A DNA stretch of 54,401 nucleotides from Candidatus Yanofskyibacteriota bacterium (GTDB lineage Bacteria > Patescibacteriota > Minisyncoccia > 2-02-FULL-40-12 > GWA2-44-9). A model generated the notes under the pieces. The model had not been told where the DNA came from. It did no database searches and saw nothing but the letters and a program-made list of their open reading frames with translations. The stretch spans positions 1-54,401 of the forward strand of contig JADLBM010000013.1 in the NCBI GenBank assembly GCA_020847715.1, given 5' to 3'. Below, piece after piece: positions 1 to 54,401 of this stretch. Positions within the stretch are counted from its first letter, which is position 1. Every line of letters begins with the position of its first letter. A program made the translations under genes and the position numbers.

Positions 1-142
1 CATGACCGGCGCTCAGGCCGTCGCAGAAGACCCCGCGTTCTTCGCCAAGGTCTTCTGCATCAACACCAACGAGTTCACCTGGTACACCATCTCTCCTGTG
101 CCCTACACCGCACTGGCACAGGTGCCGAGCTATCGGAGGTAG
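1..142 (+). CDS. C-terminal fragment of an unidentified protein (5'-truncated by window edge)
   Basis: Open frame from position 2 ending TAG at 140-142 (…FAKVFCINTNEFTWYTISPVPYTALAQVPSYRR*); convergent with next gene, followed by a hairpin terminator. Confidence 0.5.
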   Translation, partial: MTGAQAVAEDPAFFAKVFCINTNEFTWYTISPVPYTALAQVPSYRR

Positions 143-146
143 GCAA

Positions 147-182
147 GAAAAAACGGCAGTAGCGTATACGCGCTACTGCCGT
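147..182 (-). terminator. Rho-independent terminator of the lipoprotein gene (possibly bidirectional)
   Basis: 12-bp perfect stem acggcagtagcg/cgctactgccgt with A-run at 147-152 (U-run on minus transcript). Confidence 0.8.
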
Positions 183-193
183 CACGGAATGAA

Positions 194-2221
194 CTAGCGA
201 TTCGTGCCGATGGGACAGCCGCACAGCTCGACGTGCGACAGGTTCTTGTACTGGCCAGTGGCCTCGCACAAGAAGTCGACGTGGAGTCCGGCGGCAATCC
301 ACTTGGTACTCGGGTTGGGCGTCACCTTCTTTGCGAAGTACCGATTGCCATCGGTACCGCAGGTGCCGTCCTTCACGATGACCATGGATGCGTCACGGTC
401 CGTGTCCCACGAGTTCGGGTCGGGGAAGCTCTCCTGCTTGTGGAGCTTCTGCAGACCGAAGTCCGAGCACTTGGGGTTGTTGCCGAACTGGCTTTCCAGC
501 AGGTTGGTCCAGGTGACGTTGCTCGTGGTCTGGTTGGGCGGGCAACTGGGTCCGCCCTCGACCGTGAACGTGTCCTGATCAGTGCACGAGGCGTCACCAT
601 CCTCGACCCGCAGAGTTGCCACGTAGGAACCAGGGTTCAGATTGGGGTACTGTTTTGTCGCACCATTGGGGACGGGCTCGAACGGCCCATTGTTGAGCTT
701 GATGGCGCCAGTGCCGGGGTTGATCCATCCGACCAGGCAGCTCGCGTTGCTGCCAGAGACCGAACAGGAAACCTTCGGCTTGATGACTTCGCAGTCACGC
801 GGCGGAGGCGGAGGCTCGATGGTGAACGACTTGCTCGCCGTGCACGTCTCCGTCCCGTTGAGCACGTCGAGCTTACACGAATGCGTTCCGGCAGACAGGT
901 CGGGGTAGGTCGTCCCCGCACCACTGGCAACGGTTCGCGGCGTACCCCCATCGAGGAACATCGTTCCCGATGACGGCGGCGCATTCCATGTGCCAGTACA
1001 GGTGACCGACGTACCGTTCACCTGCGGGTTCTGCAGGACGACATGGATGTCGTTGCAGGTCCGCGGTGGCGGAGGCGGCTCCTGAATGGTGAACGGCACG
1101 GACTTGTCACAGTTCACGCCAGCCTGCGCGTAGTGCAGGAGCGCGGTGTGGCTTCCAGACGTCAGCCCGGGATACGTCACACCAGGAGGCCCATTGCTGA
1201 TGGGCTGCGCAGTGCCGTTGTCCAGTTTCACGGTGGTCGAACCGCTCCCGTTCCACGTTGCCGTGATGGTTGCCGCCGTACCGCTCACGCTCGCCGAGCC
1301 GTCCAAGTTGATGACGGCACACGTCGGCGGGGGTGGCGGAGGAGGCGGAGACAGCGGCGTGATGCTCACGCTGGCCGAGTTGGACGCGCAGAGCTCACCG
1401 CTCTTGCGCACTTCCCACGATCCGGTGACGGCCAGCGGTTGCTGTCCGGCAGCGGGACGGTTGTACGTCGAGATGTTCGGCGCGCCCGAGGCCACCGCGC
1501 CGCCCGGAAACCCGGAAACGGGTGCCGGAGCCAGCGCGACGGAACCGGTGAAGCCCGACGGGAACGTCAGGATTGACTTCACGTCGGCAGTCGTCTCACC
1601 CTCGTTCTTGTCGAACGAGAAGGTCGGCGTCCCGACACCGGAACAGACCGGCGGCGGAGGCGGCGGAGGTGTCGGCGGATCCTTCGGGGTGCCGCCACAC
1701 ACCGAGTTGCTCCCGAAGTTTCCTCCGAAGGCGTCGGTGTCGACCAGATGTCCCCCTAGCCTCGGAAATGTCCCGTCGACCTTTTCGGCTCCTGTGAGAC
1801 CTGCGAGCAGGTCCAGTTGGTACCGACAGACCTCATCGGGAATCTTCACCGCAAATCGCGCAGTCGCACCCGCGGGGACTTCCTTGAACTCCTCCGTGAC
1901 GAAGTACTGCTTCATGATGCCATCTCGCAGGTCGTACAGCGCGAGGCCTGCCCAATGGGGACAGGTCCCGTTGTTCTTCACTCTCGCGGTTCCACCGGAG
2001 AGGTTGAACTCGAGCACCGAGACGAAGTCGAGTGCGCGCTCGCCGGAGCATTCCGGCTCCGGACTGGGAGATGGAGTATTCACGGGGGCGTTGATCGACT
2101 GCCCCTCAGAGGTTACCGTCTCCACGGCGGGAGACGGCTCCATCGGGGAGTTCTGCGTGCATGCCACAACTCCAGCGACCACCAGAGCGGCCGTCAGGAG
2201 TCCGAGCCCACGGATTCGCAT
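194..2221 (-). CDS. Secreted modular lipoprotein with Ig-like/PKD-like repeat domains and polyproline linkers
   Basis: Start at MRIRGLGLLTAALVVAGVVAC (lipobox-like) with SD GGAGAAG; internal repeats joined by PPPPP linkers. The ORF-track start at 2272 is upstream of the SD. Confidence 0.75.
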   Translation of the reverse strand: MRIRGLGLLTAALVVAGVVACTQNSPMEPSPAVETVTSEGQSINAPVNTPSPSPEPECSGERALDFVSVLEFNLSGGTARVKNNGTCPHWAGLALYDLRDGIMKQYFVTEEFKEVPAGATARFAVKIPDEVCRYQLDLLAGLTGAEKVDGTFPRLGGHLVDTDAFGGNFGSNSVCGGTPKDPPTPPPPPPPVCSGVGTPTFSFDKNEGETTADVKSILTFPSGFTGSVALAPAPVSGFPGGAVASGAPNISTYNRPAAGQQPLAVTGSWEVRKSGELCASNSASVSITPLSPPPPPPPPTCAVINLDGSASVSGTAATITATWNGSGSTTVKLDNGTAQPISNGPPGVTYPGLTSGSHTALLHYAQAGVNCDKSVPFTIQEPPPPPRTCNDIHVVLQNPQVNGTSVTCTGTWNAPPSSGTMFLDGGTPRTVASGAGTTYPDLSAGTHSCKLDVLNGTETCTASKSFTIEPPPPPRDCEVIKPKVSCSVSGSNASCLVGWINPGTGAIKLNNGPFEPVPNGATKQYPNLNPGSYVATLRVEDGDASCTDQDTFTVEGGPSCPPNQTTSNVTWTNLLESQFGNNPKCSDFGLQKLHKQESFPDPNSWDTDRDASMVIVKDGTCGTDGNRYFAKKVTPNPSTKWIAAGLHVDFLCEATGQYKNLSHVELCGCPIGTNR
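556..1321 (-). repeat. Three degenerate ~80-aa protein repeats in tandem (approximate bounds)
   Basis: CAVINL…VSGTAATITATWNGSG…YPGLTSGSHTALL…FTIQEPPPPP / CNDIHV…VNGTSVTCTGTWNAPP…YPDLSAGTHSCKL…FTIEPPPPP / CEVIKP…VSGSNASCLVGWINPG…YPNLNPGSYVATL…FTVE. Confidence 0.8.
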
Positions 2222-2304
2222 ATCTTCTCCTTGTTGTGCCGTTGCGGTTTTCCCGCCACGGCTCATTGACAACGATCCATTCCCTCGCTATTGAAGGGTG
2301 AATG

Positions 2305-2333
2305 TTTATAACATTTTATGCCGTTTTAGTCAA
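2305..2333 (-). promoter_or_regulatory. sigma70-like promoter for lipoprotein gene
   Basis: TTGACT-17 bp-TATAAA on minus strand. Confidence 0.7.
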
Positions 2334-2380
2334 TATTCTTGACACTCTCCCCCGAAGGGCCCTCGTGGTATACTAGCGAC

Positions 2381-3409
2381 ATGGAACGGCGGTACATCGA
2401 ATCATTCTTCTTCCTCGCACTCCTCCTGGGAACAATGGTGCTTGTCGCGCTTCTCGTGCTCCCCTACCTCAACACGTTCATCCTCGGTGCAATCCTTTCG
2501 TTCCTCTTCTCCGGAGCCTACGCACGCCTCCTGCGCATCATTCCGAACCGCTCACTCGCCGCGCTAGTCCTCACCCTTCTCGTACTGGTCACTATCCTCG
2601 TCCCGCTCTCGCTTGCCGGATACCGCATCGCGCAAGAGGCGGCAGGATTGTACGGCTACATTCGCAACCACACATCCGGCGACACCGTCGCCCAGCTCAT
2701 CGCTCAACTTCCGGCATCGGTACGCACACTCATCCCCGCCTCAGCGCTCAACACGCAAGCCATCGGTGCGTGGCTTCAGCAGGCGCTCGGGTGGATTGCC
2801 GGCTCGCTTGGTCCGCTCTTCTCCGGCATCGCCCGCACCATTCTCCATTTCTTCTTCCTGCTTCTGTTCTTCTACTACCTGACGCGCGATGGCGAACGAC
2901 TCAAGCGCCGCCTCATGGATCTCTCCCCGCTGTCGGATTCTCATGAGCAGGAAATCCTCGGGAAGATTGGCCGCGCCATCACAGCGACCGTGCGCGGACA
3001 GCTCGTACTCGCACTCCTTCAGTCACTTGTCGCCGGCATCGGATTTGCGCTCTTCGGCGTTCCGAATCCAGCGCTGTGGGGAAGCGTTATTCTGGTCGCC
3101 GCATTCATCCCAACAATCGGCACCGCACTCGTGCAGGTGCCGGCAATCGCCTACCTTGCCGCAACCGCCGGAACCGGCCCCGCCCTTGGGCTTGCGCTCT
3201 GGGCGCTCATCGCGGTCGGCATGCTCGACAACTTCCTCGGTCCTCGCCTTATGGCACGCGGTGCACGCATCCATCCGCTCGTCATGATGCTCGCTGTTCT
3301 CGGTGGTATTGGCATGTTCGGTCCTATCGGCATCCTGCTGGGCCCCATTCTCTTCAGTCTCCTGTACGCACTTCTGGACATCTACCTCGCGCTCGTCCGT
3401 CCAGCGTAG
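2381..3409 (+). CDS. AI-2E family transporter (PerM/YdiK-like permease)
   Basis: MERRYIESFFFLALLLG…; polytopic protein with the typical C-terminal pattern VAAFIPTIGTALVQVPA…DNFLGPRLMARGARIHPLVMMLAVLGGIGMFGPIGILLGPI. Confidence 0.9.
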   Translation: MERRYIESFFFLALLLGTMVLVALLVLPYLNTFILGAILSFLFSGAYARLLRIIPNRSLAALVLTLLVLVTILVPLSLAGYRIAQEAAGLYGYIRNHTSGDTVAQLIAQLPASVRTLIPASALNTQAIGAWLQQALGWIAGSLGPLFSGIARTILHFFFLLLFFYYLTRDGERLKRRLMDLSPLSDSHEQEILGKIGRAITATVRGQLVLALLQSLVAGIGFALFGVPNPALWGSVILVAAFIPTIGTALVQVPAIAYLAATAGTGPALGLALWALIAVGMLDNFLGPRLMARGARIHPLVMMLAVLGGIGMFGPIGILLGPILFSLLYALLDIYLALVRPA

Positions 3410-3421
3410 CGCCTACGATAC

Positions 3422-3456
3422 AAAAACGCCTGCTCTTCGCGTGAAGAGCAGGCGTT
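3422..3456 (-). terminator. Rho-independent terminator between convergent genes
   Basis: 14-bp stem aacgcctgctcttc/gaagagcaggcgtt flanked by A-run. Confidence 0.8.
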
Positions 3457-3459
3457 GCA

Positions 3460-4374
3460 CTACCCGCAGAGCCCCATGTCCTGCTTGAGCATGCGGATAC
3501 CGGTTTCGATGGAGACGAGCGGCTTCCAGTCGAGAAGCTCCGCAGCGCGGCGGATGGCGGCAAACGAGTTGCGAGGCTCGCCGGTGCGCGCCGGCTCATG
3601 AACGACCGGACCACCGATGAGTTCCGCAAGGTATGCGACCTTCGTCGGATTTCCGGCGCCGATGTTGATGATGTTCGCCTTCCCCGGAAGCTTCGCGTTG
3701 ATTGCCCTCGCGCATGCGTTGACGACATCCGACACATGCGTGAAGTCACGCGCCTGCTGGCCGTCACCCCAGATGGTCAGGGGCGTGCCGGCGAGGCGCT
3801 GCATGATGAACTTCCCGATGACCAGCGCGTACTGCCCCGACGGATCGAATCCGGGACCGTACACGTTGAAGAACCGTAGGCAGACGGTCTCAAGGCCGTA
3901 GATGTCCGACCATGTGCCGCAGCTCGATTCCCCCAGCTTCTTGTGGTTCGCGTAGGGGCTCAGCGGATTGAGCTCGGTAGTCTCCGGTGTCGGAAGAACC
4001 GGCGGATTCCCGTAGACCGAGCTCGAGCTGGCGAACACGAATCGCCGGACCCTGGCGACCTGCGCGGCAACCAATGCGTTGATGGTGCCAAACACATTCA
4101 CCGCGGCCGTTCCGACGGGGTCCGCGATGGACAGCTGGACCCGCGGAAGTGCGGCAAGGTGGAAGACGGCGTCAGCGCCCTCGAATGCCCCAACAAGCGC
4201 TCCGGGCTCGCGGACATCCGCCTTGATGAACCTGACCCTGTCGTCCAGCCGGTCGCGCCGACCAGACACAAGATTGTCGAGCGCCACGACCGCGTATCCG
4301 TCCCTACAGAGCGTGTTCACCAGATTCGAACCGATGAACCCAGCCCCGCCCGTTACGACGATCTTTTTCTGCAC
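3460..4374 (-). CDS. NAD-dependent epimerase/dehydratase (extended SDR, UDP-glucose 4-epimerase-like)
   Basis: GTG start; VQKKIVVTGGAGFIGSNLVNTL (GxxGxxG), YANHKKLGE (YxxxK), FFNVYGPG. Confidence 0.9.
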   Translation of the reverse strand: MQKKIVVTGGAGFIGSNLVNTLCRDGYAVVALDNLVSGRRDRLDDRVRFIKADVREPGALVGAFEGADAVFHLAALPRVQLSIADPVGTAAVNVFGTINALVAAQVARVRRFVFASSSSVYGNPPVLPTPETTELNPLSPYANHKKLGESSCGTWSDIYGLETVCLRFFNVYGPGFDPSGQYALVIGKFIMQRLAGTPLTIWGDGQQARDFTHVSDVVNACARAINAKLPGKANIINIGAGNPTKVAYLAELIGGPVVHEPARTGEPRNSFAAIRRAAELLDWKPLVSIETGIRMLKQDMGLCG

Positions 4375-4439
4375 AAAACCTCCCCATGAAAAGAACACCG
4401 CGGAGCATACCACGGCGAACAAAAGGCACCAAGCGGTCC

Positions 4440-5678
4440 TCAGACCGTGGTGATATCGCGCGGCGAGAAGAGGCCAACGGTCCAATCGGCCGCGATGCGT
4501 AGCCGTTTCCCCCACGATGCGAAGTTGAAGAGGTAGATGGTGCGCCACAACCACCACGCGAACGGCCCTGACCAGTGCGTCCCGCCAATCCGACCGACGG
4601 CGCTCCATCGTCCGAGCGAGACAAAGTCTCCCTTGCTACGATAGCGGAGCGCAGTAAGCGGTCGCTCATGGATGCTTGCAACGATATTCGCAGCAAGATA
4701 CGCGCTCTCGGCAACCGCCGCCTGCGCACGCATGGGAATAAGCTCCCCGTGCTGGTCGTGCGCGGCAGCGGCATCGCCGAGAGCCCACACATTCTTGAAT
4801 CCACGAACGCGGAGATGCTCATCCACTGCGATGCGGCCGCTCTCATGGAGGGGAAGCGCCGGAACGGCGAGAGGGACTCGTGCTTTCACACCTGCCGCCC
4901 AGATCACCGTATGCGCCTCAAGGAGCGTCCCGTCGGCAAGACGCGCGCCATCTGCCTGTACGCGGGTCACCCGCGCCTTCAGAAGGACCCGAATGCCTTT
5001 CCGGCGAAGCGTTGTGAGCGCGACTTCGGAGAGCTGCTCATCGAATTGCGGGAGCAGGCGATCGCCCCCATGCACGAGCGTGATTTCAATGCTCCCCGCG
5101 GGAATGCGTCGCCGGTAAAGCCGTAGGAATGTGGTCGTAAGCAGGTCGGTCATCTCGGCGGCAAGTTCAACGCCGGTCGGTCCGCCACCCACGATCACGA
5201 ACCGGAGCGCTCCGCGCGACGGCTCGCCCGCACCGGTACGCTCGAACTGTCCGATGAACTGCTCCCGGAGACGCTGTGCGTCCCGCAGATCCTTCAACGC
5301 GAATGCGAATTCCTCGACGCCAGGAACATTCATTGCGTCGGTCTCCGCCCCCGTTGCAATAACGAGGTGGTCGTACGCGATGAGGCCATGATCAGTACGG
5401 ACGAACCGTCGCTCGACATCAACGGATTCAACCGTCGCCTGAGCGAGATCAGCGCAGTCTCCGTCGATGATCTCGCGCACGCCCTGCACGACATTGTGGA
5501 GCCCCACGCCGCCGGTAGCCGCCTCGTGGAGGAGCGGCGAGAAGAGAAAGTGGTTCGTATTGTTCACGATCACGATGCGCGTCGTGCGTCGGTCGATGCG
5601 CTTACGAAGCCGGAGGTAGGCGTAGACACCTCCGAACCCCGCGCCAAGAATAACGATCGTGCGACGAACATCGGTCAT
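4440..5678 (-). CDS. ndh: NAD(P)/FAD-dependent oxidoreductase, type II NADH dehydrogenase-like (NDH-2)
   Basis: GAGFGGVYAYLRLRK, NHFLFSPLLHEAATGGV, IVGGGPTGVELAAE, VWALGDAAA; 412 aa. Confidence 0.88.
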   Translation of the reverse strand: MTDVRRTIVILGAGFGGVYAYLRLRKRIDRRTTRIVIVNNTNHFLFSPLLHEAATGGVGLHNVVQGVREIIDGDCADLAQATVESVDVERRFVRTDHGLIAYDHLVIATGAETDAMNVPGVEEFAFALKDLRDAQRLREQFIGQFERTGAGEPSRGALRFVIVGGGPTGVELAAEMTDLLTTTFLRLYRRRIPAGSIEITLVHGGDRLLPQFDEQLSEVALTTLRRKGIRVLLKARVTRVQADGARLADGTLLEAHTVIWAAGVKARVPLAVPALPLHESGRIAVDEHLRVRGFKNVWALGDAAAAHDQHGELIPMRAQAAVAESAYLAANIVASIHERPLTALRYRSKGDFVSLGRWSAVGRIGGTHWSGPFAWWLWRTIYLFNFASWGKRLRIAADWTVGLFSPRDITTV

Positions 5679-5696
5679 GCCCCGAGTATAGCACTC

Positions 5697-7934
5697 CTAT
5701 CCGACGACACGCCACCGCTTGAGCAGGAGAGAGTTGAGCACTACCGAGATGGAACTGAATGCCATCGCGCCGGATGCGAGCACCGGATTCAGCAGAATCC
5801 CCCACACCGGATAGAGCGCTCCCATCGCGACCGGAATCAGAATGATGTTGTACCCGAACGCCCACACGAGATTCATACGGATAGTACGAAGCGTACGACG
5901 CGAGAGAAGGAGCGCCGTTACGACCGCTCCAAGGTCCTTGTTCACGAGCGTAATATCGGCCGCCTCGATAGCCACATCCGTTCCGCTCGCCATAGCAATG
6001 CCAATATCAGCCGCCGCAAGCGCGGGAGCATCGTTGATGCCATCCCCGACCATGGCGACCTTCTTCCCCTCCTTCTGGAGCGCGATGACATGCGATGCTT
6101 TTTGGTCAGGTAGTACTTGCGCCTCGAATCGGGTAATACCGAGCGCATGTGCGACCGTCCGCGCAACACGCTCGTGGTCACCCGTAATCATTACGACCTC
6201 AATGCCGCGTCGCAGCAGCTGGGTAACCGCACGCTTCGCGGACGGCTTCACCGCATCTGCGACACCGATTGCTCCAATCATGCGGCCCTCGACGGCAACG
6301 ATAGTCACCGCGCTCCCGCTCTCAAGGAGTCCGTCGATGGCATCCCGCATCGGGGCGACATCAACGCCACGCTCCTGCATGAGACGCTCAGTTCCAGCAA
6401 ACACCCGCTTCCCATGGAGGACGCCCTGCACTCCGAAACCGGGCACCGCTTCGAACGATTCCGGCTCAGCGGGGGTCGCGAGTCCCCGTCGTTGCGCCTC
6501 GGCAACGATGGCAGCGGCCACCGGATGACTCGACGATCGTTCAAGTGCATACTCTACGGCAAGCACATCAGCCTCGGTGTGCCCCTCTCGTGCAATAACG
6601 CGCGTCACCTGCGGCTTTCCTTCGGTGAGAGTACCCGTCTTGTCGAACATCACCGCACTCACGGTGTGCGCAATCTCAAGCGCTTCGGCATCCTTGATGA
6701 GGACCCCATGCTGTGCGCCAAGTCCGGTGCCGACCATGATTGCCGTCGGTGTCGCGAGTCCCATCGCACAAGGGCAGGCGATAATGAGGACGGCAACGGC
6801 ATTTAGGATGGCGAACGGAAGCGAGGGCTCCGGACCGACGATATACCACACCGCGAATGTTGCGATTGCCAACATCAGCACGACCGGAACGAAATACGAT
6901 GAGACCGTATCAGCGAGCCGCTGGATCGGCGCCTTGCTTCCCTGCGCTTCCTGCACAAGCTTCACGATCTGCGCCAGCATCGTTTCCGAACCGACTTTCG
7001 TCGCACGGAATGTGAACGAACCGTTCGTGTTGACCGTAGCGCCAATGACCGTATCTCCCTTCCCTTTTTCAGCGGGAATACTCTCCCCCGTCACCATGGA
7101 TTCGTCGATGGCCGATGAGCCTTCGAGGATGACGCCGTCAACAGGCACCTTCTCGCCCGGCCGAACCCGCACCGTGTCGCCAATGACGACCGCCTCGAGC
7201 GGCACATCCACTTCATTCCCGTCGCGCACAACCCGAGCCGTCTTCGCCTGGAGCCCGAGGAGTGTCCGTATTGCCTCGGAGGTACCGGCCTTCGCTCGCG
7301 CCTCGAAGTAGCGCCCCAGCAGGATGAGACCGATGATGACGGTCGAGACATCGAAGTACGGCTCCGGCATAATGCCGAGCCGCTCCACAACGCTCGGCGC
7401 CGCGGTCATGACGACGGAATAGATGAACGCGACGCTCGTCCCGATGGTGACGAGCGTGTCCATGTTGGCGCTTCGATGCCGGAGCGACGACCATGTCGCG
7501 CGATAGAACTGCCAACCCGCCCAGAATTGCACCGGAACGGCGAGCGCGAACTGGAACCAGAAGTTTTGGAGGATGCGCGGGGCGGTGTTCATGAGCCACG
7601 GGAAGCTCCCCCACACAATACCAGCACCCAGCACGAGACTCACGATTGCGCGAAGGCGCAGACCCGCCAGCTCACGCTTCTTCCGCGCCCGCTCGGCGTC
7701 CTCATGCCCAAGCTCGTCGGTAATCATCGCCTGATACCCAACACTCGCCACCGCAGACTGCAGGGTCGCGTCGGAGACGCGTGCGGGGTCATATGCAACC
7801 GTCGCCTTCTCGGTGGCCAGATTGACGGTCACGGTATCGACACCCGGCACGTCACGGAGCGCTCCTTCAAGGAGCGTCACACATGAAGCGCAGTGCATTC
7901 CCTTGATGGGGAATGTCTTCTTCGTAGTCGTCAT
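5697..7934 (-). CDS. copA: Heavy-metal (copper) translocating P1B-type ATPase with one HMA domain
   Basis: GMHCASC HMA motif, [16 protein letters not shown] (CPC), [20 protein letters not shown]; start at [12 protein letters not shown]. Confidence 0.95.
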
Positions 7935-8290
7935 GATGCAATGATAGCCCCGTGGAACATGCCCATACCGCACGAAAAGCGGTACGTGCCAGCACGCGGC
8001 GGCGTAATAACGATTTCAGTGACCGCATCCAATGGAAGCGAGCGCCGGATCTTAAGATCGGCGATAACAACCTCTTCGAGACACTCGGAAGGATCCTTCC
8101 GGAAGAACCGTATCGTCGTTGGAACACCGACGGGAACCCTGAGCGTATCAGGGGTGTACCCACCGTCGACAACAATATCGACGACGGCGCCGGCGGCAAC
8201 CACGCGCCCCCGTTTCCCGAAGAAGAACCATGCGACACCGACAACGCTGGCGAGCGCTAACGCTCCGACAATATATTCATCTATGTTCAT
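7931..8290 (-). CDS. Membrane-anchored cupredoxin-domain protein
   Basis: N-terminal TM then [34 protein letters not shown]…[15 protein letters not shown] overlap with copA (7931-7934). Confidence 0.85.
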
Positions 8291-8299
8291 AGGAGAGTA

Positions 8300-9640
8300 C
8301 TATTCAACAACCTCAATGATGCCGCGGTACATGCCCATTGAGCACGAGAACCGCATCAGACCGGTCTTGGTCGGCGTGAATTCGATAATGTTCTGGCCGG
8401 GTTGCAGATCAACCGCGATATTCATCGCGGGAAGGTTCAGCGAGCTCGCGCAGGTATAGGAGTTTGTCGACTCAACCCTCCACGCCACCGGAATTCCGCG
8501 CTTCACCACAATGCGGTCCGCACTGTACCCGAACACGCTTTGCTCCATATCGACGTACTGCTTCCCGTCGCGCACCTCGGCAACGAGAACACGCTCACCC
8601 TCGCGAGCCGGTACTGCCGTCGTCGGGCGCCCAAGAACGATACCGGTTAGCGTCCAGCCATTGCTCATGTTCCACAGGCCGAGCGCCACGGCGGCAATGC
8701 CAGCCGCGGCAAAGAAGACGCGACCGCCCGAGCCGCGCACCGCAGACGAGAGCCAGCCAACCCCCAAGAGGCCGGGAGCGGTTCCCACAGCAAACGCCGC
8801 CATGAGAAGCGCGCCTCCCCAGAGACTTCCGGTCGCAAGCGCAGCGAGCTGAGCCGCTTGCGTAAATCCGCATGGCACGAAGAAGGTGAGCGCTCCCGTG
8901 AGCATTGCGCCTCGATGACTGTACTCCCGCACATCACTCGCAAGGCCAAGTCGACGGGCAATACCCGTCGGAAGCGAAAGCGTGGTGAGCCTCGGAAACA
9001 GTCCCGTCAACGAGAGGCCGACCAACAGCATGGACGCGCCAGCAAGCAGAATGAGCCAGCCGGTCATGCTTGGCGTCGGGCGAGCGAGCGCTCCGAGCGC
9101 ACCAACCGCACCACCCAGAACAGCGAATCCAAGGATGCGCCCCGCGTTGAAGAACAGGTGTGGTCGGAATTTCTGTGCGGTCGTCGCCTCCGGATGTTTT
9201 TGGGCGTGTCGCGCCGCATACGCGAGCACGAGACCACCAACCAGCGCCATACAGGTGGATACCCCCGCTGTGAGTCCGGCAATGAGGGCACCAGTCACTC
9301 CAACGCCGGTGCCGGCTTGCGCGGCAAGCGCATCAAGTCCCGATAGTTTTAGTGCGATCCACCCGACAAAGACGATGCAGGACGCGACCAGTGCGGTGCT
9401 CCATGCACTGCTATCGGTGGATATCCATGCACGGGACCGTTGCCCCATGGAGTACCCCGCACGACGCACTGCCGCAGTGAGCGCTGAGGTATCGGGAGCG
9501 CCTCGCCAGTGCACACGGGTGCGGCCGGTATTCGGATCGACGCGCACACGGGCGACATTTGGAATCGCCCCAATCGCTTTCTCTAAGATGATCTGACAGG
9601 AACTGCAGTGCGTTCCCGCAATACGATATTCTTGTTCCAT
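8300..9640 (-). CDS. HMA domain - DsbD_2/SafE (CcdA-like) membrane domain - cupredoxin fusion protein
   Basis: GTHCSSC N-terminal HMA; GLTAGVSTCMALVGGLVLAYAARH…FNAGRILGFAVLGGAVG membrane domain; C-terminal cupredoxin …RFSCSMGMYRGIIEV. Confidence 0.85.
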   Translation of the reverse strand: MEQEYRIAGTHCSSCQIILEKAIGAIPNVARVRVDPNTGRTRVHWRGAPDTSALTAAVRRAGYSMGQRSRAWISTDSSAWSTALVASCIVFVGWIALKLSGLDALAAQAGTGVGVTGALIAGLTAGVSTCMALVGGLVLAYAARHAQKHPEATTAQKFRPHLFFNAGRILGFAVLGGAVGALGALARPTPSMTGWLILLAGASMLLVGLSLTGLFPRLTTLSLPTGIARRLGLASDVREYSHRGAMLTGALTFFVPCGFTQAAQLAALATGSLWGGALLMAAFAVGTAPGLLGVGWLSSAVRGSGGRVFFAAAGIAAVALGLWNMSNGWTLTGIVLGRPTTAVPAREGERVLVAEVRDGKQYVDMEQSVFGYSADRIVVKRGIPVAWRVESTNSYTCASSLNLPAMNIAVDLQPGQNIIEFTPTKTGLMRFSCSMGMYRGIIEVVE

Positions 9641-9674
9641 ACAGTAGTGTTACACCGCCTCTCTTCCACTCATC

Positions 9675-10049
9675 CTATCCGTGGGCGGCGAACACTTTTG
9701 GCTGAAGGATGCCTCGCGCAAGAGCATACCGAATACCCGTGAGCGGCGTTGCGATGCGACGATATTCGTAAAAAAGTGAGACGCTGGAATGTCCCAAGTG
9801 CACGGGAGTGGAAATCAGGAGCGCACCGAACACTGCCAGCACGAGTACCAGCATCTCGAATGCCACGCCGTGGACGCTCGCCCGCGTCACCGTAGATTCG
9901 CAGAGCATGGCGGCGAGCCCCGCGCCGGCGCATTGCACATCGTGGACACTCATCGCATCAGCACTCATCGCGCACAATCCAAACACCACCGACGCAAAGA
10001 GCGCGATACCCGTAAACACAGCAAGTACTCGATAGTGAGAAGATGTCAT
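9675..10049 (-). CDS. Small membrane protein (hypothetical)
   Basis: MTSSHYRVLAVFTGIALFASVVFGLC…; ATG overlaps msrB stop (ATGA). Confidence 0.55.
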   Translation of the reverse strand: MTSSHYRVLAVFTGIALFASVVFGLCAMSADAMSVHDVQCAGAGLAAMLCESTVTRASVHGVAFEMLVLVLAVFGALLISTPVHLGHSSVSLFYEYRRIATPLTGIRYALARGILQPKVFAAHG

Positions 10050-10456
10050 AGTGTCGTGTCGGGCTTTTTCTGAAGACACACGGAGTTAATGCAGTAGCGC
10101 TTTCCGCCCTTCTCGGCCGGTCCATCATCAAATACATGCCCCAGATGAGAGCCACATCGACGGCACCGAACCTCAGTGCGAATCATGCCATGACTTTCGT
10201 CGCGGACCAGCTCGATATGTTCAAGGTTCACAGGATCCGTAAAGCTCGGCCATCCGGTCCCCGAATCGAACTTTGTGTCGCTCGAAAATAACTCCTGTCC
10301 GCACGCGGCACACACATAGGTCCCCGCAGAGTGGTCGGTCGTGTAGGTGCCGGAAAACGGCGCCTCGGTTCCCCCTTTTCGGAGGATGTCATACTGCTCA
10401 GGCGTGAGCCTTTTCCGCCATTCTTCATCGGTCTGCGGCATCGTGTCGGCGTCCAC
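10046..10456 (-). CDS. msrB: Peptide-methionine (R)-S-oxide reductase
   Basis: CAACGQELF…KFDSGTGWPSF…CRRCGSHLGHVFDDGP…RYCINSVCL. Confidence 0.97.
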   Translation of the reverse strand: MDADTMPQTDEEWRKRLTPEQYDILRKGGTEAPFSGTYTTDHSAGTYVCAACGQELFSSDTKFDSGTGWPSFTDPVNLEHIELVRDESHGMIRTEVRCRRCGSHLGHVFDDGPAEKGGKRYCINSVCLQKKPDTTL

Positions 10457-10479
10457 ACACCGAGTATAGCAAAATGGTC

Positions 10480-10507
10480 AAAAACAGCACCCCCGTGAGG
10501 GGGTGCT
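10480..10507 (-). terminator. Rho-independent terminator of 71-aa gene
   Basis: agcaccccc gtga gggggtgct stem, U-run on minus side. Confidence 0.8.
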
Positions 10508-10515
10508 GGGCCTAC

Positions 10516-10731
10516 TTACATCTGCGGCTGGCCGGGCTGCTGAGGAGGCTGCTGCGGAGGGGTCGGCTGCATGGGCTGCTGAGGAGGCATCGGAGCGCTA
10601 CCGGAGCTGCCTTTCTTCCGACCGAGAAGCCACCACGCAAGCGCGATCAGGACCACTGCGCCAATGAGGTACCACATAGGAGAACAGTAAAATTGATACG
10701 AGTACTCCCCAAGTATAGCACTCGTGGACAC
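10516..10731 (-). CDS. Small single-TM protein with Pro/Gln-rich tail
   Basis: YLIGAVVLIALAWWLLGRKKGSSGSAPMPPQQPMQPTPPQQPPQQPGQPQM; followed by terminator. Confidence 0.6.
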   Translation of the reverse strand: MSTSAILGEYSYQFYCSPMWYLIGAVVLIALAWWLLGRKKGSSGSAPMPPQQPMQPTPPQQPPQQPGQPQM

Positions 10732-10765
10732 GCGTCAATCCTGACCCTTGATAACCCTCAGCACG

Positions 10766-10930
10766 CTATCCGAGGAGCTCGAAAAGCTTGTAGACCATCA
10801 GCGCCGGCCACACCATCGCCTTGAGGAACCCGAGCACGCCGGAGCCGAACGAATCCGCCTGCTGGATGAAATACACCACGGCTCCAATGAACCCCATCCC
10901 ATAGACCGCACCCGAAGATGATTTGTTCAT
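10766..10930 (-). CDS. Small membrane protein (54 aa)
   Basis: MNKSSSGAVYGMGFIGAVVYFIQQADSFGSGVLGFLKAMVWPALMVYKLFELLG. Confidence 0.65.
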   Translation of the reverse strand: MNKSSSGAVYGMGFIGAVVYFIQQADSFGSGVLGFLKAMVWPALMVYKLFELLG

Positions 10931-10943
10931 ACACGGAATCATA

Positions 10944-11537
10944 TTAGTTGCACTGCAACGCCGCACGGCACTGCGTTCGCTCATCACCCGACAGCGTATC
11001 GCAGGCTCCGCACGCCGACTGAGCGCCATTTCCTGCTCCCGGAATCGCCTTCTGTACGTCCTGCATCATGGTCGAGAAATCCGAAAACTTGATTCCCGTC
11101 GGGAGTTTGAATTGACCTTCATCCACACTCCAGCCAGAGCACCGGTAGGCTGTATCCGCATCGAGATCGACTGCCTGCTGAGCCGCAGGAACTCCTGCGC
11201 CATCATTCTCAGCGGTGGTCTTCATGGTAAAGCCCTGCGTCTCTCCATCGGTCCAGAACGAGGTGGTGTCGCCAACCACGATCATATGTCCACCCGTCGT
11301 GGTGCCACCCTGCGTCGTGGTGAAATCACCACGCATACGATCCTTCACGATGTAGACGGTCCCTGAGCTGGTCGCACCACCAGCGGACACGGAGTAGGTG
11401 CACTTCTGCGCACGCCCTGCCGCCATGAGCGAACGGAGTGAACCGGATCCCTCGCCACCGCTCTGGCCCTTGTAATACCATGCCCCACCCACCACCACGA
11501 GGATGGCAACCGCACCGAGAATGAGTTTCTTATTCAT
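10944..11537 (-). CDS. Exported hypothetical protein
   Basis: MNKKLILGAVAILVVVGGAWYYKG signal anchor; Cys-containing C-terminus. Confidence 0.65.
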   Translation of the reverse strand: MNKKLILGAVAILVVVGGAWYYKGQSGGEGSGSLRSLMAAGRAQKCTYSVSAGGATSSGTVYIVKDRMRGDFTTTQGGTTTGGHMIVVGDTTSFWTDGETQGFTMKTTAENDGAGVPAAQQAVDLDADTAYRCSGWSVDEGQFKLPTGIKFSDFSTMMQDVQKAIPGAGNGAQSACGACDTLSGDERTQCRAALQCN

Positions 11538-11589
11538 ACCTCAAGCATACACCGCGACCATGAGGAGGCAAGGAGAATGAGAGAAGAAG

Positions 11590-11617
11590 TTGACTTTTCT
11601 TACAATTTATATATAAT
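11590..11617 (+). promoter_or_regulatory. Near-consensus sigma70 promoter
   Basis: TTGACT-16-TATAAT upstream of the 406-aa gene. Confidence 0.8.
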
Positions 11618-11652
11618 AATGCCATCGTTCGTTCACAGGAAAGGAACAAGCC

Positions 11653-12873
11653 ATGGCAGAGGAACCCGAGGACTCCGAAATCCTCGTCGGGAAATGGGAC
11701 TGCCCCTACGGGCACCCCGGACAGGACGGCGAGGCGATGAAGTGCGCCGGTTGCGGCGCTCCGCGCCCCGATAATGTCGAGTTCTACCTCCCCTCCGATG
11801 CCCGGGTCGTCACTGACCCGAAGGCCACCGCCGCGGCAAAGGCCGGATCCGACCTCATCTGCGACAGCTGTGGGAGTAGTGTCGCCGCCGGACAAACCGC
11901 GTGCCCACAGTGCTCCGCGCCGCTGGACGAGAGCCGACGACAGAAGGTCACCGAATACACACGCCGCGAAGACGCGCCGAGCGAGAGCCCGCGTGCTCTG
12001 CGCCAGCGCGAAGAAGAGGCACCGAGGCGGCCGGCCGTGCGCGCCACCAATGACGCCGAGCTGAACCGCATCGGTCGAGCAATGACCACTCACACGATCC
12101 TGCTCGCACTCCTCGTCATCGGAGCCATGGCCGGCATCTGGTGGCTCATGACACCACACCAGGTAACGCTCACGGTTGCGAACGTCTCCTGGGAACGCAC
12201 CGTCTCCATCGAGGAAGAGCGCACGGTCAAGGAGGAGGGCTGGGTCGTCCCCGCGGGTGGTCGCGAGACCGGTTCATACTCGGCCATCCACCACTACAAC
12301 TCCCGTAAGGTCGGCGAACGGTCCGTTCGCTGCCACTCCCAGGGAGACCGCGAGAAGGTGGGCGTACGGCACTTCCGATGCCACTCCGGACACCGCATAC
12401 AGACCGGCACGCGTCGGTATGCGTGCGGTACAACGAACCTCGGCAACGGGCGATTCAGGCAGAACTACTGCTCTGAGCCGACATACTCGACGCTGCCCTG
12501 CACACACGACTGCCAGGAAGACCAGTACGGGTACGTGGCGTGCAAACACCACTGCACAGAGGACATCATGGAGCCGTACCCCGTGTACGCCGAGAAGCAC
12601 AAGTACGACATCGAGCGATGGTTCGATCTGCGCGTGGATCGGGCCGGCGCCTTCGATACGGACCCGAAGTGGCCCGTCCCCGATCTGTCACCCCGACAAC
12701 GCGTAAAAGCGCGGAGCGAAACTCGAAAGGTCACGTTCACCGATTCGAAGGGGAACGCCTACCAACTCGTCGACCCGCCGCCTGACTACTGGTCGGCGCT
12801 CCGAAAAGGCATGTCGTGCAACGCCCTACGCCGGCGTATCGGGACACTCGTCGACAACCCCGTGTGCCACTAG
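11653..12873 (+). CDS. Zinc-ribbon membrane protein with Cys/His-rich C-terminal domain
   Basis: Two zinc-knuckle modules (CPYGH…CAGCGAPRP; CDSCGSS…CPQCSAPL), one TM, then a Cys/His-rich region; own promoter and terminator. Confidence 0.75.
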   Translation: MAEEPEDSEILVGKWDCPYGHPGQDGEAMKCAGCGAPRPDNVEFYLPSDARVVTDPKATAAAKAGSDLICDSCGSSVAAGQTACPQCSAPLDESRRQKVTEYTRREDAPSESPRALRQREEEAPRRPAVRATNDAELNRIGRAMTTHTILLALLVIGAMAGIWWLMTPHQVTLTVANVSWERTVSIEEERTVKEEGWVVPAGGRETGSYSAIHHYNSRKVGERSVRCHSQGDREKVGVRHFRCHSGHRIQTGTRRYACGTTNLGNGRFRQNYCSEPTYSTLPCTHDCQEDQYGYVACKHHCTEDIMEPYPVYAEKHKYDIERWFDLRVDRAGAFDTDPKWPVPDLSPRQRVKARSETRKVTFTDSKGNAYQLVDPPPDYWSALRKGMSCNALRRRIGTLVDNPVCH

Positions 12874-12883
12874 ACCGGCAACA

Positions 12884-12911
12884 GCCGCGAAGATATCTTC
12901 GCGGCTTTTTT
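12884..12911 (+). terminator. Rho-independent terminator
   Basis: gccgcgaagat/atcttcgcggc followed by tttttt. Confidence 0.85.
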
Positions 12912-13416
12912 ATTGCGTCTGCACTAACGAGTCGTTACGGATACGGAAAAATTTTGAGATGCCCACGGACGGGCGAGCCGAGAACGGCTCACCGCTCTTC
13001 CGGTCAGCATAGTTCACCGTAAGAACGCCGTCCTGAATCCGAGTCGTCTGAGGAGCAATACGGTCGCCGAGCAGCATCGCGTTCGTTCCTCGATATCCTC
13101 CTTGTACCGCGAGTGCGACCGCGACGTAGTAGAACGAGCCGCTCCCACCCGGCTGAGCAACAAAAAGAAATGCAATATCATCCTTCCCGTCGCCATTCAG
13201 GTCGCCAACGGCTTCGTTGCCAAAGTATGAGTACGCTCCACCGAGCGCGACCCGCTTCCCCTCAACGATATAGGTTGCATGCTTCTGGTCCGGAGCTACT
13301 TCTACTCGATCGCCGCGCACAAGAACAACGCCGACGGCAATAAGGAGCGCACTCAAGAACGCGAGCGCTGTCCTCTTCCACGAATACCGATACCCGAATA
13401 GTGAGAACATGAGCAT
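12910..13416 (-). CDS. Exported protein with FG-GAP/EF-like DxNxDGxxD motif
   Basis: N-terminal TM; VGDLNGDGKDDIAFLFVAQPGGSGSFYYVAVAL. Confidence 0.65.
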   Translation of the reverse strand: MLMFSLFGYRYSWKRTALAFLSALLIAVGVVLVRGDRVEVAPDQKHATYIVEGKRVALGGAYSYFGNEAVGDLNGDGKDDIAFLFVAQPGGSGSFYYVAVALAVQGGYRGTNAMLLGDRIAPQTTRIQDGVLTVNYADRKSGEPFSARPSVGISKFFRIRNDSLVQTQ

Positions 13417-13428
13417 ACGTGAACGATA

Positions 13429-13854
13429 TCATTTCGCACCGCTCGAACCAAACCCCTTTGCGCCGCGACGAGTGGCGGTGAGCGTGGCAACCTCGCGCAC
13501 CTTCACCCGATGCACCTTCTGCACGAGCATCTGCGCGACCTTGTGGCCAGATTCGAGTACGAGCCGCCGTGCGCCCAGATTGCGGAGACCCACGCGTATC
13601 TCGCCACGGTAGCCTTCATCAATAACACCGCCCATCACCTTCAGACCATGCTTGGTAGCGAGTCCGCTCTTGTCCCAAATGAGGCCGACGCACCCGCGCG
13701 GCAGCGCGACCGCGATGCCGGTCGCGACAAGCGCCGAAGCCCCCGGTCGGAGCACGACTCGCTCCATGGTATGGAGGTCTAGTCCTGCGTCGCTCGGGTT
13801 CGCATAGCTTGGCACCGTTGCCTTCGGGTGGAGTCGCTGAAGTTTCAGTTGCAT
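13429..13854 (-). CDS. dut: dUTP diphosphatase
   Basis: Trimeric dUTPase motifs: PSDAGLDLHT, DKSGLATKHGLKVMGGVIDEGYRGEIRVGL, C-terminal RRGAKGFGSSG. Confidence 0.95.
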   Translation of the reverse strand: MQLKLQRLHPKATVPSYANPSDAGLDLHTMERVVLRPGASALVATGIAVALPRGCVGLIWDKSGLATKHGLKVMGGVIDEGYRGEIRVGLRNLGARRLVLESGHKVAQMLVQKVHRVKVREVATLTATRRGAKGFGSSGAK

Positions 13855-13879
13855 TCGGTGATTCTATCACATGCGCACA

Positions 13880-13905
13880 CAAAAGACCCCGTGGGGGGTC
13901 TTTTG
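13880..13905 (-). terminator. Rho-independent terminator (bidirectional)
   Basis: aaaagacccc/ggggtctttt. Confidence 0.75.
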
Positions 13906-13914
13906 TGAGAACAA

Positions 13915-14409
13915 TTATTTCTTTTTCGCGGCAACCTTCTTCTTTTTCGGAGCCGCCTCGACCGCTGGAGGCATGCCTGCCTGCGCGCGAGTGACGGCCA
14001 TTTCGAGAAGAATCTTGTCGAGCTTGAGGTTCATCTTCTCAAGGTCGCGCTGGATGAGGTCGATGCGTGGATCCGGCTTCTGCGGTTGGGCTTGCACCGG
14101 AGCGGACTTCGCAAACGACTGCTTTGCGGAGAATTCGCGAGCGGATGCAGCTGCCGCGGCGGGACCGCCGTAGCAATCGCGGCAGTAGATAGGCCGCTGG
14201 CCATCCGGACGGAACGGCACCTCACACGGCTTGCTGCATTCCGCACACACTGCCGGATACAGTTGCCCCTGCGGGCGACCGCCGAACCCGCCACCGGAAC
14301 GCTGGAAGCTCGGCTTGCCACCGAACGACGGGCGACCGAACGGCTTCTTCCCGAATCCTCCGCCACTGCGCTTGCCACCGAATCGGTCGTTGCGTTTGAA
14401 GTCGTTCAT
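13915..14409 (-). CDS. CxxC-x17-CxxC domain protein with Gly/Arg-rich N-terminus and Lys-rich tail
   Basis: CAEC-(17 residues)-CRDC; FGGKRSGGGFGKKPFGRPSFGGK low-complexity segment. Confidence 0.8.
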   Translation of the reverse strand: MNDFKRNDRFGGKRSGGGFGKKPFGRPSFGGKPSFQRSGGGFGGRPQGQLYPAVCAECSKPCEVPFRPDGQRPIYCRDCYGGPAAAAASAREFSAKQSFAKSAPVQAQPQKPDPRIDLIQRDLEKMNLKLDKILLEMAVTRAQAGMPPAVEAAPKKKKVAAKKK

Positions 14410-14478
14410 TGAGATCAGTTAGCTGGATTCAATATACCAAAAATCAGCAGTTTTGTCAAACTTCCCCAGAGTCTTCCG

Positions 14479-15711
14479 CTATACATGGCTCCCCGCAACG
14501 AAGCCCGTGGTCCAGCACAGCTGGAGAGAGTAACCGCCGGAAGGACGGCTGATGTGGAGGAGGTCGCCCGTAATGGAGAGATTCTCATACCTCACCGAGC
14601 GCATCGTGCGGGTATCCACCTCGTCGAGCGCTACTCCTCCATCGGCGACCACCGCACGGTCCTCGCCCATGAGGCCCGTAATCGTGACCGGCAGCGCCTT
14701 GAGAAGCTCGGCAATCTGTCGCCGTTGTTCTCGGGTGACACTATGCACCTTGATATCGGGATCAATGCCGCTGAGCAACGGGAGCAGCGCAGAACCAGTA
14801 CCCACCGGCGCGATGTCATTCCACACATTCTTGAGCGTCTTATTCTTGTTGGCATCAAACACCGCGGTGATGCGTCTATCGAGCGCACCGATATCTTCCG
14901 TGGGCGCACTGTCGATATGGAGGGCGACCGAGCCTGCATGGAGAAGGTCCGCAACTGCTCCAGCAGAATTCAGGATGAGTGGGCCGGAGAGTCCAAAATG
15001 CGTGCAGAGCACATCGCCCCGTTTCGTGAACGCCCGCACACCGTCAAGAAATACGCTGATGCGCACTCCGAACAGCGTCATGCCGGCAAGCGCTTTCACC
15101 CACTCGTCTGCGACCGCAAGCGGCACGATGGTCGGCGTCGGCTCTTTCACCGTGTGACCAAGTTCGGCCAGCCAACGAAACCCGTCACCCGTCGAACCCG
15201 TTTCGGGGTGCGAAGTACCGCCGGTCGCGAGGATGAACGACGACGCAGGATATGACTCCCCATCGGCAACGACCGCACCAATGCGACTCCCCTTCACCTC
15301 AATACGCTCAACACTCACCCGTGTACGCACCTCGACAGTTCCCTCACGGAGATACTGCGCCAGCACCGCGAACACATCCGCCGCCCGCTCCGACTTCGGA
15401 AACACCCGCCGATGCGCCTGTTCCACCAACGGAAGACCGCGGCGCTCGAAAAATGCAAAGGTCTCCTCAACGCCAAATTGGGAGAATGGCGAATGCAGAA
15501 ACGGCTTCGCGGCACCGTAGTGTTCCAACAGCGTGTGCTCGTCCCGCTCGGCGTTTGTGATGTTGCACCGCCCGCCGCCCGTGATCTTCAGCTTTGCGCC
15601 CAGTTCGGCGTTCTTTTCCAGCAACAACACGCGTCGGCCGCGCTCCGCCGCACGCCCTGCGGCCATCATGCCGGACGCGCCACCACCAATAACGATCACA
15701 TCGTACTGCAT
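14479..15711 (-). CDS. NAD(P)/FAD-dependent oxidoreductase, HI0933/BaiN-like
   Basis: MQYDVIVIGGGASGMMAAGRAAERGRRVLLLEKNAELGAKLKITGGGRCNITN. Confidence 0.93.
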   Translation of the reverse strand: MQYDVIVIGGGASGMMAAGRAAERGRRVLLLEKNAELGAKLKITGGGRCNITNAERDEHTLLEHYGAAKPFLHSPFSQFGVEETFAFFERRGLPLVEQAHRRVFPKSERAADVFAVLAQYLREGTVEVRTRVSVERIEVKGSRIGAVVADGESYPASSFILATGGTSHPETGSTGDGFRWLAELGHTVKEPTPTIVPLAVADEWVKALAGMTLFGVRISVFLDGVRAFTKRGDVLCTHFGLSGPLILNSAGAVADLLHAGSVALHIDSAPTEDIGALDRRITAVFDANKNKTLKNVWNDIAPVGTGSALLPLLSGIDPDIKVHSVTREQRRQIAELLKALPVTITGLMGEDRAVVADGGVALDEVDTRTMRSVRYENLSITGDLLHISRPSGGYSLQLCWTTGFVAGSHV

Positions 15712-15744
15712 GCACCCATCGTAGCACTCTTTTCCCCGCTCGAA

Positions 15745-15770
15745 TAAAACGACCACCCCGAAGGGTGGTC
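15745..15770 (-). terminator. Rho-independent terminator
   Basis: gaccaccc/gggtggtc with A-run at 15746-15749. Confidence 0.7.
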
Positions 15771-16020
15771 AGCGAATGAAGTAGGCAGCCGTCGCGACGA
15801 TCGCAAGAAGCAGAGCGAACATGACCGAGCGCTTGAAGAGCATGAGGTGGCTCTCGCAGGCCATCCGGCAGGATTCGCACATGAGGGACATGAGGAGCTT
15901 CGCGATGCCGTTCTCGGTGTCCTTGTACTTCCGCTTGAGGTAGCAGGAAACGTGCATGGCGACGTAGGTGATCACCCAAAACACGCAAAACGTGACCGAC
16001 AGGACGATGAGAGGTCCCAT
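15769..16020 (-). CDS. Small two-TM protein with central CESCRMACESH motif
   Basis: MGPLIVLSVTFCVFWVITYVAMHVSCYLKRK…MCESCRMACESH…MFALLLAIVATAAYFIR. Confidence 0.6.
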   Translation of the reverse strand: MGPLIVLSVTFCVFWVITYVAMHVSCYLKRKYKDTENGIAKLLMSLMCESCRMACESHLMLFKRSVMFALLLAIVATAAYFIR

Positions 16021-16126
16021 GACACCACCCCTTCTCAATGTGCCACTCCCGAACATACCACTTCGGCAAGACTCGTCAACAACAAAAAGCCGAGGACAGA
16101 GCCCTCGGCTGCGGGTTTCCCCGCCG

Positions 16127-17665
16127 TCACGGAACGGCATGGCACGCCGCGCATTCGTTGCTCACGGCGTTGCCATCATGACACATGCCACAGCGCTCAG
16201 GCGCATGCATGTCGCGCCCAATCCCGCTGTGTGATGTTCGCGGCAGGATACTGAACCGTCCTGCATGACAGTCAGCGCAGGCTCCGAATGCGGAGTGCAT
16301 CTCGTGACTGAAAACGACAGGGCCAGGGCTGCCAGCCGATGGCGTAAACGCGAACGCCTTCGGAAGTGCAGGGTATGACGCGGGGACACCGCTTCCCACT
16401 TCAGAGCGCGTCGCTGAAGGCTGGTATGCGGAGAAGTCTCGTACCGCATTTACCATGAGCATGCCCGCTGCAACCCACACCGCGAGGATCCACAGCTTCG
16501 CCGGCGTCACGAGACAGCAGCTCGGCTTATCCTTACACGTCTGCCCTTCCTCCAAGCATGGCTTGGCATCCGGAAAGATGCGCAGGGTACGCGCCGCAAC
16601 GGCAAAAAGCCCGACCGCCACCACGACAAGCGTCAGTGTCACGGAGAGCTCCATCCAGCTGGGAACGTACTTCGTCCCCGAAGCGCGGACGAGACCCGTC
16701 ATGCTGACATTGAAGCGGTTCAGAATGAATCCGACGACTGTCATGAGGCCGGCCATGAAGAGTCCGAGGCGGTTCTTCCGCGCATTCGGCATCATCATGA
16801 GCACCATCGCACCGATAGGAGCGAGAATGACCTCGGCAAGGAACATGCATCGTTCAAAGCCGGGAACCGCAACCAAATACCAGACGCCCCGATCGGTCAG
16901 GTCAATGACCCGTGCAATACCGTACACGCCGAGCACAACGACGAGCACCCGCCCCAGACTGGAGAGGATGTCAACCTCCAGCTCCATGTTGAACGCCTTG
17001 GAGCTGAGGAACGATTCGACAATGACCATGCCACACCCAATCGCAAGCGCCGAGGCGAAGAAGAACATCGGAAGCCATGGTGAGTACCAGAGCGGATGCA
17101 GCTTCGATGGCACGATGAGGAACAGCGATCCCAGCGACGACTGGTGGAGGGTAGAGAGAATGATGCCCAGAATCACCAGGGGAACGGTGATGGTCAACGC
17201 CGCCCGCGCGGCGAGCGTCATCCGCAACCGCTCGAACACGAATGCGCTGAATTCTACCGCGAGCACCGTCGTGTAGAGGGTGACGCACCACGAAATCTCG
17301 AACATCACCGAGTGCGGATTCCACATGATGAGCGGATGCCAGATGCGGTACGGATGCCCGAGGTCGAACAGGAGGCCAACGATGGCCGCGAGGTACCCGA
17401 TGAATCCGGTCATGATTGCCGCTCGGACGAGCGGCTTGTAGCGATCCAGATGCAGGATGTAGACCGCACCACTGAGCGTGAACGCGCCAGCGGCAAGCGC
17501 CACCCCACATAGGACGTCAAAACTGATCCACAACCCCCACGGGAACTGGTCGCTGAGATGCGTGCTCGCACCCAGCCCCTTGAACACGCGGATGGTCATG
17601 CTGTACAGGCCCGCCGTCAGGACGGCAAGCAGGAACAGCCATCCGATGTGCAGTCTGCGTTTCAT
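16127..17665 (-). CDS. NrfD/HybB-type polytopic membrane subunit fused to a C-terminal tri-heme (3x CxxCH) cytochrome domain
   Basis: MTIRVFKGLGASTHLSDQFPWGLWISFDVLCGVALAAGAFTLSGAVYIL (HybB/NrfD-like); C-terminal FSHEMHSAFGACADCH…CGMCH…CAACH. Confidence 0.88.
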   Translation of the reverse strand: MKRRLHIGWLFLLAVLTAGLYSMTIRVFKGLGASTHLSDQFPWGLWISFDVLCGVALAAGAFTLSGAVYILHLDRYKPLVRAAIMTGFIGYLAAIVGLLFDLGHPYRIWHPLIMWNPHSVMFEISWCVTLYTTVLAVEFSAFVFERLRMTLAARAALTITVPLVILGIILSTLHQSSLGSLFLIVPSKLHPLWYSPWLPMFFFASALAIGCGMVIVESFLSSKAFNMELEVDILSSLGRVLVVVLGVYGIARVIDLTDRGVWYLVAVPGFERCMFLAEVILAPIGAMVLMMMPNARKNRLGLFMAGLMTVVGFILNRFNVSMTGLVRASGTKYVPSWMELSVTLTLVVVAVGLFAVAARTLRIFPDAKPCLEEGQTCKDKPSCCLVTPAKLWILAVWVAAGMLMVNAVRDFSAYQPSATRSEVGSGVPASYPALPKAFAFTPSAGSPGPVVFSHEMHSAFGACADCHAGRFSILPRTSHSGIGRDMHAPERCGMCHDGNAVSNECAACHAVP

Positions 17666-18411
17666 TGCTGCTCCTTCCGAGCCGCACGCACTTCTTCGCG
17701 GCGCTTCGTGAGCCACCACAGTCCGGTCAGCATCGCTCCACCCAGCAGAACGACGCGCGGGACATTGACGAGTGCCTCCCACGTCAGGGATGGCATTGGG
17801 TTGCTCGAGAGGTTCGTGGGATATCCCAGCTCCTCGAGCGAGATGTCCGTCAGGATGAGGAGCGATGTCCCACCAACTTCGTGCTCCCCGTACACACGGT
17901 CGAGGTATGCCCCCTTGCCCGCAGCGATACGCTCGTGCGCAACATGCAGAAGCGCACTCCGCTCACCGTAGAGGAGCGCACCCGTCGGGCACGCCGCCGC
18001 ACACGCTGGGGACTCCCCCGCAGCGATGCGGCTATGACAGAGATCACACTTCCGGACATACGGAAGCTGCTTGCTCCACTCGTACTTCGGAACGCAGAAC
18101 GGGCACGCGATCACACAGTACCGGCACCCAATACAGCGTTCTTGGTGATACACCACCGCGCCAACCGGAGTTTTCTCCAGCGCGGCAACCGGACACACCG
18201 ATGCGCAAGTCGGCTGCACACAGTGCATGCACGAATGTCGAACCCCGCGGCCCTGCCGACGCTCCATCGCAAGGAACGCCGTGTCAGACAGCGCATCCTG
18301 TGTGAAGTCGCCTTCGGGTATCGGAAGCTTGTTGCGTTCTTTGTCAGCCAACCAGCACGCTCCACAGAGCGCGCAGGCGGTGACATCGAACAAAAGGCCC
18401 ATTGCGGTCAT
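17662..18411 (-). CDS. HybA/NrfC-like 4Fe-4S ferredoxin subunit with C-terminal TM anchor
   Basis: CALCGAC, CMHCVQPTCASVCP, CIGCRYCVIACPFC, KCDLC…CAAACP; C-terminal VVLLGGAMLTGLWWLTKRR; ATGA overlap with NrfD gene. Confidence 0.9.
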   Translation of the reverse strand: MTAMGLLFDVTACALCGACWLADKERNKLPIPEGDFTQDALSDTAFLAMERRQGRGVRHSCMHCVQPTCASVCPVAALEKTPVGAVVYHQERCIGCRYCVIACPFCVPKYEWSKQLPYVRKCDLCHSRIAAGESPACAAACPTGALLYGERSALLHVAHERIAAGKGAYLDRVYGEHEVGGTSLLILTDISLEELGYPTNLSSNPMPSLTWEALVNVPRVVLLGGAMLTGLWWLTKRREEVRAARKEQQ

Positions 18412-18509
18412 GACGCCTTCTCCTTGTTGAATTGTGAACGATCAACGCACTCACGATACTCCCAACAAAAAACGCCCACAAGGGACGCGCGTCGAACATG
18501 CACCGCGCG

Positions 18510-18827
18510 CTACGCGTTCATCATCGCAAGGACGACACCGGTGAGGACGGCAAGGACAAGAAGGATGCCAATCGTTGAGCCCAGCAGGGAAAGCGCGTCG
18601 CTCTTTCGCCCGTCGAGATACCACAGTATCGGGCGACCAAGCACCAAGAACCCCGTGATGGCCGCGGACGACACGAACAGGAGTAGCATCATGACGGGAA
18701 TGAGTGGTGACTTTCCGTCCGGTCCGAACATCTGGGACGCATAGAAAAAGAACAGCGCGATTCCGACGATGTAGAGCGCGGTAAGCGCCGCGTTCAGGAG
18801 AGCCTGCGTGAATACCGCTTTCTTCAT
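18510..18827 (-). CDS. Three-TM hypothetical membrane protein
   Basis: MKKAVFTQALLNAALTALYIVGIALFFFYASQMFG…. Confidence 0.65.
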   Translation of the reverse strand: MKKAVFTQALLNAALTALYIVGIALFFFYASQMFGPDGKSPLIPVMMLLLFVSSAAITGFLVLGRPILWYLDGRKSDALSLLGSTIGILLVLAVLTGVVLAMMNA

Positions 18828-18856
18828 GCCCACAGTATACCACACGAGCGCCCCAA

Positions 18857-18880
18857 CAAAAACCGCCCACAAGGGGCGGC
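18857..18880 (-). terminator. Rho-independent terminator
   Basis: ccgccc acaag gggcgg with A-run. Confidence 0.65.
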
Positions 18881-18913
18881 GTGCTCACTTCGCGCGTCGG
18901 AGATTCGTACCGA

Positions 18914-19339
18914 CTATTTCGAAGAGAGTCCGAGACCTGAAACACCAATGACCGCCATCAGGAAGAACACGGTTTCTCGGAGCGTAAACCGCTGACCCAT
19001 CGACACGGTGATGGCGGCGCTCACCAGTGGATACGCCGCCGTGATTGCCGCCGCGATGGGCAGGTTTGCGTTCGGATGTGCGAAGGCGTAGTTGCAGCAC
19101 AGGAGAGCGCCCACATACATGAGCGCCATCACCACGCCAATCGTCGCAACCCTCCCAGTAAGCTGCGACGAGAACCCGGACATCCGATACAGGATGATGC
19201 CAGTCGCGAGGTAGGTAGCACCCACGAACAGGAACATCCCCGACTGTCCCAGTGTTACGACCGTCGACTTCCACGGGAAAACGACGATTCCGAAGAGCAG
19301 GGCCGCACCAAGCGCGGCAAGGTTCGGGTGAATGTTCAT
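18914..19339 (-). CDS. EamA/DMT-like small transporter half
   Basis: 142-aa, 4-5 TM: LAALGAALLFGIVVFPWKSTVV…ANLPIAAAITAAYPLVSAAITVSMGQRFTLRETVFFLMAVIGVSGL. Confidence 0.75.
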   Translation of the reverse strand: MNIHPNLAALGAALLFGIVVFPWKSTVVTLGQSGMFLFVGATYLATGIILYRMSGFSSQLTGRVATIGVVMALMYVGALLCCNYAFAHPNANLPIAAAITAAYPLVSAAITVSMGQRFTLRETVFFLMAVIGVSGLGLSSK

Positions 19340-19551
19340 CGCCGATTCCCCTCCTGCGCACGACGGGCAACTCGCACCCACTCATATCTTGTAAAGAACC
19401 ACGAGTGCGTAAACGGCTGCCCCATGCAGTCGAACGTCGAAGCAGCAACCCTGAACCCCGAAGGCGTCTGATCGATTGCTGTAATCGTCGACTGCATGTT
19501 ACGCATCCAGATCACATCTCCTACCCGGAGATCCTTTGCTCGCACCCTCAC
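19336..19551 (-). CDS. Small hypothetical protein
   Basis: MRVRAKDLRVGDVIWMRN…; ATGA overlaps on both sides. Confidence 0.5.
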   Translation of the reverse strand: MRVRAKDLRVGDVIWMRNMQSTITAIDQTPSGFRVAASTFDCMGQPFTHSWFFTRYEWVRVARRAQEGNRR

Positions 19552-19775
19552 TTCGCCCTCCTCGTGCTATCCACGGGAAGCACCATCGGCGGCGGAGTGC
19601 GCCCCGTCGTCGTGGTTCCCGCAATGATGCCGTTGGAAAACGCTGCGGTTGCCGGTCCGAATTCGGACTTCGAGCGAAAACCCGCGGTTCGCTCGGCCCT
19701 GATGTACCGCTCCCGAGAAACCTCGCGCCAGGGAAGTCCCGGCCGTCGCAACCAGTACCGCTTCTGCATCTCCAC
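19548..19775 (-). CDS. Small hypothetical protein
   Basis: 75 aa, ATGA-coupled to next gene. Confidence 0.45.
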   Translation of the reverse strand: MEMQKRYWLRRPGLPWREVSRERYIRAERTAGFRSKSEFGPATAAFSNGIIAGTTTTGRTPPPMVLPVDSTRRAK

Positions 19776-19814
19776 CTCCGGCCCGAGTATGCCACGCTTC
19801 CTCAGTCCTGTGAA

Positions 19815-19843
19815 TTGACAAATGCATAAATATGGTATATATT
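19815..19843 (+). promoter_or_regulatory. sigma70-like promoter
   Basis: TTGACA-17-TATATT. Confidence 0.7.
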
Positions 19844-19874
19844 GAAGTCAGCATCCATTCCTCGGAGGTGAGGC

Positions 19875-20240
19875 ATGCGAGAGATGGCAGAAGTGACCGG
19901 CTACGCGCCGGCCGAACTCCTCCAGGCCCTGTGTAGCGCTCCCTGGGAGCCCATCCAGGACGATGAAGGCGGGAAGGTCTTCACCGGCGTCACCTTCGCC
20001 GGCCACCAGCTCGTCAAGGACGGTGGGAGCGAGGACTTCCCCGTCACGGTCGTCGTCGTGGACGAGAGCACCAGCGAATGCTTCATGGTGAAGGGGCGGA
20101 CGTTCGAGAGCGTCCTCCCGCAGGTCGCCCAAAGCTCGGAGAACTGGATCCTCAACTATCCGCTCTTCCGAGAGCCGCGAGACGGCTTCGTCCGGTACTC
20201 GCTGGGTATCATCCCGCAGATCCTGAAGAAGAGCGCCTGA
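19875..20240 (+). CDS. Hypothetical protein (121 aa)
   Basis: SD GGAGGTGAGGC ATG; own promoter and terminator. Confidence 0.7.
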   Translation: MREMAEVTGYAPAELLQALCSAPWEPIQDDEGGKVFTGVTFAGHQLVKDGGSEDFPVTVVVVDESTSECFMVKGRTFESVLPQVAQSSENWILNYPLFREPRDGFVRYSLGIIPQILKKSA

Positions 20241-20252
20241 GCACCCTACCCC

Positions 20253-20282
20253 GCCGCGCAGTACCCCTGCGCGGCTTTTTAT
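20253..20282 (+). terminator. Rho-independent terminator
   Basis: gccgcgca/tgcgcggc + ttttta. Confidence 0.8.
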
Positions 20283-20287
20283 TACAA

Positions 20288-20313
20288 CAAAAAAGCGGCC
20301 ACTGCTGGCCGCT
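20288..20313 (-). terminator. Rho-independent terminator
   Basis: agcggcc/ggccgct with A-run on its left side. Confidence 0.7.
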
Positions 20314-20318
20314 GGCAT

Positions 20319-20927
20319 CTAGAGTGCGCGGATTTCTCGAACTAACTCGGGAAATGTCGGTTGGTTGAAATGCCCCAAACCTGAGCAGACACGAAATACC
20401 ACGGGGTGAAGGGCGCCCCAGTATTCCCCCGCATGCCATAGCGGCACAACAGGATCGTCCGGGCTGTGGTAGATGATGATGCGCCCGCCTTGTCGCTTAA
20501 ACCGCTTCAGCGAGGATGGGAGCGTGAAGTCACCCAATGACTCATGCAAGCCTTCTGCCGTGAACGGCGTGGCAATGAGGATGGTCGCCTTAATCCGCTT
20601 GGGAAACCGGTGCATCGAGAGGTACTTCGCAAGGAAGAGGCCTCCCAGCGAATGCCCGACCAGCACGACGCCGTCCTTGAGAAACGGGATGATCTTCCGA
20701 AACCAGATGGCCCACTCCGTGTACTTCGCGTTGTCTGGAGTGGGCATTTTCGGCTGAACCACCTGAAACTTCGGGCCCAACCTCTGTGCGAACGAGTCCT
20801 TCCAGCCTCTCTTCATGAGCCGCCCAAAGTCGAGCTTCACACGTTTTAGATTCTTCAGGTAAGCCTCGTATGAGTCGTAGGTACTGCCGCCACCTATGAC
20901 TACGACCTGCCGCACACGCTGCGCCAT
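20319..20927 (-). CDS. Alpha/beta hydrolase (RBBP9/YdeN-like serine hydrolase)
   Basis: VLVGHSLGGLFLAKYLS nucleophile elbow; YHSPDDPVVP; GLGHF. Confidence 0.82.
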   Translation of the reverse strand: MAQRVRQVVVIGGGSTYDSYEAYLKNLKRVKLDFGRLMKRGWKDSFAQRLGPKFQVVQPKMPTPDNAKYTEWAIWFRKIIPFLKDGVVLVGHSLGGLFLAKYLSMHRFPKRIKATILIATPFTAEGLHESLGDFTLPSSLKRFKRQGGRIIIYHSPDDPVVPLWHAGEYWGALHPVVFRVCSGLGHFNQPTFPELVREIRAL

Positions 20928-21029
20928 CAGTCACCTCCGGTCAGTATTCTGCCACACTATTTAGTGTTTGTCGATACTTCGCGGCATTGGATTTATTGCA
21001 AGAAAAATAGCCGCTCGGAACAGCCCCGC

Positions 21030-21587
21030 TCAGAGCGCACGCGCGAGATATCCAACGAGGAAGATGCCGACCGTATTGAATACGAACGAAAGCGGAATGA
21101 AAAGAGAAAGGCGCATACGCGTGAAACCGAGAAGACTCACCCCCAATTCATCGGGAAGCGGTGACGCAATAATGAGGCCGCCGAGGAAGAACGTGAACCA
21201 TCGAACGTACCGAAACCGGAGCAACGCGCGAGCTCGCCGCCACACTCCCTGATGTCGAAGTAGCTCAAACAGATGCTCGGAAAGCCGGTCACGAACGAAT
21301 CGAAAGATAATAAGGTCGCCGACGACAGCGCCCATACCACCGAATACCGCCACCACTGCAAGTGAGTTCTCGTGCGCCATCTCACCAAGCACCACCACTG
21401 CTGGGGCAACCGTGAACACCGACGTGAAGAACATCCCAGCAACAAAACTGCCAACCGCTTCGATCTGCTTCGTCGCCGTAAGTACATCTGCCAGTGCGTG
21501 GGTTCGCACCAAGAGGATCGCGATCAAAACGCTCAATACGACCGTCGCGAAATCCCGTACCAGTGGCGCATGCGACCATTTCACCAT
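21030..21587 (-). CDS. Polytopic membrane protein (small-multidrug/VTT-like fold uncertain)
   Basis: 185 aa, several TM: FATVVLSVLIAILLV…FFLGGLIIASPLPDELGVSLLGF. Confidence 0.65.
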   Translation of the reverse strand: MVKWSHAPLVRDFATVVLSVLIAILLVRTHALADVLTATKQIEAVGSFVAGMFFTSVFTVAPAVVVLGEMAHENSLAVVAVFGGMGAVVGDLIIFRFVRDRLSEHLFELLRHQGVWRRARALLRFRYVRWFTFFLGGLIIASPLPDELGVSLLGFTRMRLSLFIPLSFVFNTVGIFLVGYLARAL

Positions 21588-21631
21588 ACCGCAGTATACC
21601 ACATGATCCATCGTGAACGGGGTGCCGATTA

Positions 21632-21660
21632 TTGACTAAGCATGGTATTTTTTGTATACA
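21632..21660 (+). promoter_or_regulatory. sigma70-like promoter
   Basis: TTGACT-17-TATACA. Confidence 0.6.
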
Positions 21661-21687
21661 AATCCTAGCACATCGAAAGGAGCTGCC

Positions 21688-21969
21688 GTGGCGAAACTGA
21701 AAGCGCCGAAGAACTGCATGGACTGCCCTCACCACGAGGTCGTCCGCGATCCCGACCCTGACGACTGGTTCTGCGATGACGATAAGGCCATCGTCTGCAC
21801 GCTCACTCCCAACCCGAAGAAGAAGCCGCAGTCCCGCTTCCTGTCCGAGCGCTCCCCGCACCGCGCCGTGATGTGCGCGATTCGGCCCTACAACCTCCGC
21901 AAAGAGGGCGCCTCCCCCGCGTGGTGTCCCATCAAGCAGCAGGAAGAAGCGCAAGCGGTGAAAGACTGA
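21688..21969 (+). CDS. Small Cys-rich hypothetical protein (six Cys)
   Basis: GTG start after AAGGAG; MAKLKAPKNCMDCPHHEV…WFCDDDKAIVCTL…MCAIRP…WCPIKQQ. Confidence 0.65.
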   Translation: MAKLKAPKNCMDCPHHEVVRDPDPDDWFCDDDKAIVCTLTPNPKKKPQSRFLSERSPHRAVMCAIRPYNLRKEGASPAWCPIKQQEEAQAVKD

Positions 21970-21974
21970 CCCTC

Positions 21975-21999
21975 CGGCGATCCTCATGATCGCCGTTTT
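21975..21999 (+). terminator. Rho-independent terminator
   Basis: cggcgat/atcgccg + tttt. Confidence 0.7.
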
Positions 22000-22002
22000 C
22001 AT

Positions 22003-22029
22003 ACAAAAAACACCCGCGAATGCGGGTGT
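22003..22029 (-). terminator. Rho-independent terminator
   Basis: cacccgc/gcgggtg with A-run. Confidence 0.7.
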
Positions 22030-22035
22030 GCAGAG

Positions 22036-22302
22036 CTAGCCAAGCTCGATGCCGTTGTACTTGCCGATCTTTTTGCCCCGAAGCGTAACGGTCCACCCGG
22101 CACGCTCGTACCGCCGCTTGAGTTCCGTCCACACCTTCACATGGAGACGAGGGCACCGCTGCTCGGAAAAATCGATGATGATGGGCGCGTTGTAGTACTG
22201 CTCGAAGAGGAGAGCATCAATCTCACTCTCGACACGCTTCAGCTGCTCTCGCTGAAAGCGATCGAGCTTCAGGAGAGCGTCGTCCTTTTGAATCGCCATC
22301 AC
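22036..22302 (-). CDS. Hypothetical protein
   Basis: MAIQKDDALLKLDRFQREQLKRVESEIDALLFEQYYNAPIIIDFSEQRCPRLHVKVW…; start may be slightly internal to ORF-track M. Confidence 0.6.
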   Translation of the reverse strand: MMAIQKDDALLKLDRFQREQLKRVESEIDALLFEQYYNAPIIIDFSEQRCPRLHVKVWTELKRRYERAGWTVTLRGKKIGKYNGIELG

Positions 22303-22307
22303 TTCTC

Positions 22308-22541
22308 CTATTCCACCGGTGCAAACAGGTGCGCGCTCAGGGGTGCGTGGGAAGGGATGCCTTCACCGCGCACACTGACGAACATCTCGCCGTAAATCAG
22401 CTGAGCACGAACGACGGTGAATACGGTCTTCCGCTGTAGGGCCAACTGCGCCCAGGCAAGATGCCCGATGGTCCGTCGTAGGAACGGCGAATCCAGTAGA
22501 CGAACCTCCTGCCCGACTGTGAACCGCGGACAATCGCTCAT
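22308..22541 (-). CDS. Hypothetical protein (77 aa)
   Basis: SD GGAGGTGAGGC ATG; strong promoter upstream. Confidence 0.65.
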   Translation of the reverse strand: MSDCPRFTVGQEVRLLDSPFLRRTIGHLAWAQLALQRKTVFTVVRAQLIYGEMFVSVRGEGIPSHAPLSAHLFAPVE

Positions 22542-22559
22542 GCCTCACCTCCGCAGAAA

Positions 22560-22587
22560 ATCGTATAAAAAAATCGGGAAATGTCAA
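22560..22587 (-). promoter_or_regulatory. sigma70-like promoter overlapping the preceding terminator hairpin
   Basis: TTGACA-16-TACGAT (minus); -35 lies in the loop/stem edge of the hairpin 22571-22598. Confidence 0.7.
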
Positions 22588-22598
22588 TTTCCCGATTT
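22571..22598 (-). terminator. Rho-independent terminator of the upstream (22604-22933) gene
   Basis: aaatcgggaaat gtca atttcccgattt, 12-bp stem followed on minus by a U-rich tract. Confidence 0.8.
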
Positions 22599-22603
22599 CC
22601 GCA

Positions 22604-22933
22604 CTACCGCAGCAACTCTTTGACACGCGCGGAGACCACGGTGTTCGATTTCGGTCGCGGGCTCGGGTCGACGAACGCGAATCCGTACATTGCGAGCGTG
22701 TTGGCGAGCTCGGGGGCCGGAATTCGCTGGAACCCAAGCCATGGCCCGACGACATCGCAGATGTTGAAGTACCCCTTCGTGGGACGCCCCTCGAGACGCG
22801 CCTGGACATACTTCGTCATCAGCTCAGCAGCTTTCTCCTGAGAATCTGCAACGGTAAACATCCGCATGAGCGTATGCCTGACGGGGCACCAATCGTGCTC
22901 GTACACGATGAATCCCAACCACAGTGCCTTCAT
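22604..22933 (-). CDS. Hypothetical protein (109 aa)
   Basis: MKALWLGFIVYEHDWCPVRHTLMRMF…; SD GGAGGTGG; promoter TTGCAT-16-TAGGAT upstream. Confidence 0.65.
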   Translation of the reverse strand: MKALWLGFIVYEHDWCPVRHTLMRMFTVADSQEKAAELMTKYVQARLEGRPTKGYFNICDVVGPWLGFQRIPAPELANTLAMYGFAFVDPSPRPKSNTVVSARVKELLR

Positions 22934-23085
22934 ACTTCCACCTCCGGCGAGCATCCTAGCAGACCAGTTCGTCGATGCAACCCCGCCCCATCGAACGATA
23001 TTCACGGTAATCCCTCGCCGGCTGGCTCGGGACGCTTTTGGACGGATACCAAAAGCGAAAGGCGCCCATGTAGGGCGCCGTACGA

Positions 23086-23466
23086 CTACTTTCCGAGAGC
23101 CGGCGCGATGAGCGCGTGCAACTTCTGCAGCCGCTCGCGCATGAAGTCGTTCCACGCCAGCGTCCCCGGCTGGGGATCCTCGAGCAGAGCGAGAAGCTTC
23201 TTGGTCTCGTCCTTGAGCTCGCCGAGGTCGACGCTCTTCTTCTGCCCATCTTCGACGACCGTCGCCTTCTCGGTCTCCTCGGGAAACTTCTGCCAGCTGA
23301 TGGGAGTGACCCCGCCCGTGATTCCCTCGACGCGAGCGCACTGATCCATGGCGGCCATCAGAATATCCCAGCCGTCGATCTCGCGGTCGAGCACGACCTC
23401 CCCGGCCCCGAATCCGATCCCTCGGCGATCCGGGAAAAAGTACGAAACGAAATACCGATGCTTCAC
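23086..23466 (-). CDS. Hypothetical protein (~126 aa)
   Basis: Probable GTG start (VKHRYFVSYFFPDRRGIGFG…) with GGAGG SD; strong promoter; terminator ggcgccc/gggcgcc downstream. Confidence 0.65.
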   Translation of the reverse strand: MKHRYFVSYFFPDRRGIGFGAGEVVLDREIDGWDILMAAMDQCARVEGITGGVTPISWQKFPEETEKATVVEDGQKKSVDLGELKDETKKLLALLEDPQPGTLAWNDFMRERLQKLHALIAPALGK

Positions 23467-23503
23467 CTTCAACCTCCCTCCCGCGTCACAGCGAGATAAT
23501 CGT

Positions 23504-23532
23504 ATTATACGCCCATATTAGAGAGAAGTCAA
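23504..23532 (-). promoter_or_regulatory. Consensus-like sigma70 promoter
   Basis: TTGACT-17-TATAAT (minus); its -35 overlaps the stop codon of the 23-aa ORF. Confidence 0.8.
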
Positions 23533-23600
23533 TCCCGCCAGAAAAACTTCATGGCGGCGATGACGAGAATGATGATAACGACGAGTGCGAGGAGTATCAT
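23529..23600 (-). CDS. 23-aa hydrophobic microprotein
   Basis: MILLALVVIIILVIAAMKFFWRD*; ATG overlaps stop of upstream gene (ATGA 23597-23600). Absent from ORF track because of length. Confidence 0.55.
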   Translation of the reverse strand: MILLALVVIIILVIAAMKFFWRD

Positions 23601-23767
23601 AGCTTGCTGGCACGATAGCTCCGCCAGAAGCGCACGACACCGTAGGCGGCGATAAGAAGGCCGAGCCCTTGCGCGCCAGGGCTATCGTCGTACCCGCCAT
23701 ACACAAACAGGAACACCCCCGCCGCGAGGAGGAGAATCGAGAGGAGAGTTCGAAATGTTGAGTTCAT
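23597..23767 (-). CDS. Small two-TM protein
   Basis: MNSTFRTLLSILLLAAGVFLFVYGGYDDSPGAQGLGLLIAAYGVVRFWRSYRASKL. Confidence 0.65.
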   Translation of the reverse strand: MNSTFRTLLSILLLAAGVFLFVYGGYDDSPGAQGLGLLIAAYGVVRFWRSYRASKL

Positions 23768-23810
23768 AGAAGATACTCGCATTCACGTTTTCCCGCGCAG
23801 AGCTGGGAGT

Positions 23811-24380
23811 CTATCTCTTTGTAAGAACGAGCAGGAAGTCCTCTTCCTTTTCTTTGATATCAAATGCGATATCCGTTCGCTTGCCAAGGATTCCCCGAAT
23901 CAGGTCCACCTGCTCCTCAAGAATCGGGTATGCACGGAACACGCCCTCGGGCCGGAGGACTCGAAGCACCTCGCGAATAGTCGCTTCGATTTCTTCGGGA
24001 TGTGAGAGGTAATACGGCACCGAATACAGCGCGTAGATGCGCTCGAAGGTTTCGTCGCGGAACGGGAGCGCCTCTGCTGTAGCCGCAAGGGATCTCGGCG
24101 CAGGACTCTTTCTCCCAGCCATCCGCATATCCCGCTCGGTTGAAGGCAGCGCAAGGTCTTCCTCCTCGCGCAGTCCGAGTCGCGGATCCACGGAAATGAT
24201 TTTGCTTTTGAGATGAAGAGCGCCGGCCTCTTTTGCCAAGCGTTGCTGGATGCCCGCTCCTAAATCCAAAATGAGCGCATTGGGATTATTGAAATCCGCC
24301 TCGGGAATCTCGAGGTCCTCAAGGTATTCAAAGAGTCCGCGGTTCGTCAATATTGTTTCTCGAAAATCAGATTTTTCCAT
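23811..24380 (-). CDS. SAM-dependent methyltransferase-like protein
   Basis: LILDLGAGIQQRLAKEA…SVDPRLG…REVLRVLRPEGVFRAYPI (class I MTase pattern). Confidence 0.75.
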   Translation of the reverse strand: MEKSDFRETILTNRGLFEYLEDLEIPEADFNNPNALILDLGAGIQQRLAKEAGALHLKSKIISVDPRLGLREEEDLALPSTERDMRMAGRKSPAPRSLAATAEALPFRDETFERIYALYSVPYYLSHPEEIEATIREVLRVLRPEGVFRAYPILEEQVDLIRGILGKRTDIAFDIKEKEEDFLLVLTKR

Positions 24381-24471
24381 ACCACAGTTACCTTACGCCC
24401 TCGGATGTGGTGGTGCAAGCGCTTTTTCATACAAAAAGCGGCGTTGCTAGGCGCCGCTTAAGAGACTGATG

Positions 24472-24500
24472 TTGACCAAACTAGAATTGCATGGTAAATA
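24472..24500 (+). promoter_or_regulatory. sigma70-like promoter (extended -10)
   Basis: TTGACC-17-TAAATA, TGG before -10. Confidence 0.6.
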
Positions 24501-24517
24501 ATGCGCAGAGGTGATAC

Positions 24518-24811
24518 ATGCCACGCAAGCAAGGGTCGTCACGAGCATCCACGAAGCCCGTCGTGGTACGAACATCGGAAATAACCGCACGCGTGCGGCC
24601 CGACATCGTTAAGTTCATCGAGAGCCTCGGCTATGCCAAGAAGAAGGCAGAGGCGTTCGCGGACGGCTACCTAGCCGCGGTCGCGAAGCTCCCCCTCCTC
24701 GGGAAGCTCCGGGCACTCACGCAGCAGGATGATCACTGCATGGCCGCCGGCTTCAAGGCTGCCGGAATCAGCGAGGAGGAAGCGTTGAAGCGCAGGGACA
24801 ACAAGATGTAG
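24518..24811 (+). CDS. Hypothetical protein (97 aa)
   Basis: SD GAGGTG; own promoter and terminator. Confidence 0.65.
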   Translation: MPRKQGSSRASTKPVVVRTSEITARVRPDIVKFIESLGYAKKKAEAFADGYLAAVAKLPLLGKLRALTQQDDHCMAAGFKAAGISEEEALKRRDNKM

Positions 24812-24819
24812 TCCGCCAA

Positions 24820-24851
24820 GACCGGAAGCTCATGTAGCTCCGGTCTTTTTT
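24820..24851 (+). terminator. Rho-independent terminator
   Basis: accgga-agct catgt agct-ccggt + tttttt. Confidence 0.75.
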
Positions 24852-24907
24852 ATGCACCTCAGCCACTCGAACTCGGATGTGGCGGTGCAGCAGGCTGCTC
24901 CTCGCAA

Positions 24908-24935
24908 CAAAAAGCCCGCCGAGTAAGCGGCGGGC
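24908..24935 (-). terminator. Rho-independent terminator
   Basis: gcccgcc/ggcgggc with A-run. Confidence 0.75.
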
Positions 24936-24949
24936 ACAAGACGGCGCTC

Positions 24950-25144
24950 CTAGTAGCCGAGATAGCGGGCGGTAGCGGCGGCAAGGAACACGAGTGCTCC
25001 TGCGGCGATGTTCGTGAGATCGAACTCAACCTCGGCTCCTGTACCGCGAAGGCGGAAGCTCATGTAGGTCATCACTGCGAACTGACCCACAACGCTGACA
25101 ACGCCCAACCAGAACAGGAAATTGGAAACGATGTGCTCAGGCAT
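24950..25144 (-). CDS. Small two-TM protein
   Basis: MPEHIVSNFLFWLGVVSVVGQFAVMTYMSF…IAAGALVFLAAATARYLGY; terminator downstream. Confidence 0.65.
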   Translation of the reverse strand: MPEHIVSNFLFWLGVVSVVGQFAVMTYMSFRLRGTGAEVEFDLTNIAAGALVFLAAATARYLGY

Positions 25145-25230
25145 AAGCCCTCCTCCTCGTCTTTATACAGACGCCCCCCAGAAAAACAAGAGTCTGAGCT
25201 TCAAATCCAGGCCTCTCGCAACACGTGAAA

Positions 25231-25260
25231 GAAAACGAGTGCCATGTGGCGCTCGTTTTC
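25231..25260. terminator. Orphan bidirectional hairpin/terminator
   Basis: gaaaacgagtgcc atgt ggcgctcgttttc, 13-bp stem (one T.G) with A/T flanks, no adjacent gene end. Confidence 0.6.
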
Positions 25261-25515
25261 TTCATGCTGCGATGTGTGGTTCAGTACCAAGTTATGTCCC
25301 AGTTTTAAAGGCTTTTTGGGCGCTTTTTATTCCCGAAGTGTGACCCGTCTAGGTCTATCTTTTTTCCGAGAGTTTCGAAAGTTTTGTCCCTAAAGTGCCA
25401 ATTTATAGAATACTCGGGAAATTAAATTTAACTATATGAAATAAGGCTTTTATTGAAAATATGGGCCCACTTTCAAAAGGTACAAAACTTTTGTTATTCC
25501 TGGTACGATGGACTC

Positions 25516-26094
25516 ATGGATCAAGGGCAAGAACCTAAAAAACGACGGTGGAGACGGAAGGAAAAGCCCTCTACCGTTTACAGTATAGCATTACCATTCG
25601 GCTTAGTCCTCCACGTGAAGAAGAGCACTGCTGCTTGGTGGATGGACCAACAGAAGGTCCACATGCTCATTGCCGCCTTCTCTATAGGGTCAACGATCCC
25701 GGAGGCTTGTAGTTACGCGGAGATTAGCGTAAGGCAGTATAAATATTTTGTGCAAGAGTACCCCGTCTTTGCGGAGGCAAGAAAGGGCTACGTCTCTAAG
25801 CTGAGTATCATGGCAAAGATGGCTATAGTGAAAGCCATCAAAGCCGGAGATCTAAAAACCGCATGGAAATGGCTTGAGAAGAAAGACCCGGAATTTGCTC
25901 GTCCATCGCGCAGAAAGAAAGGTGTAAGAGAGGAGCGAATCGAGCAAAGAAGAAAAGAAAATGAGGAGTGGAATCGCCAACATGGGATCAAGCCCGCAGA
26001 AATATCAGACGAGGAGCTCCAAGCACTTGAACAGCTGCGCGCCGCCAGAAGAAAAAGAATCCAAGAGGAGGCCAGGAAGCGCTCTGGTCTGTAG
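25516..26094 (+). CDS. HTH/terminase small-subunit-like basic protein
   Basis: MLIAAFSIGSTIPEACSYAEISVRQYKYFVQEYPVFAEARKGYVSKLSIMAKMAIVKAIKAGDLKTAWKWLEKKDPEF resembles terminase-small/homeodomain-like HTH patterns. Confidence 0.55.
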   Translation: MDQGQEPKKRRWRRKEKPSTVYSIALPFGLVLHVKKSTAAWWMDQQKVHMLIAAFSIGSTIPEACSYAEISVRQYKYFVQEYPVFAEARKGYVSKLSIMAKMAIVKAIKAGDLKTAWKWLEKKDPEFARPSRRKKGVREERIEQRRKENEEWNRQHGIKPAEISDEELQALEQLRAARRKRIQEEARKRSGL

Positions 26095-26105
26095 CAGTAT
26101 AGAAA

Positions 26106-27899
26106 TTAAGCCCAGGCCTCAATCAATCCCGGAAACGCAGTAATCCAATCGGATGGATTGTTAAAGTCGGCGATCTTATCTGCAAAATTCTGTAGCAAGG
26201 AAAGTAATTCTGTATGAGACAGCCCTCCTGAAGCAATCTTATCTCTCGCAATCTTTAGAACGGCAACAAATTGTTCGAGACTCAACGGTATTATTATCTG
26301 CCGCTTCCCCTCGTAGCCAGCTGTATTACTTCCCCAAAAAGTGTTGAGTGTATCCCTGTGAACGAAGGGGGCGACAAAAATACAGAATGTCTTTTCAAAG
26401 CCAGATCTCTCTTCAAAATCTCTATGGTGCCGCATTACGGGCTGACCCTCTGCATACCATTGATCGCGACCAAGAAGTAAGGTTGTCTCTACGGTCATTC
26501 CGAAGCTTTCGTAGTAACATTCAATATCTGAGATATTTGAACGAAAACCAATCGGAATACCGTCATCGCCTATGGTATAGCTTGGTGCGATATCTGTTGC
26601 ATCGTTGAGAACCATAAGGGCTCGAGATGTATACCACTCAAAATCAAGTGACGGACGAGCGGTCAAAGTCTCATATCCTCGGCTCATAATAGTTTCGAGT
26701 CTTCCTATGCATTCATTCAAAGCATCAATGTTATAGCGTAGGTCTTTTAATTTCTTAATGCGCACCTCATTAAGCTTCGCCTCGAGACTTTCCACTTTTC
26801 CGCTTGATGTCAGTGACTGAATCTTTGAGAGATATTCGGCAACATTCTCTTCGCCCGCCTCCTGTTTTAGTACTTCAGACAAATTCTCAGTAATTTGAAC
26901 CAGGTCTCCCTCATTCTGCCAAGGCAACGGTACAGCCTCTGTATTATTGAGATAATCAAAATATTCTTCATACGAAGCGAAGCCCCTGGCAGTCGCAGGT
27001 ATATTTTCAATAATTGCTCTCACTTCGACCTCCTTATCCTTGGCAATATCGATATGAGTATCGCCACCCCGCAAAGCAATGAGACCAGAGACGCGAAAAT
27101 AACGCAGCGAAGAGTCGGTGTAATCTTTTAAATCGCCCAAAGCGGTCTCAATCTTTTTCCCAGCCCCAAATATTTCTTGGGCGCGAGCAATGGAGTATTC
27201 GTTTATAAAATCAGTTTTATCCTTTCCGGATTTAGATTCTTTTTCTGTTCTAAAAGCAATAATACGATTCGCATAGTCTTCAATTTGGTCTTCCTTGATC
27301 AAGGCAGGAGCAAATAGTTGGAATTCCAATTTCGATAATCCCACCGGAGTTTTCCCTCGTTCCGCCCATTTCTTATTTACTAAAGAAATTAATTTTAACG
27401 TCCCAACAAACGGCCTAATATTATAATCCCCGTATCCCGCTTCAATTTCGTTTGGATACTGCCACTTAAGGAAAAACTTTGTAAATAACTCCTCGTCACT
27501 TATTTCATGCTTTAGCCATTTTTTTGCAAGATCGGTTATTACGACAGCTCCCTTCGATTGGAGGGCGGCGCAAAGACCAAAACGGTTCAACACGCCAGCA
27601 GCTGTTCTACCCCTACCGGCAGCGTCGACATCTCCACGATATTTATCCAAAATCCTTTGAACTATTCCGTCTTCAAGGTCATCCGCAGTATCTTCTGCAT
27701 AAACAGCATCTATTAAGTCCTGTTCTCCCAAAGTTCTTCTTTCAGGCTTATAAAGACGCTTTTTTATTTGTAGCCCAAAGAAAGCTTCTTGTCCGTCCTG
27801 ATCAAAATTCCGACCCTCTAGTTCGGCAAGCGCCCTAAGCATGTTTTCCATGCGTTCCGGATTCCTTATGGTTGTGTTGAAACTCCACGTTTTTACCAT
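26106..27899 (-). CDS. AlwI-family type II restriction endonuclease
   Basis: 597 aa; MVKTWSFNTTIRNPERMENMLRALAELEGRNFDQDGQEAFFGLQIKKRLYKPE; adjacent to fused adenine MTase. Confidence 0.82.
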   Translation of the reverse strand: MVKTWSFNTTIRNPERMENMLRALAELEGRNFDQDGQEAFFGLQIKKRLYKPERRTLGEQDLIDAVYAEDTADDLEDGIVQRILDKYRGDVDAAGRGRTAAGVLNRFGLCAALQSKGAVVITDLAKKWLKHEISDEELFTKFFLKWQYPNEIEAGYGDYNIRPFVGTLKLISLVNKKWAERGKTPVGLSKLEFQLFAPALIKEDQIEDYANRIIAFRTEKESKSGKDKTDFINEYSIARAQEIFGAGKKIETALGDLKDYTDSSLRYFRVSGLIALRGGDTHIDIAKDKEVEVRAIIENIPATARGFASYEEYFDYLNNTEAVPLPWQNEGDLVQITENLSEVLKQEAGEENVAEYLSKIQSLTSSGKVESLEAKLNEVRIKKLKDLRYNIDALNECIGRLETIMSRGYETLTARPSLDFEWYTSRALMVLNDATDIAPSYTIGDDGIPIGFRSNISDIECYYESFGMTVETTLLLGRDQWYAEGQPVMRHHRDFEERSGFEKTFCIFVAPFVHRDTLNTFWGSNTAGYEGKRQIIIPLSLEQFVAVLKIARDKIASGGLSHTELLSLLQNFADKIADFNNPSDWITAFPGLIEAWA

Positions 27900-27923
27900 A
27901 TCTCTAAGTATACGTTAAATTCT

Positions 27924-29909
27924 CTAGATGTAGTTAGTTACTAAAACTTCCTTGGTGTCAGAATTTTTTGCAGATGTCTGATAGTTTGAATTTCTATAAT
28001 CATGATCAATTCGATGCACCTTGAAATTATTTTCCTTCGCCCATTTTGCTAGCAGGTCATTTTTCCTCCCCTTATGTTCAAGAACGTTGGAAAGGGCGAA
28101 GCGAACACCTCTCTTGTCGAGCTTGGTAAGGGTTGAATGAAGATCTATTTCGTCCTTTTCTGACCATCCGCCCATTTCGTTATAGGAAGCAAGCCCCAAT
28201 AGGTAAGGTGGATCAAGGTAGATGAAATCTTCCTTTCGAAAATTAATTTTATCAATTTCTCTAAAATCTCCTGAGAGAAAAGATATATTCTTTCTACTAG
28301 CTAATGCATTAAAGTTTGCCAGATTCCTCCGCGAGCTGCCGTTATAATCGCGCTTGCCTACAGGCAAGTTAAATTTGCCTTGAGAGTTAAATCTAATCTG
28401 GTTATTAAACGAGTAAAGCACTAGAACTAACAAGTAATAAATCTGGAACTCGCTCTCATCGCTGTTGTATACAGCACGAAGTCTCAAAAAGGACTCCTTA
28501 TTGAACATTCCCAGCCCTCCAGAGCTCTCGCATTTATAGCGATCATACCCATAGATAAAGCTCTGACTCAGTCCATACTTTTTTACAATCTCTACCAGAG
28601 TTTGATTAAGTTCTTCAAAGTTAGTTTTTTGTATAAGATTTAGAATCTCAATTACCTTCGGATTGTTATCAATACAAACTATCTTCTCAGCAGCCGCATT
28701 TATACCAACATTGGCTCCTCCGCAAAACATGTCATAAAACGTCCCAATCTTCTTTGGGAACAGATTAAAGAGTTGGGGAAGAAGCTTATGCTTCCCGCCG
28801 GTGTAGTTTAGGGGTGACTTAACGTAGTCCGGCAAGTGAGTATTGGTTGGCATATCAATCTTGATCGGCGCAATACTCTTTTTCTGACTCACCGCACAAA
28901 AGAAAACTCGTTCTTTCAAATTATCTTTTGATGATCTCCCTGTGGTGAATTGGTTAAACGGTTGATCATAAATCTTGACCGAACCCTTTCTCTCCAATGC
29001 AGATAAAATCTCATGATCACTTATACGCGACTGCGACCGAGCGTCTCCACTAGTTCCCATGTCGTTATATGACACGAGAATAAACTTCGCATCGATGTCG
29101 TTGATTAATTCACTAAAAGCACTACCGGCAGATTTGAGACTATAGCGGCTTTTAATATGGTCTCTATTAATTTTCTTAGCAACCCCGTAGACTTTTTCTT
29201 TCTTCCATTCGGCAATATTTTCCAGTAAGTGGTATGCGTCAGAATATTGCCGAGAATTGTATGGAGGATCTATATAAACAACGTCAGCCCTGATCTTTTT
29301 AACAAGCGCATTTGCATCCATTTTGAAAATTTTGGCTTTGGTTTTACGATTTTTGATTTCGAGAGGTTTCAGCTCGAGACGTTTTTGAACGATTTTAACC
29401 TTTCGATAGGCATCGTAGTGGCCCACCGTATTTGCAATTCGATCCAATGCATACATTAGTGAGGTTACTAAGTAAGCCCTTTCCCGCTCGTTAATCTTGC
29501 TTGCTCTATATAAACTTTCGATATCCTCCCGGATATACCCTATACGTTTTGAATTCTCTAGGTCGAAATATGTATTCGCGAAATTCTTTGAAAAGTAGTT
29601 ATGTCCGATTTTACCAAGATTGTTATAACCGACGATGAGATCAGTTAATAAACTAGCCCTGAGCTTGCCATTGCCAAAAAAGGCTAAGAAAGCAAGGTAA
29701 TTTGATTCAAGAATATCGTTAACAACAATATCGGCTTCATTGTGGAAATGATCAGCTACTACCCCGGTTCCAGCAAAAATATCAGCGAATGAGGCATATT
29801 TGACTCGTTCTTTGCCTAAGATATCTCTTATTAAAGGCAATAATTTAGTCTTACTGCCTAGATACCTACGTTGGCCTATAGAAATATTTCCAAAACCTGC
29901 ATCTTTCAT
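27924..29909 (-). CDS. Fused double N6-adenine DNA methyltransferase (D12 class, M.FokI-like architecture)
   Basis: N-half: RYLGSKTKLLP, FADIFAGTGVVADHF, DPPYNSRQYSDAYHLLENIAEW; C-half: LNYTGGKHKLLPQL, DMFCGGANVGINA, DPPYLLGLASYNE. Confidence 0.93.
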   Translation of the reverse strand: MKDAGFGNISIGQRRYLGSKTKLLPLIRDILGKERVKYASFADIFAGTGVVADHFHNEADIVVNDILESNYLAFLAFFGNGKLRASLLTDLIVGYNNLGKIGHNYFSKNFANTYFDLENSKRIGYIREDIESLYRASKINERERAYLVTSLMYALDRIANTVGHYDAYRKVKIVQKRLELKPLEIKNRKTKAKIFKMDANALVKKIRADVVYIDPPYNSRQYSDAYHLLENIAEWKKEKVYGVAKKINRDHIKSRYSLKSAGSAFSELINDIDAKFILVSYNDMGTSGDARSQSRISDHEILSALERKGSVKIYDQPFNQFTTGRSSKDNLKERVFFCAVSQKKSIAPIKIDMPTNTHLPDYVKSPLNYTGGKHKLLPQLFNLFPKKIGTFYDMFCGGANVGINAAAEKIVCIDNNPKVIEILNLIQKTNFEELNQTLVEIVKKYGLSQSFIYGYDRYKCESSGGLGMFNKESFLRLRAVYNSDESEFQIYYLLVLVLYSFNNQIRFNSQGKFNLPVGKRDYNGSSRRNLANFNALASRKNISFLSGDFREIDKINFRKEDFIYLDPPYLLGLASYNEMGGWSEKDEIDLHSTLTKLDKRGVRFALSNVLEHKGRKNDLLAKWAKENNFKVHRIDHDYRNSNYQTSAKNSDTKEVLVTNYI

Positions 29910-30006
29910 ATCTAAATTTTAGCTTATTCCCCATTAGATAAAAGGCCGAGTTATCCACTTTTCGGCATATGGACTTATTCGCCCGGGTCCGGCATTTGTT
30001 GTGTTG

Positions 30007-31284
30007 ATGGATAATACTGAACCAGAACCAATACGTTATTGCCTTTACGCCCGGAAATCCACCGAGGCCGAAGAAAGACAGGCCCTTTCGATAGACTCGC
30101 AGATCAAGGAGATGCTCATCGTTGCGCAGCGCGATGATTTGAACATCGTGGACATTTATCGCGAAGCACATTCAGCGAAAGACTGCGGCCAGAGGCCGGT
30201 ATTTAATAAATTGCTCACCGAACTGCGCGAAGGAAAGTTCAACGGCATACTTGTTTGGCACCCGGATCGGCTAAGTAGAAATGCCGGAGATCTTGGCGCC
30301 GTGGTGGACCTATTCGATCAGAAAAAGCTTGTCGAGATCCGCACCTACAGCCAGCGCTTCACGAATAATCCGAACGAGAAGTTCCTTCTGATGATTTTGA
30401 TATCGCAGGCGAAACTGGAGAATGACAACAAGAGCGTTAACGTGAAGCGCGGCCTCAAAACAAAATGTGAGATGGGGCTCTGGCCTTCGGTCGCACCCAC
30501 CGGATATCTCAATTCAAAGAATCGAGACCAGAAAGGAGTCATCTTCATTGACCCTCAGCGCGCGCCGGTTATAAAGGAAATGTTTGAGAAGGTGGCATCG
30601 GGCTGGAGCGGCCGGAAAATTTATAATTGGCTTAAAGAGATTAAATTCCTCACGAGAACCGGAAAGCCCCTCACCTTCAGCAATATCTACGTCATTCTCA
30701 ACAACAACTTTTATCATGGGACATTTGAGTACCCGAAAAATAGCGGCCGATGGTTCCAGGGAAAACACGTGCCACTTATAAGTAAAGACTTATTCGACAA
30801 AGTTCAACGACAATTACAGCTACATAGGAAAGTTCGAATCGGCGGCAAAGAGTTTGCATTTACGCGGCTTATGTCCTGTGGACTCTGTGGGTCAGGAATT
30901 AGCGCCGAGGAGAAATTCAAAAACTTGAGCGACGGGACCGTGGCCAAATATATCTACTACGGGTGCACGAGGGGAAGAGATCGTAACTGTAAAGGAGGAT
31001 ATATCGAGGAAAGACAGCTTGTAGCTCAACTTCTAGAGATGATGGATAAAATAGACCTTGATCGATCGGGCGTTCGTCGCAAGCTTGAGTCAGAAATCGA
31101 GCGCCATAAAAGATTTCACTCGAACATTATGGGAAAGCCGGAAGAGGAATATCGCGCAAAAGATGTAGATATCCGGAACTATGCTAAGTACGTTCTGACT
31201 GATGGTTCCGTCTTCGAAAAACGCGATCTGCTCGGAAGTCTAAAAAGCAAGATAACAGTAACGAATAAAAACATACACATATAA
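30007..31284 (+). CDS. Large serine recombinase (resolvase/invertase N-domain + recombinase + zinc beta-ribbon)
   Basis: YCLYARKSTEAEERQALSIDSQI catalytic region; LVWHPDRLSRNAGD; zinc ribbon CGLCGSG…CTRGRDRNCKGG. Confidence 0.95.
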   Translation: MDNTEPEPIRYCLYARKSTEAEERQALSIDSQIKEMLIVAQRDDLNIVDIYREAHSAKDCGQRPVFNKLLTELREGKFNGILVWHPDRLSRNAGDLGAVVDLFDQKKLVEIRTYSQRFTNNPNEKFLLMILISQAKLENDNKSVNVKRGLKTKCEMGLWPSVAPTGYLNSKNRDQKGVIFIDPQRAPVIKEMFEKVASGWSGRKIYNWLKEIKFLTRTGKPLTFSNIYVILNNNFYHGTFEYPKNSGRWFQGKHVPLISKDLFDKVQRQLQLHRKVRIGGKEFAFTRLMSCGLCGSGISAEEKFKNLSDGTVAKYIYYGCTRGRDRNCKGGYIEERQLVAQLLEMMDKIDLDRSGVRRKLESEIERHKRFHSNIMGKPEEEYRAKDVDIRNYAKYVLTDGSVFEKRDLLGSLKSKITVTNKNIHI

Positions 31285-31363
31285 GCAGAGGCGGCGTGGG
31301 CAATTTGACTTATTTTTGTTTAGGAGCCAAACTGTCTTTAACAATACTAGTCAAACATAAACT

Positions 31364-31981
31364 ATGGCACTCACAAACTCCTATCTTGTCACAACAAAAA
31401 ACCTCGAAGCTTTCTTTAACGCTTTGGTTACAGCACAAGCTCCAGAGCGCTTTACCCAAAAGTTCTTGGAGTCTTTGGAATTCAAAAGTTCCAACGATCG
31501 TTTGTACATTGGCCTGATGAAGGGCTTGGGATTTGTTGACGAAGCTGGAATACCGCAAGACAGATACTATAGATTTCTAGACCAAACACAGTCAAAGAAG
31601 GTCTTGGCCGAAGGCATCAAGGAAGCTTATGGTGACTTATTTGCTGTGCAGACTAAGGCAAATGAGCTGACCGCACAGGATGTCAAAAATAAATTGAGAA
31701 CCCTTACGCAAGGCAAGAAAACGGATAACGTTCTTCAATTAATGGCCAATACGTTTAGGGCGCTTTGTGATTATGCTGACTGGTCAAGTGGACCTAAGCT
31801 AAAAATTGAAGAACAAAAACCGAAGCAAGAGGTGGGCTCGCTCAGCAAAGAGCAACCCAAACCAACTAACGCACAATTGGCTGGTGAGTTTCACTACAAT
31901 ATCCAAATCCATCTACCAGAGTCTAGGGATCAGGCTGTTTACGATGCCATATTCAAGAGCCTTAAAGACCACCTGTTTTAA
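31364..31981 (+). CDS. DUF5343 family protein
   Basis: NSYLVTTKNLEAFFNALVTAQAPERFTQKFLESLEFKSSNDRLYIGLMKGLGFVDEAGIPQDRYYRFLD matches family pattern as I recall it. Confidence 0.75.
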   Translation: MALTNSYLVTTKNLEAFFNALVTAQAPERFTQKFLESLEFKSSNDRLYIGLMKGLGFVDEAGIPQDRYYRFLDQTQSKKVLAEGIKEAYGDLFAVQTKANELTAQDVKNKLRTLTQGKKTDNVLQLMANTFRALCDYADWSSGPKLKIEEQKPKQEVGSLSKEQPKPTNAQLAGEFHYNIQIHLPESRDQAVYDAIFKSLKDHLF

Positions 31982-31985
31982 GTAT

Positions 31986-32567
31986 ATGGACAAGATTCGC
32001 GATTATTATTCTTTTGTCTTCCGAGGACTTTTAACAGAGCAATCTTTAGATAAGGCCGGTCGCCACAACAGAAACACATTCTCTGAAGAGGCGGGTCGGG
32101 AATTGTCCGAGAGACTTGGCCTATCCTTACTCGAGGATGAGCTCGTTAATAAGGCAAAACGGATGGCAATGGTATATACCGCCATCTGTGCCTTTGAAAA
32201 CTACGTCAGGGATTTTGTTTCAAAGAAACTGATGGAAGTTCAGGGAGAAAACTGGTGGACAGAATGCGTTTCAGAAAAGATTCGTTCGAAGGCCGAATCA
32301 AGAAAAAAAGAAGAGAGTAACACCCGGTGGCACACCCCTCGAGGAGATGCTCTTATAAGCTATACTGAATTTGGGGATCTCGCCTCCATTATGCAGCAAA
32401 ACTGGGAGCAATTTGAACCGCACATTGACTCACTGGACTGGGCAAGGCATATAATCGAATCTCTTGAAAAATCTCGTAACGTAATTATGCATAGTGGCGA
32501 ACTAGCTCCTCAAGATATTGAAAGGGTGGGAATGAATATCCGCGATTGGATCCGGCAAGTCGGCTAG
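31986..32567 (+). CDS. Swt1-like HEPN domain protein
   Basis: C-terminal NWEQFEPHIDSLDWARHIIESLEKSRNVIMHSGELAPQDIERVGMNIRDWIRQ, with RNxxxH (RNVIMH) HEPN motif; starts 4 nt after DUF5343 stop. Confidence 0.78.
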   Translation: MDKIRDYYSFVFRGLLTEQSLDKAGRHNRNTFSEEAGRELSERLGLSLLEDELVNKAKRMAMVYTAICAFENYVRDFVSKKLMEVQGENWWTECVSEKIRSKAESRKKEESNTRWHTPRGDALISYTEFGDLASIMQQNWEQFEPHIDSLDWARHIIESLEKSRNVIMHSGELAPQDIERVGMNIRDWIRQVG

Positions 32568-32590
32568 CTCCTCTCTTAGCTTACAAACAT

Positions 32591-32615
32591 AAAACCACCG
32601 ATAATCGGTGGTTTT
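32591..32615 (+). terminator. Rho-independent terminator
   Basis: aaaaccaccga taa tcggtggtttt. Confidence 0.8.
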
Positions 32616-32709
32616 ATGTTCTGGATACGGCGCTCAGCCGGTATGACGTGAACGGGACGGAGAATCTGTTTAGTGACGGCTTTAGGTCGTCCGATACTAA
32701 ACTAGACTG

Positions 32710-32780
32710 CTGGGGGGCCTGGATTCGAACCAAGATTCACGGCTTCAAAGGCCGCTGTCCTACCATTAGACGACCCCCCA
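32710..32780 (-). tRNA. tRNA-Gln (anticodon UUG)
   Basis: Minus strand TGGGGGG-TC-GTCTAATGGTAGGAC-A-GCGGC-CTTTGAA-GCCGT-…-CTTGGTTCGAATCCAGG-CCCCCCA; cloverleaf folds, anticodon TTG; CCA not encoded. Confidence 0.95.
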
Positions 32781-32799
32781 ATCTGCACACGACAGCGCG

Positions 32800-32828
32800 A
32801 TTATACAAGAAAAACGGAGAAGGTTCAA
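32800..32828 (-). promoter_or_regulatory. tRNA-Gln promoter
   Basis: TTGAAC-17-TATAAT. Confidence 0.8.
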
Positions 32829-32833
32829 ATTCA

Positions 32834-32862
32834 TTGACACGAGTAGTTTTTTCAGGTATGAA
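32834..32862 (+). promoter_or_regulatory. Promoter of zinc-finger paralog 1
   Basis: TTGACA-17-TATGAA. Confidence 0.75.
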
Positions 32863-32890
32863 TGAATCCTGCTCTTTCAAGGAGGCCCCC

Positions 32891-33352
32891 ATGGAACGCA
32901 CGAAGGCGGAGGAGGCGCGATTCAGTAAGCGCCTCCTGCCCACACTCAAAAGGCTTGCGCAGCAACGCACCGAAGCCGAGGACCACACAATCGAGATCGA
33001 GGAAACGCGCGACGAACTCGTGCGCTTGGCGACCGTCGACCTCGTTCGGGAGATTCCCCTCGTCTGCGGGCACTGCGAGAACAAAAGCTCGCTTCACCGA
33101 TGGCGCTTCATCTTCACCACGCGCGCAATTTTCCCGTCCACGAATGAGAACGTCCGCTACGCTCCGGCCAGTCTCGGGGAGTGCCTCCTCGGCTGCCCCC
33201 TGTGCGGCGCACTGACTACCGTCAGCGAGCATGAGTTCGGGAAGGAATTGGTGGCACTCTTCTCCAAGTTCCAGACCACCCGCCCCGCCCTGTTCGAACT
33301 GCCAACGAGGTACCACATCGGCACCACCTTCGTCGAAGACTGCCCATGGTAG
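32891..33352 (+). CDS. Small zinc-finger protein, tandem paralog 1
   Basis: SD AAGGAGG; coiled N-term then VREIPLVCGHCENKSSLHRWRF…LGCPLCGALTT…FELPTRYHIG. Confidence 0.75.
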   Translation: MERTKAEEARFSKRLLPTLKRLAQQRTEAEDHTIEIEETRDELVRLATVDLVREIPLVCGHCENKSSLHRWRFIFTTRAIFPSTNENVRYAPASLGECLLGCPLCGALTTVSEHEFGKELVALFSKFQTTRPALFELPTRYHIGTTFVEDCPW

Positions 33353-33356
33353 TTCG

Positions 33357-33385
33357 CGACCCGGCTTCACTGCCGGGTCGTTTTC
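33357..33385 (+). terminator. Terminator of paralog 1
   Basis: gacccggc/gccgggtc + gtttt. Confidence 0.8.
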
Positions 33386-33413
33386 TTGCCATCGGCAAAA
33401 AACATGGTATGAT
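33386..33413 (+). promoter_or_regulatory. Promoter of paralog 2
   Basis: TTGCCA-16-TATGAT (extended TGG). Confidence 0.75.
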
Positions 33414-33438
33414 AGGGCGTTCTTTCAAAGGAGTACCT

Positions 33439-33840
33439 ATGCGTTCTCGAATTGGCGAACCGGCCGCCACGGTATCCCCCACCCTGCTCACACACCGATT
33501 CCTCGCCGCGAACATCGCTTCCGCTCGGGGATTCGAGCTCATGTGCGAGTCGTGCAAGCTAGTAGCGCCGTTGCGCGACTGGCGGCTGGTCATTCCCACG
33601 GTCAGGATTTACGCCAAAAGCACCTGCCAAGTGCGCACGATGGGGTGCCCCGTCGAACAGTGGCGCCTCCAATGCCGTCATTGCCGCGCCTACTTCACGA
33701 TCTCCGAATACCCGAGCAGCGCCGCACTTGCCGCACTCCTCAAGCTTTTCGCGAGCAGGGACCTCACGTTCCCCGAGTTGTTCGACGCCCCCATCATGTA
33801 TGAGGTGGGCCGCGACCTCACCGTCCTGCGCCCCTTCTGA
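33439..33840 (+). CDS. Small zinc-finger protein, tandem paralog 2
   Basis: SD AAAGGAG; ELMCESCKLVAPLRDWRL…LQCRHCRAYFT…FPELFDAPIMYEVG. Confidence 0.75.
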   Translation: MRSRIGEPAATVSPTLLTHRFLAANIASARGFELMCESCKLVAPLRDWRLVIPTVRIYAKSTCQVRTMGCPVEQWRLQCRHCRAYFTISEYPSSAALAALLKLFASRDLTFPELFDAPIMYEVGRDLTVLRPF

Positions 33841-33866
33841 CCCGGCCTCACCGCCGGGTCGTTTTC
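33839..33866 (+). terminator. Terminator of paralog 2
   Basis: gacccggc/gccgggtc + gtttt. Confidence 0.8.
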
Positions 33867-33894
33867 TTGCCATTGCCGAAAAACATGGTATGCT
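33867..33894 (+). promoter_or_regulatory. Promoter of paralog 3
   Basis: TTGCCA-16-TATGCT (extended TGG). Confidence 0.7.
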
Positions 33895-33921
33895 CAGTCG
33901 TTCTTTCCGAAGAGGTGAGCC

Positions 33922-34419
33922 ATGGAAGAAGCACTCGAAAGCGCAGAACCCGAACAGCTCCGCATGTTCGAACAGGTCCCCACCGCGTACCGCGACCCTG
34001 CCAGCTGCACCGAGGCAGCCAGGATGCTCGGCGAGCTCGAGAAGGAGAAAAAGCGACTCGAAGAGCGCCTGAAGCGCATCGCCGAAGAGCGCGGCATGGT
34101 CATCAACGCCGTCACGGTGCAGATGGTCCGCGAGTACCCGTTCGCGTGCAGGAAGTGCAGGAACTCGGCCCCCCTTCATCGCTGGGCGCTGAGCCGACTC
34201 CGGTACCATGTTCCGCCTCGCGGATGCTACGAGGGCGACTACTGGGTCACGGAAAAAGTCGGCTCGGGGAAGCTCTGCTGTCCCGCATGCGGATACTGGA
34301 ATAGCCTGTTCGCCAGCATCAGTCGGCCGCATGAGCACGCGGTGCTGTTCCTTACGCGTCTCCAGTACCGCCTCTCCGAGGTCTTCGACGCTCCCGTCAC
34401 AGAACATGAGGATTGTTGA
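33922..34419 (+). CDS. Small zinc-finger protein, tandem paralog 3
   Basis: Coiled N-term then VREYPFACRKCRNSAPLHRWAL…LCCPACGYWNS…LSEVFDAPVTEHED. Confidence 0.75.
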   Translation: MEEALESAEPEQLRMFEQVPTAYRDPASCTEAARMLGELEKEKKRLEERLKRIAEERGMVINAVTVQMVREYPFACRKCRNSAPLHRWALSRLRYHVPPRGCYEGDYWVTEKVGSGKLCCPACGYWNSLFASISRPHEHAVLFLTRLQYRLSEVFDAPVTEHEDC

Positions 34420-34425
34420 CGCACG

Positions 34426-34449
34426 CCCGGCCACTGGCCGGGTTTTTCT
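34426..34449 (+). terminator. Terminator of paralog 3
   Basis: cccggcc/ggccggg + ttttt. Confidence 0.8.
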
Positions 34450-34452
34450 TAC

Positions 34453-34479
34453 ACAAAAACGCCACGCAGATGCGTGGCG
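34453..34479 (-). terminator. Terminator of thioredoxin-like gene
   Basis: cgccacgca/tgcgtggcg with A-run. Confidence 0.75.
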
Positions 34480-35061
34480 TCAGGGCGGACAGGGAGCATC
34501 GTACTCGCCTGGGGTGTCATTTCGGATTTGAATCGGTTCACCCTCCTTCACCTTCTCAATCACCCGCTCACCGTACCGCCCCCAGTCAATGCCGACGAAC
34601 GAGCACCGGCGTTGGCCGTCGAGGTAGGTGAATGGGAGCACCAGCCCTTCGGCATTGACCAGCACCATGGTCCCGAACGAGCGCACTCCGTAGCGCTTCC
34701 ATGCACTGTGCTCGGTGCGCTTGAACTCCGGCTCGTCGAACAGCACCGCGAACGGAAGATCGGTGACATCCACGCCGACATCAGCAAGCGCCCGCGGCAG
34801 ATACGCCGAATCATCGTCACCGATGGTACCAATAATGGTAACCACGGAAACGTCCGGATGCTTTCGCGCAAGCGCAACCAGCTCCGGAATGTGCTTCAGG
34901 CACGGCGCGCACGCCGTATGCCAGAAGTACAACACCACCGGCTTCCCCGCATACGGCTCCTTCTGGACGTCTACCGTCACTAACCCGCCGAAACGGTCGG
35001 ATGCGGTAAACGCAGGCGCCGCATGCAGGGCGACTGCAAGCAGAAACTCAATCACAGGCAC
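34480..35061 (-). CDS. Exported TlpA/ResA-like thioredoxin-fold protein
   Basis: Signal peptide; KPVVLYFWHTACAPCLKHIPELVALARKHPDVSVVTI (CxxC). Confidence 0.88.
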   Translation of the reverse strand: MPVIEFLLAVALHAAPAFTASDRFGGLVTVDVQKEPYAGKPVVLYFWHTACAPCLKHIPELVALARKHPDVSVVTIIGTIGDDDSAYLPRALADVGVDVTDLPFAVLFDEPEFKRTEHSAWKRYGVRSFGTMVLVNAEGLVLPFTYLDGQRRCSFVGIDWGRYGERVIEKVKEGEPIQIRNDTPGEYDAPCPP

Positions 35062-35070
35062 CTCTCCGCG

Positions 35071-36243
35071 CTAGTCGTCGGTCTTCATGGCCCACACCAG
35101 CATGAGCGCTGCGAATGCAGCGACGGCCATACCATACAAGAATGGAAGAGTGTCGTCAATGTTCCACAGCGCACCGGCGATGAGACCTGCGGGAATAGCG
35201 GCGAGTCCGGTGAGTGTTTCAAATGTGCCCAGCGCGGTCCCTCGGATCTCCTCCGGCGACATATCGGCAATGAACGCCCGCTGGGTCGCGTCCATGAATG
35301 CACGGGCGATACCGATGAGCGCAAAGAGCAGTGCGAGCACGAGAAACGCGTTGCCCGCGGAGAGTGTGATGCTATTGAAGAACCAGAACGCACCGCAGAC
35401 AACCGCAAAGAGCAGGTAGCCGAAGATGATGGTGCGACGGCGCCCGATGCGATCCGAGAGCGTGCCTGCCGGTGTCGAGGCGAGCGCGTCAACAAGGTGC
35501 AGGATAATGTAGGCGACCAGCGTCAGGCCAAGTGCACGCGTTCCGGAAAGATTCGGGAACGAGGATTGTCCGGCAAGCACGAAGAACGCCACCGAGATGT
35601 TTGCGAATGCGAAGAGCGTTGCGACCGCGATGAAGCGGCGCACCTTCGGGGTCAACTTTGCAAAGGACACCGAGCGCTGGGCAAGGCGCAGCCGCTCCGG
35701 CACCCGCACGAACACCAAGGGAACGACCGCCGCGAGACCAACGACCGCGGAGCCGATGAAGATAGCGCGAAACGGCACCTCAAGGAGCACGAACAGCACC
35801 AGCACAACACCCGCCCCCAAGAGCGCACCGGCGGCATCCATCGCACGCTGAACGCCGAATGCCCGGCCACGCTGGGCGACCGGCACCGATTCGCTGATGA
35901 TGGCGTCACGGGGCGCATCGCGGAGCCCCTTGCCGACGCGCTCAGCTGGACGCACCCACGCGATTTGTGTCCACGACGCCGCGGTGACATACCCGAACTT
36001 CAGGAGCGCAGACACCCCGTACCCTGCAACCACGACAGCTTTGTACGCCTTCGTGCGATCGGCAATGTAGCCCGAGAACACCCGCAGGAGCGCGGCGACC
36101 GCATCGCCTACGCCGAAGATGAGTCCGATGGCGACGCCTCCCCCGCCGAGCGTTTGGATAAAGAACGGGAGAACCGGAACTACCATCTCACTCGAGAGGT
36201 CGGCCAGAAGGCTCGTGATACCGAGCAGGAACACATTGATCAT
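35071..36243 (-). CDS. Major facilitator superfamily (MFS) transporter
   Basis: 12-TM pattern; FSGYIADRTKAYK, AGTLSDRIGRRRTII; ATGA overlap with dnaX. Confidence 0.88.
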   Translation of the reverse strand: MINVFLLGITSLLADLSSEMVVPVLPFFIQTLGGGGVAIGLIFGVGDAVAALLRVFSGYIADRTKAYKAVVVAGYGVSALLKFGYVTAASWTQIAWVRPAERVGKGLRDAPRDAIISESVPVAQRGRAFGVQRAMDAAGALLGAGVVLVLFVLLEVPFRAIFIGSAVVGLAAVVPLVFVRVPERLRLAQRSVSFAKLTPKVRRFIAVATLFAFANISVAFFVLAGQSSFPNLSGTRALGLTLVAYIILHLVDALASTPAGTLSDRIGRRRTIIFGYLLFAVVCGAFWFFNSITLSAGNAFLVLALLFALIGIARAFMDATQRAFIADMSPEEIRGTALGTFETLTGLAAIPAGLIAGALWNIDDTLPFLYGMAVAAFAALMLVWAMKTDD

Positions 36244-37319
36244 GCGGTAGCGAGCTCGAGCGCGGCAAGCTCGAGCGGGAAGAATGCGATGGGCGAGGTG
36301 CGAATCTTCGCGCGCGCCTCGGTAAACACCTGAATCGCCTTCACGAGCTGAGCCCCTTCCATGGTCGCGGCAAACTCGAGCAGTTGCGCCGCTTGTGTAT
36401 CGGCCATGGCGAGTCCTGCCTGTTCAAGAATAGTTTTGTCTATCTTCGCCACCATCACCTGCCGGAGATACTCCAAGAATCCTTTTGCAAAATGGTCGGC
36501 GTCTGCTCCCTGCGTCTGTACTTCCTGCAGGAACCGAAGTGCACCGGCACGGTCGCGGGCAACGAGAGCGGCGAGGAGTCGCGGATACCACGAGAGCGGC
36601 ACGAGCCCAAGCACCGACTGCACGGCCGCCTCGTCGATGGCGGCTTTCCCCGCGTGGCTTGCCAGTTTCGTGAGCATCACCTCGGCGTCACGGAATGCGC
36701 CGTCGGCTGCCGACGCAAGTGCGGCAAGTGCGCCGTCGGACACCTTCAGTTTCTCCTGTCCGATGATGGTGGTGAGCTTCGCGATAATCTGCTGTTGGGT
36801 CGGCTTCTTGAAATCGAACCGCTGAACTCGCGACAGCACGGTCGGGATGATTTTCGATGCCTCGGTCGTCGCCAAAATGAACACCACATGCGCGGGTGGC
36901 TCTTCAAGTACCTTCAGGAACGCGTTGAACGCGTCTTTGGTAATCATGTGCGCCTCGTCGATGAGGTACACCTTGAACTTCGAACTCGTCGGCGACGCGC
37001 CGACCGATTCCTTCAACGCGCGCATATCCTCGATGGTGCGGTTTGACGCGGCGTCAATCTCGATAAGGTCCATCGAGCGGCCTTCGTCGATGGCAACACA
37101 TGAATCACACTTTCCGCACGGCTTCCCGCTCTTCGCAGTGCAGTTGATGGCCTTCGCGAAGAGGCGCCCCATCGTGGTCTTGCCGGTTCCTCGAGGGCCA
37201 GCAAAGAGGTAGGCGTGCGCGATGCGATCAACCGCGAGCGCGCCCTGCAGTGTGCGCACGACATGTTCTTGGCCCACCACCTCGCTCCACGTTGTCGGGC
37301 GGTATGTTCGATACAACAT
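36240..37319 (-). CDS. dnaX: DNA polymerase III subunit gamma/tau
   Basis: YRPTTWSEVVGQEHVVRTLQGAL…FAGPRGTGKTTMGRLFAKA…CGKCDSC…LIDEAHMITKDAFNAFLKVLEEPP. Confidence 0.96.
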   Translation of the reverse strand: MLYRTYRPTTWSEVVGQEHVVRTLQGALAVDRIAHAYLFAGPRGTGKTTMGRLFAKAINCTAKSGKPCGKCDSCVAIDEGRSMDLIEIDAASNRTIEDMRALKESVGASPTSSKFKVYLIDEAHMITKDAFNAFLKVLEEPPAHVVFILATTEASKIIPTVLSRVQRFDFKKPTQQQIIAKLTTIIGQEKLKVSDGALAALASAADGAFRDAEVMLTKLASHAGKAAIDEAAVQSVLGLVPLSWYPRLLAALVARDRAGALRFLQEVQTQGADADHFAKGFLEYLRQVMVAKIDKTILEQAGLAMADTQAAQLLEFAATMEGAQLVKAIQVFTEARAKIRTSPIAFFPLELAALELATA

Positions 37320-37387
37320 AGAAAAAGTGTACCTCTTTTTATATCACTTTCCAGCCCGCGACACTCACGTTGAGCCTATGCCCACAG

Positions 37388-37832
37388 CTCCGCTCCCCAC
37401 CCCCATGCCCCGACTCGCCGGTGAGCATTGGAGCGGCATCCTGCTCGTATCAGGGGAAGCATCCGAATCTCCGCAGTCGCCGGTGCACGGCTTCGTGCTC
37501 CGCGTCATGCGGATGCTCCCCGATACTCGCAACGGATGCCATCGGTATCTGTGCTCACCCGCATGCTGCGGCTCGCTGGGGCACGGGGGCGGGGAAGCTC
37601 CACTACCCGAGGCGCGTCAGCACAGCGGCTCCCTCCCCGCGAGATGGTCCGAGTGAACGCTCAGCGAGCAGGGTGCGCCGATGCCCGTGCGGAATGACAG
37701 CGACGGGAGGTGTCTGCACCGGGTTCCCCGTCGCTGTCCCGCACGGGCAGGCGGACCCGTCGGGAGCGCAGAGAACGAGGCACGAGTGGGGAGGGAGCGC
37801 GGAGCGGCTACGCACTACGGTGGGGAGCGGGG
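37388..37832. ncRNA. Candidate structured RNA/DNA element between gtrA and dnaX (strand and function unknown)
   Basis: End stem 37388-37401/37819-37832 (14 bp, one G.U); stem 37453-37465/37510-37521 (12 bp with one bulge); hairpin 37683-37748 (10 + 12 bp perfect). No credible ORF. Confidence 0.5.
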
Positions 37833-37842
37833 GGGGAGCGAG

Positions 37843-38451
37843 CTAGCGGCGCTTGAAGACAAAGAGGCGGAAGCCGGTGAAACTGAAGATGAGGGCGGCG
37901 GCGGAGCCAACGACTGCGCCGATGCCAGCCCATGAGGCGACCGCGAACGTTTCGGGGCGGAGCGCGACGACTGCGGAAGCGGCGCCGACATTCACGAGAA
38001 GACTGGTAACCGCAACGCTGAGGAACGCCGCGATTTCTCGCTGGCCTCCTCGACTTCCCGCCGCATCGAACGCCCAGTATTTATTCCAGAGGTAGCTGTG
38101 CACGGTCGCGACACTAAATGAGACGGCCTTGAACGCAGTGTAGGCGCCGCCAGAGGCGTCCCCCGTCGCGGCGATGAACGCGTAGAGCACACCGAAATCA
38201 ACCGCCGCATTCGCGAACCCGATGGCCGCGAATCGCCCAAACTGAACGAACGGGCGGAACACGGCTCCGAGGATATAGCCCAGCTTCACTCCTGCCAGCC
38301 AGAGCACGGGCACCAGCGGCACCAGAAGCCCCGGCGGAAGATTGAACGGCAGCGGATGACCGAGGAACAATAAAATGCGCCAGCCGATAATGCCAGTCGT
38401 GAATCCGGTGACGAGTGAGGAGGAAATATCGCGGGCGGAAAGAGTCTTCAT
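37843..38451 (-). CDS. GtrA family membrane protein
   Basis: FGRFAAIGFANAAVDFGVLYAFIA…KAVSFSVATVHSYLWNKYWAF. Confidence 0.88.
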   Translation of the reverse strand: MKTLSARDISSSLVTGFTTGIIGWRILLFLGHPLPFNLPPGLLVPLVPVLWLAGVKLGYILGAVFRPFVQFGRFAAIGFANAAVDFGVLYAFIAATGDASGGAYTAFKAVSFSVATVHSYLWNKYWAFDAAGSRGGQREIAAFLSVAVTSLLVNVGAASAVVALRPETFAVASWAGIGAVVGSAAALIFSFTGFRLFVFKRR

Positions 38452-38465
38452 AGAAGTGTGTGGGG

Positions 38466-40886
38466 TTATGCGGAAAAACGAGACTGGATTTCGGCCTCGA
38501 CTTCTGCGCGCGGACGACTGTAGCGCAGACGGCTGACCTCAATGAGTGTATCACGGACCGCGTCATTTCCTTTTCCAAAGACCAGCTCCGTGAGCGCACG
38601 CATGTTGGTAGGTCGCGCTACCTGTCCGCCGACCAGCATGCTCACATACGCATTAAAGTTGTCGATGTTCGCAACATCCGCTGGTGAGAAGACAGGATCG
38701 AACTTCGTCTTCAGGAGCGGGCTCTCCGCGTCTTCCGGACTCACACGGAAGACAACCATTGTTCCGACATTCCCGAACACCGAATCGCGGATCTGCTCGT
38801 CGAGCTGCTTGATGAACTGGTGCGCCATGATGAGGCAGAGGCGATACTTGCGAGCCTCCGCGAGGATGACCGAAATGCTCTGCGTGGTGATGTTCTGAAA
38901 CTCATCCATGTAGACATAGTGGTCCGGAAGGTCAGAACGGTTGGTGTCGCGCGCAAGCGCTGCGCGACGCAGCTTTCCGACGATAACCATCCCCAGCAGG
39001 TTCGCGTTCAGGTCACCGATCTTTCCCTTCGCGAGATTCACGACAAGAATCTTCTTCCCCTCAATGACCTCCTTGAAATCAATCGCGCTCCGCGGCTGGT
39101 TGATGATGGGACGGAGGAAGTCGTTGCTCGTGAATGCGTCGATTTTACTGGTCACATATCCGGCAAAGTTCGAGAGCGACTGCTCACCCGTCGTTTTGGT
39201 GGCTTCCAGCTCCCAGAACTGCTTCACGATTTGATTGGTCTCGTGCGCGAGGAGGTCGTTGCGGAACGCCTCATCAATGAAGACGCGCGACATATCCGCC
39301 AGCGTCGCCACGCGCCGATCGGTGTTATCGAGGAGCAAGAACATCGCATTCTTGAAGTACCGCTCGAACTGCGGCCCGCCCGTTTCCTTCAGGTCGTAGA
39401 GCTTGGACATAATCTCAAACATCTCGTCGATGATGAGTGTTTTGTCCTGCGGATTCTTGGGATCGTACTCGAGCATGTTGAGCCCCATCGGGTGCTCGGT
39501 GTCGGATGGATCAAAGAAGATCACATCTTCCGCCCGTTCTTTGGGGACATTCGCCAACACCCACTGCGCCAGTGACCCGTGCGGATCGATGACCGTGAGT
39601 CCAGCACCCGCCTGCATATCTTGCACAATCATGGACTGCATCGTGACCGATTTACCGGTGCCGGTCTGTCCGATGATGTACATGTGGCGACGCCGATCTT
39701 CCGCCCCGAGCCGGAGCGTCGTCTGCTGGCCATGGTAGTCGTTAAGCCCGAATGCGACACCGGACGCCGGAATTCCCGACGGCGGCTCGGCGGTTTTGAA
39801 CGATGCGAATTTCACCTTCGGAAGCACCGCGGAGCTGACCGGAAAATGCCACACGCTCGTGAGTTCCTCGCTCGAGAGCGGAATGCTCTGCCCACTCTCG
39901 AATAACCGAAATGCATAGTTGAACGAAAGTCGCTCAAGCGCACGCCCCTCCGCGCGTTTGAACGAGAAGGTGTTCATGTCAGGGGTCGCGAACTGCGCGA
40001 ACGCCCCAACAACATCGTCGAGAATCTGCCGCGCTCGCTCGGGCGTTTGGGCCGAGGTGAGCACTCGCATATTGCAATCAAACAGCGGCCGCGAGGCTTT
40101 GCTCTGGAGCGCGCGGATGAGTTTACTCTCGAACTCGGTCGCGACCTTTGGCGGCTCAATGACCGCGTTGGCTTCCTTTTCTTGCTCCTTCTTGGGCGGG
40201 TTCTTCGCAAGTTTCAGCGCTTTCTCAAAATCGTTCCCCGCTTGCATCTGGCGGGCGGTGTCCTGCGCAAGCTTTCGGATGCGCCCCTCACTGGACGGCC
40301 GCACAATGACTTGAAACGCTGCGCCCTCCCCTTCCTGCTCGAGGCGCGACAACGAACCCGCGATGGGCCCGAGTGGGTCTGAGGGGAGGTCGGTGTAGGT
40401 GCCGATGGGAAGGATGGACTCTTTCTGAAGCTCGAAGAAACCTCCCGCGGCGGCGCCTGCGGGGTTGAAGACATTGTAGTCAGGAGCGCGCTGGATCTGC
40501 GCCGCCGGAAATACGCCGTGCACCTGCTTTTCAAAATTGTCCGCGAACTTCGCGGGCACCGCGACATAGAAATGGATCTGCTCCCCCACATGGTGTACCG
40601 CCATTTCGAGGGCGATGTAGGGGTCGCCGTACAGGAATTTGTTCCAGCCCTTTGTATTCAGGGTGGCGATGGACGCATACAACTGCTCCATCACTGCGAT
40701 GAGCTTTTTATCGTCGGTTGCGGCCTGCCCCTGCGGCGCGAACCGCGGCAACTGGAACGAGAGAAGCGTGAGGTCCAGCGAACGGGCAATGGCGCCCTTC
40801 GTCCGGACGGAGTTCAGCATGATGAGCGCCGCCACCCCGAGGATGAGGAGGACGAACGCGAGCGCGATGAGCAGTGGTACGGACAT
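38466..40886 (-). CDS. VirD4/TraG-like conjugation-type ATPase (TraM-recognition/DUF87-like), membrane anchored
   Basis: RHMYIIGQTGTGKSVTMQSMI (Walker A), LPDHYVYMDEFQNITT (Walker B), N-terminal TM; 806 aa. Confidence 0.9.
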   Translation of the reverse strand: MSVPLLIALAFVLLILGVAALIMLNSVRTKGAIARSLDLTLLSFQLPRFAPQGQAATDDKKLIAVMEQLYASIATLNTKGWNKFLYGDPYIALEMAVHHVGEQIHFYVAVPAKFADNFEKQVHGVFPAAQIQRAPDYNVFNPAGAAAGGFFELQKESILPIGTYTDLPSDPLGPIAGSLSRLEQEGEGAAFQVIVRPSSEGRIRKLAQDTARQMQAGNDFEKALKLAKNPPKKEQEKEANAVIEPPKVATEFESKLIRALQSKASRPLFDCNMRVLTSAQTPERARQILDDVVGAFAQFATPDMNTFSFKRAEGRALERLSFNYAFRLFESGQSIPLSSEELTSVWHFPVSSAVLPKVKFASFKTAEPPSGIPASGVAFGLNDYHGQQTTLRLGAEDRRRHMYIIGQTGTGKSVTMQSMIVQDMQAGAGLTVIDPHGSLAQWVLANVPKERAEDVIFFDPSDTEHPMGLNMLEYDPKNPQDKTLIIDEMFEIMSKLYDLKETGGPQFERYFKNAMFLLLDNTDRRVATLADMSRVFIDEAFRNDLLAHETNQIVKQFWELEATKTTGEQSLSNFAGYVTSKIDAFTSNDFLRPIINQPRSAIDFKEVIEGKKILVVNLAKGKIGDLNANLLGMVIVGKLRRAALARDTNRSDLPDHYVYMDEFQNITTQSISVILAEARKYRLCLIMAHQFIKQLDEQIRDSVFGNVGTMVVFRVSPEDAESPLLKTKFDPVFSPADVANIDNFNAYVSMLVGGQVARPTNMRALTELVFGKGNDAVRDTLIEVSRLRYSRPRAEVEAEIQSRFSA

Positions 40887-40892
40887 GAATAA

Positions 40893-41294
40893 CTACGGAG
40901 CGACTTCCACCTTCTTGCGGTTGAGCAGCTCCTGATGCAGTTGATCTGCCAAAAGATCGTGGAACGCATCCACGAGAGCGGGGTTTTCGGTCTTGATAGC
41001 CTGATCGAGCGCGGCCTGAAGCCCTTGGGTAAATGCTACATTCACCAACTCCTGCACCTGCGCGGCAAGCGCCGGATCCTGCCAGCTGGGCACCTCTGTG
41101 GCGGGAGTGTTCACGGATGGCGCGGGTTGGTACCCCGGCACCGCTTCCGCAATCTGCTCACCGACCGCCGCATGCACTTCGTTGCGCTCATAGGGCGCAG
41201 CGGTGTCCGCTCCCGATTCTGCTCGCTTCGCCGCAATCTGCTGCTCAAGCGCAGCAATCTGGCTCTGGAGTGCCTCAATATTCGTTTCGGTCAT
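40893..41294 (-). CDS. Coiled-coil hypothetical protein linked to the ATPase
   Basis: MTETNIEALQSQIAALEQQIAAKRAES…; 6 nt upstream of ATPase start. Confidence 0.65.
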   Translation of the reverse strand: MTETNIEALQSQIAALEQQIAAKRAESGADTAAPYERNEVHAAVGEQIAEAVPGYQPAPSVNTPATEVPSWQDPALAAQVQELVNVAFTQGLQAALDQAIKTENPALVDAFHDLLADQLHQELLNRKKVEVAP

Positions 41295-41360
41295 ATAGAG
41301 TAGTATACCACAGCGCCTTCTGTGGACAGAGATATGCGCCCACAGTGGTACACTAGAGAG

Positions 41361-42929
41361 GTGAAACGAACCGAGATCGTCGTTCTTCTCCTCATTCTCG
41401 CCACAGCGATAGGATTTCGCTTCGTCGGACTCGCCACCACGCCGCCCGGGCTCTACCCCGATGAGGCGATGAACGGCAACAACGCGCTCAACGCGATACG
41501 CACCGGCGACTACAAGATTTTCTACCCCGAAAATAACGGGCGCGAGGGCCTCTTCATCAACCTTCAGTCGATTGCCATACGCATCTTTGGAAACACCCCC
41601 TTCGCGCTTCGCTCGGTATCAGCGCTCATCGGTGTCCTCACGGTGCTCGGCGTCTACCTCTTGGCCCGCCGCATGTTCGATGACTGGCGCCTCGCCGCGA
41701 TGGCGGCGTTCCTCATGGCGACCGGTTTCTGGCATGTAAACTTTTCGCGCATCGGATTCCGCGCCATCCTCTCGGCATGCACCGCGGTCTGGGGTTTCTA
41801 CTACCTCTACAAGGGCATTGAAACTCATCGCCTGTGGCACTGGGGTCTCGCGGGGCTCTGGTTTGGCCTCGGCTTCCACACCTACATCGCGTTCCGTATT
41901 CTGCCGGTCGCAGTCATCCTCACCCTCGGCGCATACTGGCTTTCTCTCCGCGCCGTGTTCAGCCACGGGAAATACGCACACGCCCGCCACCAGATGCTCG
42001 GCGGCGCGGCGCTCATGGTCGGCGTTCTGATTCTCGTTCTGCTACCAATGGCAGCGCATTTCTACGCGAATCCGCAGGACCTCATCGGCCGCACCGCGAA
42101 AGTATCGGTGTGGGCAAGTGAGAACCCGTGGACCACGCTCGGCATCACAGCCGCTAAGACGCTCGGCATGTTCTTCGTGTATGGCGACACCAATTGGCGC
42201 CACAACATTGCCGGACAGCCGATCCTCTTCTGGCCCGTCGCGGCCCTGTTCGCAGTTGGACTCCTCCACACGCTCTGGCGCTTCGTGCATTCATGGCGAA
42301 CCCGCGGCTACCCAAGCACCGTGCAGACGCTCCTGCTCTCATGGTTCGTTGTCGGACTCGCACCCGCCATCCTCTCCCCTGAAGGCGCGCCACATGCCCT
42401 CAGAGCCCTCCTCGTGGCCCCTGCGGTGTACATGATGGCAGGTGTGGGCCTCCACTGGCTTGCGCTCTCGCTTGAGCGCTGGTACGGCGCCAACGACCAC
42501 CGCCAGATCTGCCTCCCCATGCGCCATCTTCCCGGCAGCTCCGGCCACCGCATGTGCGCCGACCGAAGCACGGTTGTTGTCACCTTTGCCGTAGTCGTCT
42601 TCCTCATCGCCGTCGGATTCTCCGATGCACGGCGCTACTTTGTCGAATGGGGTAATAACCCTGCTGTCGCAAGCGAGTTCACGGCGCACTATCTGCCCAT
42701 CGCCGCCCGCCTCCGGGCGGCTCCACCGGCAACGCTCAAGTATGTAGTCGTGACCCGCGGCGATGTGCTCGTCAACGGCGTACCGATGTCGGCACAGACA
42801 GTTATGTACCTCACTGATTCCTGGCAACCAGCGCAGCAGCGCGAGCACAACATCTACTACCTCTCCGCAGAACAGTTCAAACAGCACGCCTACCCGCGTG
42901 GGGCGATGGTCATTCAACTCGACCCATGA
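41361..42929 (+). CDS. PMT/ArnT-type (GT39-like) glycosyltransferase
   Basis: Polytopic; GLYPDEAMNGNNALNAIRTGDYKIFYPENNGREGLFINLQSIAIRIFG. GTG start chosen; ATG at 41334 is an alternative. Confidence 0.82.
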   Translation: MKRTEIVVLLLILATAIGFRFVGLATTPPGLYPDEAMNGNNALNAIRTGDYKIFYPENNGREGLFINLQSIAIRIFGNTPFALRSVSALIGVLTVLGVYLLARRMFDDWRLAAMAAFLMATGFWHVNFSRIGFRAILSACTAVWGFYYLYKGIETHRLWHWGLAGLWFGLGFHTYIAFRILPVAVILTLGAYWLSLRAVFSHGKYAHARHQMLGGAALMVGVLILVLLPMAAHFYANPQDLIGRTAKVSVWASENPWTTLGITAAKTLGMFFVYGDTNWRHNIAGQPILFWPVAALFAVGLLHTLWRFVHSWRTRGYPSTVQTLLLSWFVVGLAPAILSPEGAPHALRALLVAPAVYMMAGVGLHWLALSLERWYGANDHRQICLPMRHLPGSSGHRMCADRSTVVVTFAVVVFLIAVGFSDARRYFVEWGNNPAVASEFTAHYLPIAARLRAAPPATLKYVVVTRGDVLVNGVPMSAQTVMYLTDSWQPAQQREHNIYYLSAEQFKQHAYPRGAMVIQLDP

Positions 42930-44722
42930 ACTTCCGCCGACTCCACCTTCAGGCCTCTTGGGTCGCCGTTGCGGTCGTGGTTATCGCGCTCGCATTCATG
43001 GCCGCCAGCTCGTGGAACGATTCCCTTATCGTCGATGAAGTTCCCCACATCGGCGCGGGATACTCATACGCTCGAAAGCTCGACATGCGCCTCAATCCGG
43101 AGCACCCACCACTGGTGAAAGATCTCGCCGGTCTCGCGCTCCTTGCCCTACCTCTCAATGAGCGGGCATTCACACTCCCACAGTGGACCGATCAGGTGAA
43201 CGGCCAGTGGACCTTCGGCCGCGCCCTCATCTTCGATTCCGGCAACAACGCCAACCTCATCACCCAAGTCGCCCGCCTCCCTATGCTCGGCGTATTCCTG
43301 CTTGGCGCATGGCTTATGTGGACATGGGCGCGCAAACGCTCCGGAGAAACCAGCGCACTCATCGCGACTGCGCTCTATGCATTCTCGCCAACCATCATGG
43401 CGCATGCGCGATTTGTGACCACCGATACGGCTGCCGCGGTTGGCGTGCTTGCCGCGACCTACTTTTTCCTGCAATTCCTCCGCGCACCCACCCGCTACTC
43501 GTTCGCGTGGTCTGCGCTCTCGCTCGGCCTCGCGCTCCTCGCAAAGTTCAACACGGTTCTCCTCGGTCCGTTCTTTGTCATCATTGCGCTCTTGTACGGA
43601 CTCGATGGGAAGCTCGGCTCCCACGCTGCATGGCGGCGCGCGGTGCGCCTGTTCGGCCTTACTGCCGCGGTCGGGGCAACCGCCTTCGCAGCGGTCGTGT
43701 GGCCGTTCTACATCGTCCACACATGGAACTATCCTCCTACTCGCCAGCTGGCCGACACGCAAGCAATCCTCAGGGGTCACTCCGATTCCCTTCTTAAGGA
43801 TGCGATTCTCTGGGCCGCCGACAAGCCGCTCATCCGAGGCGCTGGACACTGGGCGTTGGGGCTTGCGATGGTGCAGCAGCGCAGTGCGGGCGGAAACACC
43901 ATCTACTGGATGGGACGCGTTGTAACGAAAGGCGGTCCGGGATATTTCCCTACCGTCTACTTCCTGAAGGAGCCTCTCGCGTGGTGGCTTCTGGCATCGA
44001 TTGCACTCACCGCACTCATCTTCCATCACCGGCGGCGCCGTGGCGAGTATGTGCGCGGGCACTGGTGGTCCAACAACTTCGACGAATGGGTCTGGCTCCT
44101 GTGGCTCGCCATCTACTGGACCATTAGCATCCGGAGCACGCTCAACATCGGCGTACGCCACCTCCTGCCCGTGTATCCGTTCGCCATACTGTTGGTATCG
44201 GGGCGTCTCGCGGTACTCATTGAGTGGCTCCGCGCAAATGACCGAAGGCGCTGGCACATCGCCTCGGGTGTCATCGCCCTCCTGCTAGGCTGGTACAGCT
44301 TCGAGGCTATCAATGCATGGCCCGCATCGCTGAGCTACTTCAATCAAATCGCCGGAGGTCCGTCGGGCGGCTACCGGTTCGTTGCTGACAGCAACCTCGA
44401 CTGGGGACAGGACCTCAAGCGTCTTGGACAGTGGGCGCAGGCAAACAATGTACCGGCAATCTCGCTCGACTACTTCGGCTGGGCGGACCCCACTTACTAC
44501 CTGAAAGAACGGTATGTATGGACGACCGGCAACATCTGGAAGGACGCAAAGGACTTTGCCCGCCGGAATACTACCGACGGATGGATCGCCATCTCGGCGA
44601 CATTCTTCCAAGAGGCAACGAACCGTCCAAAGCCAAGCGATAGCACCTACCGCTGGCTTCTGGACTACCCGACAGAAACCGTTATCGGAAACTCGATCTT
44701 CGTGTGGCATATCACGAGATAG
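42926..44722 (+). CDS. PMT-type glycosyltransferase (second copy)
   Basis: DEVPHIGAGYSYARKLDMRLNPEHPPLVKDLAGL; polytopic; ATGA overlap with preceding gene. Confidence 0.85.
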   Translation: MNFRRLHLQASWVAVAVVVIALAFMAASSWNDSLIVDEVPHIGAGYSYARKLDMRLNPEHPPLVKDLAGLALLALPLNERAFTLPQWTDQVNGQWTFGRALIFDSGNNANLITQVARLPMLGVFLLGAWLMWTWARKRSGETSALIATALYAFSPTIMAHARFVTTDTAAAVGVLAATYFFLQFLRAPTRYSFAWSALSLGLALLAKFNTVLLGPFFVIIALLYGLDGKLGSHAAWRRAVRLFGLTAAVGATAFAAVVWPFYIVHTWNYPPTRQLADTQAILRGHSDSLLKDAILWAADKPLIRGAGHWALGLAMVQQRSAGGNTIYWMGRVVTKGGPGYFPTVYFLKEPLAWWLLASIALTALIFHHRRRRGEYVRGHWWSNNFDEWVWLLWLAIYWTISIRSTLNIGVRHLLPVYPFAILLVSGRLAVLIEWLRANDRRRWHIASGVIALLLGWYSFEAINAWPASLSYFNQIAGGPSGGYRFVADSNLDWGQDLKRLGQWAQANNVPAISLDYFGWADPTYYLKERYVWTTGNIWKDAKDFARRNTTDGWIAISATFFQEATNRPKPSDSTYRWLLDYPTETVIGNSIFVWHITR

Positions 44723-44739
44723 AAAGGACGGAAGAAAAG

Positions 44740-44775
44740 AAGATAAAAAGAAAGACCCTCCGTTCGGAGGGTCTT
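44740..44775 (-). terminator. Rho-independent terminator of the ncRNA (also converges with glycosyltransferase)
   Basis: aagaccctccg tt cggagggtctt, then UCUUUUUAUC on minus. Confidence 0.88.
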
Positions 44776-45274
44776 GGGTATGTACCGGCATGAGCCGGCG
44801 ATGAGGCAGGTCCGTGGCGCCTGCGCCGCCACGGAGTACGACCGACAAGCTTTTCGTCGCAACTTCCCTGTCCGCCACTCGGCCCTTCCGCAGGAGGAGG
44901 GCCCGACTTGTATCGCGACGGTTTGACGGGACCCAGTCGGCGCGCTGGCGTGCGCCCGAGTGCGCCGCCTGAGCGCGCCGACTGGGGTACGGCGGATGTT
45001 TTTGCTGCCAGGTACAAAAACCGGATCGTCGGTACGGGCGGAGTACTCTGCTCCATTATCCCCACGAGACCCGGAAAAAGCCAATAATCGGAGAAACTGT
45101 CGCGAACGAGTTCTACCCTGTCTTCTTCTACCGGCACGGAATCGTAATTTCACTGCCTGAATGCTGACTGGTTGTTTCCCGCCCAAAGCGGAAAACGAGG
45201 CGATTATTGGCTTTTTCCGGGGCTCGGAGGTGCTGAGCCCGGAGTATGGAATGTGCTCAAGACCGAAGTCTTGT
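44740..45274 (-). ncRNA. Candidate novel structured ncRNA, ~535 nt
   Basis: Own promoter (45281-45309), own terminator (44740-44775), 5' UUCG hairpin at 45258-45273, 21-bp stem 45070-45090/45201-45221, 14-bp stem 44932-44945/44973-44986, 9-bp stem 44811-44819/44827-44835; no credible ORF. Confidence 0.72.
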
Positions 45275-45280
45275 ACTGAC

Positions 45281-45309
45281 AGTATATCAGATGGCATCAA
45301 AACTGTCAA
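45281..45309 (-). promoter_or_regulatory. Strong sigma70 promoter of the ncRNA
   Basis: TTGACA-17-TATACT on minus strand. Confidence 0.85.
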
Positions 45310-45351
45310 TGCCTTCGCTCAGTAGCCGCTCCGCGCTCCTCCTCTTCTGCC

Positions 45352-46146
45352 CTATTTGTAGTACACCCTCCCAGCGGTGCGGAGGTCGATGTAGCGAGGC
45401 GCCCATGCGGCGTCGGTCGCCCGTTCGGATAGGAGGACTCCGAGTGTCGAGAGTTGGTCTGCAATGTCGCCGCTCGCGTCCATGTATAGCTCGAACGAAC
45501 GGTCGGTCGCGATACGCATATCGCCGGGAGCGGAATCAGGGAGTGTCGCCCAGCGCGGCCGAATACCGAGAGCGATAAGGCCGTCGGTTGCGGCAAGCAA
45601 GCGTTGGGTCACCTCCTGCGCATCATCAGCACTCGACCGCTCATCGTTCACGAGAAGCAGAAGAGGGCCGCGCGAGGGCACTGCTTCACCCCACTGTGCG
45701 CCTGAGCGGTCATAGTATCGACAAGCATCCCCACGGCACCAGATACCCACCGGTTCCCGTTCGACGACTGAAACCCGCAGGCCATGCGGGTAGACCTTCT
45801 CCACTGCGACCCGCTCGATATTCCCGTAGTGCTCGCGGAGCGCATCACCGACCGCCGTCGTATTGAGAAACAGGATATTCCGCGCGGGCTGAAATATCTG
45901 GAGGGTCCGCTGATCGAGGAGTCCGCCAACCGTGGCTGTCACCGCTTCGTTCCCGATCGCCTGCGCGCCATCGACCGCAATATTGGTGATAGCGAACAGC
46001 GACGAGACAAAAAACACCCAGACGAACGCGCCGCCCACAATAAGAAGCGCGACGCTCCACACGCCGATGCGCAACAGAACGGTGCGCCGATGCGCCTGCG
46101 CGATGGGGTCGCGCGTCGTCGTACGGGTACGGATAGGAACCGCCAT
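45352..46146 (-). CDS. ftsQ: FtsQ/DivIB-like cell division protein (POTRA)
   Basis: Single N-terminal TM then LFAITNIAVDGAQAIGNEAV…IERVAVEKVYPHGLRVSVVEREPVGIW. Confidence 0.82.
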   Translation of the reverse strand: MAVPIRTRTTTRDPIAQAHRRTVLLRIGVWSVALLIVGGAFVWVFFVSSLFAITNIAVDGAQAIGNEAVTATVGGLLDQRTLQIFQPARNILFLNTTAVGDALREHYGNIERVAVEKVYPHGLRVSVVEREPVGIWCRGDACRYYDRSGAQWGEAVPSRGPLLLLVNDERSSADDAQEVTQRLLAATDGLIALGIRPRWATLPDSAPGDMRIATDRSFELYMDASGDIADQLSTLGVLLSERATDAAWAPRYIDLRTAGRVYYK

Positions 46147-46153
46147 AGGAGAA

Positions 46154-47401
46154 TTACGCGGCCCGGATGACCTCGACCCCGCCCATGTAGGGCCGGAGCA
46201 CGTCGGGAACCGTGATGCTGCCGTCAGCGTTCTGGTAGTTCTCGACGATAGCAAGCGGGAAGCGGCTTGAATTCACTGCGGTGCCGTTGAGCGTGTGGAC
46301 CAGTGCGGTCGCACCCTCGGGTGTTCGGTAGCGGATGTTTAGGCGGCGTGATTGGTAGTCGGTGCAGTTGCTCGTACTCGTCACTTCGCCATATCCGTCC
46401 TTCATGACCATCCATGCTTCAATATCATACTTCCGGTACGCCGGACCACCGAGATCCCCCGCGGCGGTATCAATGACCTGATAGGGAAGCTTCAGCCCGT
46501 CACAGATTTCACGCTCGATGCTCACCAACTCTTCGTGGAGCTGCTCGCTCTGTTCGGGCGTGCAATAGATGAACATTTCCAGCTTGGTAAACTGGTGGAC
46601 ACGGTAGAGCCCCTTGGACACGCGCCCGTATGCGCCCGCTTCAGTGCGGAAACAATGCGACAAGGCAACATACTTCTTCGGGCCGGCGGACAAATCGAGA
46701 ATCTCGTCGGCGTGGTATCCGCCCATGGTGATTTCTGCAGTACCGATAAGCGAGAGATCGCTCTGCTCGATGGAATAGACCTGCGTTTCGGGACCACGCG
46801 GATTGAATCCGATGCCCGACAGGATGGAATCCTTGGCCATGTCAGGCGTCTCCATGAGCCGATAGCCATGCTTTGTGACAACATCGATGCCGTAGCTGAT
46901 GAGCGCACGGTTCAGGCGCACCAATGCATCGCTGCTGAAGTATGATTTTGAACCGGCAACCTTGGCGCCACGTTCGAAGTCAACGAGTCCGAGGTCGAGG
47001 AGAAGCGCTTCATGGTCGCGCGCCGGAAAATCGAACACCGGCGGCGTCCCCACGGTGGCAAGCACGCGGTAGTCGCCTTCACCGCCCTGCGGAACATCGG
47101 GATGGGTGAGGTTCGGCACACGGAGCAGAAGGAACCGGTACTCTTCGGTCACATTTGCCAAATCGGACTCAAGCACCTGAAGCTGCTCCCCAACTTCGCG
47201 CATGCGCACGATCTCCTCATCGGTCGGCTTTGTCTTCGAGCCCCGATTGCGGACCGCGCGAAGCTCGTCTGCCTTCGCAACGAGGGCGCGGCGCCGTTCA
47301 TCGATCTCGAGAAGCTTCGTAATGTCGATAGCAACTCCCCTGCGGGTGCAATTCTCCTGCACCTCCGCCGCGTGTTCCCGAATGTAGTTAATGTCGAGCA
47401 T
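46154..47401 (-). CDS. serS: Serine--tRNA ligase
   Basis: MLDINYIREHAAEVQENCTRRGV…LIGTAEI…FRTEAGAYGRVSKGLYRVHQFTKLEMF…TSTSNCTDYQSRRLNIRYR. Confidence 0.97.
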   Translation of the reverse strand: MLDINYIREHAAEVQENCTRRGVAIDITKLLEIDERRRALVAKADELRAVRNRGSKTKPTDEEIVRMREVGEQLQVLESDLANVTEEYRFLLLRVPNLTHPDVPQGGEGDYRVLATVGTPPVFDFPARDHEALLLDLGLVDFERGAKVAGSKSYFSSDALVRLNRALISYGIDVVTKHGYRLMETPDMAKDSILSGIGFNPRGPETQVYSIEQSDLSLIGTAEITMGGYHADEILDLSAGPKKYVALSHCFRTEAGAYGRVSKGLYRVHQFTKLEMFIYCTPEQSEQLHEELVSIEREICDGLKLPYQVIDTAAGDLGGPAYRKYDIEAWMVMKDGYGEVTSTSNCTDYQSRRLNIRYRTPEGATALVHTLNGTAVNSSRFPLAIVENYQNADGSITVPDVLRPYMGGVEVIRAA

Positions 47402-47404
47402 AGA

Positions 47405-48865
47405 TTATTCGCGTGGTTTCATCGTCGGGAACAGAATAACATCGCGGATGGAGTGACTTCCGGTCAGGAGCATGGTGAAACGATCCAGTCCAAGCCCCCA
47501 TCCTGCCGTCGGCGGCATTCCGTATTCCAATGCCTCAACAAAATCTTCGTCCATACGCTGCGCCTCCTCATCGCCTTTCGCGCGATTCGCCTCCTGCGCA
47601 GAAAACCGTTCGCGCTGATCGATGGGGTCGTTCAGCTCGCCGAACGCCTTGATGAGCTCGAATCCCGCCGCAAAGAACTGGAACGCCCAGACAAGTTCCG
47701 GCTGCTCGGTGCGCTTCGCCAACGGCAATAGTTGTGCGGGCCAGTCGGTGACGAAAGTTGGTTCAATGAGTGTCTTTCGGATGACCTTCTTGAAGAGTTC
47801 GTCGGCCAAGCCCTCACGGCTTACGATTTTCTCGACACGAACGCCGAGCCGCTGAGTGGCGGCATCGAGATCTTCGTAGGTTGCCGAAAGGAAGTCTACG
47901 CCAATGTGCTCCGTGAAGAGCTCGCGGAATGTGACGCGGCGGTACGGCCCTGCGAATTCAACGCGCTGACCTTCGTAGGAAAGCGCCGAAGAGCCGGTCA
48001 CTGCCTCCACTGCGTGCGCGAGGACGCGCTCCGTGAAGCTCATCGCCCATTCTAAATCGCGGTATGCAGCATAGAATTCGAGCGCGGAAAATTCGGGGTT
48101 GTGATCACGATCCATACCCTCGTTCCGGAAGTTCGTCGTGAACTCATAGACACTCTGCATGCCGCCGACCACAAGCCGCTTGAGGTAGAGCTCTGGTGCG
48201 ATGCGCAGGAAGAGGTCGATATCGAGGGCGTTCATGTGCGTCTTGAACGGGCGCGCGGATGCTCCGCCGTAGAGGGGCTGGAGCGTCGGGGTCGTAACTT
48301 CGAGGAATCCTTCACCATCGAAGAACTCACGGAGCGCGCGAGTCAATTTCGAGCGCTTCACGAACGCAGCGCGCACATCGTCGCTCATGATGAGATCGAG
48401 GTAGCGCTTGCGGTACCGCTCATCGGTGTCGGTCAGACCGTGCCATTTCTCGGGGAGCGGCAGGAGCGACTTTGTGAGCATCGCCCACCCAGACGCCTCA
48501 ATGCTCCGCTCGCCACGCTTGGTCGTTCCGAGCGTGCCGGACACCTCAATAATGTCGCCGATATCGACGACCGACAAGAAAAACTCGTATGCCTCTTGGC
48601 CAATGCGGTCGGCACCAATGAGCGCCTGCAGGGTACCGGACCCGTCGTTGATATCGAGGAACGTGAGGCCACCGTGCCCGCGCTGGGCCATGACGCGACC
48701 CGCGAGTGTAATCGGTTCGTGGGAAGTAGCGAGCGCATCGAACTGCGCGATAGCGTCGCCAAGCGTGTGCGTACGAGCAGTTGTTGCAGGGTACGGATCA
48801 ATACCCGCGTCACGCAGGCGGGCAAGCTTCTTGAGCCGCTCGTTCCGAAAGTCGTCCAGTGCCAT
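47405..48865 (-). CDS. lysS: Lysine--tRNA ligase (class II)
   Basis: RYRKRYLDLI, GFLEVTTPTLQPLYGGASARPFKTHMNALDIDLFLRIAPELYLKRLVVGG, GWGLGLDRFTMLLTGS. Confidence 0.97.
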   Translation of the reverse strand: MALDDFRNERLKKLARLRDAGIDPYPATTARTHTLGDAIAQFDALATSHEPITLAGRVMAQRGHGGLTFLDINDGSGTLQALIGADRIGQEAYEFFLSVVDIGDIIEVSGTLGTTKRGERSIEASGWAMLTKSLLPLPEKWHGLTDTDERYRKRYLDLIMSDDVRAAFVKRSKLTRALREFFDGEGFLEVTTPTLQPLYGGASARPFKTHMNALDIDLFLRIAPELYLKRLVVGGMQSVYEFTTNFRNEGMDRDHNPEFSALEFYAAYRDLEWAMSFTERVLAHAVEAVTGSSALSYEGQRVEFAGPYRRVTFRELFTEHIGVDFLSATYEDLDAATQRLGVRVEKIVSREGLADELFKKVIRKTLIEPTFVTDWPAQLLPLAKRTEQPELVWAFQFFAAGFELIKAFGELNDPIDQRERFSAQEANRAKGDEEAQRMDEDFVEALEYGMPPTAGWGLGLDRFTMLLTGSHSIRDVILFPTMKPRE

Positions 48866-48892
48866 GTGTGAGAAATAATAGCAAATCAACGC

Positions 48893-48926
48893 AAAAAGAA
48901 AACATCCCGCAAAGCGGGATGTTTTC
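48893..48926 (-). terminator. Terminator downstream of greA
   Basis: gaaaacatcccgc aaa gcgggatgttttc. Confidence 0.8.
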
Positions 48927-48937
48927 TCGGGGAGAAG

Positions 48938-49396
48938 CTACTTAATCTCGAGAACCTTGTATTCGACCTCGCCCTTCGGTGTGCGGACGGAGACCTTGTC
49001 GCCCTTCTTGGTGCCCAAGAGGGCGGTACCGAGCGGGGATTCATTGCTGATTTTCCCATTCGCGGGGTCCGCCTCGGCCGCTCCCACGATGACGAACTCA
49101 CGGGAATCTTTTCCTGCTTGGACCTTCAGGTGTGAACCGACACGCGCAACGCCACTCGATGCTCGAGCCTCGATGAGGACGGCGTTGTCGAGGATGGCTT
49201 TGAGCTCCTCAACGCGGCCCTCGTTCAGGGACTGCGCCTCTTTTGCCTCTGCAAATTCAGCGTTTTCGGTCAGGTCGCCCTGCTCTTTCGCCTCTTTGAT
49301 GCGTGCGGCAATTTCCGTGCGTAATTGCCCGGTCCGGTGCGCATACTCTGCCTTTAGTTTTTCGAGCCCTTCTTTGCTGAAGTATTGCTGGTCCAT
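48938..49396 (-). CDS. greA: Transcription elongation factor GreA
   Basis: YFSKEGLEKLKAEY…IAARIKEAKEQGDLTENAEFAEAKEAQ…NESPLGTALLGTKKGDKVSVRTPKGEVEYKVLEI. Confidence 0.97.
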   Translation of the reverse strand: MDQQYFSKEGLEKLKAEYAHRTGQLRTEIAARIKEAKEQGDLTENAEFAEAKEAQSLNEGRVEELKAILDNAVLIEARASSGVARVGSHLKVQAGKDSREFVIVGAAEADPANGKISNESPLGTALLGTKKGDKVSVRTPKGEVEYKVLEIK

Positions 49397-49451
49397 GCGT
49401 AATGACAGAATAATGTGGGACACTCTACCATAGTCCTATCCACAGGGCAAC

Positions 49452-51383
49452 CTACGGCGAGGGGGATAGAGACGCCGAGGGGGCGGGAGTGCCTCGTCCA
49501 GCTCCGAAATACCACTGGAGGAACCGGTGCGCCACCCGCAAGGCATACCCTTGGTTTGATGCAGAACCCTCGATGAGGACCGTCAGCGCGATCTCGGGAT
49601 GTTCTGCGGGAGCGTACACGGTCAACAGGGAGTTAATACGCTGGCCCTTCACGACCTCCGCGGTCCCCGTCTTTGCCGCCGCTGTAACTGGAAGGTCGGA
49701 AAGCAGTCGCGCAGTACCGTGTACAACGGTCCCGCGCATAGCCTTCTGCATAGCGGTAATAACATCGGGTGAGAACGGCAACGTCCCAACCTGCTCAGAC
49801 TCCACGATTCGGACGGTTGCACGCTGGTCGTCGACAACTCGCCGAACAACCTTGGGCTGCCACAGGGTGCCGCCGTTCGCGATGGCCGATACCATGGTAT
49901 TAAGCCAGAGTGGTGTTACCAGAAGGTCGCCCTGCCCGATGGAAATGTTGTAGGTATCGCCTTGGTACCACGGCTCTTTCGTCGTGATGTGCTTCCACTC
50001 TGGACTCGGAATAAATCCGGTCTCTTCTCCCGGCAAATCAATACCGAGCACATGGTCCGCAAACGCTGCGGCAAGATATTTAATGATGCGCGTCACCCCA
50101 AGCCCGTCCACCGAACCATACCCGCCGCCCACCGTGTAGAAGTACACGTTGCACGAGTCGGCAATGGCTCGATTCAAATCGAACGCTCCGGTATCTGGAC
50201 GCCAGTTTTTGAATACATACGGATCGGATGGGTTACTGGGGTTCGGCATACTGATGCTGATGCAGTCATAGTTCACCACCTGATCTGCTCGAACGATGCG
50301 CTCCTGCAGAGCGGTCATGCCAATGAACGGCTTGATGGTCGAACCCGGATTGTATCGACCGCTAATCGCCCGGTTGAACAGCGGCCGCGCCCGACTGTTG
50401 AACAAACGCTCGAAATCCTCCTGTGAGAGTCGCGCTCCGTTGAACACGTTGTTATCGTACGAGGGGAAGCTGACCATTCCAAGAACGGAGCCATCCCGCG
50501 GATCCTGCGCGATAGCGGCCGCTTCGCTTAAACCGCTCTCGCGGAGAATGTCCCACACAGAATTCCATAGCACCTTCTGTGCGTCCGCATCTAATGCCAG
50601 CACTACATTCTCCCCCGCTTCTGCCGGCGTACTCTCGGTTCCCTGCGCTGGCTGGAATTGCAACTGCCCGTGCGTCCCCCGCAGAACATCCTCATACTGC
50701 GCCTCCACCCCAAGGCGTCCGATAGTATCCGATGGAAGGTAGTATTCATCGGCGACCATATCGGTGCGACTCACCTTCCCGACATACCCGATGACATGCG
50801 AGAACTGTGCGCTATCGAGATAGTTCCGCTTGGTACTCGTAATAATGGAGAACCCCGGCGGCAACCGGTCTTTGAGCGCAAGCACCTGTGCGCGCGAGAG
50901 GTCGGTCGCCGCAAAAAATACCGCGTTCTTCCGAAGCGCATCTTCAAGCTCAAGCGAAAGCTCCTCAGGCGAGCGCTCGAGCGTCGCGGCAAGCTCCCGC
51001 ATCCCGCGGAGGGCGCCACTCTCCCGTATGACCTGCCGGCTGATGACCAAGAGATCGAAACTCGGCACATTCTGTACCAGCGGCTTTCCGGTCCGGTCCA
51101 TGATAATGCCACGAGGGGGCGGAACGGATACATTCACGGTGCGATTCCGTGCGCTCAGCGTTCCGTAGTGCCCGTGCTGGATGACGCCAAGCCACAACAC
51201 CGTGCCCGTAAGGAGCGCACAGAGCATACCGGCAACTGCGTAGGCCGTCCGGAACACTCCGTCGCCGACGGGAACCTCAATGGCAGAAAGGTGGCTCCCT
51301 GCATCGATGAGCGTCTCCTCGGGGGCGACCCACTCGTCTCGATCAGGGGCAACCTGGTACCGTCGTCGTTGAAATATACTCAT
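49452..51383 (-). CDS. mrdA: Penicillin-binding protein 2 (transpeptidase)
   Basis: PPRGIIMDRTGKPLVQN; GSTIKPF (SxxK), SCN, AAKTGTAEV (KTG). Confidence 0.94.
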   Translation of the reverse strand: MSIFQRRRYQVAPDRDEWVAPEETLIDAGSHLSAIEVPVGDGVFRTAYAVAGMLCALLTGTVLWLGVIQHGHYGTLSARNRTVNVSVPPPRGIIMDRTGKPLVQNVPSFDLLVISRQVIRESGALRGMRELAATLERSPEELSLELEDALRKNAVFFAATDLSRAQVLALKDRLPPGFSIITSTKRNYLDSAQFSHVIGYVGKVSRTDMVADEYYLPSDTIGRLGVEAQYEDVLRGTHGQLQFQPAQGTESTPAEAGENVVLALDADAQKVLWNSVWDILRESGLSEAAAIAQDPRDGSVLGMVSFPSYDNNVFNGARLSQEDFERLFNSRARPLFNRAISGRYNPGSTIKPFIGMTALQERIVRADQVVNYDCISISMPNPSNPSDPYVFKNWRPDTGAFDLNRAIADSCNVYFYTVGGGYGSVDGLGVTRIIKYLAAAFADHVLGIDLPGEETGFIPSPEWKHITTKEPWYQGDTYNISIGQGDLLVTPLWLNTMVSAIANGGTLWQPKVVRRVVDDQRATVRIVESEQVGTLPFSPDVITAMQKAMRGTVVHGTARLLSDLPVTAAAKTGTAEVVKGQRINSLLTVYAPAEHPEIALTVLIEGSASNQGYALRVAHRFLQWYFGAGRGTPAPSASLSPSP

Positions 51384-51916
51384 ACACCAAAGATAACCCT
51401 CCGCCGGAATGGCTCGTCAGCACGCCGAAGGAGCACGAGTACCGCGACGCACACTCCGATAAGCCATGCCGGCGGCGGCAGCGGCAGCGTTCGAAGACGA
51501 AGTATGAATGCTCCGCTTCCATAGATGAGAACGCTCACCCCCACACCACCGACCGCCATGATTGAAAATACACCGAGCGCACATACAAAGGTCCGCACAA
51601 CATCCCCGACCCGCCATCCGTCTTGCGATACCCACGGCGTGAGCGAGACAAACCGACTGACGAGTACAACGCACACAACGGCAATCGCGTAGGCGAGGGA
51701 CAGAACACCCAATGGAATACCATAGACCAGCTCGACTCCGCACAAGAGCGCAAGCGTTCCGTAGACTACGGAGTCTGTTGGTCCATCGTACGCGAGTACT
51801 GTCGCGACAAGCACGACGAGTATCCACGATGCGCCTGGACCTGCCAGCGGTGCGAGTATAGCAACACTAAACAGAAGCCCGCGAACTATATGTGAACGGA
51901 ACGAATGGGTGGTCAT
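51380..51916 (-). CDS. mreD: Membrane protein at the MreD position
   Basis: 178-aa polytopic protein between mreC and mrdA with ATGA overlaps; identity mainly by synteny. Confidence 0.6.
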   Translation of the reverse strand: MTTHSFRSHIVRGLLFSVAILAPLAGPGASWILVVLVATVLAYDGPTDSVVYGTLALLCGVELVYGIPLGVLSLAYAIAVVCVVLVSRFVSLTPWVSQDGWRVGDVVRTFVCALGVFSIMAVGGVGVSVLIYGSGAFILRLRTLPLPPPAWLIGVCVAVLVLLRRADEPFRRRVIFGV

Positions 51917-52701
51917 GGTCGGATAACGAACACGGATCCTGATATCCCAGCCGATACTGCCGGAGCGATGCGCACGGTGAGAAAGAGTGTTGCCGCTTCG
52001 GTATCCACCGACCTCACCGTGCCGATGACCAGCCCCACTGGATACCGATCGTCGCCACTCGTCACAACCTGCTGACCCTCTTGCACCGATTCGCCCTTCT
52101 GCACGAGGTCCAAGGTGATTTCCCCATCGCTACCAGTTCGGACCAATCCGGATACCTCCGTCCCGACGATACGGGCGGTTGCCTCGAACTGAGCATCCCC
52201 GACGGCGCGCACGACGGCGTGCCGATCCGCAACCTCCTGCACGATTCCCACCAACGCCCCCTGTCCGGTCACGACCGCATCACCACGAGCAACTCCGCTC
52301 TCGGTTCCGCGATTCACAACAACCTGTCGCACCCCACCCTCTCGCGGATAGGCGAATACACCCGCCTCAACGGGTGATTCTGTGAGACGCTCCTTGATAC
52401 CGAGCGCATCACGAAGGGTTGCAATCTCCCGCCGGAGCGCCTCTTCCCGCGCACCGCTCGCGCGCAAGGCATCGGCCTGCTCGCGTGCTCGAAGCTCATC
52501 AGAGCCCTCGGGGACATGCCCCGCCAGCGTCGTCAGGAGCGCCCGTCCACGGGAGAATCCTTGCGCAATCGGCGCCAGGACCTGTCCGGTCATATCGGCG
52601 GCCCATCCGGTCAGACGCGAACCAAAGAGCCATGCGTTCCCCAGAACGACTACTGCCAGACTAACTACAAGAAGAAGGCGCGATGTGGCAGAACGCTGCA
52701 T
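51913..52701 (-). CDS. mreC: Rod shape-determining protein MreC
   Basis: N-terminal TM + coiled coil, EAGVFAYPREGGVRQVVVNRGTESGVARGDAVVTGQGALVGIVQEV. Confidence 0.93.
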   Translation of the reverse strand: MQRSATSRLLLVVSLAVVVLGNAWLFGSRLTGWAADMTGQVLAPIAQGFSRGRALLTTLAGHVPEGSDELRAREQADALRASGAREEALRREIATLRDALGIKERLTESPVEAGVFAYPREGGVRQVVVNRGTESGVARGDAVVTGQGALVGIVQEVADRHAVVRAVGDAQFEATARIVGTEVSGLVRTGSDGEITLDLVQKGESVQEGQQVVTSGDDRYPVGLVIGTVRSVDTEAATLFLTVRIAPAVSAGISGSVFVIRP

Positions 52702-52713
52702 GGAGCGAAATCG

Positions 52714-53763
52714 TTAACGATACTCTTCCTCCTGATGGGTCAGGAGAACTGGGCGAAGGCGCTCGAGGTCCTCCAAGACCATGCCACACCCACGCACCAC
52801 AGCGGTAAGCGGATCGGCGACCGGTTGTACCAGTAGTTTCGTCTCTTTTGCGATGAGTGCGTCGAGGCCGCGCAGCATGGCGCCGCCACCAGCGAGTGCG
52901 ATTGGGCGATTCAACAGGTCAGCGGTCAGCTCCGGCGGCGTCTCCTCGATGGTGTTCTTCACCGCTCGAACGATGCTCTTAACGGAACGGCTGATGGCAG
53001 TACGAATCTCCTGCGAGGTCACCGCAATCTCGCGGGGAAGTCCGCTGAGCAGGTCCCGCCCGCGCACCGGCTGTTCGAGCTCTTCTTCGAGATCCCACGC
53101 CGATGCGAGCGCGATTTTCACATTCTCTCCGGTCGCCTCTCCGATAAGCAGGTTTCGCTCCTCACGGAGGTACCGGATAATGTCGTCGGTGATTTTGTCG
53201 CCGGCAATACGCAGTGAGCGGGATGAGATAAGGCCGCCCATGGAGATAACGGCGACCTCGGTGGTTCCGCCGCCAATGTCGACGATGACATTCGGAACGG
53301 CATCTTGAATCGGAAGGCGCGCACCCAATGCGGCGGCCATCGGCTCCTCAATGAGGTACACCTCGCGAGCGCCGGCGTTATAGGTCGCGTCCTGCACGGC
53401 CCGCCGCTCGACCTCGGTGACACCCGAGGGGATGCCGACGACCACGCGCGGTCGCGGCATGATAGACCAGGTGCCCGCATGCACTTTATCAATGAAGTAC
53501 TTGAGCATCTGCTCGGTCACTTCAAAGTCGGAGACAACACCGCTCACGAGCGGGCGCGTGACGGTGATATGCCCTGGCGTGCGGCCGATCATACGGCGCG
53601 CATCGCTTCCGATGGCGAGGATTTTGCCCGTCTTCTGGTTGAGCGCCACAATGCTCGGCTCATTGATGACAATGCCTTTATCGCGCACATAGACGAGGGT
53701 GTTGGCAGTCCCCAGATCGATGCCGATATCTTTTGACCAGACCCCCAGAAGCTTGTTCAACAT
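52714..53763 (-). CDS. mreB: Rod shape-determining protein MreB
   Basis: KDIGIDLGTANTLVYVRDKGIVINEPSIVALN…VVVGIPSGVTEVERRAV…VDIGGGTTEVAVIS. Confidence 0.98.
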   Translation of the reverse strand: MLNKLLGVWSKDIGIDLGTANTLVYVRDKGIVINEPSIVALNQKTGKILAIGSDARRMIGRTPGHITVTRPLVSGVVSDFEVTEQMLKYFIDKVHAGTWSIMPRPRVVVGIPSGVTEVERRAVQDATYNAGAREVYLIEEPMAAALGARLPIQDAVPNVIVDIGGGTTEVAVISMGGLISSRSLRIAGDKITDDIIRYLREERNLLIGEATGENVKIALASAWDLEEELEQPVRGRDLLSGLPREIAVTSQEIRTAISRSVKSIVRAVKNTIEETPPELTADLLNRPIALAGGGAMLRGLDALIAKETKLLVQPVADPLTAVVRGCGMVLEDLERLRPVLLTHQEEEYR

Positions 53764-53834
53764 ATCGTGTAGTGACAGTACACTCTACCAAAGGAATCTT
53801 CAACCCGCAAAAAGCGCCGACCCGCACGCAAAAA

Positions 53835-53863
53835 TTGACAAACGTAAAAATAAAGCGCAATAT
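53835..53863 (+). promoter_or_regulatory. sigma70-like promoter
   Basis: TTGACA-17-CAATAT. Confidence 0.55.
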
Positions 53864-53885
53864 ATGCCAGCACTGGAGGTGGTGT

Positions 53886-54401
53886 ATGGGAACTCGTCAG
53901 TTCACGCATTCGCTGTTCCGCTGGAGCATCGTGGCAGGCCTCGCGATGGGCCTCTTCTGGTGGGTCTGGGCGTGGTTCGGCCCCCTCCCTCCATACCGCA
54001 CGCCTGACCTGAAAGGGGTCATCGGCCCACGTGTCTGGTGGTTCGATGTCATTTTGGTCATCCTACTTGTGAATCTGATGGGGTGGCTCATGAGAGCCAT
54101 AGAGGACAGCGAGTTCAGTCTCAGCGGGTTCGCAGGCGGCCTCGTCGGCGCAGGATGCGGCATGTTATCCGGTGACATGTTTGCGCCATCCACGGGTTGG
54201 CTCATCGGCCTCGTCTTCGGGGGCTACATCGGCGCAGGCGCCGGCACGCTCCTATGGATCGCCTTCCGCGAGTTCGCACGGTTCGCGTGGCTGAACGCCA
54301 AGGGCATCTTCGGCATTCTGGCGGCACTGGTCACCGGCGGCGTGCCTCTGATGTGGAAGCGCCTCGTCGCGTTCCTCTCGGCGGCGGAGCTTGAGACCAA
54401 A
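53886..54401 (+). CDS. Polytopic membrane protein, 3'-truncated by window end
   Basis: MGTRQFTHSLFRWSIVAGLAMGLFWWVWAWFG…; open frame of 172 codons without stop; SD GGAGGTGG; not in ORF track because it runs off the end. Confidence 0.7.
   Translation, partial: MGTRQFTHSLFRWSIVAGLAMGLFWWVWAWFGPLPPYRTPDLKGVIGPRVWWFDVILVILLVNLMGWLMRAIEDSEFSLSGFAGGLVGAGCGMLSGDMFAPSTGWLIGLVFGGYIGAGAGTLLWIAFREFARFAWLNAKGIFGILAALVTGGVPLMWKRLVAFLSAAELETK

What the first reader, a model, noticed from the sequence alone, without database searches (positions are those of the whole stretch)
44740..45309. Stand-alone ~535-nt structured ncRNA gene with consensus promoter and strong terminator, no recognised family
Seen directly on the minus strand: TTGACA-17-TATACT promoter, a CAAGAC-UUCG-GUCUUG hairpin starting at the predicted +1, a 21-bp perfect long-range stem (45070-45090 with 45201-45221) enclosing 110 nt with its own 9-bp hairpin, a 14-bp perfect stem (44932-44945 with 44973-44986) with nested helices, several further 5-9 bp hairpins, and an 11-bp terminator with U-tail. 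ORFs across it (e.g. 44712-45137, 44665-45309) have no protein-like character and run through the terminator. I looked for RNase P (GAGGAAAGUCC, ACAGNA), tmRNA (tRNA-like ends, TTCGA), SRP and 6S signatures and found none. This has the layout of a dedicated housekeeping or regulatory RNA gene, placed after the cell-wall/tRNA-synthetase cluster.
Basis: partly seen in the sequence, partly recalled or inferred. Interest (0 to 1): 0.85.

Follow-up and report, generated by a model that had tools for sequence, protein, structure and literature searches.

The report
New structured RNA family in Paceibacteria
The stretch is a real, separate gene for a folded non-coding RNA that many tiny-genome bacteria of one Patescibacteria class share, that matches no RNA family on record, and whose job is still unknown.

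Summary
On the minus strand, 45309 to about 44745, lies a dedicated RNA gene: an 11/12 sigma-70 promoter, a strongly folded ~530-nt transcript (z = -7.4) and an intrinsic terminator. It matches no Rfam family. RNase P and tmRNA sit elsewhere in the same genome.

Homologs show what it is. A conserved ~100-160 nt 5' core (long stem P1, then P2, then P3 with an asymmetric A / GUUA loop) occurs in 29 genomes, 20 genera and 8 families of one Patescibacteria class, with strong covariation. All 28 loci measured have a promoter scoring 9-12 of 12 just upstream, a feature the search models never used. In the window's family the gene usually follows ftsQ or murB. The last ~315 nt are a GC-rich 3' domain that differs even between congeners; short relatives end soon after the core.

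Best reading: a new family of trans-acting RNA, probably the scaffold of an RNA-protein particle. That it is a new family is well supported; the mechanism is inferred. Main rivals: a very divergent 6S-like RNA, or a base-pairing sRNA.

The parts
45281..45309 (-). Promoter TTGACA-17-TATACT
   Evidence: 11 of 12 matches; conserved in both congeners and, at 9-12 of 12, at all 28 homologous loci measured
45258..45273 (-). UUCG-capped hairpin at the predicted 5' end (identical in congener G002; not present in this form in G001 or other genera)
   Evidence: sequence; folds
45245..45256 (-). Degenerate copy (GCACATTCCATA) of the leader motif that reads AGUUCUUUACAUA in most relatives
   Evidence: comparison of leaders
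45217..45242 (-). P0: alternative hairpin, 45242-45235 with 45225-45217; its 3' strand is also the base of P1
   Evidence: sequence; forms in the isolated core, replaced by longer P1 in the whole transcript; leader/P1-base complementarity at shuffle p <= 0.05 in 18 of 28 loci
45065..45226 (-). Conserved core domain closed by P1 (45226-45201 with 45090-45065)
   Evidence: R1 183 bits (R1 includes this sequence), R2 26.4 bits, E 5e-4 (R2 built without it); covariation of the P1 pairs in relatives
45174..45196 (-). 9-10 bp side hairpin inside the core (GUUUUCCGC...GGGCGGGAAAC), present in the genus
45120..45169 (-). P2/P3: GUC-AGCA-UUC-A-GGC (45169-45155) with GCC-GGUA-GAA-GAA-GAC (45135-45120); asymmetric A / GGUA loop
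   Evidence: sequence; P3a and P3b helices covary in 15 relatives; P2 read by eye in relatives
44776..45064 (-). GC-rich variable 3' domain with the 14-bp stem 44986-44973/44945-44932
   Evidence: z = -5.6 (with the terminator); no alignment to other genera and only 87 nt shared with congener G002
44745..44775 (-). Intrinsic terminator and U-rich tail
   Evidence: the block is conserved in congener G002

Best explanation
A member of an apparently undescribed family of trans-acting non-coding RNA of one Patescibacteria class (the named congeners are Candidatus Yanofskybacteria and Candidatus Paceibacterota, so probably Paceibacteria). SHOWN by sequence: its own promoter and terminator; a conserved core that is one long rod (P1, P2, then P3 with an asymmetric A / GUUA loop); sequence-conserved P1 strands (AAGCCAGUA / UAUUGGUUU); in most members from the window's order a hairpin P0 that competes with the base of P1; in the window's family a fast-changing GC-rich 3' domain. 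INFERRED: it acts in trans as the RNA of an RNA-protein particle; P0 forms first during transcription, strand exchange closes P1 once its 3' strand is made, and P1/P3 present the protein-binding site; the 3' domain is an accessory arm that differs between lineages. I put about 0.9 on 'real, new, trans-acting RNA family' and about 0.35 on the protein-scaffold mechanism.
For: Strong fold. Homologs in 29 genomes, 20 genera, 8 families (after removing one false positive). Covariation: 98.4% of cells paired, 12 of 25 pairs with changes on both sides, 0 of 500 shuffles as high, sliding the partner by one column halves the pairing. Promoter of 9-12 of 12 at all 28 loci measured, not part of any model. 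Neighbours differ between lineages: ftsQ, murB, an RRM-type gene and others, and in the window the next gene is convergent, which speaks for action in trans. Nucleotide identity kept inside paired P1 and at the P3 loop speaks for recognition of sequence as well as shape. Short members end just after the core, so the core is the functional minimum.
Against: No expression data. No protein partner identified. The class and phylum searches are insensitive (they missed the window's own copy with R2/R3), so the distribution is a lower bound and absence from other phyla is not shown. Models R2 and R3 were built from sequences with shortened linkers, and the alignments counted were fitted to them. The P0/P1 exchange is weak or absent in the outlying short members.
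Confidence: 0.6

Rival explanations
1. A highly diverged or convergent 6S-like RNA: a rod with a closing stem (P1), an opened middle and an apical stem (P2/P3) that binds RNA polymerase; P0 would help release.
For: Overall rod shape, ~150-250 nt in short members, strong promoter; 6S is recognised in none of the 45 genomes of the order, so the role could be vacant; 6S RNAs are rods with a central bubble and are poorly conserved in sequence (PMC8876501).
Against: No Rfam 6S match at any threshold used. The 5' and 3' ends are not paired with each other as in 6S: there is a leader and, in the window's family, a long 3' domain. The conserved A / GUUA loop has no known counterpart in 6S (own knowledge). 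Sequence inside the helix is conserved, unlike 6S.
Confidence: 0.17
2. A base-pairing sRNA: the conserved single-stranded leader (AGUUCUUUACAUA) is a seed that pairs with mRNAs, and the rod and 3' part give stability.
For: A short pyrimidine-rich motif near the start is kept in many genera of the window's family.
Against: Most conservation lies in the rod, not the leader; the motif is degenerate in the window itself (GCACATTCCATA) and missing in the outlying short members. Targets were not sought.
Confidence: 0.2
3. The leader motif is boxA, and the gene is an antiterminated RNA like rRNA, with a role in ribosome production.
For: GUUCUUUA resembles boxA as known from other bacteria (own knowledge).
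Against: Leaders of eight 16S genes or gene parts from relatives do not carry the motif.
Confidence: 0.05
4. A cis element or by-product: the 3' untranslated region of ftsQ, a bidirectional terminator, or a mobile inverted repeat.
For: Long inverted repeats; usual position after ftsQ or murB.
Against: Own promoter at every locus measured; one copy in the genome by DNA search; different neighbours in other families; compensatory changes; its own separate terminator in the window.
Confidence: 0.03

Closest known systems
6S RNA (Rfam RF00013)
   Same: Stand-alone gene, rod-like fold, closing stem plus apical stem, size of the short members
   Different: No model match; long leader with a competing hairpin; helix sequence conserved; 3' domain in the window's family
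OLE, ROOL and GOLLD RNAs (PMC12286853)
   Same: Large ornate bacterial ncRNA of poorly understood function, dedicated gene, similar length for OLE (577 nt in Clostridium acetobutylicum)
   Different: No model match; conserved part is a short 5' core, not the whole; chromosomal after ftsQ/murB, not near phage tRNA islands
Bacterial SRP RNA (RF00169)
   Same: Rod with an asymmetric loop near the apical end
   Different: No match; lacks the SRP apical motif; complete carrier genome G013 seems to lack Ffh
RNase P RNA (RF00010) and tmRNA (RF00023)
   Same: Housekeeping-like gene layout and size
   Different: Both exist elsewhere in the same genome

Membership tests
RNase P RNA (RF00010) | Match to the covariance model | tested here: not met
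   No hit at the gene; the real one is at G000:C25:1624-2040, 109 bits
tmRNA (RF00023) | Match to the covariance model; tRNA-like ends | tested here: not met
   No hit at the gene; the real one is at G000:C7:33800-34154, 112 bits
6S RNA (RF00013) | Match to the covariance model | tested here: not met
   No hit at the gene; 0 of 45 genomes of the order, five controls ring
6S RNA (RF00013) | Binds sigma-70 RNA polymerase and templates product RNA | not testable with these tools
   needs biochemistry
SRP RNA (RF00169) | Match to the covariance model with the apical Ffh-binding motif | tested here: not met
   0 of 15 carrier genomes, 11 controls ring; no convincing motif match in G013
SRP RNA (RF00169) | Ffh present in the genome | tested here: not met
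   Not found in complete G013 by motif or tblastn, while TrmD, L19 and GrpE were; not tested in the window's own genome
OLE, ROOL, GOLLD | Match to their Rfam models | tested here: not met
   Rfam 15 scan of the window and of the homologous loci
Bacterial boxA (rRNA-type antitermination) | Same motif in rRNA leaders of the same genomes | tested here: inconclusive
   Motif not seen in eight leaders, but boxA of these bacteria is not known and the window genome's own 16S was not found
The new family described here | P1 rod with AAGCCARUA / UAUUGGYUU, P3 with asymmetric loop, own promoter just upstream | tested here: met
   Window: R2 26.4 bits although R2 was built without it; promoter 11 of 12; P1 and P3 strands at 45226-45201/45090-45065 and 45161-45155/45135-45126

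The most novel reading that the evidence does not exclude
A class-wide RNA particle specific to Paceibacteria, with a folding switch (P0 against P1) and a fast-evolving 3' arm, doing a central job in cells whose genomes have lost other RNA machines (no recognisable 6S in the order, no recognisable SRP in complete genome G013).
Probability: 0.25. Interest if true: 0.9.

Novelty: new variant of a known kind. Interest (0 to 1): 0.72.

Why it matters
Patescibacteria have very small genomes and few known RNA genes: in the ~97% of complete genome G013 that I scanned, Rfam finds only tRNA, rRNA, tmRNA and RNase P. A structured RNA kept across 8 families of one class, with a near-consensus promoter at every locus, is likely to do something important, and its sequence and models give a handle on an RNA-based process in cells that are hard to grow. 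On the novelty rating: it belongs to no described family that I could test, so it is a new RNA family; I file it under 'variant of a known kind' only because a dedicated bacterial ncRNA gene of unknown function is itself a known kind of thing and the function might turn out to be 6S-like.

Tried and rejected
boxA reading of the leader: not corroborated by rRNA leaders. SRP, RNase P, tmRNA and 6S: tested and not met. The genome contigs pattern scan returned 42 stretches, but only the two congeners scored as true members (177.9 and 145.4 bits; the next locus, an Okeania contig, had 19.4 bits). R1 found nothing outside the genus in whole genomes; the wider family appeared only through synteny with ftsQ. 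L123 (G185) is a false positive inside a coding region. Wrong-strand model hits arise because P1 is nearly self-complementary; they were left out of the counts. First motif scans for Ffh/FtsY used too narrow a pattern and were redone. Paper searches found no description of such an RNA, but the library holds only open-licence papers.

Full report
WHAT IS IN THE SEQUENCE. On the minus strand the window holds TTGACA-17-TATACT (45309-45281), a short leader with a UUCG-capped hairpin, a 21-bp perfect stem that extends to 26 bp with one mismatch, an enclosed multi-helix region, a GC-rich 3' part with a 14-bp perfect stem, and a terminator at 44775-44752 with a U-rich tail. The transcript folds far better than shuffles (z = -7.4), and so do its two halves (z = -4.0 and -5.6). 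ORFs across it match no Pfam family. The flanking genes are serS and ftsQ upstream on the same strand and a convergent PMT-type glycosyltransferase downstream.

NOT A KNOWN FAMILY. Rfam 15 gives no match for this stretch at gathering threshold, and at E <= 10 only scattered matches far below the gathering scores. Eleven homologous loci have no match at E <= 0.5, and six outlying loci have none at gathering apart from neighbouring tRNAs. RNase P and tmRNA are elsewhere in the same genome. 6S is recognised in 0 of 45 genomes of the order, with five control genomes ringing. Small SRP RNA is recognised in 0 of 15 carrier genomes, with 11 controls ringing.

HOMOLOGS IN THE GENUS. DNA search found two congeners. 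Named records show them as Candidatus Yanofskybacteria SJ643 (G002) and a Candidatus Paceibacterota bin (G001). In G001 the gene lies between ftsQ and the same convergent glycosyltransferase; in G002 the ftsQ and RNA lie on different contigs, each near a contig end, with the glycosyltransferase side the same. Promoter, leader and the first ~150 nt are conserved; most of the 3' part is not. RNAalifold on the three sequences already shows compensatory pairs.

THE WIDER FAMILY. Model R1 found nothing further in whole genomes, but loci around ftsQ in other genera showed, just downstream of ftsQ or of the next gene murB, the same layout: near-consensus promoter, AGUUCUUUACAUA-like leader, GGGCUCG.AAAAGCCAGUA ... 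UAUUGGUUUUUCGAGCCC stem, and inside it UUC-A-GGC ... GCC-GUUA-GAA. Models R2 (eight sequences) and R3 (eleven), both built from sequences with variable linkers shortened and meant for searching only, then found the core in 17 further genomes of the window's family and in families f3, f4, f8, f10, f23, f30 and f34. With the three genus members that makes 29 genomes, 20 genera and 8 families, including 20 of the 28 held genomes of the window's family. I removed one false positive in a coding region (L123). A phylum-level sample gave no hit outside the class. These large searches scored only 8-10 candidates per genome and missed the window's own copy, so absence elsewhere is not shown.

INDEPENDENT SUPPORT. 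The models contain no promoter, yet all 28 loci that I measured have one scoring 9-12 of 12, with predicted starts mostly 27-55 nt before P1. On 15 natural sequences aligned to R3, 98.4% of pair cells are standard, 12 of 25 pairs change on both sides, and no shuffle of 500 reaches the observed covariation; sliding the partner by one column drops pairing to about half. On 21 members aligned to R2, each P1 pair is kept in 19-21 members through GC, AT, CG and GU forms. The alignments were fitted to the models, which favours the structure; for P1, anchored at both ends, this should matter little. P2 (CUAU/AUAG, GUC/GAC, GACUAU/AUAGUC, CACUGA/UUAGUG, GUA/UAC in different members) was read by eye and not counted.

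ANATOMY. Core: P1 (19 bp or more), P2, then P3 with one A on the 5' side and about four nucleotides (GUUA, GAUA, AUUA) on the 3' side. The strand at the base of P1 can also pair with a leader segment just upstream (P0); this reaches shuffle p <= 0.05 in 18 of 28 loci and is weak or absent in the shortest outlying members. In the window P0 is 45242-45235 with 45225-45217, and that second strand is also the base of P1, pairing near 45074-45065. The isolated core folds with P0 plus upper P1, the whole transcript with the longer P1. The 3' domain is about 170-480 nt in the family, has more GC than its surroundings in most loci, and does not align between genera; within genera only short blocks align, and even G000 and G002 share only 87 nt of it. 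Core-only genes with a terminator close behind exist in G044, G032, G050 and G013. In G070, G092 and G196 P1 itself is followed directly by a U-run. G013 has a core-only gene (L124) and, after ftsQ, a separate gene with a stunted core and a 3' domain (L096).

HOW IT MOST LIKELY WORKS. Shown: dedicated gene, conserved rod, competing hairpin, variable 3' arm, changing neighbours. Inferred: it acts in trans; sequence conservation inside paired P1 and at the P3 loop points to a protein partner; the competition between P0 and P1 suggests ordered folding during transcription. I favour an RNA-protein particle over a 6S-like polymerase regulator or a base-pairing sRNA, without being able to exclude them. 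A boxA reading of the leader was tested against rRNA leaders and found no support. The SRP reading fails: complete genome G013, which carries the RNA, shows no Ffh or FtsY by motif and no Ffh by tblastn with the E. coli protein, while TrmD, L19 and GrpE are found.

COMPARISON WITH KNOWN RNAs. Its shape is nearest to 6S (rod with closing and apical stems; PMC8876501), and its size and orphan status nearest to OLE, ROOL and GOLLD (PMC12286853). None of these is matched by covariance model.

VERDICT. A real, apparently undescribed RNA family. Its existence is well supported; its function is open, and no transcript has yet been seen.

Noticed in passing
G013 complete genome (L147-L177): No Ffh or FtsY by motif, no Ffh by tblastn with the E. 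coli protein, and no SRP RNA by Rfam in the ~97% scanned; the SRP pathway may be lost in this lineage.
   Followed up: partly
L124 and L096 (both G013); L146 and L099 (both G043): Two genes of the family in one genome: a core-only copy elsewhere and a second one after ftsQ. In G013 the ftsQ-linked copy has a stunted core but keeps a 3' domain.
   Followed up: partly
L125 (G022): The core carries an insertion of roughly 155 nt between P3 and the 3' strand of P1.
   Followed up: no
L130 (G012), L132 and L137 (G032): 16S rRNA matches span over 2 kb, so these 16S genes appear to carry insertions or introns.
   Followed up: no
L126, L128, L129, L131, upstream of 16S: rRNA leaders of several relatives share an inverted repeat of the form ACCACGAUUG...AAUCGUGGU.
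   Followed up: no
L117, L119, L120, L122, 3' domains: Several 3' domains of genera g5 and g10 share a CCGG-AAUGGUGGAUUA-CCGG-like hairpin motif, a possible conserved piece of an otherwise variable arm.
   Followed up: no
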